Below are positions 1 through 64,000 of a DNA stretch of 64,000 nucleotides, piece after piece. The position numbers and the translations under genes are program-made. The stretch is from Acidimicrobiales bacterium (GTDB taxonomy: Bacteria; Actinomycetota; Acidimicrobiia; Acidimicrobiales; Aldehydirespiratoraceae), in NCBI GenBank assembly GCA_029246685.1, contig JAQWMR010000019.1, positions 1-64,000 of the forward strand. The letters are read 5' to 3'. How positions within the stretch are numbered: the stretch's first letter is position 1; each line of letters starts with the position of its first letter. The notes beneath the pieces were generated by a model. That model was not told where the DNA came from and searched no databases. It saw only the letters and a program-made list of their open reading frames with translations.

Positions 1-62
1 TGTCAGATCCGTGTCACGGAGTAGTTTTAGAACTCGGAACCGGAGACGGCCTGAAAACGACA

Positions 63-88
63 AGAACCCCCGCCGTAGCAGGGGTTCT
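63..88 (-). terminator. Hairpin terminator after tRNA-Pro
   Basis: An inverted repeat (AGAACCCC / GGGGTTCT, about 10-base loop) lies 7 bases beyond the 3' end of the tRNA-Pro gene, and a T-rich stretch follows on the minus strand. The position and shape fit an intrinsic terminator for the tRNA transcript. Confidence 0.6.
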
Positions 89-94
89 CAGGGG

Positions 95-169
95 TCGGGC
101 TGAGAGGATTTGAACCTCCGACCTTCGGTCCCCCAGACCGACGCGCTAACCAAGCTGCGCCACAGCCCG
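95..169 (-). tRNA. tRNA-Pro (GGG)
   Basis: A full cloverleaf can be drawn on the minus strand. The 7-bp acceptor stem is CGGGCTG/CAGCCCG, the anticodon stem is TCGGT/ACCGA with loop CTGGGGG, and the T arm contains GGTTCAAATCC. The anticodon GGG decodes proline. The discriminator is A, and no CCA is encoded. Confidence 0.93.
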
Positions 170-214
170 TGACGGGACGACGATACCCCGATGAACGCTT
201 GGCGACACCGGGAA

Positions 215-1549
215 TCAGGCGAAGATGCGGGCCAGCCGGGCCTCCGCGAATTCGACCCAGGCGGCATCGCGGGGCTGCGGGTCGAGGTCATAGACGTTCG
301 CGGCGTTCGAGCTCAGGATGCGACGCTTGGACGCCGCGGTGAGAGCCGGGTAGCCGAACTCCTCCTGCATCCACTCCGGGATCGTGAAGGCGCGGAAGGC
401 ATCGATCAGCGGCTGCGGCGATCCGTACCAGACGGAGTCGGTCCCCCACAGGATCCGCTCGTCCCCGACGGCGCTGAGCAGTTTGCCGATCAGGTGGGCT
501 GCCTCGACCGGCTTGCGCAGGACGAGCTGCCAGGTCGATCCGAGCTCGGCGTAGACGTTGCCGTCGGCACCGATCTCGCTTTGGGCGAGCGATGCGAGCA
601 GCGCGTCCACGCCGTCGTTGTCGGCTGCGAACGGGCCTTCCGTCCAGAGCGGCTCGTAGCCGGAGTGATACACGAGAAAGGTGACGCTCGGGTGGGCTGC
701 GGCGGCCGGGCCCACGTCGTGCGGCGCTGCACCGACCGGAGCGGCATCGGGGACGGGGCCCGAGATGCCCTTGTGTACCGCGACCAACGACGGGCCGACT
801 TCCTCGACCCGGTTGAGGAACGCATCGCCGATCTCGTCGTCGAGGCGCCAGCCGCCGTCCTCACCGAAGAGCGGATACGCCTTCCAGCCGGACGGGTCGC
901 ACCGCCGCGCCCACTCCCCCATCATCTCGAGTTCGCCGGCGAGGTTCGGATGCACGATCGCGTGACTGCGAACCCGGTCCGGGCCGGCGATCTCGTCGAC
1001 CAGAGCACGACATCGTGCGACTTCGTCGTTGTCGATCACCCGTCCGTCGCCCACGCCGGGCGGCAGGGTGATCAGCGCCGCGGCCGTCTCGCTCTGCCCG
1101 AAGACCAGGCTCGCCCACGTCGCCGGCGAGAGCAGATGCGGATCCACCCCGGCTCCCCACCGGTCGACGTCGGCGAAGCCCAGGAACCAGGAGAGGGCGT
1201 CGGCGGCATGGCCGACATAGCGGCCGGGGTTGACGAGGTGCGTCTGGACGTCAACGACAGGAGTGCCTTCGGGGTCGTCGAAGTCGGCCGCTGCGGCGTC
1301 GTCGTCTCGTTCCGCGTCTTCCGATACCGCGAAGAACCCCCCTCCCGCCTCGGCATCGAGCGCGCGAAGCGCGACGGCGGTCGCAGTCCGTTCGCCAGCG
1401 AGGCGAGCAGCCGGAAGCCGACGTTCGTCGGCCCGGTCCGCCAGTCCGGCGATCGCACGACCAGCCGCGCGCTTCTCCGGAGGTGTCGATGCAGGCGTCA
1501 CGTATTCGTCGGTCCCGCGGCGACGGAGAAGCGACGGAAGAACGGCCAT
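215..1549 (-). CDS. Amidohydrolase-2-like metal-dependent hydrolase
   Basis: This 444-residue protein resembles the amidohydrolase-2 (TIM-barrel) family. After a polar N-terminal region of about 95 residues come the strand-1 motif DVQTHL (about 100-105), GWKAYP (about 221-226), VAVHKG (about 256-261), VYHSGYE (about 293-299) and WGTDSVWYGSP near residue 370. These positions match the metal and catalytic sites of the family. The usual first HxH appears as QTH, so one metal ligand is replaced. GGAG lies 2 bases before the ATG. It stands alone, with no operon partner. The substrate cannot be told from the sequence. The alternative is a non-catalytic family member. Confidence 0.72.
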   Translation of the reverse strand: MAVLPSLLRRRGTDEYVTPASTPPEKRAAGRAIAGLADRADERRLPAARLAGERTATAVALRALDAEAGGGFFAVSEDAERDDDAAAADFDDPEGTPVVDVQTHLVNPGRYVGHAADALSWFLGFADVDRWGAGVDPHLLSPATWASLVFGQSETAAALITLPPGVGDGRVIDNDEVARCRALVDEIAGPDRVRSHAIVHPNLAGELEMMGEWARRCDPSGWKAYPLFGEDGGWRLDDEIGDAFLNRVEEVGPSLVAVHKGISGPVPDAAPVGAAPHDVGPAAAAHPSVTFLVYHSGYEPLWTEGPFAADNDGVDALLASLAQSEIGADGNVYAELGSTWQLVLRKPVEAAHLIGKLLSAVGDERILWGTDSVWYGSPQPLIDAFRAFTIPEWMQEEFGYPALTAASKRRILSSNAANVYDLDPQPRDAAWVEFAEARLARIFA

Positions 1550-1705
1550 CGCTCCATCATGATCGATCGACGACGTGACAGGTGACCGGCAGGGTTTCGT
1601 TGACGGCGGGCAGCCGCCACGAACTACGGTCGCCGTCCTGTCCCCCGCCGACTCTCCACGGTTCCGCCAAGCAGCGCGCCCGGAATCATCACGCGGCCGG
1701 CCCTC

Positions 1706-2570
1706 GTGGCCAGCCGCCGGCCTCGCGTCACGCTGGCCCTCTGGGGCGTGCTCCTGGCGGTCGGTCTCTATGTGTTCGTGTGGGCGCTGGACCGTGAAGG
1801 CTTCCCGCCGGTCAACACGCCGTTCGTGGAGGTCGAGACGGACTATTTCGTCGACGACATCGAACGGGTCGACGCAGATATAGCGCAGCCACTCCTCGAC
1901 GCCTACTCAGATGTCGAGGGCATCGGGCGGATCCAGACGTTCAGTCGGCCGAATCGGCTCTTCGCGTTCATCGAGTTCGAGTCGGACTACACCTCGGACG
2001 ACGGCGTGGCGCTGCTCCTCGCGACCGATCAGCTCGCGCTCCCCGACGGGGTCGTGCTCGAGATCAGTCCGGAGAACCCGACCAAGTTCGCCGACATCTA
2101 CGTCCTCATCGTCACTGTTGCTGACCCCCAGGGGCCATCGCGGCAGAGCTGGAGGAGCAGGCGGCCATCGTTGCCGCGAGCCTGTGCGAGCTCGACGAGG
2201 TCACCGATGCCACATCACTCGGCCTGCTGACTGAGGCCATCAACCCGGAAACAGACGAAGCCGAAGTCCGCCAAACGTCCTTCACCCGCTTTGCCGCCTC
2301 AGGCGATTCGGAGTCGACGGCGGCGATCGGCGTCGGCGTGATGCCAACCCCGATGCCGCCAACCAGGAACGGCGCGACGGCGCCAGCGACGGTCTGCTTC
2401 CGCTCGCGCTGAGCGACCCGTTCTGGGAGCCGCTCTGCTACGTGTTGATCGGCGGACTCGTCAGCTCGACCGTGCTGGTTCTCACGCTCTTCCCGGTGCT
2501 GTATCTGATCGTCGATGGTACGACGAACTGGACCGGCCGTCAGGTACGACGTCTGGTGCGACGGGCCTGA
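1706..2570 (+). pseudogene. RND efflux permease remnant (internal deletion and frameshifts)
   Basis: Translation gives the start of an AcrB/RND-type permease: TM1 (ALWGVLLAVGLYVFVWAL), then porter-domain sequence with VETDYFVDDIERVDADI. Near 2130 the reading moves to another frame (AELEEQAAIVAASL..., EVRQTSFTRFA, AAIGVGV). Near 2337 it moves again, to the extreme C-terminus of the family (LPLALSDPFWEPLCYVLIGG, SSTVLVLTLFPVLYLI), ending at a TGA at 2568-2570. Family members have about 1000 residues, so roughly 700 codons from the middle are missing. The GTG at 1706 is the likely original start. No adaptor or outer-membrane partner lies nearby. Confidence 0.75.
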
Positions 2571-2597
2571 CACCCACGGTCACTCACCAACAGGAGG

Positions 2598-3485
2598 TCA
2601 GGTGGCGGAAGCTGCGGCGATGCTGCCGACCGCGCCATCGAGCAGCGAGTTGAACTCGTCCTCGGACTGCTGCGCGGAGAGGCCTTCGGTGAGCGCTCGG
2701 GAGAAGCTGGCGATCATCCCGTGCTGACGGCTCAGGCGGGCGTTGGACTCCTCACGCGAGTAGCCACCGGAGAGCGCAACGACCTTGAGCACCTTGGGAT
2801 GCGCGATCAGATCGGCATAGAAGCCGTCCTCTTCGGGCAGCGTCAGCTTCAGCATGATCTGCTGCCCATCGGCGACGCGGCCGAGGTTGCGGAGGATCGC
2901 CGCCTTGAGTAGCACCTCTGCTTCGGCCTTCGTGGTCGAGTTGATGTTGACCTCAGGCTCGATGATCGGCATGAGACCGTGGCCGAGAATCTGGTTGCCG
3001 ACGGCGAACTGCTGGTCGACGACTGCATCGACACCGGTCTGGTTCGCCTCGTTCACGACCGAGCGCATCTTGGTGCCGAACACGCCCTTTGCGACCGCAC
3101 GCTGACACAGGTCGTCGAGCTCCGGCATGGGCTTCATGATCTGGGCGCCGTTCGCCTCGTCCGCCAGGCCCTTGTCGACCTTCAGGAAGGGGACAACGCT
3201 CTTCTCGTTCCACAGATACTCGGCCGCACCGACGCCGCCGAACTCGCGGTCCATCGTCATCTCAAAGAGAATCGCTCCGAGGACCCGGTCGCCGTTGAAG
3301 CTGGGACTCGTGACGATGCGCGTTCGCATCCCGTGGATGAGATCGAACATCTCGTCGTCGCCGCTGTAGGCGTCCTCCTCGATGCCGTAGAGCTTCAGCG
3401 CCTTGCCGGAGCTGCCACCACTCTGGTCGAGGGCTGCGAGGAAGCCGTTCTCGTTGTTGATCTTCTGGAGCATGTCCGCGTTCAT
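2598..3485 (-). CDS. fda: Class I fructose-1,6-bisphosphate aldolase
   Basis: This Schiff-base aldolase cleaves fructose 1,6-bisphosphate to glyceraldehyde 3-phosphate and DHAP in glycolysis and the reverse in gluconeogenesis. The 295-residue length equals the short bacterial class I family (staphylococcal type, about 296). The protein follows that family almost throughout: GFLAALDQSGGSSGKAL at the N-terminus, TRIVTSPSF, GAILFEMTMDRE, VPFLKVDKGL, FGTKMRS, PIIEPEVNIN, MLKLTLPE and SGGYSREE. The ATG at 3485 (MNADML) is chosen because the open frame upstream has no family similarity. It is transcribed away from the RND remnant and appears monocistronic. Confidence 0.93.
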   Translation of the reverse strand: MNADMLQKINNENGFLAALDQSGGSSGKALKLYGIEEDAYSGDDEMFDLIHGMRTRIVTSPSFNGDRVLGAILFEMTMDREFGGVGAAEYLWNEKSVVPFLKVDKGLADEANGAQIMKPMPELDDLCQRAVAKGVFGTKMRSVVNEANQTGVDAVVDQQFAVGNQILGHGLMPIIEPEVNINSTTKAEAEVLLKAAILRNLGRVADGQQIMLKLTLPEEDGFYADLIAHPKVLKVVALSGGYSREESNARLSRQHGMIASFSRALTEGLSAQQSEDEFNSLLDGAVGSIAAASAT

Positions 3486-3564
3486 GAGGGTCGAGGATAC
3501 GCCCTGAGGGCACCCGAGGCGTGGGTCCAGCGGCCTGGTTTCCGAGAACGCGTCAACCCGGCTG

Positions 3565-3774
3565 TCAGAACAGGAGAAGGAGGCCCTGGATCGCCCGCCA
3601 ACCGAGGTAGATACCGGCCGCGCTGACGCCGACCCAGAAGTGCCACGGCGTCTTGTAGGGCTCGTGATCCACACCGGGCGTGCCCTCGATCACCTCGCCG
3701 CAATCCGGACAGGTGCCGTCGGCGGTCACCGACGTCGGCGTCCAGTTCTTCGTGCAGGGCTCACACCAGGGCAT
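3565..3774 (-). CDS. Small zinc-ribbon membrane protein
   Basis: This 69-residue protein starts at MPWCEPC. It has an N-terminal zinc-ribbon-like pair of CxxC motifs (CEPC and CPDC, about 16 residues apart) and a C-terminal hydrophobic segment of about 25 residues (FWVGVSAAGIYLGWRAIQG). The layout suggests a small tail-anchored protein with a cytoplasmic zinc knuckle. No specific family is recognised. The frame is open much further upstream, but that part is low-complexity Arg/Ser/Pro typical of a shadow reading. Confidence 0.6.
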   Translation of the reverse strand: MPWCEPCTKNWTPTSVTADGTCPDCGEVIEGTPGVDHEPYKTPWHFWVGVSAAGIYLGWRAIQGLLLLF

Positions 3775-3847
3775 CGCAAGGAGGCTACGGCCGCGGGCTC
3801 GACTTGGGAGTTGCGTTCCGCAACTCCGAGGAACTCGAAGAGTTCCC

Positions 3848-4927
3848 TCAATCGCGGCGAATGGCCATGATCGCGGTGTCGTCGTCGATGACGCCGCCGG
3901 CATGGTCCTTGGCTGCGTCGAGCAGCGCCTTGCACAGCACATCGGGCGGCGCGTTGAGCTCGCGCTCGGCCGTCTTGATGATCCGTTCCTCGCCGAACAG
4001 CGTGCCGCCGGCGCGGGCCTCGGCAAGACCGTCGGTGTAGAGGACGACGAGGTCGCCGCTCTCCATCGGAACCTCCCGAGAGAAGTACCCGGCGCCCGGG
4101 TCCAGCATCAGCAGTGGCCCGGTCGACCGGAGTGGCTTGGTGCCGTCCTCTTGGAACAGGAAGATCGCGGGGTGGCCGGCCGAGGCATAGCGGAGGGTGC
4201 CGGCCTCGGTATCGAACAAGATGACGGCGGCGGAGATGAACTCCTCGTGCCGGTCGCCTGCGGCGAGCTGGGCGTTGAGTTCCTCGAAGGCCTGGGCCGG
4301 GTCGCGGAACTGACGGAGGAACACGCGGAGGAGGTACTTCGCCTGGAATGCGGTGATGGACGACTCGATGCCATGCCCCGCCACATCGCCGATGACCGCG
4401 GCGACTCGAGTGGAGCTGACGCGATGCACATCGAAGAAGTCGCCGGCCATCAGACCGGAACCGGCCTGATAAACGCGGCCGATCTCGAATCCGCTGAAGT
4501 CGGGAACCTCTTCGGGCGCAAGACGGGCGGCCCACGCCTTCGGCGCGAGCTGCTCCTGCTCGAGGGCTTCGCCGGCGCGCCGTTCGATGTCGTAGCGGTT
4601 GCGGGCCATGCGGGCCTCGCGGCTCGAGGTTCGGGCCCACCACAGCGAGGCCAGCCCCGGGATGGCCAGGACACCGAAGATCACACTGATGTTCTCGACG
4701 TCGACGAACGCCACGATGCCGGCGGCGATCGCGATCGCGCCGTAGACGATCGCCGTGTGCGCCTCCTTCCGGAATGCCGCGAACGCGAGCGAGTGGGCTT
4801 CCACATCGACCGAAGGATCGTTGTCGACGAGGTTGACGAGGCGTAGCCGCAGACGCGCCGACTGCACGTAGGCGCCGCACGCAGCAAGCGAGACCACAGC
4901 AAGAGCGGCCAGAATGATTGTGGTCAT
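3848..4927 (-). CDS. SpoIIE/RsbU-type PP2C serine phosphatase, membrane-anchored
   Basis: The 359-residue protein has two hydrophobic N-terminal stretches (about 3-20 and 60-98), a short linker likely to form a coiled coil, and a C-terminal PPM/SpoIIE phosphatase domain from about residue 140. The metal-binding motifs are visible: AGDFFD, VIGDVAGHG, YASAGHPA, LYTDGLAEA and DDDTAIMAI. Such enzymes dephosphorylate anti-sigma-factor antagonists or other phosphoproteins in partner-switching stress pathways. No anti-sigma or antagonist gene is adjacent, so the target is unknown. It is read away from der, which lies 36 bases upstream on the same strand. Confidence 0.86.
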   Translation of the reverse strand: MTTIILAALAVVSLAACGAYVQSARLRLRLVNLVDNDPSVDVEAHSLAFAAFRKEAHTAIVYGAIAIAAGIVAFVDVENISVIFGVLAIPGLASLWWARTSSREARMARNRYDIERRAGEALEQEQLAPKAWAARLAPEEVPDFSGFEIGRVYQAGSGLMAGDFFDVHRVSSTRVAAVIGDVAGHGIESSITAFQAKYLLRVFLRQFRDPAQAFEELNAQLAAGDRHEEFISAAVILFDTEAGTLRYASAGHPAIFLFQEDGTKPLRSTGPLLMLDPGAGYFSREVPMESGDLVVLYTDGLAEARAGGTLFGEERIIKTAERELNAPPDVLCKALLDAAKDHAGGVIDDDTAIMAIRRD

Positions 4928-4963
4928 CGTGCCTCCTCTCAGGCGGTCACAGAATGGTAGCGG

Positions 4964-6259
4964 TCAATCACTGCGCTTTCGGACGCGAAGTTTGATGGGT
5001 GTGGATCCCAGAGAAAATGCCTCTCTGAGTGACCGTTCGAGATAGCGCATGTATGTCGTCGGCACTTCGCGATTCGAGAACAAGGTGAATGTGGGGGGAT
5101 CCGTCGCGCCCTGCGTGGCATAGAGCACGCGCGCCCCATGGGGAGCGGGTTGTGCGGCCTGGGCTGCTCGAATGACTTTGTTGACCTCACGCGTGGGAAT
5201 CCGTGTGCGATACGCCCCGACGGCCTCCTGCAGCGCCGGCCACAGCCGATTCACACCCTTGCCGGTGAGCGCGCTGATCCGCAGCGCCAGAGGCTCTCCG
5301 AGGAAGGACAACTTGCGCTCCAGGTCGACGGCGATCTTCTCGCGCTCATCGGTATCGAGCAGCTCCCACTTGTTGAGCAGGATCACGATCGGGCAGCCGG
5401 CTCCGTCGACGCGTTCGGCGAGACGTTGGTCCTGATGGGTCACGCCGATGGTGGCGTCGATCACGAGCAACGCCACGTCGGACTTGTCGACCGCGTTGAG
5501 CGCCCGGACCAGGGAGTAGTACTCGGTGTCTTCATCGATGCGGGCCTTGCGGCGCATGCCGGCCGTGTCGATGAACTTGATCGGTCCGCTCTCGGTCTCG
5601 ACGATCGTGTCGATGGTATCGCGGGTGGTGCCTGGCCGATCGTGGACGACGGCTCGTTCTTCACCGATCAAACGGTTGAACAGCGTGGACTTGCCGACGT
5701 TTGGGCGGCCCACGATCGTGACCGCGTACATCCGGTCGTCTTCCTCATCCGGTTCATCGGTTGCGTCGGGCAGCAGCGCGACAACTGCGTCGAGAAGATC
5801 GCCCGTTCCGAGGCCGTGGAGTGCGCTGACCGGGAACGGATTACCCATGCCGAGACCGAGGAGTTCCCAGATCGTGGCCTCGTGGCTCGCATCATCCACC
5901 TTGTTGGCGACAACGAGGACCGGAGTCTTCGAGCGCCGCAGCTGCTGGGCGACCTGTTCGTCGTCGGGCGTGACGCCGATCGTCGCGTCGAGCACAAGCA
6001 GGATGACGTCGCTGTCTTCCATCGCCCGTTCGGACTGCGCGGTGACCTTGTCGTCGAGGGTATCGCCGCCGGCCATCCAGCCACCGGTGTCGAGGAGACG
6101 GAACTCGTGCCCCAGCCACTCCGCGTCGACCTCTTTGCGATCACGGGTGACGCCGGGACGCTCCTCGACGATCGCCTCTCGACGGCCAATGATCCGGTTG
6201 ACCAGCGTGGACTTGCCTACATTCGGCCGCCCGACAATCGCGACGGTTGGGCGGCTCAT
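4964..6259 (-). CDS. der: Ribosome-assembly GTPase Der (EngA)
   Basis: This tandem GTPase is needed for 50S subunit maturation. Two complete G domains are visible. The first has GRPNVGKST (about 10-18), DTGGW and NKVD. The second has GRPNVGKST (about 183), DTAGMRRK and NKWELL. A C-terminal KH-like domain follows (IRAAQAAQPAPHGARVLYATQ, then NREVPTTYMRYLERSL). At 431 residues it has the usual family length. The start overlaps the end of the upstream radical-SAM gene by 4 bases, so the two are probably translated from one message. Confidence 0.96.
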   Translation of the reverse strand: MSRPTVAIVGRPNVGKSTLVNRIIGRREAIVEERPGVTRDRKEVDAEWLGHEFRLLDTGGWMAGGDTLDDKVTAQSERAMEDSDVILLVLDATIGVTPDDEQVAQQLRRSKTPVLVVANKVDDASHEATIWELLGLGMGNPFPVSALHGLGTGDLLDAVVALLPDATDEPDEEDDRMYAVTIVGRPNVGKSTLFNRLIGEERAVVHDRPGTTRDTIDTIVETESGPIKFIDTAGMRRKARIDEDTEYYSLVRALNAVDKSDVALLVIDATIGVTHQDQRLAERVDGAGCPIVILLNKWELLDTDEREKIAVDLERKLSFLGEPLALRISALTGKGVNRLWPALQEAVGAYRTRIPTREVNKVIRAAQAAQPAPHGARVLYATQGATDPPTFTLFSNREVPTTYMRYLERSLREAFSLGSTPIKLRVRKRSD

Positions 6260-7656
6260 CGGGAAGGCTCCAGGGCTCGGCGCAGCGCGCTTCCGTCGGT
6301 CGGAATGACCTCGACGGGTCGGGGCAGGTCCTCGGGTCGGGTGCCGTCAAGGAACACCCCGCGACTCAGGCAGACATCCGGCAGAAGATACCGGTGACCA
6401 GGGGGTTCGTCGTTCAACACCCTCGCCAGGTCCTCCCCCACCATGAGGCCGCTGACGCCGATGTTGCCGCCGAAGAAGTCGTTCGGTACGGGGATCACCC
6501 GTGCGTCGGTGCGGCCACTGGCGGCAACCAGGGGCTCGAGGATCGGGGCACCCAGGGCGCCGGTGAGCACGCCGATCGGCGCGTCACGGCGAGGAGACAA
6601 CGAGACCGGCTGGACAACAGGAACGGCGCCCCCAACGATCTGCGCGGGCGAGTCGGTGCGGGGGGCGCGGTAGCCATCCGCCGGCGCACCATCGACCCAG
6701 GCGAAGAAGCCCGCCTGCGTGCCGGCCGGTTCCGCGGTGGGATCGTGATACTCCAGCTCGAGGGTTCTGGCCATCCCGATCCCGTCCTCGTGCATCGGGA
6801 AGTCGCCGTAGTTCTCCGCCGGCGGGAACGGACGCTCCGCCAGGAGGTAGTACTCGTCGGCTGCGAAGACGAGGCGGTGCCCGATCGTGTCGAGGAATAC
6901 CTGCTGCCACTCCTCGACGATGTCGACCACCCGCAGCGCCTCGGCGAGCGTGTGCGGGCGCATCCGCTCGGCCGTGTTGAACTGCGACACGCCAAGCGGC
7001 ACGACGCACATCGTCGCGAGCTCAGGGAAGCGCTCGACGACGCCGGCCAGCGTGTCCTCCAGGATGTCGCCGTCGTTGAGGCCGGGGCACACGACGACCT
7101 GCCCGTGAACCTCGATGTCGTGGTCCAGGAGCTCACGCAGCCAACGCAACGAGACTGCGCCGCGGCGGTTGCGGAGGATGTCGGCGCGAATCTCCGGGTC
7201 GGTCGCGTGGATGGAGACGTGCAGGGGCGAGAGGCGTTCGGTGATCACTCGCTCGAGATCGAGTTCGGTGAAGCGGGTGAGCGTGGTGAAGTTCCCGTAG
7301 AGGAACGAGAGCCGATAGTCGTCGTCCTTCAGATACAGCGAGCGCCGCATGCCTCTTGGCAGCTGATGGATGAAGCAGAACTCGCAGTGGTTGTCACAGG
7401 TCTGCACCTTGTCGAAAACGGCGGCATGGACCTCGGCTCCCATCGGCTCGCCCTGCGCCTTACGCACGACAGACTCAAGCCGATCGCCCTCTCGATCGAT
7501 CGAGAGCTGAACTTCCGGTTCGTCGGTCAGAATCTGCCACCGGATGACGTCGCGGGGCACCTCGCCGTCGATCGCGCGGATCACGTCGCCCGCGCGAAGC
7601 CCGGCGCGAGCCGCCGGCGAATCCGGCTCGACCGCAACGATCCGAGGCGACGACAT
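6256..7656 (-). CDS. PDZ/radical-SAM DUF512-type protein
   Basis: The 466-residue protein begins with a PDZ-like domain (VEPDSPAARAGLRAGDVI), followed by a radical-SAM-type cysteine cluster CDNHCEFCF near residue 89. The long C-terminal region matches the DUF512 family of putative radical SAM enzymes (FIHQLPRGMRRSLYLKDDDY, DVCLSRGVFLDGT). The biochemical function of this conserved family is not established. Pairing with der is common in Gram-positive and actinobacterial genomes, and here the two genes overlap by 4 bases. ATG at 7656 places the PDZ domain at the N-terminus as expected. Confidence 0.86.
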   Translation of the reverse strand: MSSPRIVAVEPDSPAARAGLRAGDVIRAIDGEVPRDVIRWQILTDEPEVQLSIDREGDRLESVVRKAQGEPMGAEVHAAVFDKVQTCDNHCEFCFIHQLPRGMRRSLYLKDDDYRLSFLYGNFTTLTRFTELDLERVITERLSPLHVSIHATDPEIRADILRNRRGAVSLRWLRELLDHDIEVHGQVVVCPGLNDGDILEDTLAGVVERFPELATMCVVPLGVSQFNTAERMRPHTLAEALRVVDIVEEWQQVFLDTIGHRLVFAADEYYLLAERPFPPAENYGDFPMHEDGIGMARTLELEYHDPTAEPAGTQAGFFAWVDGAPADGYRAPRTDSPAQIVGGAVPVVQPVSLSPRRDAPIGVLTGALGAPILEPLVAASGRTDARVIPVPNDFFGGNIGVSGLMVGEDLARVLNDEPPGHRYLLPDVCLSRGVFLDGTRPEDLPRPVEVIPTDGSALRRALEPSR

Positions 7657-7818
7657 CTCGTCAGGCTACCGGCGACCGCCCCAGACGCCCGTCGAGTCGT
7701 TCACTTGCGTTTCAGATTCTTTCATGAATTTCCTTGTGCTATGACGATATTTCAAGGCACCTGAGTCCGACGAGCGGGATCACGGTCAGCCGGCGCAGCG
7801 ATGCGCTCCTTGCTATCA

Positions 7819-7926
7819 AAGTGGGGCTTGGCGACGACGCAGACCGTCGTCGCCGAGAACCGAGAGGCATTCGGCGCGGACGAGGACCTCGTTCATCCAG
7901 GTCTCGTGCTCATTCTCCCGGCGTGA
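7819..7926 (+). pseudogene. LysM-domain C-terminal fragment
   Basis: In the 288-base gap between the DUF512 gene and bldD, the plus strand reads WGLATTQTVVAENREAF, then DEDLVHPGLVLILPA and a TGA. This resembles the last half of a LysM peptidoglycan-binding repeat (N-x-D-P-G-x-L-x-I-P pattern). No start codon or upstream LysM sequence is present in this frame. I read it as a decayed end of a former cell-wall protein. It could be chance similarity. Confidence 0.35.
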
Positions 7927-7944
7927 TCGTCAGGAGATTGGCGC

Positions 7945-8481
7945 TCAGGCTGAGTAGCTGAGCCCGAGGTCGTCCAGGCGGGGGCCGGCACCGTCGACGC
8001 CCGTGCCGAGAATGGCAGCGAGCGCCTGGAGATCGTTGGCCCGGATAGTCAGCACCCGGCCGTTGAAGTCCTGTCGCTGCACCTGGATCATCGTGAGATA
8101 GCGGTTGAGCATCTCGGCTTCCGCGCCGGACAGCTTCTCGAGCCGCGTGAGATCGATCGTCATGGACTCGCCCTCGCGGCGAATCGGCTGGTCCGTCAGA
8201 TCGATGACGGATTCAGCGGCCGGCGCGAGGCCAAAGCTTGGGCTGACGTCGCCCGGGAGCAGCTGGTCCACCGGCACGTTGTAGAAGCGGGCGAGCCGCT
8301 GGAGACGCGGGACCGAGATCGCCCGCTCACCGCGCTCGTAGGCACCCAGGACCGACGCCTTGAATTCTTGGGTGGACGCCGCCTCGACTTCTTGCAGGCT
8401 CAGGCGCTTCTGACGCCGGATCGCGCGCAGGCGCTCACCGACGCTCTTGCTGTATTCCTGCGCCATGTTCGTTACTGACAT
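7945..8481 (-). CDS. bldD: BldD-family XRE transcriptional regulator
   Basis: The 178-residue protein matches streptomycete BldD along its length. An N-terminal XRE helix-turn-helix comes first (GERLRAIRRQKRLSLQEVE, LGAYERGERAISVPRLQRLA, YNVPVDQLLPG). A C-terminal domain follows with the RxD-x8-RxxD signature (RQD ... RAND, about residues 138-152). In Streptomyces that signature binds tetrameric cyclic-di-GMP, and BldD then represses developmental genes. The ATG at 8481 has a good upstream SD (GGTGAGG), while the internal ATG (MAQEYS) has none. A sigma70-like promoter and a BldD-box-like site lie upstream. BldD homologues are also found in non-sporulating actinobacteria. Confidence 0.88.
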   Translation of the reverse strand: MSVTNMAQEYSKSVGERLRAIRRQKRLSLQEVEAASTQEFKASVLGAYERGERAISVPRLQRLARFYNVPVDQLLPGDVSPSFGLAPAAESVIDLTDQPIRREGESMTIDLTRLEKLSGAEAEMLNRYLTMIQVQRQDFNGRVLTIRANDLQALAAILGTGVDGAGPRLDDLGLSYSA

Positions 8482-8548
8482 TTCGCCTCACCCCTTCCCC
8501 GCAAGGGAACCCCCGTTCGGTGGTATCCCCACGTCCCGAAGTCGCGTG

Positions 8549-8563
8549 GTTACGCACCGTGAC
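8549..8563. promoter_or_regulatory. Candidate BldD box
   Basis: GTTACGCACCGTGAC fits the BldD-box pseudopalindrome nTnACnC(A/T)GnGTnAn with one mismatch. It sits at the predicted transcription start of bldD, just downstream of its -10 element. This is the position expected for the autorepression known in Streptomyces. Confidence 0.45.
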
Positions 8564-8568
8564 GCGTG

Positions 8569-8597
8569 ACCCTAGGCCATCCGAGCCATGCTCGCAA
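8569..8597 (-). promoter_or_regulatory. Promoter of bldD
   Basis: On the minus strand TTGCGA (8597-8592) is followed after 17 bases by TAGGGT (8574-8569), close to the housekeeping -35/-10 consensus. Transcription would start near 8562, giving a leader of about 80 bases before the bldD ATG. Confidence 0.55.
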
Positions 8598-8641
8598 TCT
8601 GAGAGGCCGGACCGAGCGGGCGTACTCAAACTGAACGCTGA

Positions 8642-9328
8642 TCAGTCCACATCTCGTGTGGAACACAACAATGTGGCTGCTGCGATCGCCGCTGTCTCGG
8701 CTCGCAGGACCGGTCCGGCGAGCCGAACGGCGGGGAGGCCGACAGAACGCTCATCATCGTCCCACCCTCCTTCGGGCCCGACCAGGATCATCGGCCGTTG
8801 GAGCGACACCGGCACCCCGGTGCGATCGGCCATCGCAACGCCGGGTTCGCGGGCGAGCGCGGCGAAGGTCGTCAGCTCGTCGATCCGCGGCAGCCACGCT
8901 CGACGACACTGCATCACCGCTTCGCGGGCGACCCGGCGCAGGCGCTCGGCATTCTTCGCGGCCTTCGCTTCGTCCCAGCGGACGACCGACCGTTGTGCGG
9001 AGAACGGCACGATGCGGTCCACTCCCAGCTCGGTGAGCTTCTGGACGATCAGCTCCGGCCGACCCCCCTTGACGAGCGCGAACCCGACGGTGATTGACGG
9101 CTCCGGGAGCACAACGTGCGTTGCGTCAGAGACGGGCTCCACGACGTCGCCGTACGTGCAGGCCCGCCACGCGCCGGCGCCGTCGCCAACGGTGATGGGG
9201 TCACCAGAGCGAATCCGCAGAACCCGCTCGAGGTGATGGCGGTCGTCGTCGACCAGGACGGGAGCTGCGACATCGGCGACGAGAACATGCGGACCGTGCG
9301 ATCCGTCGGGCGCGTCGAGGGCAGTCAC
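8642..9328 (-). CDS. rsmE: 16S rRNA m3U1498 methyltransferase RsmE
   Basis: This SPOUT-class enzyme methylates U1498 of 16S rRNA using S-adenosylmethionine. Visible family landmarks are RHHLERVLRIRSGD near the N-terminus, KGGRPELIVQKLTELGV in the middle, and the SAM-binding knot VGPEGGW followed by LAGPVLRAETAAIAA. At about 228 residues it is near the usual family length. GTG at 9328 is chosen because TGAGG precedes it by 8 bases. GTG at 9334 is an alternative, and the longer open frame overlapping dnaJ has no similarity. It immediately follows dnaJ on the same strand. Confidence 0.88.
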   Translation of the reverse strand: MTALDAPDGSHGPHVLVADVAAPVLVDDDRHHLERVLRIRSGDPITVGDGAGAWRACTYGDVVEPVSDATHVVLPEPSITVGFALVKGGRPELIVQKLTELGVDRIVPFSAQRSVVRWDEAKAAKNAERLRRVAREAVMQCRRAWLPRIDELTTFAALAREPGVAMADRTGVPVSLQRPMILVGPEGGWDDDERSVGLPAVRLAGPVLRAETAAIAAATLLCSTRDVD

Positions 9329-9338
9329 CGCCACGACC

Positions 9339-10433
9339 TCACGAGAAGGCGGACTTGATCCGCGAGAAGAGGCCCTGGCCCGGCTCGGCGACGGCGATGC
9401 CGCGAGATGTCGCGAACTGGCGAAGCAGGTCTTCCTGCTCGTCGGTGAGCTCGTCCGGAACCTCGACAACGATGCGAACCCGCAGATCACCGCGGCCCCG
9501 GCCGCGCACATGCGGCACACCGCGACCACGTAGGCGGAACACCGTGCCGGACTCGCTGGCGCGTGGGATCACGAGATCCTCCAGGCCGTCGAGTGTCTGG
9601 TATTCGATGTGCGCGCCGAGCGCGGCCTGCACGAACGGAACGTGGAAGTCGTGGACGAGATCGTCGCCGTCGCGGCGGAACGTGGGGTGTGGTCGAAGTC
9701 GGACGTGGACGTAGAGATCGCCTGCACCGCCTCCGCGGGGCCCGGCCGCTCCCCGTCCGGTGAGCCGCAATGTGGATCCGTCATCCACGCCAGCCGGAAC
9801 CTCGACGCTGTACGTGCGGTTCTCGATGGCGCGGCCCTGGCCTTCGCACATGCCGCACGGTGTCTCGATCGTCTGCCCGATACCGCCGCAGGACGGACAG
9901 GCGCTGGCCGTGACCATCTGACCGAGCACGGACTGACGGACCCGGCGGACCTGGCCCGCGCCGCCGCACTCGTCACAGGTGGTCGGCGCAGTGCCGACCG
10001 CGGCCCCGGAACCGTCACACGGCTCGCAGCGAACCGCGGTGCGAATGGTGACCTCGCGTTCGCCGCCGAAGACGACGTCTTCGAGGTCCAGGTCCACGTG
10101 CGCTTCGAGATCCTCGCCCCGGGGCGGACCGCTGCGGCCGCCACCACCGAAGCCGACGTTGCCGCCGAAGAACGCCTCGAAGATATCGCCCAGGCCGGCG
10201 CCGAAGTCGGCGCCCTGCGGCTGGTCCGATCCGAACCGATCGAAGCGGGCACGGCGGTCGGGATCCGACAACACCTCGTAGGCGGCGCCGATCGTCTTGA
10301 ACGTGGCTTCCGCGTCGGCATCGCCCGGATTCACATCCGGGTGGTACTGGCGCGCAAGTTTCTTGTACGCCCGTTTGATCTCTTCTTGAGTCGCGCTCGG
10401 GTCAACCCCGAGTGTCTCGTAATAGTCAGCCAT
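9339..10433 (-). CDS. dnaJ: Chaperone DnaJ (zinc-binding, type I)
   Basis: DnaJ stimulates DnaK ATPase and holds unfolded proteins. The 364-residue protein has a J domain with HPD (YHPDVN, about 31-36), a Gly-rich stretch (GAGLGDIFEAFFGGNVGFGG), and four CxxCxGxG repeats binding two zinc ions (CEPCDGSG, CDECGGAG, CPSCGGIG, CGMCEGQG). A C-terminal substrate-binding domain follows. Its ATG overlaps the hrcA stop (TGATG), so it is coupled to that repressor gene. dnaK and grpE are not in the window. Confidence 0.96.
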   Translation of the reverse strand: MADYYETLGVDPSATQEEIKRAYKKLARQYHPDVNPGDADAEATFKTIGAAYEVLSDPDRRARFDRFGSDQPQGADFGAGLGDIFEAFFGGNVGFGGGGRSGPPRGEDLEAHVDLDLEDVVFGGEREVTIRTAVRCEPCDGSGAAVGTAPTTCDECGGAGQVRRVRQSVLGQMVTASACPSCGGIGQTIETPCGMCEGQGRAIENRTYSVEVPAGVDDGSTLRLTGRGAAGPRGGGAGDLYVHVRLRPHPTFRRDGDDLVHDFHVPFVQAALGAHIEYQTLDGLEDLVIPRASESGTVFRLRGRGVPHVRGRGRGDLRVRIVVEVPDELTDEQEDLLRQFATSRGIAVAEPGQGLFSRIKSAFS

Positions 10434-11422
10434 CAGCCCTCGGAGAGAACGTTACCGAGGCGTTGACTCACTACCGCGACAGCGGCCAGTGCTTGGCTGT
10501 AGTTCATACGGGTTGGCCCGAGCACCCCGATGGTGCCGGCCGTTTCGCCCTCGATCACGTACGGCGCGACCACAAGCGAACACTCGGCGAGCGGCTCGAC
10601 GCCGGTCTCCTCGCCAATCGCAACTCGCTGGCCCCGCTCGAGCACGTCGCTTAAGAGCGACACCACAACGATCTGCTGCTCGAGGATCGTGAGGATGTCG
10701 CGCACTTTCTCGACCGCTTCGAAGGCGCTCGCCACCCGCGACGCACCACCGACGAACACCTCGGCTTCGCGCCCTGCTGCACTCAGCGCCGCGAGGGCAG
10801 CCGACAGGAGTGGGTCCTTCTCCCCCATCGTGTCGATCTCGAGTTCGGCCAGCGTCTTGCCGTCCACCGCGGCGGCCAGGCGACGGCCGGCATCCTCGAC
10901 GATCTCAGGAGTGAGCTCGGTGGCGACTTCGACGGTTCGCTTCTCGATCACGCCGTTCGACATCACGGCGACGACCATCGCGATGTGGGTCGAGAGGTCG
11001 ACCAGCTGCGTCGACCGAATCGTGGCGACGGAGCCGCTCGGGCCAACGACGACCGCTGCGCAATCCGTGAGCGAGGTGAGGAGGTCAGAGGTACGAGACA
11101 ACGTGGATTCGAGTTCGCGGCCGGTCGAATCGAAGAAGTCGCGGACGCGGCCGCGGTCCTGCGGCACAAGCGCCGGTGCCAGACCTCGTAGCCGGTCGAC
11201 GAAGAAGCGATAGCCCTTGTCCGCGGGGATCCGGCCCGCGCTTGTGTGCGGTTGGACCAGGTAGCCCTGCTCCTCGAGCGAAGCCATCTCGTTGCGCACG
11301 GTCGCGGACGACACGGCGACGCTCGGCGCATCGGCGATTCGACCGGATCCGACGGGCTGCGCAGTCTCGATGTACTCCTGGACGACAGCCGAAAGGATCG
11401 CGGCTTTCCGGTCGTCGAGCAT
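10433..11422 (-). CDS. hrcA: Heat-shock repressor HrcA
   Basis: HrcA represses class I heat-shock genes by binding CIRCE operators. The 329-residue protein has the typical N-terminal winged helix (LSAVVQEYIETAQPVGSG, SSATVRNEMASLEEQGYL, QPHTSAGRIPADKGYRFFVD) and the family C-terminal segment (VVAPYVIEGETAGTIGVLGP, RMNYSQALAAV). It leads a compact hrcA-dnaJ-rsmE group that starts 33 bases after lepA. No CIRCE-like inverted repeat is visible in that short gap, so its operator targets must lie elsewhere. Confidence 0.95.
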   Translation of the reverse strand: MLDDRKAAILSAVVQEYIETAQPVGSGRIADAPSVAVSSATVRNEMASLEEQGYLVQPHTSAGRIPADKGYRFFVDRLRGLAPALVPQDRGRVRDFFDSTGRELESTLSRTSDLLTSLTDCAAVVVGPSGSVATIRSTQLVDLSTHIAMVVAVMSNGVIEKRTVEVATELTPEIVEDAGRRLAAAVDGKTLAELEIDTMGEKDPLLSAALAALSAAGREAEVFVGGASRVASAFEAVEKVRDILTILEQQIVVVSLLSDVLERGQRVAIGEETGVEPLAECSLVVAPYVIEGETAGTIGVLGPTRMNYSQALAAVAVVSQRLGNVLSEG

Positions 11423-11455
11423 GTCGGCCAGAGTAGCCCCGGAGCGGGGCTTGCC

Positions 11456-13261
11456 TCAGTCCAGTTGGAGCGCGGAGATGAAGGCTTCCTGCGGGATGTC
11501 GACGCGGCCGATCGACTTCATCCGCTTCTTGCCTTCCTTCTGCTTCTTCAGGAGCTTGTTCTTGCGGGTCACGTCGCCGCCGTAGAGCTTCTCCGTCACG
11601 TCCTTGCGGAATGCGCGCACCGTGGTGCGGGCGATGATCTTGCCGCCGATGGCGGCCTGGATCGGCACCTCGAACTGTTGGCGCGGGATCAGCTCTTTCA
11701 GCTTGTCCGCCATCTTCTTGCCGTAGTCGTAAGCCTTGTCCTTGTGGACGATGGCGCTGAATGCATCGACCGGGTCGCCGTGGAGCAGGATGTCGACGCG
11801 CACGAGGCTGTCGATCGCGTAGTCCGCGGGGTCGTAGTCGAGGCTGGCGTAGCCCTGGGTGCGGCTCTTCAGTTGGTCGAAGAAGTCGATGACGACCTCG
11901 GCGAGCGGGAGCCGGTAGTGCAGCTCGACCCGCTCCGGGGAGAGATACTCCATCTTGATCATCTCGCCGCGCCGGGTCTGGCAGAGATCCATGATCGTGC
12001 CGGTGAAGTCCGTCGGGGTGAGGATGCTCGCCTTCAGGTACGGCTCGGCGATGCTCACGATCTCGGCTGCCGACGGCAGATCCGACGGGTTGGAGACCAC
12101 GAGTTCGCTGCCGTCGGCCTTGGTGATGTGGTACTCGACGGACGGCGCGGTGGAGATCAGCGTGAGGTCGAACTCGCGCTCCAGGCGCTCGCGGACGATC
12201 TCCATGTGGAGCAGTCCGAGGAACCCGCACCGGAATCCGAAACCGAGCGCGCCCGACGTCTCCGGCTCGAACGTGAATGATGAGTCGTTGAGCCGCAGCT
12301 TCTCGAGGGCTTCACGGAGGTCGGTGAACTCATCGCCGTCGATGGGGTACAGACCCGAGAAGACCATCGGCTTCGGTTCCGCGTACCCATCGAGCGGCTC
12401 CGTCGCCCCCTTTCGCTCCAACGTGACCGTCTCACCCGAGCGGGCCTCGCCGACGTCCTTGATGCCCGCGATGAGATAGCCGGTCTCGCCGGGACCGAGC
12501 TGGTCGACGGGCATGTTGTCCGGCGTGCGCACGCCGATCTCGTCGACGTCGTGGCTCGTGCCGGCTTGCAGGAACCGAAGCTTGTCGTTGCTGCGCAGGA
12601 CTCCGTTGACGACACGGATCGACGACACCACGCCGCGGTACTGGTCGAAATGGGAGTCGAAGATCAGCGCTTGGAGTGGCTCGCCGGCATCGCCCTCGGG
12701 TGCGGGGGTGGTGGCGACCACCGCATCGAGGAGCTCGCCGACGCCCTCGCCCGTCTTGGCCGAGATGCGGAGAATGTCCTGAGCCGGAATGCCGAGCACG
12801 TTCTCGATCTCTGCGGCGTAGCGATCAGGTTCGGCTGCCGGCAGATCGATCTTGTTGAGACAGGCGACGATCTCGAGCTCGTTCTCCATGGCGAGGTAGC
12901 AGTTGGCCAGGGTTTGCGCCTCGATTCCCTGCGCCGCGTCGACCACCAGGATCACGCTCTCGCAGGCAGCGAGCGACCGACTGACTTCGTAGCCGAAGTC
13001 CACGTGGCCCGGCGTGTCGATCAAATTGACGACGTGGTCGTCCCACTCCAAGCGGACTGACTGGAGCTTGATCGTGATCCCCCGCTCGCGCTCGAGATCC
13101 ATCGAGTCCAGGTACTGGGCGCGCATGTCCCGAGCGTCGACCGCTCCGGTCAGCTCCAGCATTCGATCGGCGAGAGTGGACTTGCCGTGATCGATGTGGG
13201 CGATGATCGAAGTGTTGCGGATCCGATCGAGCTCCATGTCCTCGCGACGATACCGATGCAT
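11456..13261 (-). CDS. lepA: Elongation factor 4 (LepA)
   Basis: This ribosome-bound translational GTPase promotes back-translocation or ribosome biogenesis under stress. The 601 residues contain the G-domain motifs [17 protein letters not shown] and [11 protein letters not shown]-like domains II, III and V, and the LepA-specific C-terminus ([20 protein letters not shown]). An internal ATG at 13237 (MELDRIRN) is closer to the usual family start and may be the real one. Neither start has a good SD. rpsT lies divergently upstream, as in many actinobacteria. Confidence 0.95.
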
Positions 13262-13342
13262 AGGTGCGTTCCCGTGTCAGGGCCCGATACCCTTGCGGAC
13301 TGTTCTTTCGTGCGGATTCCTCCGTAGACTCAGTAGGTAGAC

Positions 13343-13612
13343 GTGGCAAACATCAAGTCGCAAATCAAGCGCAATCGGCAGACCGAGAAGCGCAACCTCC
13401 GCAACCGCAAGGTTCGTTCGGAGCTTCACACCCGCACCAAGTCCGCGCTCGGCGCATTGGACGAGGGCAGTGCTGATGGACCCAGTGCCGAAGAGGCCGT
13501 TGCCGACGCCATCAAGCGTCTCGACAAGGCTGCGCAGAAGGGCGTCATCAAGAAGAACACGGCCGCCCGCCGCAAGAGCCGCCTCGCCAAAAAGCTGGCC
13601 GCTCAGCAGTAA
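13343..13612 (+). CDS. rpsT: 30S ribosomal protein S20
   Basis: S20 binds 16S rRNA near its 5' end during early 30S assembly. The 89-residue basic helical protein begins MANIKSQIKRNRQTEKRN and ends with KNTAARRKSRLAKKLAA, both typical. GTG at 13343 is the start, with weak AGG upstream. TAGACT, about 12 bases before the start, could be the -10, giving a very short leader. It is monocistronic, divergent from lepA and convergent with holA. Confidence 0.96.
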   Translation: MANIKSQIKRNRQTEKRNLRNRKVRSELHTRTKSALGALDEGSADGPSAEEAVADAIKRLDKAAQKGVIKKNTAARRKSRLAKKLAAQQ

Positions 13613-13633
13613 CTGCCAACCAGATTTCGATTC

Positions 13634-13671
13634 AGACGCCGGCCTCGAGGCCGGCGTCTCGTCGTTTTCTC
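13634..13671. terminator. Terminator between rpsT and holA
   Basis: A perfect 26-base palindrome (13-base arms AGACGCCGGCCTC / GAGGCCGGCGTCT, 13634-13659) is followed by CGTCGTTTTCT. It lies between convergent rpsT and holA and probably ends rpsT transcription. It may act in both directions. Confidence 0.75.
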
Positions 13672-13673
13672 AA

Positions 13674-14714
13674 CTAGCGGCGGGCGCTGAGGGTGGCGAG
13701 TCTTGCCACGAGGACTTCCATGACGAGTTCGGGAGGCCAGTCCACGGTGCCCCGCAGCTGCATGTCGGCGTTGGCGAGGAGCTCGATCGCCCGCGACAGC
13801 TTCTCGGTGCCGAGCTTGCGGCTTTGGCTGAGCGCCTTCTTGGCCGGGAAGGTGGAACCCTTCATCCCGAGCAGCTCGGCAGCCTGCTTGTCGCTGCCGA
13901 CACCAGCGCCGTCGAGGCGGAGCATGTTGCTGTAGCGCCGGTGCAGCGTGGCCATCAGCCGGAACGCCGCGCCGTTGCGATCCGCCGGGGCGCTTTCATA
14001 CGGAATGAGGCGGGTCAGCAGCTCCAGGCTGGCGGGCACATCGCCCTTGTCGATCGCGTCGTCCAGCGCCCACGGGACGGTGCCGCCCTTCTCCGTGCCG
14101 CCATAGGTCGCAACGCCTGCCGCGGTGACGGTCGCGCCGGCGCCGAGTGCGCCTTCAAGCGTGCGCAAGATGCCGATGAGTCGACCGGATTCGTCGCCGA
14201 TCAGGTCCTCGATCGCAGCGACCGCGTCATGGTCGAAATCGAGGTCGGATGCGCCGAGCTGGTCACGTAGCCAGACCCCGGCCTCCTTGCCGCGGCCGGC
14301 TGCGGTCTTGACGACAATGCCCCCGGCGACCTCGATCGCTTCCTTCAACGCCTTCGGAAGCGCTGGCATCTTGTCGACCTTTGGCTCGATGCCCTTCTCC
14401 CAGACGAGCACGAGGTCTGTGGTGTCCATCGGGTCGGTGAGCATCGCGACGAGCGGGCCGTAGTCGTCCTTGCGGGAGAAGCGACTGACGTGGCGACCCA
14501 CGACGACCCGCTTGTCCGTGAGGAAGGGCGGCGTGCGGGCCGCGTCGATCAGGCGAAGGGGGTCGTAGCCACCGTCGTCGTTCTTGTACTCGCCTTCGCT
14601 GAGGATCTCGAGCATGAGACCCCGATCCCCTTCGCCGACGAGGTCGTCCACGGTGTGAGTGACGGCTTCGCTGATCAGGACGGGATCGTCGCCGAGAATG
14701 AGGTGAAGGCTCAT
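13674..14714 (-). CDS. holA: DNA polymerase III delta subunit
   Basis: HolA is the clamp-loader delta subunit that opens the beta sliding clamp. The 346-residue protein has the HolA pattern: LHLILGDDPVLISEAV at the N-terminus, ARTPPFLTDKRVVVGR, VLVWEKG, and a helical C-terminal collar domain (PVDRNGAAFRLMATLHRRYSN-like region, then KLGTEKLSRAIELLANAD). No Walker A motif is present, as expected for delta. The ATG lies 6 bases after the folP stop. Its usual neighbour comEC is here only a remnant on the far side of folP. Confidence 0.92.
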   Translation of the reverse strand: MSLHLILGDDPVLISEAVTHTVDDLVGEGDRGLMLEILSEGEYKNDDGGYDPLRLIDAARTPPFLTDKRVVVGRHVSRFSRKDDYGPLVAMLTDPMDTTDLVLVWEKGIEPKVDKMPALPKALKEAIEVAGGIVVKTAAGRGKEAGVWLRDQLGASDLDFDHDAVAAIEDLIGDESGRLIGILRTLEGALGAGATVTAAGVATYGGTEKGGTVPWALDDAIDKGDVPASLELLTRLIPYESAPADRNGAAFRLMATLHRRYSNMLRLDGAGVGSDKQAAELLGMKGSTFPAKKALSQSRKLGTEKLSRAIELLANADMQLRGTVDWPPELVMEVLVARLATLSARR

Positions 14715-14720
14715 CGAACG

Positions 14721-15578
14721 TCAGCTTCGCCGATGTTCGAGGACGGCGCTCATCATGTCGGCGAGGCGGCGGTTGCCCTCCACGTCGTGGGCCCGCAGGA
14801 TCCGACAGCCGAGGGCGATTCCCAGCGCGTGGGTGCCGAACGTGGCGTCTCGGCGGTCGTCGAGATCGGCACCAGAGAGTTCTCCGAGGAACCCCTTGTT
14901 GCTTGCCGACAGGAACACCGGAAAGCCGAGCGCAACCAGATCGTCGCTGTGGCGAAGGAGCTCAGTGGACATGGCCGGGGTCTTGCCGAGGTCGAGCCCG
15001 GCGTCGACCATGATTCGCTCTGGCGGGATCCCTGCATCCAGAGCCCACTCAGCTCGGATGCGGAGGAACTCGGTGACGTCGACCCGGACGTCGTCGTATA
15101 TCGGCTCCGGGTCCGGAATGCGAGGCCCGATGCGGACCTGCGTGGCCACAACAGATGCGCCGTGTGCCGCTGCCACGTGGACGAACTGCGGGTCCGCGAA
15201 CCCGCTGATGTCGTTACCGATGCACGCGCCGGCCTTGCAGCTCTCGTCGAGGACCGATGCCCGGAACGTGTCGACCGATATCGGCAGATCGAAGCGGGCC
15301 CGCAACGCCTCGACCGCCGGGACGACGCGCTCCATCTCCTCCTCGGGCTTGACCTCGGGCCCGGGGCCGGCCTTGGAGCCGCCGACGTCGAGGAAGTCGG
15401 CCCCCTCGTCGACGAGCTGCTCGGCCTTCAGCAGGAACTCGTCGAAATCCCAGTACTGGCCGCCGTCGTAGAATGAGTCCGGTGTGCGGTTGAGGATGCC
15501 CATGACGAGCGCCCGGGTGGTGATGTCGAAGCGGGTGCTGCCGAGCTCGAGGAACATCGATGCCGACCCTACCGTCAC
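14721..15578 (-). CDS. folP: Dihydropteroate synthase-like protein
   Basis: DHPS joins p-aminobenzoate to the pterin pyrophosphate in folate synthesis. The 285-residue TIM-barrel protein keeps VMGILNRTPDSFYDGG, SVDTFRA, GNDISGF, LDLGKTP, the K-x-F/G-L-G loop (ASNKGFLGEL) and the terminal LRAHDV. The second loop reads DVGGSKAGPG instead of the usual D-x-GGESTRPG, so the mobile substrate loop differs. It may therefore be a FolP2-like paralogue rather than the housekeeping enzyme. GTG at 15578 overlaps the upstream stop (GTGA). An internal ATG at 15557 is possible. Confidence 0.8.
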   Translation of the reverse strand: MTVGSASMFLELGSTRFDITTRALVMGILNRTPDSFYDGGQYWDFDEFLLKAEQLVDEGADFLDVGGSKAGPGPEVKPEEEMERVVPAVEALRARFDLPISVDTFRASVLDESCKAGACIGNDISGFADPQFVHVAAAHGASVVATQVRIGPRIPDPEPIYDDVRVDVTEFLRIRAEWALDAGIPPERIMVDAGLDLGKTPAMSTELLRHSDDLVALGFPVFLSASNKGFLGELSGADLDDRRDATFGTHALGIALGCRILRAHDVEGNRRLADMMSAVLEHRRS

Positions 15579-16150
15579 TCGTCGGTCACCCCGAACGCGA
15601 TCTCGAGCCGAGGCTCGACGGCGACGATCGCGATGATGTGGCCCTCGACGACGATGGTCTGATCGGCCACCACCGTTCGCCCTCCGGGCACGCGGTGCAG
15701 AGGCGGAGCAGCCACCGGAACCGCGCCGAAGCGGTCGTGCAGAGCCAGGACCGCGTCAGCATCGGCTCGATCACCATCGAGGGAAATGATGAGCACGGGA
15801 GTTCGCACCCCCGCTTAGCGGAGCCGCTCCAGTACGGCCTGCGGTCGTCTTGGGTTGTCGAGGACCACGACCGTCGCCTCACGCTCATGGACGATCGCGA
15901 CACCGTCGCCCAGGACGGCCGGCCCGCTCCTTGGCGACTGAGCGATGGCGACCGCATGCGCGCACACCACCAGGACGACGACAAGCGCGAGCGGGCTCGC
16001 TCTTCGGCGCCGAATCGCCAACAGCACCGCCCCTGCCAGAACCAGGAGCTGGCGCCCGGCGAGCAGGGCCGCCGGTGCCGCGGCCGCCATGCGGACACAC
16101 CGCCGATCCACCAGAGCAGGGATCTGGTCGGGAGAGGAAGCCGCCCGCAT
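15575..16150 (-). pseudogene. ComEC C-terminal remnant with in-frame TAA
   Basis: Read through, this frame gives two hydrophobic segments (ALLAGRQLLVLAGAVLLAI, SPLALVVVLVVCAHAVAIA). A soluble part follows, resembling the metallo-beta-lactamase-like end of the DNA-uptake channel ComEC: GDGVAIVHEREATVVVLDN, RPQAVLERLR, stop, AGVRTPVLIISLDGD, then PPLHRVPGGRTVV. The TAA at 15817-15815 interrupts an otherwise continuous match, and the first two thirds of a normal comEC are absent. comEC normally sits next to holA in actinobacteria, which supports the reading. The 77-codon part after the stop could still be translated from an internal start. Confidence 0.55.
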
Positions 16151-16175
16151 GCGCGGGCACCGCGACTGACGCGGC

Positions 16176-16874
16176 TCAGAAGAGTGCGGCGCTGAGCTTC
16201 CGGCGCCAGTTCGCGGTGCGATCGTCCTCCGGTCCGAGAACCTCGAGCAGGTCCACGAATTGCTGACGGGCGTCGTCATCCGTCTTCACCGTGGTGAGCA
16301 ACTCCGCGAGGGTTGCCTCGACGTCGTCGCCCACTCCCCCGGTACGGGCCAACGCCGCGATGCGGCGGGTCTCGGCCGACTCAGGGATCCGTTCGAGGAG
16401 CTGGAGCCCCGTCTCGACCTCGCCTTGATTCACGAGCAGCTCGGCCAAGCCGGTGACGGCGGCGGGGTTGTCTGCTTCGAGTTCGAGCGCCTTGACCAGC
16501 GAGGCCTCGTCGCCCGCCTCGATCAGCTTCTCGATCTCGGTTGCCTCGGTCGTGGGCACGAGACGCTCGACAAACTCCCGGATCTGCGCTTCTCCCTGGG
16601 CTCCCATGAACCCGTCCACAACCTGGCCGTCTTTCATCGCGTAGACCGCGGGGATCGACTGGACCTTGAAGGCTTGAGAGACCGAAGGGTTGGCGTCGAC
16701 GTCGACCTTCGCGAGTTCGACCTGGCCGTTCGTCTCGGCAATGACCTTCTCCAGGATCGGGCCGATCTGCTTGCACGGCTCGCACCACTCGGCCCAGAGG
16801 TCCACCACGACGGGGACGGTCTTGGACCGCTCCACCACATCGGTCTCGAACGTTGCGTCTGTTACGTCAGCCAT
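16176..16874 (-). CDS. Thioredoxin-domain/TPR co-chaperone (CnoX/YbbN-like)
   Basis: The 232-residue protein has an N-terminal thioredoxin fold with the active site WAEWCEPCK (about 29-37), the cis-Pro segment VQSIPAVYAMKDGQ, and a C-terminal helical tetratricopeptide-like half (NPAAVTGLAELLVNQGEVE, ARQQFVDLLEVLGPED). This is the arrangement of CnoX/YbbN chaperedoxins, which protect proteins from oxidative aggregation. A full CxxC suggests redox activity. ATG at 16874 is chosen, as upstream sequence has no similarity. It diverges from the PAC2 gene across 98 bases. Confidence 0.85.
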   Translation of the reverse strand: MADVTDATFETDVVERSKTVPVVVDLWAEWCEPCKQIGPILEKVIAETNGQVELAKVDVDANPSVSQAFKVQSIPAVYAMKDGQVVDGFMGAQGEAQIREFVERLVPTTEATEIEKLIEAGDEASLVKALELEADNPAAVTGLAELLVNQGEVETGLQLLERIPESAETRRIAALARTGGVGDDVEATLAELLTTVKTDDDARQQFVDLLEVLGPEDDRTANWRRKLSAALF

Positions 16875-16972
16875 CGTGGTTTTCAACGTAGCCGACGCCC
16901 ACCGCATTCCCGCTCGGCGACGGGCCCGCCGTATCGACGCCCCACCCGCGAACGTGATCAGATGCGATTCTC

Positions 16973-17905
16973 GTGAACAACCCGACTGAGCCGAGCGACC
17001 TCTACACCGTGCTGCGCACACCGGATCTCATCGATCCGGTGCTCGTCGTTCACTTCGACGGCTGGATCGATGCCGGCGTGTCCGCGGGCCAAGCCGTGCG
17101 GCACCTGATCGAATCGTGCGGCGCCGATCCGCTGGTCGAGTTCGACACCGAGTCGTTGCTGGACCACCGCGCTCGTCGCCCGGTGATGCATATCGTCGAC
17201 GGCGTGAACGCCGGCATCGACTGGCCCACGATCGAGATCACGAGCGGCCGCGACAGCAACGACCGCGACGTGCTCGTTCTGAGCGGAGCCGAGCCGGACC
17301 ACAACTGGCGAACGTTCATCAGTGCGGTGGTCGAGCTCGCCGAGGGCTTCGGTGTTCGGCGAGTCGTCGCCCTCGGGGCGTACCCAGCCGCTGTCCCCCA
17401 TACCCGACCGTCGCGCCTCACGGTCACCTCACCCACCGTCGACCTCGCTCGCAGCAACGAGCCCCGGGCCACGCTCGACGTTCCCGCGGGAATGGCGGCC
17501 GTGCTGGAGCAGGCGTTCGACGCGGCCGGCATCGAGGCCCTCACCATGTGGGCGCAAGTGCCCCACTACATCCCCTCCGGCCCGTATCCGGCCGCGAGCC
17601 AGGCTCTGATCGAAGGACTCAGCGAGAGCGCTCACGTGTCTGTCACCGTGGGCTCCCTCGGTGAGCAGGCGCTGGCCACCCGCAATCGGTTGGACGACCT
17701 CGTCGCCGACGAGGACGGCCACCAGGCGATGATCGGCGAACTCGAACGCCAGCACGACCAGTTCAGCCACGACGGCGAGACGCTGCCCACGTCCGATGAG
17801 CTCGCCGAGGAAGTCGAGAACTTCCTGCGGTCCCAGGACGACGAACCCGACGGCGAAGTCACTGACGAATCCGACACCCCTGACAATCCTGGAGACGACG
17901 AATGA
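16973..17905 (+). CDS. PAC2 family protein
   Basis: The 310-residue protein belongs to the PAC2 (proteasome assembly chaperone-like) family widespread in actinobacteria. Recognisable segments are LIDPVLVVHFDGWIDAGVSA at the N-terminus, GVRRVVALGAYPAAVPHTRP in the middle, and TMWAQVPHYIPSGPYPAAS. A long acidic C-terminal tail ends DNPGDDE. The bacterial role is unproven, and a link to the proteasome is only inferred from the family. GTG at 16973 is the start. The stop overlaps the next ATG by 4 bases. Confidence 0.85.
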   Translation: MNNPTEPSDLYTVLRTPDLIDPVLVVHFDGWIDAGVSAGQAVRHLIESCGADPLVEFDTESLLDHRARRPVMHIVDGVNAGIDWPTIEITSGRDSNDRDVLVLSGAEPDHNWRTFISAVVELAEGFGVRRVVALGAYPAAVPHTRPSRLTVTSPTVDLARSNEPRATLDVPAGMAAVLEQAFDAAGIEALTMWAQVPHYIPSGPYPAASQALIEGLSESAHVSVTVGSLGEQALATRNRLDDLVADEDGHQAMIGELERQHDQFSHDGETLPTSDELAEEVENFLRSQDDEPDGEVTDESDTPDNPGDDE

Positions 17906-18909
17906 AGCTCGATGCCGGACTGATCGGCTCACTCGACGCGGTGGGCGACCGCGCCGCTGAGATGGAAGCCGTCGGCTACGACGGTCTGCTCTCCGTCGAG
18001 ATCAATCACGACCCGTTCTTCCCACTGGTCATCGCGGCGGGCCGAACCGAGAACGTGCAGCTCGCGACCGGCATCGCGGTCGCGTTCGCCCGCAACCCCA
18101 TGCTGCTCGCCAACATCGGCTGGGACCTCCAGGCGTACTCGAAGGGCCGGTTCACGATGGGTCTCGGTTCGCAGATCAAGCCCCACATCACCAAGCGCTT
18201 CTCGATGCCATGGTCCAAGCCGGCTGCGCGCATGCAGGACATGATCGAAGCGATCCACGCCATCTGGGACTGCTGGAACAACGGCGAGCGACTGGAGCAT
18301 CGCGGCGAGTTCTACAAGCACACGCTGATGACGCCGATGTTCGACCCGGGCCCGAACCCCCATGGCAACCCGCGCATCTCGCTGGCCGCCGTCGGCCCGC
18401 TGATGACGAAGGTGGCCGGGCGAGTGGCTGACGGCTTCGTCTCCCACGCCTTCCAGACGCCGGACTACTTCCGCGACGTCACCTTGCCCGCGTTGGAAAC
18501 GGGGCTCGCCGAAAGCGGTCGCACTCGCGCCGACGTGGAGATCTCCATGCCGTTGTTTGTCACTAGCGGCACGAACGAAGAGGACTTCAACCGGCGCAAG
18601 CAGGGCAACAAGCAGCAGATCGCGTTCTATGGATCTACTCCCGCGTACAAGCCGGTGCTCGATCATCACGGCTGGGGCGATGCCCACGCCGACCTCAACC
18701 GCATGTCGAAAGAGGGCAAGTGGGTCGAGATGGCCGATGTCGTCGACGACGAGATGCTGGACGCGTTCTCGATCGTCGGAGAGCCGAGCGATGTCGCGCC
18801 GAAGCTGGCCGCTCGCTACCAGGGCCTCGTCGACCGCGTGCAGTTCGCATACGACGACGGCGGATCCAGCGAGTGGGCCGGTGTCGGCGACCAGATCCGA
18901 GCGATCTAG
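17902..18909 (+). CDS. LLM-class F420-dependent oxidoreductase
   Basis: The 335-residue luciferase-like monooxygenase-fold protein has KLDAGLIGSLDAVGDRAAEM, a typical LLM strand LATGIAVAFARNPM, GRFTMGLGSQIKPHI and VAGRVADGFVSHAF. Actinobacterial relatives use coenzyme F420 or FMN. The substrate is unknown. Translational overlap (ATGA) with the PAC2 gene indicates a two-gene operon. Its stop overlaps the convergent membrane-protein gene by 4 bases. Confidence 0.87.
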   Translation: MKLDAGLIGSLDAVGDRAAEMEAVGYDGLLSVEINHDPFFPLVIAAGRTENVQLATGIAVAFARNPMLLANIGWDLQAYSKGRFTMGLGSQIKPHITKRFSMPWSKPAARMQDMIEAIHAIWDCWNNGERLEHRGEFYKHTLMTPMFDPGPNPHGNPRISLAAVGPLMTKVAGRVADGFVSHAFQTPDYFRDVTLPALETGLAESGRTRADVEISMPLFVTSGTNEEDFNRRKQGNKQQIAFYGSTPAYKPVLDHHGWGDAHADLNRMSKEGKWVEMADVVDDEMLDAFSIVGEPSDVAPKLAARYQGLVDRVQFAYDDGGSSEWAGVGDQIRAI

Positions 18910-20483
18910 CTCGCGATCCTCCACACCGAGCCGTTGCTGAATTCGGCGACGAGCGTGGCGCCGGAAGGCGGCTGCTCGTCGGCCGGGAGCAACAGGTGGG
19001 TGGCGCCGGCCGTGAGTTCGGCCGCCACGTGATCCAGGCCGGCCTCCCAGGCCACCGCGGCGGTCAGGTTGCGCGCCACGCGGTCGGTGTCGATCACGAT
19101 CAACGCGGCGTCCTCGTCCGCGAGAGCCGAAGCCTGGACCTGCCCGACCACCGAGTTCTCCTGGAGTGACTCCAGCGCGGCGAGCCCTGACCACACTCCG
19201 AGAGAGATCGCCAGCGTCGCGACCACGGCCGTCACCTGCGGACGCGTGTGCGCCGCAGCGATCATCAGCAGGCCGACGACCAGGCCGACCGATGCCGCGG
19301 CACCTACCTCGAAGAAGGTGCCGCCGAACGGCGCGCCGCTCACCTCGGTGCCGAGCATCATCACCGGCGAGCGCTTGTTCGAACCGAAGTTGTCGCCCGG
19401 CCCGGCCCACGCTCCGTAGAAGCCGGCGACCACCACCGATCCGCCCAAGAGCGGTGCCGACAGCTTCCATGACAGGTTTCGGGCGCCGATCACACCGAAG
19501 GCGACAAGGGGCGGCGCGAGGATCTCGATGTAGCGGCCATGGAGCCAGGCATCGGCCCGGTCGACACCGGTGAGGAACCATCCCGCCACTGCGACCGTGC
19601 CGATCAGTACCCCACCGACTGTCGCGGCCATCCATCGATCACTGAGAAGGACCAGCGCGCCCAGGACAGCGAGGCCGGCAGTGGCGATCACGAGGTAGGC
19701 GACCGTTCCGCCCGCGTGGACGACCATGTGGGGCACCTCGTCGAGGCCCCGCCGATCGACGAGCTGCCCGGTGTCGTACGTCGCGACGTCGCCGAACGCG
19801 GAGCGCGAGAGACGATCCCGGAGCCACTCAGCCAGACGAAGACCCCCGAGCCCCGCCGCGGCGGCGATGACGGCGAGGTCGAGTCGGGTTCGGACCATCG
19901 GCCACGCGATCGCGGCACCGACCAGGACGATCGCCGCCGCGCCGGTGCGCGGGTGGGTGGCGAAGAGCCCGACAGCCGCACCGACCACAGTCGCGACGCG
20001 TCCCGCCGTCACCCGTTCCTGGAGCAGAGAAACACCGAGCAACGCCATAGCGAGAAGGAGAGGCAGGAGACGCTCGGTCCAGGCGATCGTGCCGGTCAGC
20101 AGGGCCGTCGGCAACGACGCGCCGATCAGCGCGGCGAGGATCGCTGATCCTTCCGTCGCCGTCGTCGATCGCCGCACCAAGAGGTAGAGCACCGGAAGCA
20201 GAAGCGCGCCGAGGACGGCGTTGAGGACCTGTGCGTAGACGACCATCTGCGACTCATCGAGCCCGACGAGCCATCCCGGGGCCAAGAGCACCGGGTACAG
20301 CACGCCGTACGGCGGTTGCGCCCCGATGGCGGCGCCGCCGTTCCCCGCGATCGATCGGCCCATCGACAGAAAGGCGATGTCGTCGATGGCCAGCAGCGGC
20401 CCCCGAACGGACACCGCAACGAGCGACCCGACCAGCGCATGAGCGGCCGTCAACGCAGCGAGGTTCCGGCCCGTCCGAGACAT
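18906..20483 (-). CDS. Polytopic membrane protein (GT-C-like)
   Basis: The 525-residue protein has roughly 11-13 hydrophobic helices and a soluble C-terminal part of about 100 residues. An acidic motif after TM1 (LAIDDIAFLSMGRSIAG) and a loop with QPPYGVLYPVLLAPGWLVG resemble GT-C/PMT-type glycosyltransferases that use polyprenyl-linked sugars. No family-specific catalytic signature is certain. ATG at 20483 is chosen. TAGCGT lies 7 bases before it, which would give a leaderless message. It is convergent with the LLM gene. Confidence 0.68.
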   Translation of the reverse strand: MSRTGRNLAALTAAHALVGSLVAVSVRGPLLAIDDIAFLSMGRSIAGNGGAAIGAQPPYGVLYPVLLAPGWLVGLDESQMVVYAQVLNAVLGALLLPVLYLLVRRSTTATEGSAILAALIGASLPTALLTGTIAWTERLLPLLLAMALLGVSLLQERVTAGRVATVVGAAVGLFATHPRTGAAAIVLVGAAIAWPMVRTRLDLAVIAAAAGLGGLRLAEWLRDRLSRSAFGDVATYDTGQLVDRRGLDEVPHMVVHAGGTVAYLVIATAGLAVLGALVLLSDRWMAATVGGVLIGTVAVAGWFLTGVDRADAWLHGRYIEILAPPLVAFGVIGARNLSWKLSAPLLGGSVVVAGFYGAWAGPGDNFGSNKRSPVMMLGTEVSGAPFGGTFFEVGAAASVGLVVGLLMIAAAHTRPQVTAVVATLAISLGVWSGLAALESLQENSVVGQVQASALADEDAALIVIDTDRVARNLTAAVAWEAGLDHVAAELTAGATHLLLPADEQPPSGATLVAEFSNGSVWRIAS

Positions 20484-20562
20484 CGCCGCGACGCTACGCC
20501 GACCGGCCAATCCGGGGTGGGAGCCTCAGACCACGGTGCTACGATCGTGCGCCGAACATCTC

Positions 20563-20635
20563 GGGGCTATAGCTCAGTTGGTAGAGCGCCTCCATGGCAT
20601 GGAGGAGGTCAGGGGTTCAATTCCCCTTAGCTCCA
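20563..20635 (+). tRNA. tRNA-Ala (GGC)
   Basis: The 73-base cloverleaf has acceptor GGGGCTA/TAGCTCC, D arm AGCTCAGTTGGTAGAGC, anticodon loop ATGGCAT (anticodon GGC, alanine) and T arm AGGGGTTCAATTCCCCT. The discriminator is A, and no CCA is encoded. Its 3' part is duplicated 2.3 kb downstream and marks an integration site. Confidence 0.95.
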
Positions 20636-20636
20636 C
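20610..20636 (+). repeat. attL: tRNA-Ala 3' end
   Basis: The last 27 bases of and just past tRNA-Ala (CAGGGGTTCAATTCCCCTTAG, then CTCCAC) recur at 22929-22955 with one mismatch. It is the left boundary of the inserted element and restores an intact tRNA. Confidence 0.75.
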
Positions 20637-20682
20637 TCCGAACGCTGTCTGATCTGCGTCGAACACCCCTGGCGGCCGAGAT

Positions 20683-21396
20683 TCACTCACCGAAGACGAC
20701 CAACCCCGATTCGTAGTCGTTGGACCCGCCTGGAACGAAGAGCGCGTTCATCTGGTAGTTCAGGAATGATGTTGTCTCGGGTCCGTTAGCAAAAAACGTG
20801 ATCGTGTGAGTGCCAGCTTCGACGGTCAGAGCACCCGATACGGGACACACAACTTCCTCATCGTGCACACCTGAGTAGAAGACTTCAGCAGCGGGCCACA
20901 GTTCGTGAGTTTGTTCAGGGACTCCGAGGTTGTCTTCGAACCAACACCAAACGGTTCCAGGAGTTACTGGCCCATCTTCAGAATCGACTCGGACGAAGCC
21001 GTGGAGTTGAACGATCCCTGCCACGGGCGCCACGATCTCGACACTCACCAGCTCGGCAGGGTCATCGCCGTTGTCAACGATTACGTTCGATCCCGCGGAG
21101 CGTGCGATCGGTAGGAGTGATTCGAGTTCCGTGAGTGCTGGTTGAACGACGTTTTGGTCATAGCGGTACGCGAACGTCACGTTCTCAGCACGTGTCACGT
21201 CGTCGTCGGGAGAAAATGTCGTCGCAGATGTACCCGTCGTAATCCCTTTATCAGCCGCCCACTCAACCGCAGCGGTGTAGTACGTGCCATCTTCAACGTC
21301 GGAAAACGAATGCGTCGCAAACGCCGTCGCAGGCACCAACAACACCACAACAACCAGCGCCACCGCCGCCTTGAACTTCGTGATGTGAACCGTCAT
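20683..21396 (-). CDS. Secreted S-layer-homology (SLH) domain protein
   Basis: The 237-residue protein has a signal peptide (FKAAVALVVVVLLVPATAFA, cleavage about residue 28) and then one SLH repeat (FSDVEDGTYYTAAVEWAADK, GITTGTSATTFSPDDDVTR, AENVTFAYRY), which commonly binds cell-wall polymers. The remaining 150 residues are probably beta-rich, with two cysteines (WCW, VCPV) that could form a disulfide. No known domain is recognised there. A strong SD (AGGAGG) precedes the ATG by about 9 bases. One 92-bp repeat lies 77 bases upstream and may carry its promoter. It is cargo of the tRNA-Ala element. Confidence 0.78.
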   Translation of the reverse strand: MTVHITKFKAAVALVVVVLLVPATAFATHSFSDVEDGTYYTAAVEWAADKGITTGTSATTFSPDDDVTRAENVTFAYRYDQNVVQPALTELESLLPIARSAGSNVIVDNGDDPAELVSVEIVAPVAGIVQLHGFVRVDSEDGPVTPGTVWCWFEDNLGVPEQTHELWPAAEVFYSGVHDEEVVCPVSGALTVEAGTHTITFFANGPETTSFLNYQMNALFVPGGSNDYESGLVVFGE

Positions 21397-21472
21397 GAAA
21401 CCAACCCTCCTGTTGAAACAAGCTGCATCCCGACTCTGACACGGGTGGGATTTGCCTGCACAAACACCCGAT

Positions 21473-21564
21473 TTGTACAGCCGCTACTGTTCTGAAAACA
21501 CACGACTGAAGACGAGGTCAGACTCGACGAAGTCGAGCAGGCAAGCCCCCACCTGGAGCTTGCA
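21473..21564. repeat. 92-bp direct repeat, copy 1
   Basis: It matches 22839-22930 at 86 of 92 positions in the same orientation. It contains two hairpins: CTCGAC-GAA-GTCGAG, and an imperfect GCAAGCCCC/GGAGCTTGC stem. It lies between the two cargo genes, 6 bases from the stop codon of the Thr-rich gene and upstream of the SLH gene. Confidence 0.85.
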
Positions 21565-21569
21565 AGAGA

Positions 21570-22535
21570 TCAGTGGCAGTACTGGATCCACCCGAACGAA
21601 GTGAGCACCGAATTCTCAATCGCTGCAGCCACGTCGTCGTCCCAAGCCTCAATCTGGCTGGAGTAAACCCCGTCTGGACCATTGACAACAATTCTTCCGA
21701 ATGCTTCGTAGGCCCATTCATCAATGTCATCGACACTCAACGAGAGGGTGGCCATCACATCTGCCATCGGGTCGCCGATGGAGCCTCCCTCCAGGGTGAG
21801 TTGAACCTGTTTGCCGTCGCTGCCCAGACCGTAGTAATTCCACTTCGCCAGAAAGCCTGAATCGGTGTAGACGGCGGGCCCATAGCTTGGCTCAGCGGGC
21901 GACACGATTGGGTAGCCCTGCTCATCCACGGTGGGAGGTTCGATCCAGTCGACTTCGTAGCCCCGCCGAAAGGTGAGATCCAACCCTCCCCACGAGACGA
22001 TGCGCAGCGGTTTCTCATCTGACAGTTGGTCGGGAGGTACGTCCAGGAGGCATTGGTGTTGCCACCCAGTATCGGAATCTGGTGCGCCACAAAGATCGGT
22101 GATTGCAGCCACAGCTGTGGTGACGTCCGTCGGATCCTCGTCCTTATTGAGCCCAGCGAGACCACCGTCTTCCACGCTCAACGTGCAGTCGAAAACGGGC
22201 TGAGGCGCTTCGGTTGTCGACGTTGTTGCGGGGGCTTCGGTCGTCGAGGTTGACGACGCCACAGTCGTCGGCGTTTGGGTCGCGGTTGACGCCAGCACGG
22301 TTGTCGTCGGCGGTTCCGTGGATGAAGAAGCGTCAGCTGTCCCAACCTGGGTTTCCTGATCACTGTTGTGATCGTTCTCGGCTCCGTCACCACACTGAGC
22401 CAGCAGCAAGCCGAACAACAACAAGATGATCAAGATCAACCCGATGATGATCAACCGCGGCCCGTCAACGCGTCGCTCGTCCGTCGTCTGTCCATTTTCT
22501 GGCGATTCCACTGTCCCTAGTTCCTCTCTCACCAA
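21570..22535 (-). CDS. Membrane-anchored Thr/Ser-rich protein of unknown function
   Basis: The 321-residue protein has a charged N-terminus, one transmembrane helix (LIIIGLILIILLLFGLLLAQ, about 28-47), and an extracellular Thr/Ser/Pro/Ala linker with TTST-type repeats to about residue 113. A C-terminal domain of about 205 residues follows (DCTLSVEDGGLAGLNKDE, CLLDVPP, WGGLDLTFRRGYEVDW). Four cysteines after the linker may pair in disulfides. No family is recognised. The layout suggests a surface-displayed binding protein. It is element cargo, with base composition less GC-rich than the flanking genes. Confidence 0.68.
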   Translation of the reverse strand: MVREELGTVESPENGQTTDERRVDGPRLIIIGLILIILLLFGLLLAQCGDGAENDHNSDQETQVGTADASSSTEPPTTTVLASTATQTPTTVASSTSTTEAPATTSTTEAPQPVFDCTLSVEDGGLAGLNKDEDPTDVTTAVAAITDLCGAPDSDTGWQHQCLLDVPPDQLSDEKPLRIVSWGGLDLTFRRGYEVDWIEPPTVDEQGYPIVSPAEPSYGPAVYTDSGFLAKWNYYGLGSDGKQVQLTLEGGSIGDPMADVMATLSLSVDDIDEWAYEAFGRIVVNGPDGVYSSQIEAWDDDVAAAIENSVLTSFGWIQYCH

Positions 22536-22838
22536 AGAGCTTCGAAATCAAGGTCCACCTTCAGGAATGGTTTGTCAAATGACCGAGTTGGAAGGTGGCA
22601 GGAGTCATGGTCTGCCCCACCTGCGCGCACCCCCGTCTTGTTTGAGGACGCAAAGCGACAACTCGAGGCTGCTGACCCAGCGGCGTGAACGCCGCCGCTC
22701 CCGCTAGCCGTATCTATACATCTGCTTTACGACCTGGGCCGCCCCCCCTCGGGGGTGGGCTACGCCTGCGAGGAGAGGTCGCCCGAGCAATCCGAACGAT
22801 GGCCCTAAGAGACGGGATCTCGATCTGTAACCCAGACC
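22536..22838. other. Non-coding part of tRNA-Ala element
   Basis: No complete gene is visible. The plus strand carries scraps that could be a decayed small zinc-ribbon protein. MVCPTCAHPRLV ends at a TGA near 22645, and in another frame VLFEDAKRQLEAADPAA ends at a TGA at 22686. A C-rich/G-rich hairpin (CCCCCCTCGGGGG) lies near 22745. The minus-strand part next to 22535 probably holds the leader of the Thr-rich gene. Confidence 0.4.
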
Positions 22839-22930
22839 TTGTACAGCCGCTACTGTTCTGCAAACACACGACTGAGGACGAGGTCAGACTCGACGAAGTC
22901 GAGCATGCAAGCCCCCATTTGGGGCTTGCA
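22839..22930. repeat. 92-bp direct repeat, copy 2 (abuts attR)
   Basis: This is the second copy of the 92-bp repeat (93% identical to 21473-21564). Its terminal stem is perfect here (GCAAGCCCC/GGGGCTTGC), and its last two bases overlap the duplicated tRNA end. It could therefore be an arm of the element's attachment site. Confidence 0.85.
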
Positions 22931-22955
22931 GGGGTTCAATTCCCCTTAGATCCAC
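22929..22955 (+). repeat. attR: duplicated tRNA-Ala 3' end
   Basis: CAGGGGTTCAATTCCCCTTAG is identical to the tRNA-Ala T arm and acceptor side. ATCCAC follows where the tRNA has CTCCAC. No other tRNA sequence precedes it, so this is a boundary repeat and not a second tRNA gene. Confidence 0.78.
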
Positions 22956-22957
22956 GC

Positions 22958-22995
22958 GAACCCTCCGGGTTCCATGGAGTTCGGCTTCGCCGAAC
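22958..22995 (-). terminator. Double hairpin downstream of rsfS
   Basis: Two short stems, GAACCC-TCC-GGGTTC (22958-22972) and GTTCGGC-TTC-GCCGAAC (22979-22995), lie 40-78 bases past the rsfS stop on its strand. No T run follows, so termination is inferred only from structure and place. Confidence 0.35.
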
Positions 22996-23035
22996 GCCCG
23001 GGCGACTGGTCTCTGAGCAGACCCTGTCGACCAGC

Positions 23036-23434
23036 TCAGCCGGCTCCGGTGGCGGGAGCCGCAGGCTGCCAGTCGAGCCGTGGGCAGTCGCCCCACAGGC
23101 GCTCGAGTTGGTAGAAGTCGCGCTTCTCCTGCACGAAGACGTGGACGACGAAGGCGCCGTAGTCCATCAGGACCCACTCACGTTCTTCCTTGCCCTCGAC
23201 CCGGGCCGGCTTCGGGCCGCCGGCACTCGAGATCTTCTCTTCGATGCCGTCGACGATCGCGTGGACCTGGCGGGGGTTCGAACCGCTGGTGATCACGAAG
23301 TAGTCCGACACCGAGAGGACCTCCCCGACGTCGACGATCAGCGTCTCTGTGGCCTTCTTGTCATCGGCTGCATCGGCCGCAAGACGGGTCCAGCGCTGGA
23401 TCTCGTCAGTCGTGGTAGTCACAGGGTCGGTCAT
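23036..23434 (-). CDS. rsfS: Ribosomal silencing factor RsfS
   Basis: RsfS binds L14 of the 50S subunit and blocks subunit joining when nutrients are scarce. The 132-residue protein carries the family core: KKATETLIVDVGEVLSVSDY, FVITSGSNPRQVHAIVDGIE, EWVLMDYGAFVVHVF and YQLERLWGDCPRLDW. The ATG at 23434 overlaps the upstream nadD-fusion stop by 4 bases (ATGA). This preserves the nadD-(lytR)-rsfS order common in actinobacteria. Confidence 0.95.
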   Translation of the reverse strand: MTDPVTTTTDEIQRWTRLAADAADDKKATETLIVDVGEVLSVSDYFVITSGSNPRQVHAIVDGIEEKISSAGGPKPARVEGKEEREWVLMDYGAFVVHVFVQEKRDFYQLERLWGDCPRLDWQPAAPATGAG

Positions 23435-25272
23435 GCGTTGGCGCCGATGGTAACCGTCAGATCCACGACCTCGTTGAGATTCGGGTCGAAGCGGACGTCT
23501 ACCCCGAGCGCTGCCCCGAACGACTCGGCGATCGCGACGTTCTCTTCGACGTGGTAACTCACCACCGTCGCCTCGACGCCGAACTCCCGGGCGTTGCCGA
23601 CGATCGTGATCTCGGCTCCCGCCGCGACGATCGCGGGAATGGCCGCAGCTCTGTTGTTGGCATCGCCTGTGCCATCCAGCACCTGAACGCTTGGCCGAGC
23701 TCCGGGGGCATGCGCGATCGGAAGCGGGATCGTGGCGAGCGCGCGATCCGTCGGCCACGCGAGATCCTTCGCCTCGAGCGCGTAGAGCGGACTGTCGGGA
23801 TCGATCCAAAACGGCGCCATAGGCGGCAGCGAGATGTCCGCGGTACCGGTGGCCATGCCCCGCAGGTATGGAGGGAGGCCATCGTTGAACGGAAGCGTTG
23901 CGGCGATCAGGTCGGCTGGATCGCCGGTGGCGGCGACCTGCTCGATCTCGCCGAGCCAGGCCCGCCAGACGTCAAGCTGGCGGTCGAAGCGGGTCGCGTC
24001 TGGTTCGCCGGGGTTCAACCAGCCGTAGACCGCAGCGAGATCCTGAGCCGAGAAGTCGCGGGCGCCCGCCTCGATGACGACCTCGATGCCGTCATCCGTC
24101 TCGACGACCAGGTCATCCACGAGAACGAACGGAATCGGCTCGACCTGTTCGAAGAACGAAGCAAGCCGGTCCGTGGACATGATCATCGGGTCGTCGGTGA
24201 ACCCCGCACCCATCCACTCGGCGACAGCGGCCTCGAGCGCTTCGATGCCGTCCTCCTCGTAGAGCTGGCCGAGAAATACCTGCGTCTCGTTCTCGAGGAG
24301 CAGATCGCGAGAGAGCAGCGTGAGGCTCGCGCCGCCCTCCTGCACGATGGTCTGCGCGAGGACCGAGACGCCCACAAGGCGGTCCAAGTTGTCGGTATGG
24401 GCCACGATCAGGGTCGGCGTGGGTGTCGTGAATGCCAGAAAGCCCGGGGCCAGTGGGTCTCTGACGACGGGAACCTCTTGTCCGTCGGTCGTGTCGAGCA
24501 CGGCCTTCGTGCCCTCGCGCCAGAGGAGGAAGACGACGGCGCCCGCCATCACGATGAGCAGTGGGAAGACGAACCGGAAGAACGGATTCGCAGGCGGAGC
24601 GGGACGCCGCCGAGATGGCGGGGCCGGCGGTTCCGCCGGTTCCGTCTCGGTCGGCACGTCGTCGACGACGCTCACGCCGTAGAGCTCATAGTTCGCCACA
24701 TCGTCGACGACGGTACGGGGAATCAGGTCGTCCACCGTCTTCTCCGTCCGGATTCGTTCACGGATGTCGCTCGAGGAGATGTCGATCATCTCGACCTCCA
24801 CCACCTCATGAGGCCAGCCGGCCGGTGGACGTCCACCATCACGACCGCCCCGATCGACGACCACCGTCGTCGCCAGATCACGTACTTCGTCGGGTCGCTT
24901 CCAGCTCGGGAGCCCGTCCGCCGCGTCGGATCCGACGAGGAGGAACAGCTCCGCATCGGGATGCTGGCGGTGCAACTCGGCGAGTGTGTCGGCGGTGTAG
25001 GACTCCCCGCCCCGCCGGATCTCGATCTCGCTCACCTCGAGCAGGGCCTCGCCGGCGAGCTTGTTGATGTCCGACACGGCCCGTTCCGTCATGTCGAGCC
25101 GGATGGGCGCTGGACTGACCGCGTCGCCGTCCTTCTGCCACGGATCGTTGGCGACAACGAGCATCATCCGGTCGAGTTCGAGCGCCGCACGCACTTCGAG
25201 GGCGACCATGACGTGCCCGTTGTGGAGAGGGTCGAAGGTGCCGCCGAAGACCCCAATGCGCTCGGATTTCAC
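23431..25272 (-). CDS. nadD: NadD fused to membrane-anchored LCP-like/LytR_C module
   Basis: Residues 1 to about 200 are a complete nicotinate-mononucleotide adenylyltransferase: GVFGGTFDPLHNGH, then ISSSDIRERI. It makes NaAD for NAD synthesis. A Pro-rich basic linker and one transmembrane helix (FVFPLLIVMAGAVVFLL, about 240-257) follow. About 230 extracellular residues come next, with weak LytR-CpsA-Psr character (LIVAHTDNLDRLVGVSVLAQ, LTLLSRDL) but without a clear catalytic Arg/Asp set. The last 90 residues are a LytR_C domain (SVQVLDGTGDANNRAAAIPA, VVDLTVTIGA). In related genomes these are two adjacent genes, and here one frame is open across both. GTG at 25272 is supported by a -10 seven bases upstream. 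Confidence 0.85.
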   Translation of the reverse strand: MKSERIGVFGGTFDPLHNGHVMVALEVRAALELDRMMLVVANDPWQKDGDAVSPAPIRLDMTERAVSDINKLAGEALLEVSEIEIRRGGESYTADTLAELHRQHPDAELFLLVGSDAADGLPSWKRPDEVRDLATTVVVDRGGRDGGRPPAGWPHEVVEVEMIDISSSDIRERIRTEKTVDDLIPRTVVDDVANYELYGVSVVDDVPTETEPAEPPAPPSRRRPAPPANPFFRFVFPLLIVMAGAVVFLLWREGTKAVLDTTDGQEVPVVRDPLAPGFLAFTTPTPTLIVAHTDNLDRLVGVSVLAQTIVQEGGASLTLLSRDLLLENETQVFLGQLYEEDGIEALEAAVAEWMGAGFTDDPMIMSTDRLASFFEQVEPIPFVLVDDLVVETDDGIEVVIEAGARDFSAQDLAAVYGWLNPGEPDATRFDRQLDVWRAWLGEIEQVAATGDPADLIAATLPFNDGLPPYLRGMATGTADISLPPMAPFWIDPDSPLYALEAKDLAWPTDRALATIPLPIAHAPGARPSVQVLDGTGDANNRAAAIPAIVAAGAEITIVGNAREFGVEATVVSYHVEENVAIAESFGAALGVDVRFDPNLNEVVDLTVTIGANA

Positions 25273-25279
25273 GGGACGC

Positions 25280-25308
25280 AGTGTACGACTCGGGCGCAAG
25301 TCAGCGAA
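25280..25308 (-). promoter_or_regulatory. Promoter of nadD-fusion gene, leaderless
   Basis: TTCGCT (25308-25303), 17 bases, then TACACT (25285-25280) on the minus strand. Only 7 bases separate the -10 from the GTG at 25272, so the transcript would begin at the start codon. Confidence 0.5.
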
Positions 25309-25365
25309 TGTCGCCCGAAAAACCACGTTCGGTAGCAGACGTGACACAAGTCACGTAAGACTATG

Positions 25366-25394
25366 CTGACAGCAAGCGCGCCATGGTGTTTAAT
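25366..25394 (+). promoter_or_regulatory. Candidate promoter of sigma-factor gene
   Basis: CTGACA (25366-25371) is followed after 17 bases by TTTAAT (25389-25394), a good sigma70-like pair in the 279-base divergent region. The start point near 25401 would give a leader of about 150 bases. A second possible -10 (TATGCT) lies about 25 bases further upstream. Confidence 0.42.
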
Positions 25395-25551
25395 ACTGCC
25401 GCTGGACCGGAGTGCGACGCGCGCCCGCAAGTCGCGAGCACACGGTACCTGCTTCCCCCCAAAAACCACCCAAGGCATTCACGAACAAGCGAGTGTGCCA
25501 AGAAACGAAACACGGAATATCGCGTGTGCGAATTCCGTTGAGCGAGTTGTC

Positions 25552-26391
25552 ATGAGCGATTCTGTTGGACAGTACTTGAACGAGATCGGTGCGGTTGCAC
25601 TTCTCAACGCCCAGGAAGAGCGTGAGCTCTCCCAGGTCATCGAGAAGGGCTTCGAAGCACGTGATCGCAAAGAAGCAGGCGAAAAGGGTCGTGAACTCGA
25701 CCGGGCGATCCGCGATGCTGCGGCCGCCAAGGACCGGTTCATCCGGGCCAACCTTCGCCTCGTGGTGAGCGTTGCTCGCCGCTACCCCCTTCCCCCCGGC
25801 ATGGAGCTCCTGGATCTCATCCAGGAAGGCAACCTGGGCCTCGAGCACGCGGTCGACAAGTTCGACTGGCGCAAGGGCTTCAAGTTCTCCACCTACGCCA
25901 CCTTCTGGATCCGCCAGGCCATCGGTCGTGCCCTCGACCAGAAGGCCTCCCTGGTCCGTCTCCCCGGTGACCGTTCCGCTTCGCTGCGTGCCGCTCTGCG
26001 TGCCGCGTCGGGCGACGGCGACGAGCTGGACGACGAGCACGCTCGTCTCCACCGTCTCACCACCCCCACCAGCCTCGACCGCACCATCGGCGACGACGAT
26101 TCCAACGAGCTCGTCGACCTTCTCCCCGACTCCAACCCCGGCCCTGAGGTCGAGGTCATGGCGAAGGCCGAAGAAGAGATGGTCACCGGCCTGCTCGACA
26201 TCCTCGACGAGCGTGCCAAGTACGCAGTCGAGCAGCGGTTCGGTCTCGGTGATGGCCGCAAGCGCTCCTACCGTGAGGTCGGCGAAGACCTCGGCGTCAC
26301 CGCCGAAGCCGCTCGTCGCCTCGTGAAGCGAGCCATCAACTCCGTGCGCGAGCACGCCGCAAGCATCGCCGACACCGTCGACGCCGCCTGA
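25552..26391 (+). CDS. RpoD-family (group 1/2) sigma factor
   Basis: The 279-residue sigma70 protein has region 1.2 (DSVGQYLNEIGAVALLNAQE) and a strong region 2 (FIRANLRLVVSVARRY, LDLIQEGNLGLEHAVDKFDW, FSTYATFWIRQAIGRALDQ). Region 3 is shortened and acidic, and region 4 is present (EQRFGLGDGRKRSYREVG, LGVTAEAARRLVKRAINSVR). It lacks the long region 1.1 of principal sigma factors, which suggests a group 2 (SigB-like) alternative factor. ATG at 25552 begins region 1.2, although only a weak SD precedes it. Confidence 0.9.
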   Translation: MSDSVGQYLNEIGAVALLNAQEERELSQVIEKGFEARDRKEAGEKGRELDRAIRDAAAAKDRFIRANLRLVVSVARRYPLPPGMELLDLIQEGNLGLEHAVDKFDWRKGFKFSTYATFWIRQAIGRALDQKASLVRLPGDRSASLRAALRAASGDGDELDDEHARLHRLTTPTSLDRTIGDDDSNELVDLLPDSNPGPEVEVMAKAEEEMVTGLLDILDERAKYAVEQRFGLGDGRKRSYREVGEDLGVTAEAARRLVKRAINSVREHAASIADTVDAA

Positions 26392-26411
26392 GCGCACCCC
26401 AAAACGCTGAA

Positions 26412-26450
26412 CCGATGCCCCTGGCTCTGGCCGGGGGCATCGGCCGTTTT
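26412..26450 (+). terminator. Terminator after sigma-factor gene
   Basis: An inverted repeat CCGATGCCCC / GGGGCATCGG with a 12-base loop is followed by CCGTTTT. It lies 20 bases after the sigma-gene stop, a classic intrinsic terminator. Confidence 0.8.
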
Positions 26451-26531
26451 GGCCGGGTATAACTGCCGTTTTCCACAGGTTCGTGCCGAAACTGGTTGGA
26501 ACAAGACCCCTTGCGCCACCAGACTTGTCCC

Positions 26532-27878
26532 GTGAACACCACGTGGAATCCCAGCAGCTGGCGGTCCTTGGAAGCCAAGCACCAGCCGGTCTGGCCAGAT
26601 GAGGCCGAACTCGAGCAGGCGCTGAAGACGCTGGGCGACCAGCCGCCGCTCGTTTTCGCCGGCGAAGCCCGCAATCTGACCGCTCAGCTGGGCAGTGTCG
26701 CCCGAGGTGAGGCCTTTCTGCTGCAGGCAGGCGACTGCGCCGAGTCCTTCGAGAGCTCAGCCGACTCCATCCGCGACCGCTTGCGCGTCATTCTCCAGAT
26801 GGCGATCGTGCTCACATACTCAGGCGGCACGCCGCTCGTGAAGATCGGCCGTATCGCCGGCCAGTTCGCCAAGCCGCGGTCGAGCCCGACCGAGACGAAG
26901 GGAGACGAGGAACTCCCGTCGTTTCTGGGGCAGAGCGTCAACGACGTCGGATTCACCGAAGCCGAGCGCCGTCCGGACCCGCAGCGTCTTCTCGCCGCCT
27001 ACAACCGCGCCGCGTCCACATTGAACCTGCTCCGGGCATTCACCCGTGGCGGCTACGCCGATCTCAGCCAGGTGTCCACGTGGAACCGCGAGTTCGTGGC
27101 CTCCTCCCCCGCCGGCGAGCGCTACACCGTCATGGCAGACGAGATCGATCGGGCCCTCCGGTTCATGGCGGCCTGTGGCGTGACGGGCGAGTCCGTCCCC
27201 GCACTTCATGAGGTGGACTTCTACACATCGCACGAAGCGCTCCTCCTGAACTACGAAGAGGCGCTCACCCGCGAGGACTCCCTTACCGGAGACTGGTACG
27301 ACTGCTCGGCCCACATGCTCTGGATCGGCGAGCGCACCCGTCAACTCGACGGCGCCCACGTGGAGTTCCTGCGTGGCGTCCAGAATCCGCTCGGCTGCAA
27401 GGTCGGCCCCACGGCCACCCCTGACGAGGTTCTCGGCCTGTGCAAGGCACTCAACCCGGAGAAGGTTCCGGGCCGTCTCACCCTGATCGTCCGCCAAGGC
27501 GCCGACCACGTCACCGAGGGGCTCCCTCCGCTGCTCGCCGCCGTTCGCGACGCCGACCATCCTGTGGTGTGGGCCTGCGACCCGATGCACGGCAACACCT
27601 ACACGGCTGAGGGCGGCCGCAAGACGCGCCACTTCGACGACGTGCTCAAGGAGATCAGCGGCTTCTTCGCCGCTCACGAGGAGGAAGGCACCTGGCCCGG
27701 CGGCGTTCACGTCGAACTCACCGGAGATGCGGTCACCGAGTGCCTCGGCGGCAGCGACGACCTCGTGGACGGCGATCTCGAGCAGGCCTACGAGACGATG
27801 TGCGACCCGCGGCTCAACGGCCGCCAGTCGGTCGATCTTGCCTTCCGCGTGGCCGAGCTGCTCCAAGCCCAGAGCTAG
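26532..27878 (+). CDS. aroG: 3-deoxy-7-phosphoheptulonate synthase, class II
   Basis: This enzyme condenses phosphoenolpyruvate with erythrose 4-phosphate, the first step of aromatic amino-acid synthesis. The 448-residue protein is of the plant/actinobacterial type II family: NTTWNPSSWRSLEAKHQPVW, LLQAGDCAESF with the metal-binding Cys, RIAGQFAKPRSS, WIGERTRQLDGAHVEF, NPLGCKVGPTATPDEV, CDPMHGNT and HVELTGDAVTECLGG. GTG at 26532 gives the family N-terminus, and a TTG at 26496 is less likely. No other shikimate gene is nearby. Confidence 0.94.
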   Translation: MNTTWNPSSWRSLEAKHQPVWPDEAELEQALKTLGDQPPLVFAGEARNLTAQLGSVARGEAFLLQAGDCAESFESSADSIRDRLRVILQMAIVLTYSGGTPLVKIGRIAGQFAKPRSSPTETKGDEELPSFLGQSVNDVGFTEAERRPDPQRLLAAYNRAASTLNLLRAFTRGGYADLSQVSTWNREFVASSPAGERYTVMADEIDRALRFMAACGVTGESVPALHEVDFYTSHEALLLNYEEALTREDSLTGDWYDCSAHMLWIGERTRQLDGAHVEFLRGVQNPLGCKVGPTATPDEVLGLCKALNPEKVPGRLTLIVRQGADHVTEGLPPLLAAVRDADHPVVWACDPMHGNTYTAEGGRKTRHFDDVLKEISGFFAAHEEEGTWPGGVHVELTGDAVTECLGGSDDLVDGDLEQAYETMCDPRLNGRQSVDLAFRVAELLQAQS

Positions 27879-27901
27879 CGAAAAGAAGATCTGATCCGGG
27901 T

Positions 27902-27929
27902 GCATCCGGAGGCCGTGTCTGGTCCGTAA
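27902..27929 (+). promoter_or_regulatory. Possible SigK-type promoter of fasciclin gene
   Basis: GCATCC (27902-27907), 16 bases, then CCGTAA (27924-27929) resembles the mycobacterial SigK promoter pattern (CCATCC / CCGAAT). It lies about 35 bases before the fasciclin gene, which is followed by a SigK/RskA-like pair. The match is partial. Confidence 0.35.
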
Positions 27930-27966
27930 CAGGGGTGTCAAACATTCCCTGGAAGGAACCAGACCC

Positions 27967-28554
27967 ATGACCAAGCGCCTCCTGCGCATTCTCTCCGCAC
28001 TTCTCGCCTTCACGCTGCTCGGTGCCGCGTGCGGTGACGACGACACGGCGGAGAGCCCAACAACCACCACGACCGAAGCACCCTCCGGCGACATGTCGGA
28101 CGACGACGTGGACGACGAGGACATGGCTGATGAGCCTGGCACCATCGTCGATGTTGCGGTCGCCAACGACTTCACCACCCTCGTCGCCGCTGTTCAGGCC
28201 GCCGGCCTGGTCGACACCCTTTCCGGTGACGGCCCGTTCACGGTCTTCGCACCGACCGACGAAGCGTTCGCCGCTGCACTCGAGGACCTCGGACTCACCG
28301 CCGAAGAGCTCCTCGCCAGCGACGGCCTCGCCGACATCCTCACGTACCACGTGATCGCCGGTGAAGTGGACGCCGCTACCGCCATCAGCCTCGACGGCCA
28401 GTCCGCCGCCACGGTGAACGGCGCCGAGATCGCGATCTCCGTGGTCGACGGAAGCGTCGTCATCAACGGCACCTCCACCGTCATCGCCGCAGACGTCGCC
28501 GCCTCCAACGGCATCGTCCACGTGATCGACGCCGTCCTGCTCCCGCCGGCGTAG
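27967..28554 (+). CDS. Fasciclin-domain (FAS1) lipoprotein
   Basis: The 195-residue protein has a signal peptide with a lipobox (LLGAAC, Cys about residue 20), an acidic Thr-rich spacer to about residue 57, and a single FAS1 domain. FAS1 motifs are FTTLVAAVQAAGLVDTL, GPFTVFAPTDEAFAA, LTYHVIAGEVDA and NGIVHVIDAVLLPP. It should sit on the outer face of the membrane, like mycobacterial MPT83. An SD (GGAAGGA) precedes the ATG. The adjacent ECF sigma/anti-sigma pair suggests co-regulation. Confidence 0.92.
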   Translation: MTKRLLRILSALLAFTLLGAACGDDDTAESPTTTTTEAPSGDMSDDDVDDEDMADEPGTIVDVAVANDFTTLVAAVQAAGLVDTLSGDGPFTVFAPTDEAFAAALEDLGLTAEELLASDGLADILTYHVIAGEVDAATAISLDGQSAATVNGAEIAISVVDGSVVINGTSTVIAADVAASNGIVHVIDAVLLPPA

Positions 28555-28570
28555 GACCCTCCTGCTACGT

Positions 28571-28589
28571 CGACCCACCGGTCGGGTCG
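28571..28589 (+). terminator. Hairpin after fasciclin gene
   Basis: CGACCC-ACCGGTC-GGGTCG forms a 6-bp stem 17 bases after the stop codon. No T run follows, so the terminator role is weakly supported. Confidence 0.3.
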
Positions 28590-28711
28590 CTCCGCAGCCC
28601 ACGCTGCAGAGCGGCCCGGCCGGCCTTGGTCTCCGATCGAGCGCCTTGCAATGACCTCAGTCCTCACCCTTCACCTCCCGGTAGCGCCGCTTTCGTGGAT
28701 ACGCTCCGTGC

Positions 28712-29257
28712 GTGAGCGCTGCCGAGATTCGGTTGGTCGACGAGGTCGATGCTGCCTTCGCCCGGGGCGACGAGGACGCACTGCGGCAGGCGTACGACAC
28801 GCACGGCAGCCTCGTCTACACGTTGTGCTCCCGAGCGCTCGGCCCCGAGCGGGCCAACGACGTCACCCAGGAAGTCTTTCTGAGCGCCTGGCGAGCGCGG
28901 ACCCAGTTCGATCCCGCCAAAGGCAACCTCGCCGCATGGCTGACTGGCATCTCGAAGAACCGGATCATCGATGCGATCAGGGCGGAAAAGCGTCACTCGG
29001 ACCGCAGGGCACCAGAACCGACAGAAGAACTCCCGACCGAGAGCGAAGCCGAACATCTCGGTGACCAAATGCTTGTCGCCGACGCACTCCGAATCCTTCC
29101 CGAACGTCCCCGCCAGATCCTCACTCTTCATTACTTTGAGGATCTGACCCATCCGCAGATAGCCGAGAGAACGAATCTCCCACTGGGCACGGTGAAATCC
29201 GATATTCGCCGAGGCCTCGCCCGAATCCGCCGATACCTGGAGCAGCAGCATGTCTGA
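28712..29257 (+). CDS. ECF sigma factor (SigK-like)
   Basis: The 181-residue extracytoplasmic-function sigma factor has region 2 (LRQAYDTHGSLVYTLCSRAL, ANDVTQEVFLSAWRARTQFD, LAAWLTGISKNRIIDAIRAE) and region 4 (LPERPRQILTLHYFEDLTHP, ERTNLPLGTVKSDIRRGLAR). The partner gene downstream encodes an RskA-type anti-sigma factor, and the two overlap by 8 bases. GTG at 28712 is the start, with TACGCT 6 bases upstream suggesting a leaderless transcript. The assignment to the SigK group rests on the partner and on the neighbouring fasciclin gene. Confidence 0.88.
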   Translation: MSAAEIRLVDEVDAAFARGDEDALRQAYDTHGSLVYTLCSRALGPERANDVTQEVFLSAWRARTQFDPAKGNLAAWLTGISKNRIIDAIRAEKRHSDRRAPEPTEELPTESEAEHLGDQMLVADALRILPERPRQILTLHYFEDLTHPQIAERTNLPLGTVKSDIRRGLARIRRYLEQQHV

Positions 29258-29909
29258 CGACAACCTCCATCTCGACGACGACGAAGCCCGCGTCGACGCC
29301 CTCCTGAGATCGATGGACGCCGGCGATCTCGAGCTCGAGACGCCGCCCGCCAGCATCTGGGCCGGCATCGAAGCCGAGCTCGTCGAGGACGCGCCATCTA
29401 CTCCGGTGGCCCCCGTGATCTCGCTGGCGAGCCGCCGCCGGCCGGCGATGATCACTGCGGCCGTTGCGGCCGCCCTCATCTTGGTGGCAGGCCTCGCGGT
29501 CGTGCTCACCGGTGAAGACACCGGCGCGGTCGAGGTGGCGTCGGCTGAGCTCGTCTATCTCGACGACACGGACGGATTCATCGACGACGGCGCTGGTCGC
29601 TCCGCCGACGCGACGCTGCTCGAGGACGGGGATCGAGAGATCCTCCGGGTCGACCGAGCCGACCTTCCGGGTTCAGGCGACGACGCCGACCTCGAGATCT
29701 GGCTGATCGGTGTCTCCGACGGCGAGATCCAGATCGTCCAGACGCTCGGCCTCGTCGACCCCGGCGACCCGGGCACCTACGACGTACCGGCTGACTTCGA
29801 TCGCGATGCCTACGACGCCGTCGCTGTCGACATCAGCGTGGAACCGCACGACGGCGACGAGGCCCACTCCGGCATGTCGCTGATCCGCGGTGCACTCGTC
29901 GAGATCTGA
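29250..29909 (+). CDS. RskA-type anti-sigma factor
   Basis: The 219-residue protein has a short cytoplasmic N-terminal part (about 1-68) with WAGIEAELVED, one transmembrane helix (MITAAVAAALILVAGLAVVL, about 69-88), and an extracytoplasmic RskA-like domain. Segments of that domain are LEIWLIGVSDGEIQIVQTLG and DRDAYDAVAVDISVEPHDGD. Such proteins hold the sigma factor at the membrane until released by proteolysis. It has no zinc-binding ZAS motif, which is normal for the RskA group. It overlaps the sigma gene by 8 bases. Confidence 0.86.
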   Translation: MSDDNLHLDDDEARVDALLRSMDAGDLELETPPASIWAGIEAELVEDAPSTPVAPVISLASRRRPAMITAAVAAALILVAGLAVVLTGEDTGAVEVASAELVYLDDTDGFIDDGAGRSADATLLEDGDREILRVDRADLPGSGDDADLEIWLIGVSDGEIQIVQTLGLVDPGDPGTYDVPADFDRDAYDAVAVDISVEPHDGDEAHSGMSLIRGALVEI

Positions 29910-29915
29910 GCCCGG

Positions 29916-31403
29916 CTAGGCGAGGTTCTCGACGAAGCCTTCGAGTTGGCGCAGGTTGCGCACCTCGAAGCAGCCGTCTGCGTATTGCGCGTACTCGCCG
30001 ACGATGGAGTCTCCCGTATCCCAGTAGCTCTGCGGCTCCGGGTTCAGCCAGTGGACCTGGCGGGCCTTCTCCTTCATCTCCTTGATGATCCAGCTCTCGG
30101 AGGCGTGGTAGTTGTTACGAGCGTCGCCGAGAATCATGATCGACGTCCGAGGACCGATGTCCTTGCCGTACTTCTCCCAGAAGACGCCGAGCGCGTGGCC
30201 GTAGTCGGAGTGGCCATCGACCCAGACGACATCGGCCTCGGTGTTGACCCGGTGTACGGCCTCGTTGATGTCCTCGACACCCTCGAAGTACTGGGTGACC
30301 TCGTCGAGGCCGTCGATGAAGACGAACGAGCGAACCTTCGAGAACTGGCCCGAGATCGCATAGACGAGATGGAGCGTGAACCGGGCGAACGCTGCGACGG
30401 ACCCGGAGATGTCGGCGATGACGAAGATCTCGGGCTTGTGGGGCTTCGGGTTGCGGAACTTCGGCTCGGCCGGCACGCCGCCGTATGACAGCGAGGCACG
30501 AACCGTGCGGCGGAAGTCCAGCGGACCCTTGCGGCCATGCCGACGCTTGCGCTGTAGCCGGGAGGCGAGCTTGCGAGTCAGCGGGTAGATCGCCTTGCGC
30601 AGCGACGCCATCTCCTCGCGGGAGGCGTGCATGAAGTCGACGTCTTCGGGCAGCGGCTTGCGCAGCGTCTTCGCCATCGCTTCGACACCGCGATCGGCGA
30701 CGAGACGGCGCCGGATCTCCGCCTCGATCTCCTTTTGGAGCTGATCGACGCGGGTCTGGTACTCGTCGCGCTGGAGACGCTGGTCGAACTCGGAGGACTC
30801 ACCGTCCTCGTTCTGCTGCTGCTCGAGCAACCGCTCGAGGACACCTTCGAGATCGAGATTCCGAAGCGTGCGGTAGAGGTAGTAGGTGCCGCCGACGGGA
30901 CGGCCCGGCTCCATGCCGGCGTAGCGACGCACGGCCTGACGGGCGACGCCGCGCATCATCTGTTGATCGCCCCGCATGAGGGCCTGGTAGAGCATCTCGG
31001 CGAGCTCTTCAGGGGTGAGATTCTCTCCCCCGCCACCGCCTTGCTGATCGCCGGAACCCTCCGCTCCGTCCATGTTGTCCATGTCGTCGGGATCGCCGAG
31101 TTCGTCGCCGTCCTCGCCGATCGCGTACTCCTGGCCGCGCAACGAGAAGTAGACCTCGAAGACCGTCTCGAACGCCTTCCAGTGGTTCGAGTGCTTCACC
31201 AACGTGGCGGCCAGGGCGTACTTGAACGTGTCGCGCTCCCCGATCGAGATGTGGCGCACGGCCTCCATCGCGTCGAGGTTCTCGGTGAGCGACACCGGGA
31301 GGCCGGCATTGCGGAGCTCGATGATGAACCCGTTGAGCAGCTCGAGAATGGGGTCGCCGAGTTCCGGCGGCGGTGAGGCCCCGGGATCGTCGATGACCGT
31401 CAT
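29916..31403 (-). CDS. VWA-domain CoxE-like protein
   Basis: The 495-residue protein has an N-terminal helical region, an acidic Gly-rich insert (about 105-130), and a C-terminal von Willebrand A domain. That domain has the MIDAS motif DISGS (near residue 333) within KPEIFVIADISGSVAAFARF, and TSIMILGDARNNYH later. It pairs with the MoxR ATPase gene just upstream, an arrangement known for metal-cofactor insertion and maturation (CoxD/CoxE, NorQ/NorD types). No CO dehydrogenase or other client is in the window. The genes are 25 bases apart. Confidence 0.86.
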   Translation of the reverse strand: MTVIDDPGASPPPELGDPILELLNGFIIELRNAGLPVSLTENLDAMEAVRHISIGERDTFKYALAATLVKHSNHWKAFETVFEVYFSLRGQEYAIGEDGDELGDPDDMDNMDGAEGSGDQQGGGGGENLTPEELAEMLYQALMRGDQQMMRGVARQAVRRYAGMEPGRPVGGTYYLYRTLRNLDLEGVLERLLEQQQNEDGESSEFDQRLQRDEYQTRVDQLQKEIEAEIRRRLVADRGVEAMAKTLRKPLPEDVDFMHASREEMASLRKAIYPLTRKLASRLQRKRRHGRKGPLDFRRTVRASLSYGGVPAEPKFRNPKPHKPEIFVIADISGSVAAFARFTLHLVYAISGQFSKVRSFVFIDGLDEVTQYFEGVEDINEAVHRVNTEADVVWVDGHSDYGHALGVFWEKYGKDIGPRTSIMILGDARNNYHASESWIIKEMKEKARQVHWLNPEPQSYWDTGDSIVGEYAQYADGCFEVRNLRQLEGFVENLA

Positions 31404-31428
31404 CGCGCGCTACCTCCGACCCACGACG

Positions 31429-32313
31429 TCAGACCGTGACGCCGTCGGCGGTGGAGAGTTCCTTCACCGTCTTGGTGATGTCGCTCTGGTACTTGAGCAG
31501 GATATTGATGGTGTCTGTGGCGGTCTGCTCGTCGATCTTCTCGACACCGAGCAGCACGAGTGTCTTCGCCCAGTCGATCGTCTCCGACACGGACGGGTGC
31601 TTCTTCAGCTCGATCTGACGGATCGACCGCACGACGCGGGCGACCTGATCGGCGAGGTTCTCGGTGATGTCCGGCACCTTGGTGAGGACGATCTCCTTCT
31701 CGCGCTCCATGTCGGGGTAGTCGATATGGAGGTAGAGGCAGCGACGCTTGAGCGCCTCGGAGAGCTCACGGGTGTTGTTCGACGTGAGGAAGACGAGCGG
31801 GATCTGCTTCGCCTCGATCGTACCGAGTTCGGGGATCGACACCTGGTAGTCGGACAAGATCTCGAGCAGCAGCGCCTCGGTCTCCACCTCGACACGGTCG
31901 ACCTCGTCGATGAGCAGTACCACCGGCTCGTCGGCCGAGATGGCTTCGAGCAGCGGGCGGGTGAGGAGGAACTCGTCGGAGAAGATGTCGTCGGAGATCT
32001 CGGCCCACTCGGCGTTGTCCTCGTTGCGCTCGGTCTGGATCCGCAGCAACTGCTTCTTGTAGTTCCACTCGTAGAGCGCCTTGGCCTCGTCCAAGCCCTC
32101 GTAGCACTGGAGGCGGATGAGCCGAGCCCCGAGGATCTCGCTCACGCTCTTGGCGAGCTGGGTCTTGCCTGTGCCGGCCGGGCCCTCGACCAGGATCGGC
32201 TTCTGGAGCCGATCGGCGAGGTACACGACACCGGCGATGCCTTCGTCAGAGAGGTAGTCGACCTTGGACAGGTCTTCCTTGACGGAGGCGACGTCTTCGA
32301 AGCGATACGACAT
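31429..32313 (-). CDS. MoxR-family AAA+ ATPase
   Basis: The 294-residue AAA+ protein has Walker A GPAGTGKTQLA (about 44-54), Walker B VVLLIDEVDR, sensor 1 IPLVFLTSNNTREL and the arginine-finger region EALKRRCLYLHIDYP. MoxR ATPases work with VWA-domain partners to remodel or activate client complexes. The partner gene follows directly on the same strand. The client is unknown here. Confidence 0.92.
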   Translation of the reverse strand: MSYRFEDVASVKEDLSKVDYLSDEGIAGVVYLADRLQKPILVEGPAGTGKTQLAKSVSEILGARLIRLQCYEGLDEAKALYEWNYKKQLLRIQTERNEDNAEWAEISDDIFSDEFLLTRPLLEAISADEPVVLLIDEVDRVEVETEALLLEILSDYQVSIPELGTIEAKQIPLVFLTSNNTRELSEALKRRCLYLHIDYPDMEREKEIVLTKVPDITENLADQVARVVRSIRQIELKKHPSVSETIDWAKTLVLLGVEKIDEQTATDTINILLKYQSDITKTVKELSTADGVTV

Positions 32314-32369
32314 GAGGACGCAGGTTAGCGGCCGTTAACCAGAGTCCCGTAACCGATTTCCGTAGACGA

Positions 32370-32616
32370 TCAATCGCCGGTCGCCAGACGCCAGAAGGCC
32401 GACATCGCGATGGCACGGGCCACGATCAGAAGGCCCGCCAGAATCCACCACGGCCAGGCCGCCTGAGCGAACGCGATTCCTCCGGGGCCGACATCCGAGG
32501 ATGCCGCGGTGCCCGAGATCGCCCCTGCTCCCACCAGGACGAGCCATCCCGCCGAGCCACTGCACGCTGCCGCGGAGCTGCTTGAGTCACCGCTCGCGAT
32601 TGGGTTCGTTCATCCC
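32370..32616 (-). pseudogene. Small membrane protein remnant, frameshifted
   Basis: An ATG overlapping the proA stop opens MNEPNRER before a TGA. Another frame continues without a start, giving AAACSGSAGWLVLVGAGAIS and PWWILAGLLIVARAIAMSAF up to a TGA at 32372-32370. Together they would make an approximately 80-residue protein with two hydrophobic segments, coupled to proA and broken by one frameshift. No family is recognised. Confidence 0.3.
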
Positions 32617-33863
32617 CGCACCTGTCCGGTTCCTCGGACCACGAACTTCTCGGTGGTCAGCTGTTCGAGTCCCATCGGGCCGCGGGCGTGGAGTTTCTGG
32701 GTGGAGATGCCGATCTCGGCGCCGAAGCCGAACTCCTCGCCATCGACGAAGCGGGTCGACGCATTGACCAGGACCGCGGCCGCATCGACCTCGCGGGTGA
32801 ATCGGTCCGCCGCGTCGATGTCGCTCGTGGCGATGGCCTCACTGTGACCGGTGGACGTATCGTTCACGTGGGCGATGGCCTCGTCGAGGTCCGCGACGAC
32901 CTTTACGCTCATCTTCATGTCGAGGTACTCCTCCGCGAAGTCAGCCTCGGTGGCCTCCCCGATCGATGGATCGATCGCTTGTGCCGCGGCATCGCCGACG
33001 AGTTCGACTCCCTCGAGCGTGGCGATGGCAGACGGCAGGAACTCGGCGGCGATGTCGGCGTGAACAACGAGCGACTCGGCGGCGTTGCAGACGCCGGTGC
33101 GGTGCGTTTTTGCGTTGAAGAGGATCTCCCGAGCCATGTCGAGGTCTGCCGACGCGTCGACGTAGACGTGGCAGTTGCCGGCCCCGTCGATCACGTAGGG
33201 CACCGTGGCGTTGTCGAGAATCGACTGGATCAGCGCCGGTCCACCGCGGGGAATCAGACAGTCCACGAAGCCGCGCTGCTGCATGAACTCGACCGCGGCC
33301 TCGCGACGTGGGTCGTCGACCACGATCAGCGCATCCTCTGGCAGGCCGGCCTTCGCGACGGCGTCGCGCAGGACGGCGGAGATCGCGAGGTTGGAGTCGA
33401 TCGCTGACGACGAACCCCGAAGGAATGCGGCGTTGCCCGACTTGAGACACAGCCCGAACGCGTCGCTGGTGACGTTCGGCCGACTCTCGTAGATGATGCC
33501 CACGACGCCGAGCGGCACCCGGACCTTCTCGATCCGCAGGCCGTTGGGACGTACCCAGCCATCTGTGATCGCCCCGATCGGATCGGCGAGCGAGGCAACC
33601 TGACGGAGACCACCCGCCATGCCGTCGATCCGAGAGGGATCGAGTCGGAGCCGGTCCACGAGCGGCGGCGCCATGCCCTCGGCTTCGGCGCGGGCCACAT
33701 CGATCGCGTTCGCTTCGATGATCGGCTCGGCGTTCGCCACGAGCAGGTCCGCTGCAGCGTGGAGTGCGGCGTCCTTTTCGGCCGTGGAGGCAACCGCGAG
33801 GGCGCGCGATGCGTCCTTGGCCCGGGCCGCCAGTTCGGGAATCGGAGTCGGGGTGGCAGTCAC
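32610..33863 (-). CDS. proA: Gamma-glutamyl phosphate reductase
   Basis: ProA reduces glutamate 5-phosphate to the semialdehyde in proline synthesis. The 417-residue aldehyde-dehydrogenase-fold protein shows GVVGIIYESRPNVTSDAFGL, the catalytic Cys in HRTGVCNAAESLV, the invariant GRGGPALI-like segment (LIPRGGPALIQSI), and HVNDTSTGHSEAI. ATG at 33863 fits the family N-terminus. The gene is separated from proB by three plus-strand cell-envelope genes, unlike the usual proB-proA order. Confidence 0.95.
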   Translation of the reverse strand: MTATPTPIPELAARAKDASRALAVASTAEKDAALHAAADLLVANAEPIIEANAIDVARAEAEGMAPPLVDRLRLDPSRIDGMAGGLRQVASLADPIGAITDGWVRPNGLRIEKVRVPLGVVGIIYESRPNVTSDAFGLCLKSGNAAFLRGSSSAIDSNLAISAVLRDAVAKAGLPEDALIVVDDPRREAAVEFMQQRGFVDCLIPRGGPALIQSILDNATVPYVIDGAGNCHVYVDASADLDMAREILFNAKTHRTGVCNAAESLVVHADIAAEFLPSAIATLEGVELVGDAAAQAIDPSIGEATEADFAEEYLDMKMSVKVVADLDEAIAHVNDTSTGHSEAIATSDIDAADRFTREVDAAAVLVNASTRFVDGEEFGFGAEIGISTQKLHARGPMGLEQLTTEKFVVRGTGQVRG

Positions 33864-33905
33864 GAGCCCCCAGGGTACTGGCAGGCAGGACTAGCCTCGC
33901 CAGCG

Positions 33906-34616
33906 ATGTCGCGTCGGCTCGAACCCACGGTGTTCCTCGCCATGATCTCGCCGATCACGGTTGGGCTCGTCGTGGGCGTCGCGGCCCTGACGCTGATCGT
34001 GTCCGGCTCGTGGATCGCCGCGGTCGCCATGGGGCTTGGTGTCTGGTTCGGGCGGGTTGCTCTCTCCCGGGCGATCGCCAAGCGCGTCAGCGGGCTGGAG
34101 CGCCGAATAGATCCGTTTGCACTCCGTGAGCCGTGGCGCTTCTTCGTCCGCGATGCGCTGTCCGCACGTCAGCGCTTTGCCGACGCCCTCCACGACGCGG
34201 AAGACGGTCCGCTGCGTACGCGGCTTGTTGAGATCGAGGCACAGCTCACCCATGCGGTCGAGGTGACATGGGATGTTGCGCTACGGGGCCAACAACTCAC
34301 TGACGCGCGCCGCAGGATCGATCTCGTCGCGCTGGAACGCACTCTCGGTAGCTCGCCCGAAGGCGATCCTCGCCACACGGCAGCACAGGCCCAGAAGGAC
34401 AGCCATGCCCGTCTGGCCCAGCGCGAGGACGACACCCGCGAGCGTCTGGAGATTCTCGACGCCCGTATGGGCGAGACCATCACCCGCGCCGGCGAGCTGG
34501 CCACCCGCACAGGCGGAGCCATCGCGATAGAGGAGCTGGCGGGCCAGGTGGACGGCATGGTGAGCGAGCTCGACAGCCTGCGGATCGCGCTCGATGAGGT
34601 CGGGAACGACACGTGA
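33906..34616 (+). CDS. Membrane protein with coiled-coil C-terminus
   Basis: The 236-residue protein has two close hydrophobic helices (LAMISPITVGLVVGVAALTL, IAAVAMGLGVWFGRVAL, about 10-52), then a long charged helical region rich in Glu, Arg and Ala from about residue 90 on, probably coiled coil. No domain family is recognised. It overlaps murJ by 4 bases, and pspA follows murJ, so a cell-envelope role is inferred. TAGCCT lies 8 bases before the ATG, suggesting a near-leaderless message. Confidence 0.7.
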   Translation: MSRRLEPTVFLAMISPITVGLVVGVAALTLIVSGSWIAAVAMGLGVWFGRVALSRAIAKRVSGLERRIDPFALREPWRFFVRDALSARQRFADALHDAEDGPLRTRLVEIEAQLTHAVEVTWDVALRGQQLTDARRRIDLVALERTLGSSPEGDPRHTAAQAQKDSHARLAQREDDTRERLEILDARMGETITRAGELATRTGGAIAIEELAGQVDGMVSELDSLRIALDEVGNDT

Positions 34617-36289
34617 GCGACCAACCTCGATGGCGCTACCGCAAGCCTCAGTCGACCGTGGCACGCAGCGGATCGCTCCTGGTCGCCGCTGGCATCGGCT
34701 TGTCCCGCATTGCCGGACTTCTTCGCGAGATGGTCACAAGCCGGGTGCTCGGGCTCTCGCTCGCAGCAGACGCGTTCGCCGCGGCGGCACGAATTCCGAA
34801 CCTGCTCCAGAACCTCCTCGGGGAGGGGGTTCTGTCCGCCTCGTTCGTTCCCGTCTACAGCCAGCTTCTCGACAGCGACGACGAGGACGCCGAGAAGGAG
34901 GCGAGCCGGGTCGCCGGCGCGGTCGGGTCGCTGCTCCTGATCGTGACGGGCATCGCCGTCCTCATCCTCGTCCTCGCCGCGCAGCCGATCACCCGTGTGC
35001 TCGCGCTAGGGCTCCAGGGCGAACGATTCGAACTCGCCGTCGACTTCACCCAGATCATGGCGGTCGGCTTGGGGTTCCTGGTCATGTCCGCCTGGTGCCT
35101 CGGCGTCCTCAACAGCCATCGCCACTTCTTCCTCCCCTACGCGGCTCCCGTAATCTGGAATGCCGCACAGGTGGCAGCGCTGCTGTTCATCTGGTGGCGC
35201 GACTGGGCGTTGGAGGACGCGGCGCGCGGGCTCGCCATCGCGGTTACCGTCGGCGGTGCACTGCAGCTGCTCATTCAGCTTCCGACGGTTCGCCGACTCG
35301 CCCGCGGACTCCGATTCCGGCCCGACAACGGGAATCCGAGCGTGCGGGAGATCCGTCGCCGGTTCACCCCGGCAGTGTTGGGTCGCGGCGTCGTCCAGAT
35401 CTCGGCGTATCTCGATCTCATCCTCGCCACGTTCCTTGCCGCCGGAGCGTTGTCGGCCCTCTTCAAAGCGCAGATGCTCTACACCCTGCCCGTCTCGCTG
35501 TTCGCGATGAGCGTTGCCGCCGCGGAGTTGCCGGAGATGTCGCGGCTCACCGACGATCCCGCTGCACTGGGGCAACGTACGCATCGAAGCCTCGATCGGA
35601 TCGCGTTCTGGATGCTACTCGCCGCGTTCGTGATGATCTCGATGGGCGACCTCGTGGTCGGCGTCCTCTTCCAGGGCGGCCAGTTCGATGGCACGGACGG
35701 CGTACTCGTCTGGTTTGTGCTCGGCACATACGCCCTCGGCCTTCCGGCGATCGGCGCGAGTCGGCTGCTTCAGAACACCTGCTTCGCGGCGGGCGACACG
35801 AAAGGCCCGGCGCGGATCGCTGCCGTCCGGGTCGCAATCGCCGCCGTGATCGGCATCGCGGTGATGTTCCCCCTCGACCATGTCGTCGTGGGGCCCGATG
35901 GTCTCGTGGGTGACGGATTCGGTTTCGCGCCGCTCGACGAGGGCGTTCGCTCCGCCGGTGGCACCGTCCGGCTCGGTGCAGTCGGGCTGGCGGTCGGATC
36001 CGCGATCGGCGCGTGGGTCGAACTAACGCTGCTCTCGTCGTTGGTGCGGCGACAGATCCCCGGGATCGCCGACCCTCGAACATCCCTCTTTGGCCCGGCC
36101 AAAGCGGCCGCGATCGCATTCGTGGCAACCGCGCTCGTGAAGATCGGAGTCGAATCACTGCCGCTCCTTCTGGAGGCCGCGATCGTCGGATTCGTTGCCA
36201 TCAGCGTCTATGCGATCGCCGCGTTCCGCGGAGGCGTGCGCGACAGCAACCTGATCCTGCGACCCGTGCGGCGAATGATCTGGCGGTGA
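34613..36289 (+). CDS. murJ: Lipid II flippase MurJ
   Basis: MurJ moves lipid II across the membrane for peptidoglycan synthesis. The 558-residue protein of about 14 transmembrane helices shows the family start (GLSRIAGLLREMVTSRVLG, AADAFAAAARIPNLLQNLLG, GVLSASFVPVYSQLL) and a conserved segment GLPAIGASRLLQNTCFAAGD. It lacks the kinase-like and extracellular extension of mycobacterial MviN. GTG at 34613 overlaps the upstream stop (GTGA). Confidence 0.93.
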   Translation: MSDQPRWRYRKPQSTVARSGSLLVAAGIGLSRIAGLLREMVTSRVLGLSLAADAFAAAARIPNLLQNLLGEGVLSASFVPVYSQLLDSDDEDAEKEASRVAGAVGSLLLIVTGIAVLILVLAAQPITRVLALGLQGERFELAVDFTQIMAVGLGFLVMSAWCLGVLNSHRHFFLPYAAPVIWNAAQVAALLFIWWRDWALEDAARGLAIAVTVGGALQLLIQLPTVRRLARGLRFRPDNGNPSVREIRRRFTPAVLGRGVVQISAYLDLILATFLAAGALSALFKAQMLYTLPVSLFAMSVAAAELPEMSRLTDDPAALGQRTHRSLDRIAFWMLLAAFVMISMGDLVVGVLFQGGQFDGTDGVLVWFVLGTYALGLPAIGASRLLQNTCFAAGDTKGPARIAAVRVAIAAVIGIAVMFPLDHVVVGPDGLVGDGFGFAPLDEGVRSAGGTVRLGAVGLAVGSAIGAWVELTLLSSLVRRQIPGIADPRTSLFGPAKAAAIAFVATALVKIGVESLPLLLEAAIVGFVAISVYAIAAFRGGVRDSNLILRPVRRMIWR

Positions 36290-36328
36290 CGACAGTGCGC
36301 AGGTGACCGCGCGAACTACGATCAAGGA

Positions 36329-37132
36329 ATGCTCCAGTATCTGAAGAAGCGTTGGAAGTACCTCGTCGCGAAGTTGTCCGGCAACTTCGAGGAGAGCGCC
36401 GACCCCAAGGTCCAGCTCGAGCAGGCGATCACCGAGGCGAAGGACCAGCACAAGCGGCTACGCCAGCAGGCGGCGAACGTCATCGCCAACCAGAAGCAGA
36501 CCGAGCTTCGGCTCAACCGCGCGATCGAGGAGCTCGAGCGGGTCAACGCCAACGCTCGCCAGGCTGTCACGATGGCCGACGAGGCGTACACCTCCGGCGA
36601 AGCGGAGAAGGCGGGCCGCTACACGAATGCCGCGGAGCAGTTCGCCAACCGGCTCCTCACCCTCGAATCGGAGATCGAGAGCCTCAAGAGCCTTCACTTC
36701 CAGGCAAGCGAAGCTGCGGAGCAGGCAAAGGGCGCCGTCGACCAGAACAGCGACCTCCTCCAGAAGAAGCTGTCCGAGAAGCAGTCTCTGCTCAGCCAGC
36801 TCGACCAGGCGAAGATGCAGGAGAGCGTCAACCAGGCCATGACCACGCTCTCCGAGGCCGTCGGCGAAGACGTGCCTACCTTCAACGAGGTCCGCGACAA
36901 GATCGAGGCCCGCTACGCCAAGGCGAAGGCAAGCGCCGAACTCTCGGAGTCCAACGTCGAAACGCAGATGCTCGAGATCGAGAAGGCCGCCCGCAATGCG
37001 GAGGCGCACAGCCGTCTCGACAGCATCAAGGCGGAGCTCGGCATCGAGACGGCGGCCACGCCGGTCGAGGCAATCCCGGAAGCAGCTGCCAAGCCCGCGG
37101 CTGAACCAGCTGGCGAACCAGCCGCCGAATAG
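36329..37132 (+). CDS. pspA: PspA/IM30-family envelope stress protein
   Basis: The 267-residue protein is almost entirely coiled coil, with the family N-terminus (LKKRWKYLVAKLSGNFEESA, DPKVQLEQAITEAKDQHKRL), RLNRAIEELERVNANA and an Ala/Pro/Glu-rich tail. PspA assembles on the inner membrane and limits leakage under stress. It follows murJ by 39 bases. TACGAT lies 6 bases before the ATG, so it may also have its own leaderless transcript. No PspBC-like partner is seen. Confidence 0.9.
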   Translation: MLQYLKKRWKYLVAKLSGNFEESADPKVQLEQAITEAKDQHKRLRQQAANVIANQKQTELRLNRAIEELERVNANARQAVTMADEAYTSGEAEKAGRYTNAAEQFANRLLTLESEIESLKSLHFQASEAAEQAKGAVDQNSDLLQKKLSEKQSLLSQLDQAKMQESVNQAMTTLSEAVGEDVPTFNEVRDKIEARYAKAKASAELSESNVETQMLEIEKAARNAEAHSRLDSIKAELGIETAATPVEAIPEAAAKPAAEPAGEPAAE

Positions 37133-37145
37133 CGAACTCCCGGCC

Positions 37146-38252
37146 TCAGCCGGGGAGTGTCACCAGATCGTCGGCGTGAACAACGATGTGGGGCGCGCCC
37201 GCCGGAAGCTCGTCGCTTCGACGACCCGCAACCGAACGCAGATCTCGTGCGGTGTGGCGGGCGAGGCCCTTCGCGAAGATCTCACCGTCGGTGTCGACCA
37301 CTTCAACCGGCGCACCAGCGTCGAACTCGCCGACAACTTCGGTCACACCGGCGGCCAGCAGCGATTTGCCCCGTTCGAGCGCGGCCCGGGCGCCCATGTC
37401 CACGATGACCGACCCCCGCGCGACCACCGCGAATGCGATCCAGAGCTTTCGGGCCGGCAGGCGAGCGGGCCGGGCCCGAACCACGGTTCCCACTCCCGGC
37501 ACGCCGTTGACGGCGTCGAGGACGACGTCGGCTCGGTCAGCGAACGCAATGACCGACGACACGCCCGACCAGGCGGCGATCTTGGCGGCCGTGAGCTTGG
37601 AGGCCATGCCCCCACTCCCCCGCGCCGATCCGGCCCCGCCGGCCAACGCCTCGGTCTGGTGATCGATCTCCACGATCTCCTCGATCAGAGATGCGTCGGC
37701 GTCGATTCGAGGATCGGCTGTCAGCACGCCAGACGTGTCCGTCAACAGCACGAGTTGATCCGCATCGACCAGGTTCGCGACGAGCGCCGCGATGCGGTCG
37801 TTGTCGCCCCAGCGGATCTCGTCGTCCGCGATTGCGTCGTTCTCGTTGACGATCGGGACCACGCCGAGCTCGAGTAGCCGAACGAGCGTCTGGCCCGCGT
37901 GGACGTACTGGGTCCGCACGATGAAATCGAGAGGGACGAGCAACACCTGACCGGCGATCAGGCCGTGGGCGGCGAGCGCGTCGCGGTAGACGCCCATCAG
38001 GGCCGTCTGGCCGATCGTGGCGACGGCCTGCAGGGTGATGGTGTCGGACGGGCGGTTGGGGCCACCGAGTCCGATCTCCGGCAGACCCGCGGCGATGGCA
38101 CCCGACGTGACGACGACGACCCGATGGCCATCGTCTCGCAGGGCAGCGACATCCGCGCAGAGCTTCTCGATCGCGGCGCGCTCGATCACACCGCCGTCGT
38201 CGGTGATCGACGAGGTTCCGATCTTCACCACGATCGTGCGCTGCGCTGTCAT
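37146..38252 (-). CDS. proB: Glutamate 5-kinase
   Basis: ProB phosphorylates glutamate in the first step of proline synthesis and is normally feedback-inhibited by proline. The 368 residues have the amino-acid-kinase domain (TIVVKIGTSSITDDGG, VVVTSGAIAAG, QTLVRLLELGVVPIVNENDA, GWGDNDR-like GDNDRIAALVANL, GGMASKLTAAKIAAWSGV). A C-terminal PUA domain of about 90 residues follows. Its ATG overlaps the obgE stop (TGATG), so it is coupled to that gene. Confidence 0.95.
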   Translation of the reverse strand: MTAQRTIVVKIGTSSITDDGGVIERAAIEKLCADVAALRDDGHRVVVVTSGAIAAGLPEIGLGGPNRPSDTITLQAVATIGQTALMGVYRDALAAHGLIAGQVLLVPLDFIVRTQYVHAGQTLVRLLELGVVPIVNENDAIADDEIRWGDNDRIAALVANLVDADQLVLLTDTSGVLTADPRIDADASLIEEIVEIDHQTEALAGGAGSARGSGGMASKLTAAKIAAWSGVSSVIAFADRADVVLDAVNGVPGVGTVVRARPARLPARKLWIAFAVVARGSVIVDMGARAALERGKSLLAAGVTEVVGEFDAGAPVEVVDTDGEIFAKGLARHTARDLRSVAGRRSDELPAGAPHIVVHADDLVTLPG

Positions 38253-39490
38253 CAGTCCTCTTCGTACTCGAACGCAAAGCTGCCGATGTGGACCACATCG
38301 CCCTGTTTGACGCCGGCCCGAGCGAGCGCGGTGTTCACGCCCAGCTGCTGCAAGCGGGACTGGGCATAGGCGAGCGCTTCCTCGTCCGTGAGGTCACTGA
38401 GCGCGACGGCCCGCCTCGCCGCTCGTCCGAGCACTTCCCAGGACCCATCGTCGTGGCGGGTGAGTTCGACTTCATGCGAGACCGGACGATGGATCGTGAT
38501 CGCCTCACCGACAGGCTCTTCGCCCCGGGCGCCCTCCACGAGACGGCGGAGGCTTCCGATCAGCTCAGGCAATCCTGCGCCGGTGACCGACGAGATGGTG
38601 GGGCCGTCGAACTCGGTCTCCGCGGCCATGTCGACTCGGCTTCCGACCACGAGCCGAGGCCGATCCAGAAGATCCGGGCGATAGTTGCCGAGCTCTTGGA
38701 GCAGCACTCGCTCCTGTTCCTCCGGCGATACGCCGTCATAGGGGGCGAGGTCGAGCAGGATCAACAGCGCCCGAGCCCGCTCGACATGACGCAAGAACCG
38801 ATGGCCGAGGCCCTTGCCTTCGCTCGCTCCTTCGATGAGCCCTGGAATGTCGGCGAGCACCATCTCGAAGTCGTCATCTGTCCGGACGACACCGAGATTC
38901 GGCTCGAGGGTGGTGAACGGGTAGTCAGCGATCTTCGGCTTCGCCGCAGAGAGTCGGCTGATCAGGGTGGACTTGCCGACGTTCGGGAAGCCGACGATCG
39001 CGACGTCGGCGAGGAGCTTCAGTTCGAGACGAAGCCAGCGCTCCTCGCCGTGCTCCCCCTGTTCGGCGAAGGAGGGCGCGCGTCGATTGTTCGACAGAAA
39101 ACGAGCGTTCCCTCGCCCACCCTCGCCCGCCGTCGCCGCGAGCCAGCGGTCGCCCGCGTTCACCAGATCGGCGAGCGGCTCGCGTGTGTCGTGGTTCAGG
39201 ACGACTGTGCCGACCGGCACCGGGATCTCGAGATCCTTGCCGCGAGCGCCGTGACGGTTTGAGCCGCTTCCGTGTGTGCCCGAAGGGCCCTTCCGGTGCG
39301 GATGGTCGCGAAAGGCCAGCAGGGAAGCGACATTCATGTCGGCCACGAACCAGATCGAGCCGCCATCCCCACCGTCCCCGCCATCGGGGCCGCCTTTGGC
39401 GACGTGCGCCTCGCGTCGGAACGCGACGCAGCCGGCGCCACCGTCTCCGGCCTGCACATTGATGTTGCACTCATCGACGAACGACGACAC
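38252..39490 (-). CDS. obgE: GTPase Obg
   Basis: Obg is an essential GTPase for 50S assembly and stress responses. The 412-residue protein has the Gly-rich Obg fold (FVDECNINVQAGDGGAGCVA, GGPDGGDGGDGGSIWFVAD, TAGEGGRGNARFLSNNR), then a G domain with GFPNVGKSTLISRL, DYPFTTLEPNLGVV and ADIPGLIEGAS. A C-terminal OCT domain follows (RPVSHEVELTRHDDGSWEVL). The usual rplU-rpmA-obgE order is interrupted here by the dGTPase and TadE-like genes. Confidence 0.96.
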   Translation of the reverse strand: MSSFVDECNINVQAGDGGAGCVAFRREAHVAKGGPDGGDGGDGGSIWFVADMNVASLLAFRDHPHRKGPSGTHGSGSNRHGARGKDLEIPVPVGTVVLNHDTREPLADLVNAGDRWLAATAGEGGRGNARFLSNNRRAPSFAEQGEHGEERWLRLELKLLADVAIVGFPNVGKSTLISRLSAAKPKIADYPFTTLEPNLGVVRTDDDFEMVLADIPGLIEGASEGKGLGHRFLRHVERARALLILLDLAPYDGVSPEEQERVLLQELGNYRPDLLDRPRLVVGSRVDMAAETEFDGPTISSVTGAGLPELIGSLRRLVEGARGEEPVGEAITIHRPVSHEVELTRHDDGSWEVLGRAARRAVALSDLTDEEALAYAQSRLQQLGVNTALARAGVKQGDVVHIGSFAFEYEED

Positions 39491-39541
39491 CCCGCAAGGC
39501 TACGGGGATGTGGTCGATGTCTCTTGGTTATTGCCGGGTGT

Positions 39542-40648
39542 CTACTCGAGGAGACGAACCGAGTCGTCGATGATCTCGACGCCCCACGTGGTCCAGTCAG
39601 CAGACGTCTGACCTGTGATCAGCTTGCACCGGACCTTGAACCAGTCGTTCGGGTAGGTGCCCCACGGCAGGCCGGCGAGCGGGATCTCGATGGTCACGAG
39701 CTGACGGCCCCACTGCGCGTTCTGCACGTCGAGGCAGTAGTTGCTCTGACCGGACGGGCACAACACGGCCGGCTGCTCTGCGACTGCGGGGCCGCGAGAA
39801 GGCAGGTTGTAGGACGTTCGGAACGTGAAGTCCACAGCGGCGCCGTTCGGATCGAGGATCTCCATCGACTCCATACCCTCGCCCGGATCCCACAGCGAGA
39901 CGATGAGCGTCTTGCTTTGGTGCTGCGCCTCGATCTCGGCCAGGTAGAAGATGGCCCAGCGGTCACCGGCCGGCGGATCGGTACGCACCGGCGTCCACTC
40001 GTTCGCATACACGCCGGGACAGTTCGGGTCATTGAACGTGAGGCAGTAGTTGGCGCTGGACGACGAGTCCGCCCAGAAGGAGAAGTAGTTAGCGCCGCCC
40101 TCGTCCGTGCCCGCAGGGTCGTCGAAGAGCTGCTGGTTATCAGAGTCGAGGTTGCCGACGACCACGTCTCTGTCGGTTGGGCAGTAGTGAAGATCGGGAT
40201 CCGGCGGCGCCGGGAGAAGCTGGCAGAAGGTCTCGCTCTCAGGAAGCGCGAGACCCGACGCGAAGTAGACGTTGCAGCGCTCGGTTCCGGTCGGCCCTCG
40301 TGACGTGCCGGCGAGACAGTCTGCGTGGGGTGTGGACTCGGCGTCTGTCGCCTCGAAGACGATCAACTGGTCGATCGCCTCGTCCGGTAGCGCGGCGCTC
40401 GCCCGCTCGACAGCTCACAGGATCCGATAGTCCGCGTCCGCGGCGTTGCACGCGACGCTTGCCTCGCGGGCGGCGTCGCGCACGATGTTCGAAACGGCGA
40501 GGTAGTCCCGGAAGGCGAATCCGAACTCGAAGATGCCGAAGACGAAGAGCAGCAGGATCGGCATGATCAGCGCGGATTCGACGAGGGTCGCCCCCCCTCC
40601 GTTCACCACGACCGCGTCGATTACGCATCGGCTCTCCCCGACATACAC
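39542..40648 (-). pseudogene. TadE-like pilus/secretion protein, split by in-frame TGA
   Basis: The first part has a prepilin-like TadE N-terminus: GGGATLVESALIMPILLLFV (Glu at +5 after Gly), then FRDYLAVSNIVRDAAREASV and ADADYRIL before a TGA at 40417-40415. The same frame resumes at once with AVERASAALPDEAIDQLIVF. It continues for about 290 residues of Cys-containing, probably extracellular sequence, ending TWGVEIIDDSVRLLE. The continuity across the stop indicates a nonsense mutation in one ancestral gene of about 368 codons. The second half has an internal ATG at 40366 and could be separately translated, but it would lack the membrane segment. Confidence 0.6.
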
Positions 40649-40756
40649 CAGAACAAGGCGGCATTCGCCATCCCTCTACTTTGTCGGCGGGGCACGCCGT
40701 GTGGTTGAGCCATTGCGCCCTGGTTTCAGGGGGTGTTCGCACCATGCCGTAGGTCG

Positions 40757-40785
40757 TTCAGCCCACCCAGAGGCCGGATTAGGCT
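40757..40785 (+). promoter_or_regulatory. Promoter of dGTPase-like gene, leaderless
   Basis: TTCAGC (40757-40762), 17 bases, TAGGCT (40780-40785). The ATG follows 6 bases later at 40792, so transcription would begin at or next to the start codon. Confidence 0.42.
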
Positions 40786-40791
40786 CCTGCG

Positions 40792-41913
40792 ATGGCAACT
40801 ACGGGCGACCTCACTGCACGGGAGCGCGAGTGGGGCACCACCATGCGCGGCCATAACGAAGGGGGTGTGGAGGTCGCCCACGCCGACTCGGTCGCTGCTG
40901 TGGCCGCCGGCCCTGGACTCGAGCGAGAGGCGCGAGAAGCCCTCGAGGCGACGTCGCTTCGTGACGGCGCAACTCGTAGCGGAGGCGCCGGCGACCGCGC
41001 GATCGAAGAGGCGCCCGACCGAACCCGGACCTGCTTCGAACGGGACCGAGACCGCATTCTCCACGCGTCGGCATTTCGACGCCTCGCGGGCAAGACCCAG
41101 GTCTTCGTCTTTCCCCACGACCACCAGCGGACTCGGCTCACCCACGCGCTCGAGGTTGCGCAAGTTGCCCGGAGCGTGAGCCGTGCGCTCGGGCTCAACG
41201 TGCCGCTCACCGAGGCGATCGCCCTCGGTCACGACTGTGGTCACGGCCCCGGCGGCCACGCCAGTGAAGACGCGCTTGCGCCGTTTCTGGATGACGGCTT
41301 CGACCACGCCGTCTGGGGCGCCGACGTCACCCTCGCGCCGCTGAATCTGTGCACGGAGACGCTCGACGGCATCCGCAATCACTCATGGTCACGGCCCGCC
41401 CCGGCCACTCCAGAGGCGGAGGTGGTCAGCTGGGCCGACCGCATCGCCTACGTCTGCCACGATTTCGAAGACGCCGCGACCGCCGGGGTCATCCGTGTGG
41501 AGGACCTACCGGCGACGGTTCTCGATCGTTGTGGCGCAACGCGGCGTACGCAGTTGGCTGCACTGATCGGCGCCATGATCGACGCCACCGAATCGACGGG
41601 CCGAATCGCCATGACGACCGCGCACGCCGAGGCGCTCGCGGACTTCCGGGCCTTCAACTACGAACGCATCTACCTACGGCCGGAGTCGCGCTCGCAGGCG
41701 ACACTGGTGATCGACATGCTCCAGGGCCTGGTCGAACATCTCGCATCGGATCCGGGCCGAATTCCGGCGCGACTACGCGTCGACGACTCCGAAGCCGGCA
41801 TCCGCCGCGCTGCGGTTGAGTGGGTGGCCGGCATGACCGACCGCTACGCCCGACGAGCCGCCGGCGACTGGCTCGGACTCACTCCCCAGCAACTGCCCCG
41901 CGGCGTGGACTAA
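40792..41913 (+). CDS. dGTPase-like HD-domain triphosphohydrolase
   Basis: The 373-residue protein resembles deoxyguanosinetriphosphate triphosphohydrolase-like proteins, which cleave dNTPs to nucleoside and triphosphate. Landmarks are CFERDRDRILHASAFRRLAG, THALEVAQVARS, the HD motif GHDCGHGPGGHASE, IRNHSW and VVSWADRIAYVCHDFEDA. About 75 N-terminal residues before the first motif are unusual and low in similarity. A later ATG (residue 18) is possible, but the -10 spacing supports 40792. It is divergent from the TadE-like pseudogene. Confidence 0.88.
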   Translation: MATTGDLTAREREWGTTMRGHNEGGVEVAHADSVAAVAAGPGLEREAREALEATSLRDGATRSGGAGDRAIEEAPDRTRTCFERDRDRILHASAFRRLAGKTQVFVFPHDHQRTRLTHALEVAQVARSVSRALGLNVPLTEAIALGHDCGHGPGGHASEDALAPFLDDGFDHAVWGADVTLAPLNLCTETLDGIRNHSWSRPAPATPEAEVVSWADRIAYVCHDFEDAATAGVIRVEDLPATVLDRCGATRRTQLAALIGAMIDATESTGRIAMTTAHAEALADFRAFNYERIYLRPESRSQATLVIDMLQGLVEHLASDPGRIPARLRVDDSEAGIRRAAVEWVAGMTDRYARRAAGDWLGLTPQQLPRGVD

Positions 41914-41914
41914 G

Positions 41915-41931
41915 GCAACCCTGCGGGTTGC
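41915..41931. terminator. Hairpin between dGTPase gene and rpmA
   Basis: GCAACCC-TGC-GGGTTGC, a 7-bp stem with a 3-base loop, lies immediately after the dGTPase stop and 25 bases past the convergent rpmA stop. It probably serves both transcripts. No strong T run is present. Confidence 0.5.
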
Positions 41932-41955
41932 TCGAGTTTCGGCTGCGTCGAAATC

Positions 41956-42207
41956 TCAGCCAGGGATGATGTCGACGAGCTTGCGGCCGCGCCGCTGCCC
42001 GAACTTCACCTTGCCGTCAGCGGTGGCGAACAACGTGTCGTCGCCGCCTCGCATGACGTTCTCACCGGGGTGGATCTTGGTACCGCGCTGGCGAACGATG
42101 ATCGCGCCGGCGAGCACCTGGCCGCCGTCGTAGACCTTCACGCCGAGGCGCTGGCTGTTGGAATCGCGGCCGTTGCGGGTTGAGCCGCCGCCCTTGGTCT
42201 TCGACAT
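41956..42207 (-). CDS. rpmA: 50S ribosomal protein L27
   Basis: L27 lies near the peptidyl-transferase centre. The 83-residue protein has the family sequence ([60 protein letters not shown]). No cleavable N-terminal extension of the firmicute type is present. It follows rplU by 6 bases. Confidence 0.97.
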
Positions 42208-42213
42208 GGTCGA

Positions 42214-42522
42214 TCAGCCCTTCTTGATTCCGGTGATCTCGATACGAGCCAGCGTCTGACGGTGGCCGTAGCGCTTCCGGTTGTTCGACTTGTTCTTGTA
42301 GACGAACCCGTTGATCTTCGGGCCCTTGATTTCCTCGACCACCGTTGCGGACACGGAGGCGCCCTTCAACTGATCGGGCGTTGCAAGGACGGTGTCGCCG
42401 TCGACCAAGAGGACCGGATCGAGGCTCACGTCGGTCCCGGGCTCGCCAAGGCGCTCGACCTCAAGGGTCTGCCCTTCCTCGACGCGGTATTGCTTACCGC
42501 CGGTCTTTACTACTGCGTACAT
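42214..42522 (-). CDS. rplU: 50S ribosomal protein L21
   Basis: L21 binds 23S rRNA domain II. The 102-residue protein begins MYAVVKTGGKQYRVEEGQTL and ends with KRYGHRQTLARIEITGI, both typical. It lies 20 bases after rne and 6 bases before rpmA, the usual rne-rplU-rpmA arrangement. The leader is too short for an L21 autoregulatory structure. Confidence 0.97.
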   Translation of the reverse strand: MYAVVKTGGKQYRVEEGQTLEVERLGEPGTDVSLDPVLLVDGDTVLATPDQLKGASVSATVVEEIKGPKINGFVYKNKSNNRKRYGHRQTLARIEITGIKKG

Positions 42523-42542
42523 AGGCCGACAATGTTAGCGGT

Positions 42543-44276
42543 TCAGTCGATCATTCCGTCGATCAGGACGTGGCCGCCGCCATCACAGGTCGGGCACAGA
42601 TCCGTGACCGTTTCGAGGAGTCCCTCGCCGATGCGCTTGCGGGTCATCTCGACCAGTCCGAGGCCCGAGATGTCGAACACCTGGGTGCGCGTCTTGTCCC
42701 TCGCCAACGCCTGACGGAACGTCTTCACGACCTCCGCGCGGTTCTTGGCGACCTCCATGTCGACGAAGTCGATGACGATGATCCCGCCGATGTCGCGCAG
42801 GCGAAGCTGGTGGGCGACTTCTTCGGCTGCCTCGAGGTTGTTGTGGAAGACCGTCTCCTCAAGCGACGACTTGCCGACGTTCTTGCCGGTGTTGACGTCG
42901 ATCACGGTGAGCGCCTCGGTGGACTCGATGATGAGCGAGCCGCCGGACGGCAACCACACCTTCTTGTCGAGGGCCTTCTTCAGCTGCTCATCCACGTGAT
43001 GACGCTCGAACAGCGGCAGCTTCTCTGCTTCGGCGTCGTAGTACTCGATCCGCTCCGCCAGCGCGGGCGTGATCGACTGGACGTAGCCCTTGATCTCTTC
43101 GTAGAGCTCGTGATCGTCGATGGCGACGCCGCGGAAGTCCTTCGTGAAGTCCTCGCGGATGATGCGGACAGCAGCCTCGGGCTCGCGGTAGAGCAGAGCC
43201 GGCGCCTTCGTGCTGTTCGCGAGCTTCTCGATCTCGTCCCACTGAGCGAGGAGCCGCTTGACGTCGCGCTCGATCTCCTCAGAGGTGACGTTCTCCGCTG
43301 CGGTGCGGACGATCACGCCGTGCTGCTTCGGCTTGGCCTTGTCCAAGATGTTGCGGAGCCGCTTGCGTTCGCCGTCGGGCAGACGTTTGGAGATGCCGTA
43401 GGTCGTGCTGTTCGGTACGAGGACGACGAACCGTCCGGGCAGCGACACTTCCTGGGTGAGCCGGGCGCCCTTGTGGGCAATCGGGTTCTTCGTGACCTGA
43501 CAGAGAATCGACTGCTTGGCCTTGAGGACGTCTTCGATGCGGGGCTGGTGGCGGTTCTTGCGACCACCCTTGCCACCCTTTCCCTTGCCGCCGCCGTCAC
43601 CCTTGCCACCGGTGTCGAGATCGTCGGGGTCGTACTGGATGTCGCCGGCGTAGAGCACGGCGTTCTTGGGCGTCGCGATGTCGACGAACGCCGCTTCCAT
43701 ACCCGGAAGCACGTTCTGCACCCGACCGATGTAGATGTTGCCGTGAATCTGGCTGACGTCGTCGGCGGGCCGGGAGACCTGGTGCTCGACGAGCTTGCGG
43801 CCCTCGAGCGTGGCGATCTGTGTGGCCTTGTCGCCGACAGAGACGCACATCATGTAGCGGCCGATGGCCTGACCGTTTCGGGTGCGACCGCGACGCTGCT
43901 CCAGGGTCTTCTCATCGAGCTCGACTGCGTCGTCGTCGATGATGGCCTCGACCGGGGTCGGACGGTTGCCGCCCTTGCCTCTCTGGCCGCCCTGCTTCTG
44001 GCCGCCCCGGTTCTGCTTGTTCTGGCCTTGGTCGCCTTGGCCTCCGCCGCCACCACGGCCACGGCCACGGCCGCCCCGTCGGCGACGCCGCTTCTTGGGG
44101 CCGCCCTCGCCGTTCGAACCACCCTGGCCGCCGCCGCCGCTGTTACCGGAGGGGGCGGGGCGGCTGTCGCCGACCTGTGGGGCTCGTCTGCTGTCGCCGA
44201 TCTTGGGCTTGTCAGCTTGTGGTGAACCCGCTCCTTGATCGGACGCTGGTGTCTGGTTCTCGGCCTGATCGGCCAT
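42543..44276 (-). CDS. rne: Ribonuclease E/G
   Basis: RNase E/G starts mRNA decay and processes rRNA. The 577-residue protein has a basic, Gly-rich disordered N-terminal part of about 120 residues (KKRRRRRGGRGRGRGGGGG). The S1 RNA-binding domain follows (GNIYIGRVQNVLPGMEAAFV) with a Gly/Lys insert, then the catalytic core (LIIESTEALTVIDVNTGKNV, RLRDIGGIIVIDFVDMEVAK) with both metal-binding Asp residues. The Zn-link is CPTC (DLCPTCDGGGHV). The C-terminal scaffold of proteobacterial RNase E is absent. Confidence 0.93.
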   Translation of the reverse strand: MADQAENQTPASDQGAGSPQADKPKIGDSRRAPQVGDSRPAPSGNSGGGGQGGSNGEGGPKKRRRRRGGRGRGRGGGGGQGDQGQNKQNRGGQKQGGQRGKGGNRPTPVEAIIDDDAVELDEKTLEQRRGRTRNGQAIGRYMMCVSVGDKATQIATLEGRKLVEHQVSRPADDVSQIHGNIYIGRVQNVLPGMEAAFVDIATPKNAVLYAGDIQYDPDDLDTGGKGDGGGKGKGGKGGRKNRHQPRIEDVLKAKQSILCQVTKNPIAHKGARLTQEVSLPGRFVVLVPNSTTYGISKRLPDGERKRLRNILDKAKPKQHGVIVRTAAENVTSEEIERDVKRLLAQWDEIEKLANSTKAPALLYREPEAAVRIIREDFTKDFRGVAIDDHELYEEIKGYVQSITPALAERIEYYDAEAEKLPLFERHHVDEQLKKALDKKVWLPSGGSLIIESTEALTVIDVNTGKNVGKSSLEETVFHNNLEAAEEVAHQLRLRDIGGIIVIDFVDMEVAKNRAEVVKTFRQALARDKTRTQVFDISGLGLVEMTRKRIGEGLLETVTDLCPTCDGGGHVLIDGMID

Positions 44277-44315
44277 GGTTGTTTTCCTTCGTTCGGGGCA
44301 CGCAGCAGTGAGCGC

Positions 44316-45071
44316 TCATGTCGCCCCCGCCGGTGCGGGCGACACCGCGGCGCTCAGCGGATCGCTGCGCTCGTCGGTGTCGTCGTTCTGGATCCATTGG
44401 TGAAGCCGTACTACTCGTCGCTCGGTGAGCGGTGGATCGAGGGTTGCCAGCAGTTCCGAGACCCGGACCGCACGCGGTTGGGTTCCAAGCTCAGCCAGTA
44501 GCCGTACACCGATAACGCTATCGGCGTTGTGGGCTTCTATCGGCCCTTTGACATCAAGACTGAGAACGAGTGGACGCAGGTCGTCGGTGACTTCCTTGCC
44601 TTTTCGCTCCCGAGTCACGATGAGATTCTCCGCGGCAAGGGCTCGGGCAACGGCCTCTGCCACGGTGTCGGCATCAACGTCGACGACGTCGATCTGCCAG
44701 GTACAGCTGGTGACTGCTTGCTGCAATGACGTGGTCGATCGGTCGATGAGCGCCACTGCGGTGACGGACATTCCGACGGGAAGACGCTCGGTCAGGTCGG
44801 CGACGAGCGCCTCCGGATCGAAGTCCTCATCCACGCGGTCCGAATCGAGTTCGACGTCGAGATATTCAGCGTCGCTCTCATGTCCGGTGGAGAGAGCCAG
44901 ACCGAAGCTGAGCTTCGGACGGGGGGAGAATCCCTCCGAATACGCGACAGGCAAGGATGCCCGTCGCAGGGTGCGTTCCCAGATCCGGGCAACATCGCGA
45001 TGCGACGTGAACCGGATCTTCCCGTACTTCTCGAACGCGATACGGACGCGCAGGTTCAGGTTCTCGCTCAT
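44316..45071 (-). CDS. TIGR03936-type radical-SAM-linked protein (DUF2344)
   Basis: The 251-residue protein begins with the family signature (LRVRIAFEKYGKIRFTSHRD, RIWERTLRRASLPVAYSEGF, SPRPKLSFGLALSTG). It has no radical-SAM cysteines itself. In many genomes it is encoded beside, or fused to, a B12-binding-type radical SAM protein, as here (4-base overlap). The two are thought to act together, but the substrate is unknown. ATG at 45071 is chosen, since the longer open frame upstream lies in the other gene. Confidence 0.88.
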   Translation of the reverse strand: MSENLNLRVRIAFEKYGKIRFTSHRDVARIWERTLRRASLPVAYSEGFSPRPKLSFGLALSTGHESDAEYLDVELDSDRVDEDFDPEALVADLTERLPVGMSVTAVALIDRSTTSLQQAVTSCTWQIDVVDVDADTVAEAVARALAAENLIVTRERKGKEVTDDLRPLVLSLDVKGPIEAHNADSVIGVRLLAELGTQPRAVRVSELLATLDPPLTERRVVRLHQWIQNDDTDERSDPLSAAVSPAPAGAT

Positions 45072-47041
45072 GAGACCGGAACCTCTGCGCCCTCGGTTGA
45101 CTGCGCCGGCCGTGGCTGCAGCATCACCGGCACTGCGCCGCCCGAGGCCAGGTCCACACCGGTGCCCTGGCTGCCGCCCGCGGGCGGGGTGGCCGAGGCC
45201 ACCACGTGTTCGATCCCGTAGCCGGTGCATGCGCCGCAGTCGTAACACGGCGTCCACCGACAGTCCTCGAGACCGAGCTCGTCGAGGGCATCTCGCCAGT
45301 CCTGCCAGAGGAAGTCCTTGTGGAGGCCTGCGTTGAGGTGATCCCACGGGAGCACCTCCTGCTCCGTGCGGTGGCGGTGGACGTACCAGTCCACATCCAG
45401 GTCGTGGGCAGCCATGCCCTCGAGCCAGAGCTCGTAGCTGAAGTGCTCGGACCATTCCTGGAACGTGCCGCCATTTCGCCATACGTATTCGACGACCGGT
45501 CCGAGTCGACGGTCACCGCGGCTGGTGATGCCTTCGGCAAGCGTGGCCTTCGGGTCGTGCCACTTGAGCTGCACGCCCTTGGCACGGCGGGTGTCGTCTC
45601 GCAGGAGTCCGATCTTGCGGTTGAGCTCGGTGACCGTGTTCTGACCGAACCACTGGAACGGGGTGAACGGCTTCGGGACGAATCCGCCGACCGAGACGGT
45701 GACCGAAGCGCTGCTCTTGTGGGTCTTGCCCAGCTTCACGCAGTTGCGGGCCAGTTCGGCGATGCCGAGCGTGTCTTCGTCGGTCTCCGTGGGGAGACCG
45801 GTGAGGAAGTAGAGCTTCATGCGCCGCCAGCCCTGGGAGAAGGCCGACTCGACCGCCCCGTAGAGATCTTCCTCGCGGATGAGCTTGTTGATGACCTGGC
45901 GCATCCGCCAGCTTCCGGCTTCGGGCGCGAACGTGAGGCCGGTGCGGCGAGCCCGTTGGATCTCGGCGGCGATGCCGACCGTGAACGCGTCGACTCGCAG
46001 ACTCGGGAGGGCCACGCTGACCTGGTCGGCCCCCTGGTCGACGACAGCCTGGCCGATGACCTGCTCGATGCCGCTGAAGTCGGCCGTGCTCAGGCTCGTC
46101 AGCGCAACTTCGTCGTAGCCGGTCCGCTGGAGGCCCTCGGAGATCATCTTGCTAACCTGTTCTGCCGGCCGTTCGCGGACCGGACGGGTGATCATTCCGG
46201 CTTGGCAGAATCGGCAGCCGCGGGTGCAGCCCCGGAACACTTCGACCGACAGCCGGTCGTGGACGACCTCGGTCATCGGGACGAGCTGATTCTTGGGATA
46301 CGGCCAGTCGCCCAGGTCGGCGACGGTGCGCTTCTCGACCGTCTCGGGGACATCGGAATAGCGGGGCGTGACCGTAGCGAGGAACTCGCCGTCGTACTCG
46401 ACCTCGTACATCGACGGCACGTATACGCCCGGCACCTTCGAGAGCTCCCGAAGCAGCCCCTCACGGGTACCTGAGTTCTTGCCGGCCTGCTTCCACTCGC
46501 GGAGGAGCTCGGTGATGTCGCCCACGGCTTCTTCACCGTCACCGAGGACGACGAAGTCCACGAAGTCGGCGATCGGCTCAGGGTTGTACGTGCAGTGTCC
46601 ACCCACGCCGATCAGCGGGTCGTTGTCGGCTCGGGCCGCCGAGTGGATCGGCACGCCTGCGAGGTCCACGCAGTTGATGAGGTTCGTGTACGTCAGCTCG
46701 GCGCTCAGGTTGAAGGCGATGACGTCGAACTCACCGGCCGGCTTGTGGGTGTCGACGGAGAACAGCGGGATCCGTTCCTGACGGATCGCGGCCTCCATGT
46801 CGGTCCATGGCGCATAGCTGCGCTCGGCCGCGCCGTCGGGCCGCTCGTTGATGATCTCGTAAAGGATCTGTAGGCCCTGGTTGGGCAGCCCGATCTCGTA
46901 GGTGTCGGGATAGATCAGCAGCCAGCTGACGATCCCCGGACCGTGCTCGGGCGTTTGCATCCCGTCTTCGCAGCCGATGTAGCGAGCCGGCTTCTGCACC
47001 TGCGGCAGCAGCGGTTCGAGCTGCGTCCACAAAGTCGTCAT
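45068..47041 (-). CDS. TIGR03960-type radical SAM protein with B12-binding-like domain
   Basis: The 657-residue protein has an N-terminal cobalamin-binding-like domain (WLLIYPDTYEIGLPNQGLQI, VIAFNLSAELTYTNLINCV, VGGHCTYNPEPIADFVDFVV). A radical SAM domain follows with VFRGCTRGCRFCQAGM near residue 270, and then a C-terminal region with FLTGLPTETDEDTLGIAELA. The [4Fe-4S] cysteines CxxxCxxC are intact. The product is unknown. Coupling to the TIGR03936 gene and location between rodA and rne are typical of actinobacteria. Confidence 0.9.
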   Translation of the reverse strand: MTTLWTQLEPLLPQVQKPARYIGCEDGMQTPEHGPGIVSWLLIYPDTYEIGLPNQGLQILYEIINERPDGAAERSYAPWTDMEAAIRQERIPLFSVDTHKPAGEFDVIAFNLSAELTYTNLINCVDLAGVPIHSAARADNDPLIGVGGHCTYNPEPIADFVDFVVLGDGEEAVGDITELLREWKQAGKNSGTREGLLRELSKVPGVYVPSMYEVEYDGEFLATVTPRYSDVPETVEKRTVADLGDWPYPKNQLVPMTEVVHDRLSVEVFRGCTRGCRFCQAGMITRPVRERPAEQVSKMISEGLQRTGYDEVALTSLSTADFSGIEQVIGQAVVDQGADQVSVALPSLRVDAFTVGIAAEIQRARRTGLTFAPEAGSWRMRQVINKLIREEDLYGAVESAFSQGWRRMKLYFLTGLPTETDEDTLGIAELARNCVKLGKTHKSSASVTVSVGGFVPKPFTPFQWFGQNTVTELNRKIGLLRDDTRRAKGVQLKWHDPKATLAEGITSRGDRRLGPVVEYVWRNGGTFQEWSEHFSYELWLEGMAAHDLDVDWYVHRHRTEQEVLPWDHLNAGLHKDFLWQDWRDALDELGLEDCRWTPCYDCGACTGYGIEHVVASATPPAGGSQGTGVDLASGGAVPVMLQPRPAQSTEGAEVPVS

Positions 47042-47086
47042 TCGGTCAGGTTACCTGCGACCGTCCGTGGATCTGGTTCTTGCGAA

Positions 47087-48277
47087 TCAGGCGCGTTCGG
47101 TGAAGTCGTAGCGCCGGCGGTGCACGCCCAGGACGAGACCGAGCGCGGTCAGCGACGTGATCATCGAAGAGCCGCCGTAGGACACCATCGGGAGCGGGAT
47201 GCCGGTCACCGGCATCATGCCCATCGCCATGCCGGTGCTCTGGAAGATCTGGAAGAGGAACATGGCCATGACGCCGACCACGAGCAGTCGGTCGTAGCGT
47301 CCCGTCGCGAGCACGGAGATGCGCCACATCCGAAAGAGCAGGAGCGCGTAGACGCCGAGCAACAACGCCGCACCGCGGAAGCCGAGCTCCTCCCCCGCCA
47401 CCGAGAAGATCCAATCGGTCTCCTGGAACGGGACGAGGTCGCTGCCGGTGTGGGTCCCCTTGAAGAGTCCGGTTCCGCCGAGGCCGCCGTTGCCGATGGC
47501 GATCTGGGATTGCTCGGCGTTGTAGGCGACCCGCTCGAGGCTGGCGTTGTCGAGCGCCTCGATCTCCGCCTCGCTGAGCAGGAACACCGTCAATCGGTCC
47601 TGTTGGTACTGCTCGAGCACGTCTGATTGGAAGGCACCGACGAGTGCGGTCATGGCGACGATCGCCAGGAGCACGATCACGCGAGCCTTCAGTTCGCTCA
47701 GCATGATCATCGTGGCTGCCACGACCAGGTAGACGAGCACCGTGCCCATGTCGGGCTGCTGCAGGATCAGGGCGATCGGAAGGCCGGCGAGCGCGAGGGC
47801 GGTGAGCAGTCGACCGCTCGTCACCCGCGACGCGGACAGCACCGCGGCGAGCGCGACGATCATCACGAGCTTCCCGGGCTCGGAGGGCTGGAACGTGAAA
47901 CCGCCCACGGAGTACCAGGCCTGAGCGCCGTTGATGTTGACGCCGATGATCAGGACGCCGGCCAGGAGCACGATGAAGCCGATGTAGCCGATGGGGGTGA
48001 CGGCGCGGATGCGGCGAACATCGACGAGCGCCGCGGCAAAGGCAAAACCGATACCGACCATGGCAAAGAAGATCTGCTTCTCGAGGAACGAGGTGTCGGC
48101 CGACTGCACCTCGGTCGCGGGGCCGCGGGTCGCCGAATAGACAAGAAGGACCCCGAGCGCGGTGATGAAGAACGCACACGCGATCAGGATCGGGTCGACG
48201 ACGAACCACCAGCGCTCGTCGTCGTCCTGCTTGATCCGGGCCCCGATCGGCCCGTCGAACGTGTGGATGGTGGTCAT
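47087..48277 (-). CDS. rodA: Peptidoglycan glycosyltransferase RodA
   Basis: RodA is the SEDS polymerase of the elongation complex. The 396-residue protein has about 10 transmembrane helices and the SEDS landmarks ATRGPATEVQSADTSFLEKQ, SVGGFTFQPSEPGKLVMIVA, QPDMGTVLVYLVVA, FKGTHTGSDLVPFQETDWIF and GMMPVTGIPLPMVSYGGSSM. It overlaps mrdA by 4 bases (ATGA), forming the RodA-PBP2 pair. Confidence 0.94.
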   Translation of the reverse strand: MTTIHTFDGPIGARIKQDDDERWWFVVDPILIACAFFITALGVLLVYSATRGPATEVQSADTSFLEKQIFFAMVGIGFAFAAALVDVRRIRAVTPIGYIGFIVLLAGVLIIGVNINGAQAWYSVGGFTFQPSEPGKLVMIVALAAVLSASRVTSGRLLTALALAGLPIALILQQPDMGTVLVYLVVAATMIMLSELKARVIVLLAIVAMTALVGAFQSDVLEQYQQDRLTVFLLSEAEIEALDNASLERVAYNAEQSQIAIGNGGLGGTGLFKGTHTGSDLVPFQETDWIFSVAGEELGFRGAALLLGVYALLLFRMWRISVLATGRYDRLLVVGVMAMFLFQIFQSTGMAMGMMPVTGIPLPMVSYGGSSMITSLTALGLVLGVHRRRYDFTERA

Positions 48278-50391
48278 TCCCCGTCCTCCTCGGCGGCGTC
48301 CAGGGCCTCGGAGGTGAGCTGCACCTGGAGGCGATCGAGTTCATCCGTCGTGCGGGCCCGGGGCACCTCGTCCAGTGCGATCGGCTCGAGGATCGATCGA
48401 ACGAGCGGCGCGGCGGCAGACGAGCCGAAGCCCGACTCTTCGAGCACCGCAGCGATCGCGATCTCAGGTGTGCCGACATCCGTCGGTCCGTATGCGGCGA
48501 ACAGGCTGGTGTCGGCCAGCCCTCGGACCTCGGCCGTGCCGGTCTTGCCGCCGATCGGATAGCTGAGAAGAGGGAAGCCGCGGAACGCGTTGGTGGCGGT
48601 GCCCCGAATGTGGGTCAACACGCCTTCCAGGCCGCTGTGAATCTGGTCTATCGTGTCGGTCGGAATGTCGAGATCGCGCAGTACCCGGGGCCCGAACTCC
48701 CGAACCTCGCCCGGGATCACCTCGCCGTCAGCAGTGACGAAGTCGGGCTCCTCGACTCGCAGCGCCACGTTGATCTGGTGGAGCACACCACCGTTGCCAA
48801 CCGTCGCATAGAGGTTCGCGAGCTGGGTCGGCGTCACCAGCAGGTCGCCCTGCCCGATCGCCAACTGGATCGTGTCCCCCGGGAACCACTGGGACCCGTC
48901 GCGCAGAAACACACCCGCCTCCGCCTGGACGTCGAAGTAGTCGCGGTCCGGGACCACACCGCTTCGCTCGTACGGCAGCTGGATGCCTGTCGACGAGCCG
49001 AAGCCGAGCCGGCGAGCCATGTCCTGGATTCCCTCGTCGCCCTCGGGCCCCTGCACCGGCTCCGGCCAGAACCCCTCTCCGCCGAGCTTGTAGAAGAACA
49101 CGTCGCTCGACACGCTCAACGCCTCGGAGAGTCCGTATGTCGCGATCCTGGTGGCCGGGCTCTTGAAGATGCAGGTGTCGGCAGCTTCGAAGTCGTCTTC
49201 GCAGCCAGGGAAGACGTAGTTGATCGTGTCCTCGATCGATCCGTCGCGTGCTTCCTCCATCGGGCTGTCCGGGCCGAGGTAGCCGCGCTCCTCCGCCACG
49301 AGCGCGGTCACCGGCTTGAAGGTCGAGCCCGGGGCGTAGCTGCCCTGGATACATCGGTTGAGAATTGGCGCGTAGTTGTCAGGCGACGTGAGTAGCTCGA
49401 ACTGCGAGAACGAGATTCCGTTGACGAACTCCCTCGGGTCGTAGGTCGGGAAGCTGGCCATCGCCAGGAGGCTGCCGTCACGGGGGTCGAGCGCGACCGC
49501 GCAGCCGGCGGCGCCGACGAATGGTGCCTCGCCCGGCTCGTCGGGCCGCTGGCGGACCTGCTGCAGCTGTGCGGCCAACCGATCCTCGGTCAGGGCCTGC
49601 AGATCGACGTCGATCGTCAGATACAGGTCCGCACCCGCGACGGGCTGTCGGTTGTACTCGTAGCGCTCACGCACGACCTCGCCGCGGTTGTCGACCTCGA
49701 GGTAGCGGACGCCGGGTACGCCCCGCAGCACATCCTCGAAGACGCGCTCGACGCCGGTCTTCCCGATCTCGTCGCTGAGTTGGTAGGTTTTCGCACCGCG
49801 CGCGTCGTCGATGCGAGCGTTGGCGGTCTGAAGTTCGCTGAGCGTCACAGAGCCCACGTAGCCCAGTAGGTGCGCGGCGAGGGGGCCGTAGGGGTAGCTG
49901 CGCACCGTTCGGCTCGACACGGCAACACCGGGGAACAGGTCGGGCCGCTCACCGAGATAGATGAGCAGGCTCGGATCGACGTCCACGGCCACCGGCACGA
50001 CGTCGAATCTTCCGTGCTGGGACCGATTGACTTCCTCGACCATCGATTCGAGCTTCGTCAGCCGACCGGAACGACTGATCGCGATGGCGAGGCGGTGGAA
50101 CATCTCCCGCTCTTCTTCGTCCGACAGATCTTCGAGGACTGCCTTGTCGACCGTGACCACGTCGACGACCTTGTTGTCGACGAGAACGCGGCCGTTGCGA
50201 TCGAGGATCCGGCCCCGGGGCGCTTCCTCATAGACCTGCCGAAGCACCAACGCCTCCGCCTCAGCCTGGAATTGATCGGCTTCGATGCCCTGCAGGTACC
50301 AGAGCCGGGTGAAAAGGGACCCGAAAAGGACGAGCGCGACGAACGCGAAGATCCGTAGGCGGAAGCGGCCGGCGTCGTCGTCCACGGACAT
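48274..50391 (-). CDS. mrdA: Penicillin-binding protein 2
   Basis: PBP2 is the transpeptidase partner of RodA. The 705-residue class B PBP has an N-terminal membrane anchor (LRIFAFVALVLFGSLFTRLW), a pedestal domain (PRGRILDRNGRVLVDNKVVD), and a transpeptidase domain. The active-site SxxK is in SYAPGSTFKPVTALV, the SxN-like motif in SVSSDVFFYK, and KTG in IGGKTGTAEVRG. It lies between mreD and rodA on one strand, consistent with an elongasome operon. Confidence 0.95.
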   Translation of the reverse strand: MSVDDDAGRFRLRIFAFVALVLFGSLFTRLWYLQGIEADQFQAEAEALVLRQVYEEAPRGRILDRNGRVLVDNKVVDVVTVDKAVLEDLSDEEEREMFHRLAIAISRSGRLTKLESMVEEVNRSQHGRFDVVPVAVDVDPSLLIYLGERPDLFPGVAVSSRTVRSYPYGPLAAHLLGYVGSVTLSELQTANARIDDARGAKTYQLSDEIGKTGVERVFEDVLRGVPGVRYLEVDNRGEVVRERYEYNRQPVAGADLYLTIDVDLQALTEDRLAAQLQQVRQRPDEPGEAPFVGAAGCAVALDPRDGSLLAMASFPTYDPREFVNGISFSQFELLTSPDNYAPILNRCIQGSYAPGSTFKPVTALVAEERGYLGPDSPMEEARDGSIEDTINYVFPGCEDDFEAADTCIFKSPATRIATYGLSEALSVSSDVFFYKLGGEGFWPEPVQGPEGDEGIQDMARRLGFGSSTGIQLPYERSGVVPDRDYFDVQAEAGVFLRDGSQWFPGDTIQLAIGQGDLLVTPTQLANLYATVGNGGVLHQINVALRVEEPDFVTADGEVIPGEVREFGPRVLRDLDIPTDTIDQIHSGLEGVLTHIRGTATNAFRGFPLLSYPIGGKTGTAEVRGLADTSLFAAYGPTDVGTPEIAIAAVLEESGFGSSAAAPLVRSILEPIALDEVPRARTTDELDRLQVQLTSEALDAAEEDGE

Positions 50392-50410
50392 CAGAACTAG
50401 CGCACCCTGC

Positions 50411-50920
50411 TCATCGAAGGACCGCGGGGTCGCGCAGCGTCGTCGGGCCGCGCAGCGCCCAGCTCATCGGGCGGGCCATGAGCGGAGCGATGACGCCGTT
50501 GAGTGCGGCCGCGATCAGCGCCACTCGAAGGAGCTCGACGTCGACGAAGCCCCGCTGGCCGACCACTTCGGCGAGAAGGCCGTAGCCGATGACGGCGCCG
50601 AACGTCCCCAGGAACGCGAGCCCGGCGAGTTGTGCGCGCGTCTCGTTGAAGAGCCCGGCCTCGACGGAACCGATGGCGAAGGCGACGGTGGCGAACGACA
50701 TGGCGGCGACCCCGAGCGGCGTCGGGAGCCAAACATCCCAGAGCAGACCCGCGCCGAACGCGACCGTCGCTCCCCGCTCCGGCCCTGCCAGGAATCCGGC
50801 CAGCACCGCGACGAGAGCGAGCAGTTCGGGGGCGACGCCGAAGAAGCGCACGTCGACGAACACGGAGAGCTGAATCACCACCGAGACCACGAGGACCAGG
50901 CCGAGTTTGAGCCACGTCAT
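50411..50920 (-). CDS. mreD: Rod-shape protein MreD
   Basis: The 169-residue protein has about 5 transmembrane helices (LKLGLVLVVSVVIQLSVFVD, LLALVAVLAGFLAGPERGA, FGAGLLWDVWLPTPLGVAAM), typical of MreD, which links MreC to the synthetic enzymes. The G-L-x-W/D-x-L-P-T-P-L-G segment is characteristic. It overlaps mreC by 4 bases and precedes mrdA by 19 bases. Confidence 0.88.
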   Translation of the reverse strand: MTWLKLGLVLVVSVVIQLSVFVDVRFFGVAPELLALVAVLAGFLAGPERGATVAFGAGLLWDVWLPTPLGVAAMSFATVAFAIGSVEAGLFNETRAQLAGLAFLGTFGAVIGYGLLAEVVGQRGFVDVELLRVALIAAALNGVIAPLMARPMSWALRGPTTLRDPAVLR

Positions 50921-51858
50921 CCGCCGTCCCCCTCGTCGCCGTCCAGCACGTCGGGGTCGATGCCCTGGCCGGTCGTGTCGGCGATCACCTCGCCGAGCGG
51001 GAACTCGTCGGATACGGAAGACAGAACGACGCTCACGAAGTGCAGATCGCCCACGTCGTTCGCCAACTCGACCTCGACTCGCATGGAGACTTCGTCCGCT
51101 GCTCGCCCGACCTCAGCGATGAGGCCGAGCGGGATGTCGGCCGGATAGCTGCCGCTTTCGCCGGCCGTCACGACGAGGGTGCCGATACCGGGCAACAGGG
51201 TCGCGTCGTCGGTGTCGGGCCAGTTGACGCCCTGGTCGATCACGAACATGCCGCGCTCGCCGGCGATCGCGTACCCGAGGCCGACCTGGTCCGTGGAGAC
51301 GAGTCGGACGCCCACGTTGAGGTCGTCGTCGCTCAGCAGCTGTACCCGTGACGTGGAGTTGTCCACCTGGTCGACCCGGCCGACCATGCCGGCTCCGGTG
51401 ACAACGGGCATCCCCTCTTCGATCCCGTGGCGGCTGCCCTTGTCGATCGTCACGACATGGGCGTCGAAGTTGCCCACCGACCCTCGCACCACTTGCGCGC
51501 TCACGGACTGGAGGTCACCGACGTAGGGAATGTCCGACGCAGCCAGCAGCCGTCGCAGGGTTTCCGTGTCGGCTTCGCCGCGTAGAGCTGCGCCCTGAAG
51601 GTCCTCGATCTGGGCCTGCAGTTCCTCGTTCTCCTTCTCGAGGTCGTCGTAGTTGAAGACCGAGTTCCAGGCATCGCCCACCGGCGAGAAGATCGTGGAC
51701 GCGAGCGACGCCACCGGATTCAGCACGTCGCGTACCGCGCGCTGTGCGGACTCCGCCGGGCCGAACCCGTTCAGGTCAACCGTCAGCAGCGTGATCGCCG
51801 TGAGCGCGAGCAGAACCAGTCGATGTCGGGACCGCCCAGTCCGCTGGGCCAGTGCCAT
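50917..51858 (-). CDS. mreC: Rod-shape protein MreC
   Basis: The 313-residue protein has one N-terminal transmembrane helix (LVLLALTAITLLTVDL), a coiled coil (NYDDLEKENEELQAQIEDLQ), and the beta-rich MreC domain (AQVVRGSVGNFDAHVVTIDK, GMVGRVDQVDNSTSRVQLLS). It scaffolds the elongasome on the outer face. It lies between mreB and mreD in the mre operon. Confidence 0.94.
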   Translation of the reverse strand: MALAQRTGRSRHRLVLLALTAITLLTVDLNGFGPAESAQRAVRDVLNPVASLASTIFSPVGDAWNSVFNYDDLEKENEELQAQIEDLQGAALRGEADTETLRRLLAASDIPYVGDLQSVSAQVVRGSVGNFDAHVVTIDKGSRHGIEEGMPVVTGAGMVGRVDQVDNSTSRVQLLSDDDLNVGVRLVSTDQVGLGYAIAGERGMFVIDQGVNWPDTDDATLLPGIGTLVVTAGESGSYPADIPLGLIAEVGRAADEVSMRVEVELANDVGDLHFVSVVLSSVSDEFPLGEVIADTTGQGIDPDVLDGDEGDGG

Positions 51859-51875
51859 GACCTGTTACGTGATGC

Positions 51876-52937
<1,062 letters not shown>

Positions 52938-53016
52938 GCTCAGTTGCCTCGATGCAGGTGGGGTAACAGCACGTAGAAGGACACGACCCGTACGAGTGCT
53001 CCCTCTGCTGTGCGAG

Positions 53017-53047
53017 AGTGTAGGCGCGTCCCGTCACCGAATTGCAA
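53017..53047 (-). promoter_or_regulatory. Candidate promoter of mre operon
   Basis: On the minus strand TTGCAA (53047-53042) and TACACT (53022-53017) are separated by 19 bases, slightly longer than ideal. They lie in the 168-base gap between ndk and mreB, with the start point about 70 bases before mreB. Confidence 0.42.
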
Positions 53048-53105
53048 CAGAGCAGACGAATGGTGCCGGCAGGCCCACTCTCCGTGATGTTTAGGGCATC
53101 CGGCT

Positions 53106-53513
53106 CTAGCGGCTGGGGAAGAAGATCCCGATCTCGCGCGCCGCGGACTCATCGGAGTCGCTGCCGTGGATCAGGTTCTCGGTGAACTCGGTTCCGAGGT
53201 CGCCGCGGATCGTGCCCGGCGCCGAAGCCATTGGGTTCGTGGCGCCCATCATCGTGCGGATCGTCGCGACGGTGCCCTCGGGGCCTTCGATGACTGCGAC
53301 CAGCGCGGGGCCGCGGCTCATGAACTCGACGAGCCCGTCGTAGAACGGCTTGCCCACGTGTTCCTCGTAGTGGCGAGCCAGCGTGTCGGCGTCAAGCGTG
53401 CGCAGCTCCGCCGCAGCGACCGAGAAGCCCTTGCGCTCGAAGCGCCCGAGAATCTCACCGATGAGGCCACGTTCGACGCTGTCGGGCTTGCAGATGACGA
53501 GAGTGCGATCCAT
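53106..53513 (-). CDS. ndk: Nucleoside diphosphate kinase
   Basis: Ndk transfers phosphate between nucleoside tri- and diphosphates through a phosphohistidine. The 135-residue protein has the whole family pattern: RTLVICKPDSVERGLIGEIL, HVGKPFYDGLVEFMSRGP, TNPMASAPGTIRGDLG and the active-site segment ENLIHGSDSDESAAREI with His about residue 116. It is followed after 168 bases by mreB on the same strand. Confidence 0.97.
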   Translation of the reverse strand: MDRTLVICKPDSVERGLIGEILGRFERKGFSVAAAELRTLDADTLARHYEEHVGKPFYDGLVEFMSRGPALVAVIEGPEGTVATIRTMMGATNPMASAPGTIRGDLGTEFTENLIHGSDSDESAAREIGIFFPSR

Positions 53514-53555
53514 GGCGGTGAGGCTACCGGGATCCGGTCGAGCCTCGACCGGGGG

Positions 53556-54194
53556 TCACCAGGCGTTCAGCGTGATCGTGTCGTCCGAGACCGTCCAGGA
53601 CTCACCGTCGTAGGTGACCGAGTCGATCGTGAAGGTCATCGGGAACTTGTCCCCGTCGCGGCGGCCCCAGGTCGGCCCGGTCTTGCCCGCAGAGTTCGTG
53701 GTGTAGGAGCGGGTCCGGGTGTCGCCCTCGGCATCGGTCCAGGTGACCGTCACCTCGGCGCCGGCCAGCGGGCTGCCGTCCGGAAGATCGAGTTCGATCC
53801 TCGCCTTGGCCTTCCAGCCGCTGAAGGCCTCGTACGAAAGGTCGGTGAGCTGCGACGTGGCGTGCGTCGACGGGACCGTCGTGGTGGTCGTCGTTGTCGT
53901 GGTCGGCGGCGCCGTCGTGGTCGTGGTCGGCGGCTCGGTGGTCGTGGTCGTCGTGGTGGTCGTCCCACAGCTGGACTGACAGGCCGTGGTCGTCACGTCG
54001 AAGTAGCTGAGGTCGGCGCGACCGATGTTCTCGGCGGACTCCTGGTAGTAGTCTTCGATGTTCTCGTCCATCATCTCAAACGATGCGGTCGATCCGACAA
54101 GCATCAGCGCCATGACGAGGCCGTACTCGAGGCGGGACGCGCCGCGCTCACCTCTGCCGGCCAACCACTTCCGAATACCGTTCAGATAGGACAC
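53556..54194 (-). CDS. Flp-pilin-like protein with poly-Thr linker and Ig-like tail
   Basis: The 212-residue protein starts like a Flp/Tad pilin: GERGASRLEYGLVMALMLVG, with a prepilin-peptidase-type site before Ala-Ser and Glu at +5, Tyr at +6. A 35-residue Thr/Pro tract (TTTTTTTTTEPPTTTTTAPP and more) follows. The C-terminal domain of about 100 residues is probably beta-sandwich (GSPLAGAEVTVTWTDAEGDT, YTTNSAGKTGPTWG), as in carrier or adhesin Ig-like folds. GTG at 54194 is the likely start, with TTG at 54236 an alternative. Neither has a good SD. No Tad assembly genes are present here. Confidence 0.68.
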   Translation of the reverse strand: MSYLNGIRKWLAGRGERGASRLEYGLVMALMLVGSTASFEMMDENIEDYYQESAENIGRADLSYFDVTTTACQSSCGTTTTTTTTTEPPTTTTTAPPTTTTTTTTTVPSTHATSQLTDLSYEAFSGWKAKARIELDLPDGSPLAGAEVTVTWTDAEGDTRTRSYTTNSAGKTGPTWGRRDGDKFPMTFTIDSVTYDGESWTVSDDTITLNAW

Positions 54195-54309
54195 GGGATT
54201 GTCGTTGGCGCGGCCGTCCTCGGCTTCATGGGTCAAATGGCGGGTCGAGATAGGCCAATCGGGCCGGTGACCGCCGAAACGTGGGCCACACGACCTATGA
54301 CGGCGAATG

Positions 54310-55602
54310 TCAGAGGTCGCCGAGCCCCAGTGCGATGGCGACGACAGTGGTCGAGCCGGCGACGACAACGAGATCGTCGTCCGCCGCAAGGCCCAGCGCG
54401 TGTTCGATCGCGGCGTCGACGTCGACCACCACATCGGCCCGCGCACCCACCGTCTCGGCCGCCCGGGCAAGGTCCTCGGCCGGAATGCCACGTGCGGTCG
54501 GTGGGGTGCAGGCAACCACCACGTCATACGACGCCGCGTCCATCGCGCCCAGCACCGCGACCGGGTCTCGCCCGTCCTGCATCCCGATCACGAGGAAGCG
54601 CCGGGCCCCAGTCCCGAACTCCTCGCGCACGGCCACGCTCAGGGCTTCCGCGCCGCCGATGTTGTGGGCCGCATCGACCAGCACCGTCGGCGCGTTCTGG
54701 ACGACTTCCAGGCGCCCGGGGACGACCACGGTCTCGAACGCTTCCGTCACGATCTCTTCGCCCAGCGGAGCGTCGAAGAACTCCTCAGCCGCTGCGATCG
54801 CGACCGCAGCGTTGATTCCCTGGTGTTCGCCGTGCAGCGCGACGAAGACCTCCTCGTGGCTCCCTCGTGGGGTCGTGACGTCGATCAACCTCCCACCGAC
54901 GGCGAAGTCGTTGCGGTCGAGGGAGACATCGCGTCCCAGCGCGACGACGGACCCGGGATCCTCCTCGGCCACGATCTCGAGCAGCCCTTTAGGCTCCCCG
55001 ATCACCACCGGCCGACCCGCTTCGATGATTCCGGCCTTCTCCCGAGCGATCTCCTCGCGCCAGCCGGCCCCTCCGGAGGAGTGATCGAGCGACACGTTGG
55101 CGATCACCGCGACGTCCGCGTGGACCACGTTGGTCGAGTCGAAGCGGCCGAGCATGCCGACCTCGACGATCGCAACATCAACTGCCTCATTGGCGAAGTA
55201 GAGCAGCGCCGCAGAGGTCACCGTGTCGAACCATGTGCGCGGTCCGAGGCCCTGCACCTCTTCGACGCTCACCACATCGGCGATCGCCTGACCGAAGTCG
55301 TCGGCCTCGATCGACTCGCCGCCGACCCGGATCCGCTCGGTGACATCATGCAGATGCGGGCTCGTGTATAGGCCCACCCGCAAGCCCATCACGGTCAGTA
55401 TTCGCTCCAGCATCCGGCTCGTGGAGCCCTTGCCGTTCGTGCCGGTGAGGTGGATGACCGGGTACGCGTCCTGCGGATCGCCGATCGCGCTCATGAACCC
55501 GAGCATCGGTTCGAGCGACAGACCTTCGATCGCGCCGGCCCGGGGCGTGACCTCGTAGTTGATCAGCGAGTCGAGATGATCGAGAGCTTCAAGTTCGTCC
55601 AC
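54310..55602 (-). CDS. folC: Folylpolyglutamate/dihydrofolate synthase
   Basis: FolC adds glutamate to (dihydro)folate or dihydropteroate using ATP. The 430-residue Mur-ligase-fold protein shows [19 protein letters not shown] (P-loop), [55 protein letters not shown] and [15 protein letters not shown]. It lies 18 bases after clpX. With folP it accounts for two folate genes in the window, about 39 kb apart. Confidence 0.93.
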
Positions 55603-55620
55603 GGCGTCATTCTGCCGGGA

Positions 55621-56874
55621 CTATGAAGCGGCGCGTTCGTCCTCGCTGGTGATCATCGTGGGCGGCACCTTGTCGATGACCGTGTCGCGGTCCACCAGGA
55701 CCTTGATCACGTCGTCACGACCGGGCAGCTCGTACATCACATCGAGCAGTGACTCTTCGAGAATCGCCCGCAGACCGCGGGCGCCGGTGGCCCGCTTGAT
55801 GGCCTCCTCGGCGATGGCAGCGAGAGCATCCTCGGTGAATTCGAGTTCGACGCTCTCGAACTCGAAGATCTTCTGGTACTGCTTCACGAGGGCGTTGCGG
55901 GGCTCGGTGAGGATCTCGACCAGGGCATCCGCCGCGAGCGAACTCACGGCACCGACCACCGGCAGACGACCGATGAACTCGGGGATCAGACCGAACTTGG
56001 TGAGGTCTTCGGGGAGCACGGCGTCGAAGATCGCGCCGAGGTCCTTGTCCTCCGGACGGCGAATGTCGGCGCCGAAGCCGACGCCCTTGGCGCCGATCCG
56101 GTTCTCGACGATCTTCTCGATGCCGGCGAACGCACCACCGCAGATGAACAACACGTTGGTGGTGTCGATCTGGAGGAATTCCTGGTGCGGATGCTTGCGG
56201 CCGCCCTGGGGCGGGACCGCGGCCGTGGTGCCCTCGAGTATCTTCAGCAGTGCCTGCTGCACGCCCTCACCGGAGACATCACGGGTGATCGACGGGTTCT
56301 CGCTCTTGCGAGCGACCTTGTCGATCTCGTCGATGTAGATGATGCCGGTCTCGGCCTTCTTGACGTCGTAGTCAGCAGCCTGGATCAGCTTCAGCAGGAT
56401 GTTCTCGACGTCCTCGCCCACGTAGCCGGCCTCGGTGAGGGCGGTGGCATCGGCGATGGCGAACGGCACGTTGAGCATTCGGGCCAACGTCTGCGCCATG
56501 AGCGTCTTGCCGCAGCCGGTGGGGCCGATCAGCAAGATGTTGGACTTGGAGAGCTCGACCTCGCCGTCGAGGCCGCTTCCGAGCTCGACGCGCTTGTAGT
56601 GGTTGTAGACGGCGACGGCCAGGATCCGCTTCGCCGTGTCTTGGCCGACGATGTAGTCGTTGAGGAACGAGTAGATCTCGCGAGGCGACGGCAATTCGCC
56701 CAGGCTGACCTCGGAGGTCTCGGCGAGTTCCTCTTCGATGATCTCGTTGCAGAGATCAATGCACTCGTCACAGATATAGACACCGGGACCGGCGATCAGC
56801 TTCTTGACCTGCTTCTGCGACTTACCGCAGAAGGAGCACTTCAGAAGTTCTCCACCTTCGCCGAATTTGGCCAC
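55621..56874 (-). CDS. clpX: ATP-dependent Clp protease subunit ClpX
   Basis: ClpX unfolds proteins and feeds them to ClpP. The 417-residue AAA+ protein has the N-terminal zinc finger (CSFCGKSQ, then CDECIDLC), Walker [15 protein letters not shown], Walker [17 protein letters not shown], sensor and pore-loop sequences ([11 protein letters not shown]), and a C-terminal domain with [23 protein letters not shown] at 56874 has a good SD (AAGGGGAAGC). It lies 51 bases after clpP. Confidence 0.97.
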
Positions 56875-56925
56875 GCTTCCCCTTGAGAGTGTGTGAGTCG
56901 GACTGAGCTGTCGGTTTCTCGGACC

Positions 56926-57582
56926 TCAGTTGATGGCCGTGATCGGGCCGCTGTTGTCCACCACATTACGCGTATCGATGACCTCATCGATGATGCCGTA
57001 CTCCTTGGCCTCTTGCGCGGTCATTACGAAATCGCGGTCGGTGTCGCTCGAGATCTTGTCCACGCTCTGGCCAGTGTGGTGCGAAAGCACCTCTTCCAGC
57101 GAGCGCTTCATGCGCTGAATTTCTGCGGCGATGAGCTCGATGTCGCTCGCCTGACCCTGTGCACCGGCGTAGGGCTGGTGAATGAGGATGCGGGCGTGGG
57201 GCAGAGCCAGACGCTTGCCCGGCGCACCAGCGGCCAGCAGCACGGCAGCAGCTGACGCAGCCTGGCCGAAGCAGATCGTGGTGATGTCGGGCTTGATGTA
57301 GGACATCGTGTCGTAGATCGCGAAGAGGGCGTTGATGTCGCCACCCGGCGAGTTGATATAGAGGTTGATGTCCTTGTCGGGGTTCTCCGACTCGAGGTGC
57401 AGCAACTGGGCGCAGATCAGGTTGGCGATCGTGTCGTCGATCGGCGTGCCCACGAAGATGATGTTCTCCTTGAGCAGCTTCGAGTAGAGGTCGTAGCCCC
57501 GTTCGCCGCGGTTGGTCTGCTCGACGACAGTCGGGACCAGATAGTTCTGCGGCGGGATGCTCATGTCGGTGTAGATGCTCAC
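56926..57582 (-). CDS. clpP: ATP-dependent Clp protease proteolytic subunit
   Basis: ClpP is a self-compartmentalised serine protease. The 218-residue protein shows [39 protein letters not shown], the active-site Ser in [18 protein letters not shown], and His in [18 protein letters not shown] at 57582 overlaps the tig stop by 4 bases. An internal ATG at 57564 (MSIPPQNY) is an alternative. Only one clpP is seen in the window. Confidence 0.96.
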
Positions 57583-59000
57583 TCTTCTTCTCCCTCGGCC
57601 TCTTCTTCGGCGTCCACTTCTTCGTCCACGGCTTCGTCAGCAGACGCTTCCTCTTCGGCAGTATCTTCGGGAAACTCCAGCGCGTCCCGGTCGACAGGAT
57701 CACCATTGTCGTCCATCAGCTCGACGTTTTCGGCGAGCCACTCGAGGGCGTCACGTTTGCCCAGGTCAGCGCGTAGGGCGCTGAGTTGACCAACGGCGGC
57801 CAAGCGCTCCCACAGGTCCTCGGCGTCCTGACCGGACTCTTCGGCCATCTCGGCGATGGACGCTCGCAGTGACTCGTCGTCGGGCACGAGACCCTCGGCC
57901 TCGGCGACCGTGCGCAGGGCGAGGTCGACCTTGACAGCCTGCTCGCTCGGCTCGCGGAACTCGTCGCGGAGTTGCTCGGGGGTCTGACCGACCTGGGCGA
58001 GGTACTGGCCCGGGTCGATGCCCTGCTGCTGGAGGCGACCGACCATGTCCTGGAGGCGGGCGTCGACTTCGTTGTCGATCATGGCCTCGGGGATCTCGGC
58101 GGTGACGAGCGCGGCGAGGGCTTCAGCGGTGTTCTGCTGGAGCGCCATACGGGCCTGCGCGATCCGCATGGAGCTCATGCGGGACGTGAGGTCGGCACGG
58201 AGTTCGTCCACGCTCTCGAATTCGGATGCCTCGGCGGCCCACTCGTCGTTCAGCTCGGGAAGCACGGCTTCCTTCACTTCCTTGACGGTGACCTTGAACT
58301 GCAACGGCGCTTCCTCGTCCGGGTCCGGATGCTCGGCCTCGAACTCCTTCTCGTCGCCGGCGGACGCGCCGCGGAGGTTCTCGTCGATCTCGGCGACAAC
58401 AGCACCGGTGCCGACTTCGTAGTCGTAGTCGGCGGTGGTCAGACCGGGGACGGGCTCGTCCTCGTGGGTTCCCTCGATGTCGATGGTGACGTGGTCACCA
58501 TCGTCGGCAGGGCGCTCGACCGTCTCGAACTCGGCGTACTGCTGACGCATGCGATCGATCTGCTCGCCGATCTCTTCGTCGCTCGGCGTGGGGCTCGGGA
58601 TCTCGACCTTGAGGCCGTTGTAGCCACCGACCTCGACGACCGGCCGGATCTCAACAACGGCATCGAAGCTGATGGCACCCTCTTCCTGACCGGCCGTGAT
58701 GTCGATCTCGGGCGGGGCGATCACGTCGACGTCGTGCTGGACAACCGCCTGGGCGTAGTAGTCGGGAAGCGCTTCGCGCAGGGCCTCTTCGCGGCCGACG
58801 GCATGACCGAACTGAGCCTCGAGAAGCTTGCGGGGTGCCTTGCCGGGCCGGAAGCCTGGCATGCGCACCTCCTTGGCGATGCGCTTGAAGGCGTCGTTGA
58901 TCGCGGAGTCGAATTCGGCCTCGTCGACCTCGACCGAGAGCTTGACCTTGTTGTCGTCAAGGAGTTCGATCGTGCTGGAGATAGTGCTGGAACTCATCAC
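57579..59000 (-). CDS. tig: Trigger factor
   Basis: This ribosome-associated chaperone and peptidyl-prolyl isomerase has 473 residues. Its ribosome-binding domain carries the GFRPGKAP signature ([20 protein letters not shown]), followed by an FKBP-like domain ([13 protein letters not shown]) and a long helical C-terminal chaperone domain. The tail is a very acidic Glu/Asp run of about 40 residues. Transcription probably starts almost at the GTG/ATG pair (TAGGCT at 59011-59006). It leads tig-clpP-clpX-folC. Confidence 0.95.
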
Positions 59001-59005
59001 CGCGA

Positions 59006-59011
59006 AGCCTA
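59006..59011 (-). promoter_or_regulatory. -10 element of tig, leaderless
   Basis: TAGGCT on the minus strand lies 5 bases before the GTG and 8 before the ATG of trigger factor, leaving no room for an SD. No clear -35 is visible. Confidence 0.35.
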
Positions 59012-59080
59012 ACGGCGCGCTCCCCCGCTTCGGTCGGCGATCCGACCCCGCGATCGACGACTCGAACTACGTTTTCTTTC

Positions 59081-59527
59081 GTGGTCCGGTCTGCGCCTGA
59101 TGAACTGAACGACTTCCTGGCGCCCTTCCCCGACGAGGTGGTCGAAACAGCCCTACGCCTTCGCGCCCGTGTGCTCGAGTTTCTGCCCAACGCGCACGAA
59201 GTCGTGTGGGACGCAACCAACGCACTGTCACTCGTCTTCACGTTGACGGATCGTTGGCAGGACGGCATCTGCCATGTCGCCCTCTACTCGAAGCATGTGA
59301 ACCTCGGATTCAACGACGGCGCACTGCTGGATGACCCGGAAGCGGTGCTGAAGGGGACGGGGGCGCGGATCCGCCACGCGACCTTTTCGTCGCCCGATGC
59401 CGTGGATGCTGCCTGGATCGACGACTACCTCGCCGCCGCAGTCGCGAATGTCGACTTGACTGTGGAGATAGGCGACGGAGGCACGACGATCCGTGAATCC
59501 AGCGGGCCGAGGCGTCGCCCTTACTGA
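59081..59527 (+). CDS. DUF1801-type protein
   Basis: The 148-residue protein has the YdhG/DUF1801 pattern: ETALRLRARVLEFLPNAHEV, VWDATNALSLVFTLTDRWQD, HVALYSKHVNLGFNDGALLD and GTGARIRHATFSSPD. This small soluble family is of unknown function, perhaps related to iron-chaperone-like folds. GTG at 59081 follows TACGTT by 7 bases, so the message may be leaderless. It is divergent from tig. Confidence 0.8.
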   Translation: MVRSAPDELNDFLAPFPDEVVETALRLRARVLEFLPNAHEVVWDATNALSLVFTLTDRWQDGICHVALYSKHVNLGFNDGALLDDPEAVLKGTGARIRHATFSSPDAVDAAWIDDYLAAAVANVDLTVEIGDGGTTIRESSGPRRRPY

Positions 59528-59598
59528 GTTCGGGCGCGGCTGCGGAGCGGCACACGCTGTCTGGAGTCCGGCTCCCGGCCGCTAACCTGCGGGCACCC

Positions 59599-59670
59599 GC
59601 GGGTGTAGTTCAACGGCTAGAACCTCAGCCTTCCAAGCTGATGATGCGAGTTCGATTCTCGTCACCCGCT
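59599..59670 (+). tRNA. tRNA-Gly (TCC)
   Basis: The 72-base cloverleaf has acceptor GCGGGTG/CACCCGC, anticodon stem TCAGC/GCTGA with loop CTTCCAA (anticodon TCC, glycine) and T arm CGAGTTCGATTCTCG. The discriminator is T, and no CCA is encoded. A truncated integrase lies just downstream, making this a likely former integration site. Confidence 0.94.
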
Positions 59671-59757
59671 CTCCACGAATATGCAGGTCAGCGACGGTTC
59701 GGCCCTTCGGGGTAGGGATGCCGTGACCCGGCCGTGACACATCCCTGACACAGTTCG

Positions 59758-60165
59758 TCAGAACCGAGCTGTGTCCGAGCGCGCTTCAACTGGCGCGATC
59801 ATGGCGTCCATGCGGTCCGCGATCGTCCGATCCCGTTCGGCCGTCGCGTACTGGTACCGCAGCGCGGCGGCGGGTGACGAGTGCCCGAGCCGGTTCATCA
59901 GCTCCTTGGTACTGGCCCCCGCCGCCGCGGCGAGCGTGTTCGCGAAGTGCCGCATGTCGTGGAAGTGGAGATCCTCGCGCCCGACCTCGGCACGGGCACG
60001 CCTCCAGGCGGCCCCGTAGTTGGACGCCCGCGGCGTGGCCCCAGTCGGGCCGACGAACACTCGATCAGTGCTGGCCGTGCCCGTGTGTCGATCGAGGTGC
60101 GCCCTCAGTACGGGCACGAGCACCATCGGGAGCGCCACGGTTCGCATCCCGGCGTCGGTCTAAAC
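59758..60165 (-). pseudogene. Tyrosine recombinase (integrase) C-terminal remnant
   Basis: The frame begins abruptly with TDAGMRTVALPMVLVPVLRA just after a TAG. It carries the catalytic C-terminal part of a phage-type integrase: HFHDMRHFANTLAAAAG (H-x-x-R box), MNRLGHSSPAAALRYQYA (the H and Tyr regions). A complete integrase has about 350-400 residues; only about 135 remain, and the N-terminal DNA-binding domains and the first catalytic Arg are missing. It points towards tRNA-Gly with its stop 88 bases away, as tRNA-targeted integrases usually do. Confidence 0.75.
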
Positions 60166-60168
60166 CAT

Positions 60169-60219
60169 CGTTCTGGTGCACCAATGGTGTCACCAGGACA
60201 CTCCTCGTTCACCAGAACG
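60169..60219. repeat. Nested TGGTG/CACCA inverted repeats
   Basis: Outer arms CGTTCTGGTG (60169-60178) and CACCAGAACG (60210-60219) are perfect inverted repeats. Within and beside them are two more palindromes, TGGTGCACCA (60174-60183) and TGGTGTCACCA (60185-60195). They lie at the broken 5' end of the integrase. They could be an operator of GntR/TetR type or a recombination arm. Confidence 0.55.
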
Positions 60220-60226
60220 ACGGGAG

Positions 60227-60508
60227 TCAGCGCAGGAGGGCGGCGCAGGTGTCGATGGCCGCGCTCAATGCTTCTTCGTCGCCCGGCTCGCGGCCGGGAG
60301 TGGCGGACATCACGGCGATACCAACGATCATCGGCGATGAGCCGGTGTCGCCCGTGATTTTCTCCACGGTGGCGTCGAGCACACCGACGGAGACCATCGC
60401 CGCGAGCGGAACCACTGCAGCGGCTTCCCCTGGATGATCGGCGAGGTATTCGGCCGCGGCGCGGAAGCGGGAAGAAGGCGTGGACTGTTCGCGGGCGGCG
60501 TCGGCCAT
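60227..60508 (-). CDS. Hypothetical protein
   Basis: The 93-residue protein (start MADAAREQS) has a helical N-terminus (FRAAAEYLADHPGEAAAVVP) and a hydrophobic middle (VGVLDATVEKITGDTGSSPM, IVGIAVMSATPG). No family is recognised. It is divergent from the maleylpyruvate-isomerase-like gene, and the frame is open further upstream, so the start is uncertain. Confidence 0.45.
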   Translation of the reverse strand: MADAAREQSTPSSRFRAAAEYLADHPGEAAAVVPLAAMVSVGVLDATVEKITGDTGSSPMIVGIAVMSATPGREPGDEEALSAAIDTCAALLR

Positions 60509-60620
60509 GCCCCCAAGGCAGATGCCGGCGATCTCCTGTGCACCTGCGACGCTACACAGCCCGCTACCGTCACGGCTACCAGACCAATGGCCCATTTTCA
60601 GCCCCGAATCAGGAACGCAG

Positions 60621-61352
60621 ATGACGCTCGACCTCACCACAACTCTCCAGCACATCGAGAGGAATGGTGAGGCGTTGATCGCGGCTGCGGAGGCCAACCC
60701 CACGGCGATGGTACGGGCCTGCACCGAATGGAACGCGACCGAACTGGCGATCCACACAACCGGCGTGCACCGCCGCGTCGCCCACTGGTGCACGGGTCGT
60801 CTCCAGAAGCCCGAGCGCTGGCCGGACCACGAGCCGGCCGACCTGAACGCCCCGTGGCAGTGGTGCCGCGACGGCCTCGATCTCGTGATCGCCGCGCTGC
60901 AGGACATCGGCCCGGAGGAATCTGTGTGGACGTGGACGGACCGCAAGAACGGCGGCTTCTACCACCGACGCATGCTCCAGGAGACGGCCGTGCATCGCTG
61001 GGACGCACAGGACGCCGCCGGCACGCCCTCCCCCATCGAAGCCGAGGTCGCCACCGACGGCATCAACGAACTCTGCGACGTCGGCCTGCGCTTCCGCGGC
61101 GACGGTTCCGCCATCGACTACCCCAAGGGCGACGTGCTCCTCGAGCGCACCGACGGCACCGACCGCTGGCGAATCCGGGCCATGGACGGCACCCTCCTCA
61201 TCGCCCAGAACGGCGACGCCGGAACGTCAGCCGACGCGACCGTGCAAGGCCACGCCGAAGACCTACTCCTGTGGTTCTGGGGCCGTGGCGGCCAGGTGAC
61301 GATCAGCGGCAACACCGACGTCGCCGAGGCCTGGGCGGCGATGGCGCCCTAG
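60621..61352 (+). CDS. Maleylpyruvate isomerase-family mycothiol-dependent enzyme
   Basis: The 243-residue protein has a DinB-like N-terminal MDMPI domain (LQHIERNGEALIAAAEANPT, WNATELAIHTTGVHRRVAHW, YHRRMLQETAVHRWDAQ) and a C-terminal SCP-like domain (DATVQGHAEDLLLWFWGRGG). Members usually bind a metal through three His residues and use mycothiol, which supports an actinobacterial host. ATG at 60621 has AGGAACGCAG upstream. It ends 4 bases into the convergent next gene. The substrate is unknown. Confidence 0.85.
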   Translation: MTLDLTTTLQHIERNGEALIAAAEANPTAMVRACTEWNATELAIHTTGVHRRVAHWCTGRLQKPERWPDHEPADLNAPWQWCRDGLDLVIAALQDIGPEESVWTWTDRKNGGFYHRRMLQETAVHRWDAQDAAGTPSPIEAEVATDGINELCDVGLRFRGDGSAIDYPKGDVLLERTDGTDRWRIRAMDGTLLIAQNGDAGTSADATVQGHAEDLLLWFWGRGGQVTISGNTDVAEAWAAMAP

Positions 61353-61627
61353 TCCCCGCCGCCTTTGAGACGTTCGCGGGGGCGTTCGGCGAGGCAGTAG
61401 CGGCAGCGATAGAGCTCGATGCCCGAGCCCGCGGCCGGGTCCGGGATCGCTTCGAACGGGTCGATCCGGCCGCACTCCCCACAGCGACCGCGGCGAAGGC
61501 GCCTCCACCAGCTCGGCGGCGGTCCAGCGTCGTAGTCGGCAGCCGCCTTGGCGGCGGCACGCTCCCAGCCATCGAGTTCAACGGAGCGCTCGAGCCGGAA
61601 ACTCCGAACTCGACGCTCGTCGTTCAT
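61349..61627 (-). CDS. Hypothetical zinc-ribbon protein
   Basis: The 92-residue basic protein (MNDERRVRSFRLERSVELDG) carries a C-terminal four-cysteine zinc ribbon: CGECG and CRYC, about 25 residues apart. It begins 4 bases after the stop of the HTH gene, so the two probably share a message. No family is recognised. Confidence 0.55.
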   Translation of the reverse strand: MNDERRVRSFRLERSVELDGWERAAAKAAADYDAGPPPSWWRRLRRGRCGECGRIDPFEAIPDPAAGSGIELYRCRYCLAERPRERLKGGGD

Positions 61628-61631
61628 GGCG

Positions 61632-61886
61632 TCAGTCGCCTGAGCCTGCGGTCTCGGGGTACAGGTGAGCCATCGACCCTGGCTCCACTCGACAGGACTC
61701 GATGTAGGCGTCGACGTCGTCCTTCTTGAGACGAATCACCCGGCCGAACTTGTAGGCCGGGAGCTGGCCCTCATCGATGAACCGATAGAGCGTGCGAGCG
61801 GTGATGCCGAGGCGCTCTGCCGCTCCCGGCGTGGAGAGCCAGCCGAGATCGTCGTCGGATTCGTCAGAGGAAGACTTCGGAGACAT
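61632..61886 (-). CDS. Excisionase-type helix-turn-helix protein
   Basis: The 84-residue protein has a MerR/excisionase-like winged HTH (LSTPGAAERLGITARTLYRF, IDEGQLPAYKFGRVIRLKKD, DVDAYIES), the form found in Xis-type directionality factors and small DNA-binding proteins. ATG at 61886 is chosen. The open frame extends further into AT-rich DNA without similarity. The truncated integrase 1.5 kb away suggests both come from one mobile element, but this type also occurs on chromosomes. Confidence 0.75.
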   Translation of the reverse strand: MSPKSSSDESDDDLGWLSTPGAAERLGITARTLYRFIDEGQLPAYKFGRVIRLKKDDVDAYIESCRVEPGSMAHLYPETAGSGD

Positions 61887-61974
61887 GGAGGTCACTCTCG
61901 CGCACTTTCGATGCTTTTGCACGCTTCCAATGGCGAACGATACTCGCAAGCGACTAAGCACGGCGCCGATGCGG

Positions 61975-62040
61975 CAGAACTTTTCTTTATTTTCAATAAT
62001 TCCCGTTCTGTTTAACGCTATATCGATTACTTCTGAGGCT
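61975..62040. other. AT-rich segment
   Basis: About 65 bases of clearly lower GC content than the rest of the window (for example TTTTCTTTATTTTCAATAAT). It overlaps the end of the SLATT remnant and lies upstream of the HTH gene. It may contain that gene's promoter and marks recently acquired DNA. CAGAAC/GTTCTG forms a loose inverted repeat around it. Confidence 0.45.
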
Positions 62041-62724
62041 TGTGAGATGTGGCGATGACAGATCCACGACACCCGCGCCCGTGGCGGCGACGGAGATCCA
62101 CAGTTGTGCGCCGTCAGTCGCGACGGCCGAGACCAGCAGGGAAAGAGCGCCGACGACACTCAAGACAACCGTGGCCAATCGGATCCGGTACGCGCGATGG
62201 TGAAGAAATCGCGCCCGGTCGCGGTTCCAGTGAAGTTGGTCGGTGACGCGTCGGTCGATGTAGTCCTAGATCGACGTCAACTCTGGTCGCTGTCCTCGCC
62301 CCTCGGAGACGGGCGGTGAGACGGCGAACATCCTTGCATCCCACTCGACGTCCTCGACCTTTTGCTGGAGTCGCTCGGCGCGGCGTTCGTCGTGGTACGG
62401 AGGACTCCGCATCTGGAACAGGTAGACCTCGGCTCGCAAGAACTCGGCTGCCCGACGTGCTGCAGCGATGGCTGCTTCCTTGTGCTCCGCCTTGTTGGCC
62501 AAGTCCAACCCAGCTGCCGCCAACAGGAGTGCGGCAGCGAGGGCCGCGACCGTGATCTCCAAGCCCCTGCTCTCCGCTTGAGAGGCCGCTATTCCGAGCG
62601 ACGCTCCTATGAAACCGAGCGCCACCACGGCGAAGCCTGTCCGCCGCAATGCTCGCTGTCTCCGATACGCCGAGTCGCTCCAGGCCATGGCGCGCGCCCA
62701 GGCAAAATCGTCGTCGGTCGTCAT
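61993..62724 (-). pseudogene. Tandem SLATT-type membrane protein, split by in-frame TAG
   Basis: The first 152 codons give an intact SLATT-like unit. They include two transmembrane helices (TGFAVVALGFIGASLGIAAS, ITVAALAAALLLAAAGLDLA) and then AAEFLRAEVYLFQMRSPPYH, typical of DUF4231/SLATT proteins. After a TAG at 62268-62266 the same frame continues with DYIDRRVTDQLHWNRDRARF and a further helix pair start (LATVVLSVVGALSLLVSAVA), the beginning of a second SLATT unit. It then decays into AT-rich sequence ending at 61993. Intact SLATT proteins are predicted pore-forming effectors in nucleotide-signalling defence systems. The first half could still be expressed alone. Confidence 0.55.
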
Positions 62725-62799
62725 GCAGCCAGCTCGTCGCTCGTCTCCGCCGAACCGTACACGGAGCGCTCCGATTGAAACCGGGGGCCGACGCGCTGC

Positions 62800-63747
62800 C
62801 TAGAAGTAGATGATCTTCTTGGCGCGTTCGACGACCTCGTCGAGATCGTCGGTCCAGGCGCCGGTGCTCAGGTACTTCCAGCCGGCGTCACAGACGATGA
62901 AGACGATCGTTCCCTCGTCGATCTTGTCGGCCGTGCGGATCGCTCCGGCGAGCGCCGCGCCGGCGGAGATGCCGGAGAAGATGCCGATCTCGCTGAGCGT
63001 CCGCGTCCACCCCAGGCTTTCGCGGGGACGAACGATGCGCTTGCCGTCGAGGAGGTCCGGGCCGCCCCACTTCTCGTAGACGGGCGGGATGTAGCCCTCA
63101 TCGAGGTTGCGGAGGCCTTCGACCTGTTCGCCGATGGGCGGCTCGACGGCGAGGATCTTGACGTCCGGGTTCTGTTCCTTGAGATATGTGCCCACGCCCA
63201 TGAGCGTGCCGCTCGTGCCGAGACCGGCCACAAAGTGGGTGATCTCCGGAACGTCGGCCCAGATCTCCGGGCCGGTCGTGTCGTAGTGGGCCTGCGGGTT
63301 GGCCTCGTTGGCGTACTGGTAGAGGAACACCCACTCGGGGTGCTCGTCGGCCAGGGCCTGGGCTCTACGGACGGCGCCGTTGCTGCCTTCGGCGCCGGGG
63401 CTGTCGATGATCTCGGCGCCGAAGACCTCGAGCATCTGGCGGCGCTCGATCGACACGTTCTCGGGGAGGACGATCTTGATCGGGTAGCCCCGCTCCTTGG
63501 CGATCATCGCCAGAGCGATGCCGGTGTTGCCGGAGCTGGGCTCGATGATCTGGCGGCCGGGCTTGAGCGTGCCGTCGGCTTCGGCGCTGAGGATCATCGA
63601 GCGAGCGATGCGGTCCTTCACCGAGCCGCCCGGGTTCTGGCCCTCCATCTTGGCGAGGATACGGACGTTGGGGTTGGGGCTCAGCCGGCTGACGTCGACC
63701 ATCGGCGTGTTGCCGATCATGTCGAGCACCGAGTTGTGGATCGCCAC
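62800..63747 (-). CDS. cysK: Cysteine synthase A
   Basis: This PLP-dependent O-acetylserine sulfhydrylase has 315 residues. The PLP Lys lies in NPGGSVKDRIARSM, the substrate loop in EPSSGNTGIALAMIA, the PLP phosphate loop in GLGTSGTLMGVGTYL, and a further family segment in GISAGAALAGAI. GTG at 63747 follows AGGGGA. TACAAT (63786-63781) is a possible -10. It appears to be monocistronic at the edge of the accessory tract. Confidence 0.94.
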   Translation of the reverse strand: MAIHNSVLDMIGNTPMVDVSRLSPNPNVRILAKMEGQNPGGSVKDRIARSMILSAEADGTLKPGRQIIEPSSGNTGIALAMIAKERGYPIKIVLPENVSIERRQMLEVFGAEIIDSPGAEGSNGAVRRAQALADEHPEWVFLYQYANEANPQAHYDTTGPEIWADVPEITHFVAGLGTSGTLMGVGTYLKEQNPDVKILAVEPPIGEQVEGLRNLDEGYIPPVYEKWGGPDLLDGKRIVRPRESLGWTRTLSEIGIFSGISAGAALAGAIRTADKIDEGTIVFIVCDAGWKYLSTGAWTDDLDEVVERAKKIIYF

Positions 63748-63795
63748 GGGAGTCCCCTAATTCCGACCGAAGTACTCGGGATTGTAGTGGGGTGG

Positions 63796-63920
63796 TCAGC
63801 CGATCCGCGCCGACTGGCCACCGTCCACCGGCAGCGTCACCACAGTGACGAAGCGGGCCTCGTCGGAGGCGAGATACAGAGCGGCGTGGGCGACGTCCCA
63901 TGCACTCCCTGCCGACCGCC
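63796..63920 (-). pseudogene. SDR-family oxidoreductase 3' end, probably frameshifted
   Basis: The frame ending at 63796 reads SAWDVAHAALYLASDEARFV, then LPVDGGQSARIG, the standard C-terminus of short-chain dehydrogenases. The sequence before it (VPLGGRQG) continues the family pattern only in another frame, so one base appears lost near 63910-63915. Further upstream the frames contain stops before the window edge. It could be a decayed gene or a sequencing error. Confidence 0.5.
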
Positions 63921-64000
63921 GAGCGGCACCTGTTCGCCCGCATCCAAGCCGGCGAGGTGCGCACCTAGCGCCAGCAGATGTTGCAGGTGTCAGACACCAG

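Follow-up and report, generated by a model that had tools for sequence, protein, structure and literature searches.

A candidate NadD–pseudo-LCP fusion in an Acidimicrobiales genome and its probable origin by stop loss

In the 64,000-nucleotide stretch of an Acidimicrobiales genome analyzed here (referred to as the window), the gene for the NAD synthesis enzyme NadD shares one open frame with a gene for a degenerate, membrane-anchored LCP/LytR_C protein. The arrangement probably arose recently, when the stop codon between two overlapping genes with coupled translation was lost, yielding a tolerated, membrane-tethered NadD. The fusion of NadD to a pseudo-LCP protein is what is new, its component parts being already known; a search of the open-access literature found no described NadD-LytR fusion.

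One frame and its gene setting

The minus strand of 23431-25272 carries a single frame of 613 codons, running from a GTG at 25272 to a TGA at 23431-23433 without an internal stop. (Read on the plus strand, the same interval translates in a different frame from that of the fusion.) G+C content by codon position keeps one phase from end to end, which indicates that this frame is the coding one in both halves. The initial annotation had described one frame encoding a complete NadD, a transmembrane (TM) helix, and an outer LCP-like/LytR_C module, and this description is borne out by the frame itself, the profile scores, and the predicted fold. The gene that follows is rsfS (23036-23434, minus strand), identified from its sequence with TIGR00090 and PF02410 both above cutoff; it starts within the fusion's stop codon, in an ATGA overlap. 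On the other side, a sigma-factor-like gene lies divergent beside nadD both in the window (25363-26391) and in a distant genome, G212 (L054, 4083-5078), so the neighborhood is conserved in that direction too. A TACACT sequence sits a few bases ahead of the nadD GTG (window 25272-25300), where there is no clear Shine-Dalgarno site, and the fusion transcript may be leaderless.

The NadD domain occupies residues 1-199 (24676-25272, minus strand) and is complete. It scores 171.2 bits against NCBIfam NF000840 (cutoff, 150) and 136.7 bits against TIGR00482 (cutoff, 112.45), and it matches Pfam CTP_transf_like at 9e-19. Both nucleotide-binding motifs are present in the translation, GxFDPxHxGH as GGTFDPLHNGH and ISSxxxR as ISSSDIR. 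No other NadD match was found in the genome; since the fused copy is the only one found, it is presumably active. Set against the NadD family (nicotinate-nucleotide adenylyltransferase, NF000840/TIGR00482), the window protein is thus typical in its full domain, intact motifs, and status as the sole copy found, and it differs by a 414-residue membrane-anchored extension. An extension of another kind occurs in a relative, G031 (L008), whose 234-aa nadD product (764-1468) has a C-terminal extension of degenerate GTGRH/GxDI-like repeats ahead of the bases it shares with the pseudo-LCP gene.

What joins the two halves? Residues 200-229 (24586-24675, minus strand) form a linker, rich in Pro/Glu and then in Arg, that is disordered in the predicted model of the full-length fusion (pLDDT below 50 at residues 202-227) and that aligns with the N-terminal tail that the unfused protein has in relatives. 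Next comes the TM helix, residues 230-259 (24496-24585, minus strand), which is helical in both the outer-part and the full-length models and conserved in the alignment. The sequence RRRPAPP stands just before it, as expected for positive-inside orientation. If the protein is made whole, the models predict a membrane-tethered NadD, with a cytoplasmic enzyme, a TM anchor, and an outer domain, and we infer a full-length, active product of this topology. The initial annotation went further, tethering NAD synthesis to the membrane at sites of wall assembly. The tethering follows from the topology on the same proviso; the placement at sites of wall assembly is unsupported.

An LCP fold without LCP catalytic residues

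The outer part consists of an LCP-fold domain, at about residues 280-532 (23677-24435, minus strand), and a LytR_C-type C-terminal domain, residues 528-611 (23440-23691, minus strand). The first was recognized by Foldseek, by VIA-align comparison to TagT, TagV, and LcpA, and by an HMM profile run against LCP chains in the PDB; the second was recognized by a weak match to Pfam PF13399 and by its fold. An AlphaFold2 model of the outer part, built from 47 aligned sequences, has a mean pLDDT of 91.5 and matches LCP structures in Foldseek with E values down to 2.8e-11. VIA-align gives Z scores of 18.5 for TagT (216 residues; rmsd, 3.3) and 18.3 for TagV, against 3 or less for unrelated folds, and the family profile finds TagV (9e-13) and TagT (2e-12) among PDB sequences. 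Pfam LytR_cpsA_psr (PF03816) gives no match in the window protein at E values up to 1 and a weak one in 16 of the 47 orthologues. Pfam LytR_C scores 19.3 bits in the window protein, below its cutoff of 22.2, and is matched by 40 of the 47 at E values up to 0.1. The last 85 residues resemble LytR_C-type structures, namely, an Rv2700 orthologue and the C-terminal domain of Rv0431, with VIA-align Z scores of 6 to 7. The same contig also encodes, at another position, a canonical LCP protein with a LytR_C domain.

In LCP enzymes, conserved arginines touch the pyrophosphate, while D234 and D246 of Cps2A hold magnesium (PMC7831098; PMC6381275). R219 of TagT and both R149 and R266 of A. oris LcpA have been implicated in catalysis (PMC7831098; PMC6381275). 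In a profile alignment, which maps positions by sequence rather than by coordinates, the RMR of TagV becomes GWL in the window protein and the RSD becomes RLV, while DxxRxxRQ is retained. The window's LCP domain therefore appears to lack the catalytic Arg pair (RxR, the TagT R219 region) and the first metal-binding Asp (the equivalent of Cps2A D234), in line with the earlier impression that this part seems to lack catalytic residues. At the first Arg and the Asp, a comparable loss is seen in the unfused orthologues, making it a family trait that predates the fusion. Across the order, the LCP-fold protein beside nadD is without the first catalytic Arg and the first metal Asp and keeps DxxRxxRQ; from these alignments, the nadD-adjacent proteins apparently constitute a widespread pseudo-LCP family.

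How does this domain compare with better-known relatives? With the LCP transferases TagT/TagV, A. oris LcpA, and Streptomyces PdtA, the window protein shares the fold, the TM anchor, the LytR_C domain, and a gene position adjacent to nadD, but it departs from them in the missing Arg pair and first metal Asp and in the absent PF03816 match. The LytR_C-only proteins VirR/Rv0431 and Cei/Rv2700 likewise combine a TM segment and LytR_C without LCP catalysis, whereas the window protein still has a complete LCP-fold domain. By analogy, VirR and Cei are a possible model for a nonenzymatic role of its LCP/LytR_C part.

The junction and the loss of the stop codon

Across the family, the usual state of nadD and the pseudo-LCP gene is a 4-bp ATGA/GTGA overlap of stop and start. 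In the genus, the two genes are separate with a 4-bp ATGA overlap in G001, G002, G003, and G006 (the comparison leaves aside G005, whose contig stops at the pseudo-LCP start codon). In the nearest relative, G004, which is 68% identical over the whole, the junction reads ...GGG ACC GCC TGA ATG ACC..., with stop and start side by side and in phase. In the window the junction is ...TAC GGC GTG AGC...; compared with G004, nine bases, ACCGCCTGA, including the stop, are missing, and GTG replaces ATG. This GTG (Val200; 24673-24675, minus strand) stands where the relatives' separate gene starts. The window keeps the GTGA motif, but nadD now enters it in the downstream frame. If the ATGA overlap seen in the genus is taken as the starting point, the window junction amounts to a shortening by 5 or 8 bases; an alternative route is a single-base insertion into a shorter nadD tail. 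The statement that these are adjacent, separate genes elsewhere holds in nearly all relatives examined, usually with the 4-bp overlap, and one half of the refuting evidence named along with it, relatives with separate genes, turned up in G001, G002, G003, G004, and G006; the other half would be reads showing a missing stop or frameshift.

These comparisons suggest how the fusion could have come about. In the ancestor, to judge by the relatives, the end of nadD would have overlapped the start of the degenerate membrane-anchored LCP/LytR_C gene in ATGA or GTGA, or abutted it, and the overlap implies that the two were probably translated by coupling at the stop/start. A small indel at the junction would then have removed the nadD stop or shifted nadD into the downstream frame, leaving a GTG at the old start. 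Ribosomes that formerly stopped and restarted would now read on into one polypeptide: cytoplasmic NadD joined through a flexible linker to a single TM helix and, beyond it, an outer pseudo-LCP/LytR_C domain. The 1:1 dosage and the membrane tethering would be by-products.

Of course, the frame could also be a sequence or assembly artifact, with nadD and its neighbor separate and overlapping by GTGA in the true genome and a single erroneous base in the junction sequence (TACGGCGTGAGC versus one base shorter). This is the main rival, since a single base would be enough to restore the family-typical arrangement. The GTGA motif is intact at the junction, every other member of the genus with a readable junction is unfused, and there is one genome per species, so that an indel error at this point is possible. 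It is nonetheless unlikely. The junction contains no homopolymer, and removing one base would leave NadD with a shorter tail than it has in any of the genus relatives read. In a rough test of G000, the window's genome, against G004 over about 42,000 aligned residues, six adjacent match pairs were flagged; the five inspected looked like gene boundaries or conserved upstream DNA and not like clear frameshifts, which suggests few indel errors in G000. (A Viterbi scan of codon usage, also aimed at frameshifts, was set aside because DNA this rich in G+C made it too noisy.) The same genome holds, outside the window at about 67807-67995 of G000:C6 and upstream of a cytochrome P450 gene, a stretch whose translation is about 95% identical to G004; it is more similar than the P450 gene itself and is possibly a conserved noncoding element.

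A second fusion, in another family, argues further against error by showing that such events recur. In the order survey, one frame of 610 aa in G212 spans both parts; its junction, TCA GCG GTG AGC GGC, again has GTG at the old start, whereas in the sister species G293 and G275 the two genes are separate and overlap by GTGA. None of the remaining genomes of the G212 family showed a fused match, and no further fusion appeared among the matches listed for the relatives, the order, the phylum, and the G212 family. The number of fusions among the matches listed is at least two. By sequence comparison, then, the fusion arose at least twice from a tight overlapping or abutting arrangement and is not conserved within clades. 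Several other candidates were set aside. Long open frames at NadD in other genomes have a stop after NadD, the upstream open frame being spurious; three candidates of exactly 637 aa from one genus proved on inspection to be spurious upstream open frames; and in G169, G110, and G050, a stop lies within the longer match.

Does the retained GTG still serve as a start? Both fusions have this start codon at the old position, which could mean that a separate pseudo-LCP protein is made alongside the full fusion, but this is quite unlikely. The internal GTG has Shine-Dalgarno-like pairing of −1.9 kcal/mol, a value equaled or bettered at about 73% of in-frame codon positions and too weak to count as a signal, and the termination/restart coupling is gone. 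With the lost stop barring restart and the internal GTG lacking such a signal, the fused chain is likely the main product.

Tolerated accident or selected device

Could the fusion have been selected because a NadD anchored to a wall-type membrane protein couples NAD supply to envelope growth? The nadD-lytR-rsfS neighborhood is old and wide. In Negativicutes the gene order is nadD-yqeK-lytR-rsfS (PMC7549365), and in Streptomyces the LCP gene pdtA (SCO2578) has been suggested to be cotranscribed with the NadD gene SCO2579 (PMC7831098). There is also the mycoplasma NadD-YqeK fusion JCVISYN3A_0380, which is functional (PMC9426524). There, as in the window, the C terminus of NadD is joined to the product of a conserved neighbor, and such fusions work (PMC9426524); YqeK, however, is a hydrolase acting on NadD-type products, whereas the window's partner is an outer-face pseudo-LCP domain that is not known to be connected with NadD chemistry. 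Selection is very unlikely to be the explanation: in both lineages the sister species are without the fusion, the LCP catalytic residues are gone from the outer domain, and there is no known biochemical link between NadD and LCP activities. The idea of targeting to wall-assembly sites falters on similar ground, as the catalytic loss is common to unfused orthologues, the sisters are unfused, and a one-base change is enough to make the join. Most improbable is a fixed, selected fusion in which the outer pseudo-LCP/LytR_C part controls or positions NAD synthesis on the inside, revealing a functional link within the nadD-lytR-rsfS neighborhood.

Because its occurrence is sporadic and it is unconserved in sister species, a tolerated accident is preferred to a selected device. 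Most likely the stop-loss fusion is tolerated rather than selected, and we infer that it is near-neutral, a term that here rests on nonconservation in sister species.

If the fusion is real, an accidental consequence of overlapping genes has tied an essential cytoplasmic enzyme to the membrane, and this is seen in two separate families. It would also be a hint that the conserved nadD-lytR-rsfS neighborhood may reflect more than coexpression. The more general by-product of the comparison is that the order carries a widespread nadD-adjacent LCP-fold protein without LCP catalytic residues, and this pseudo-LCP family may be a more lasting question than the fusion.
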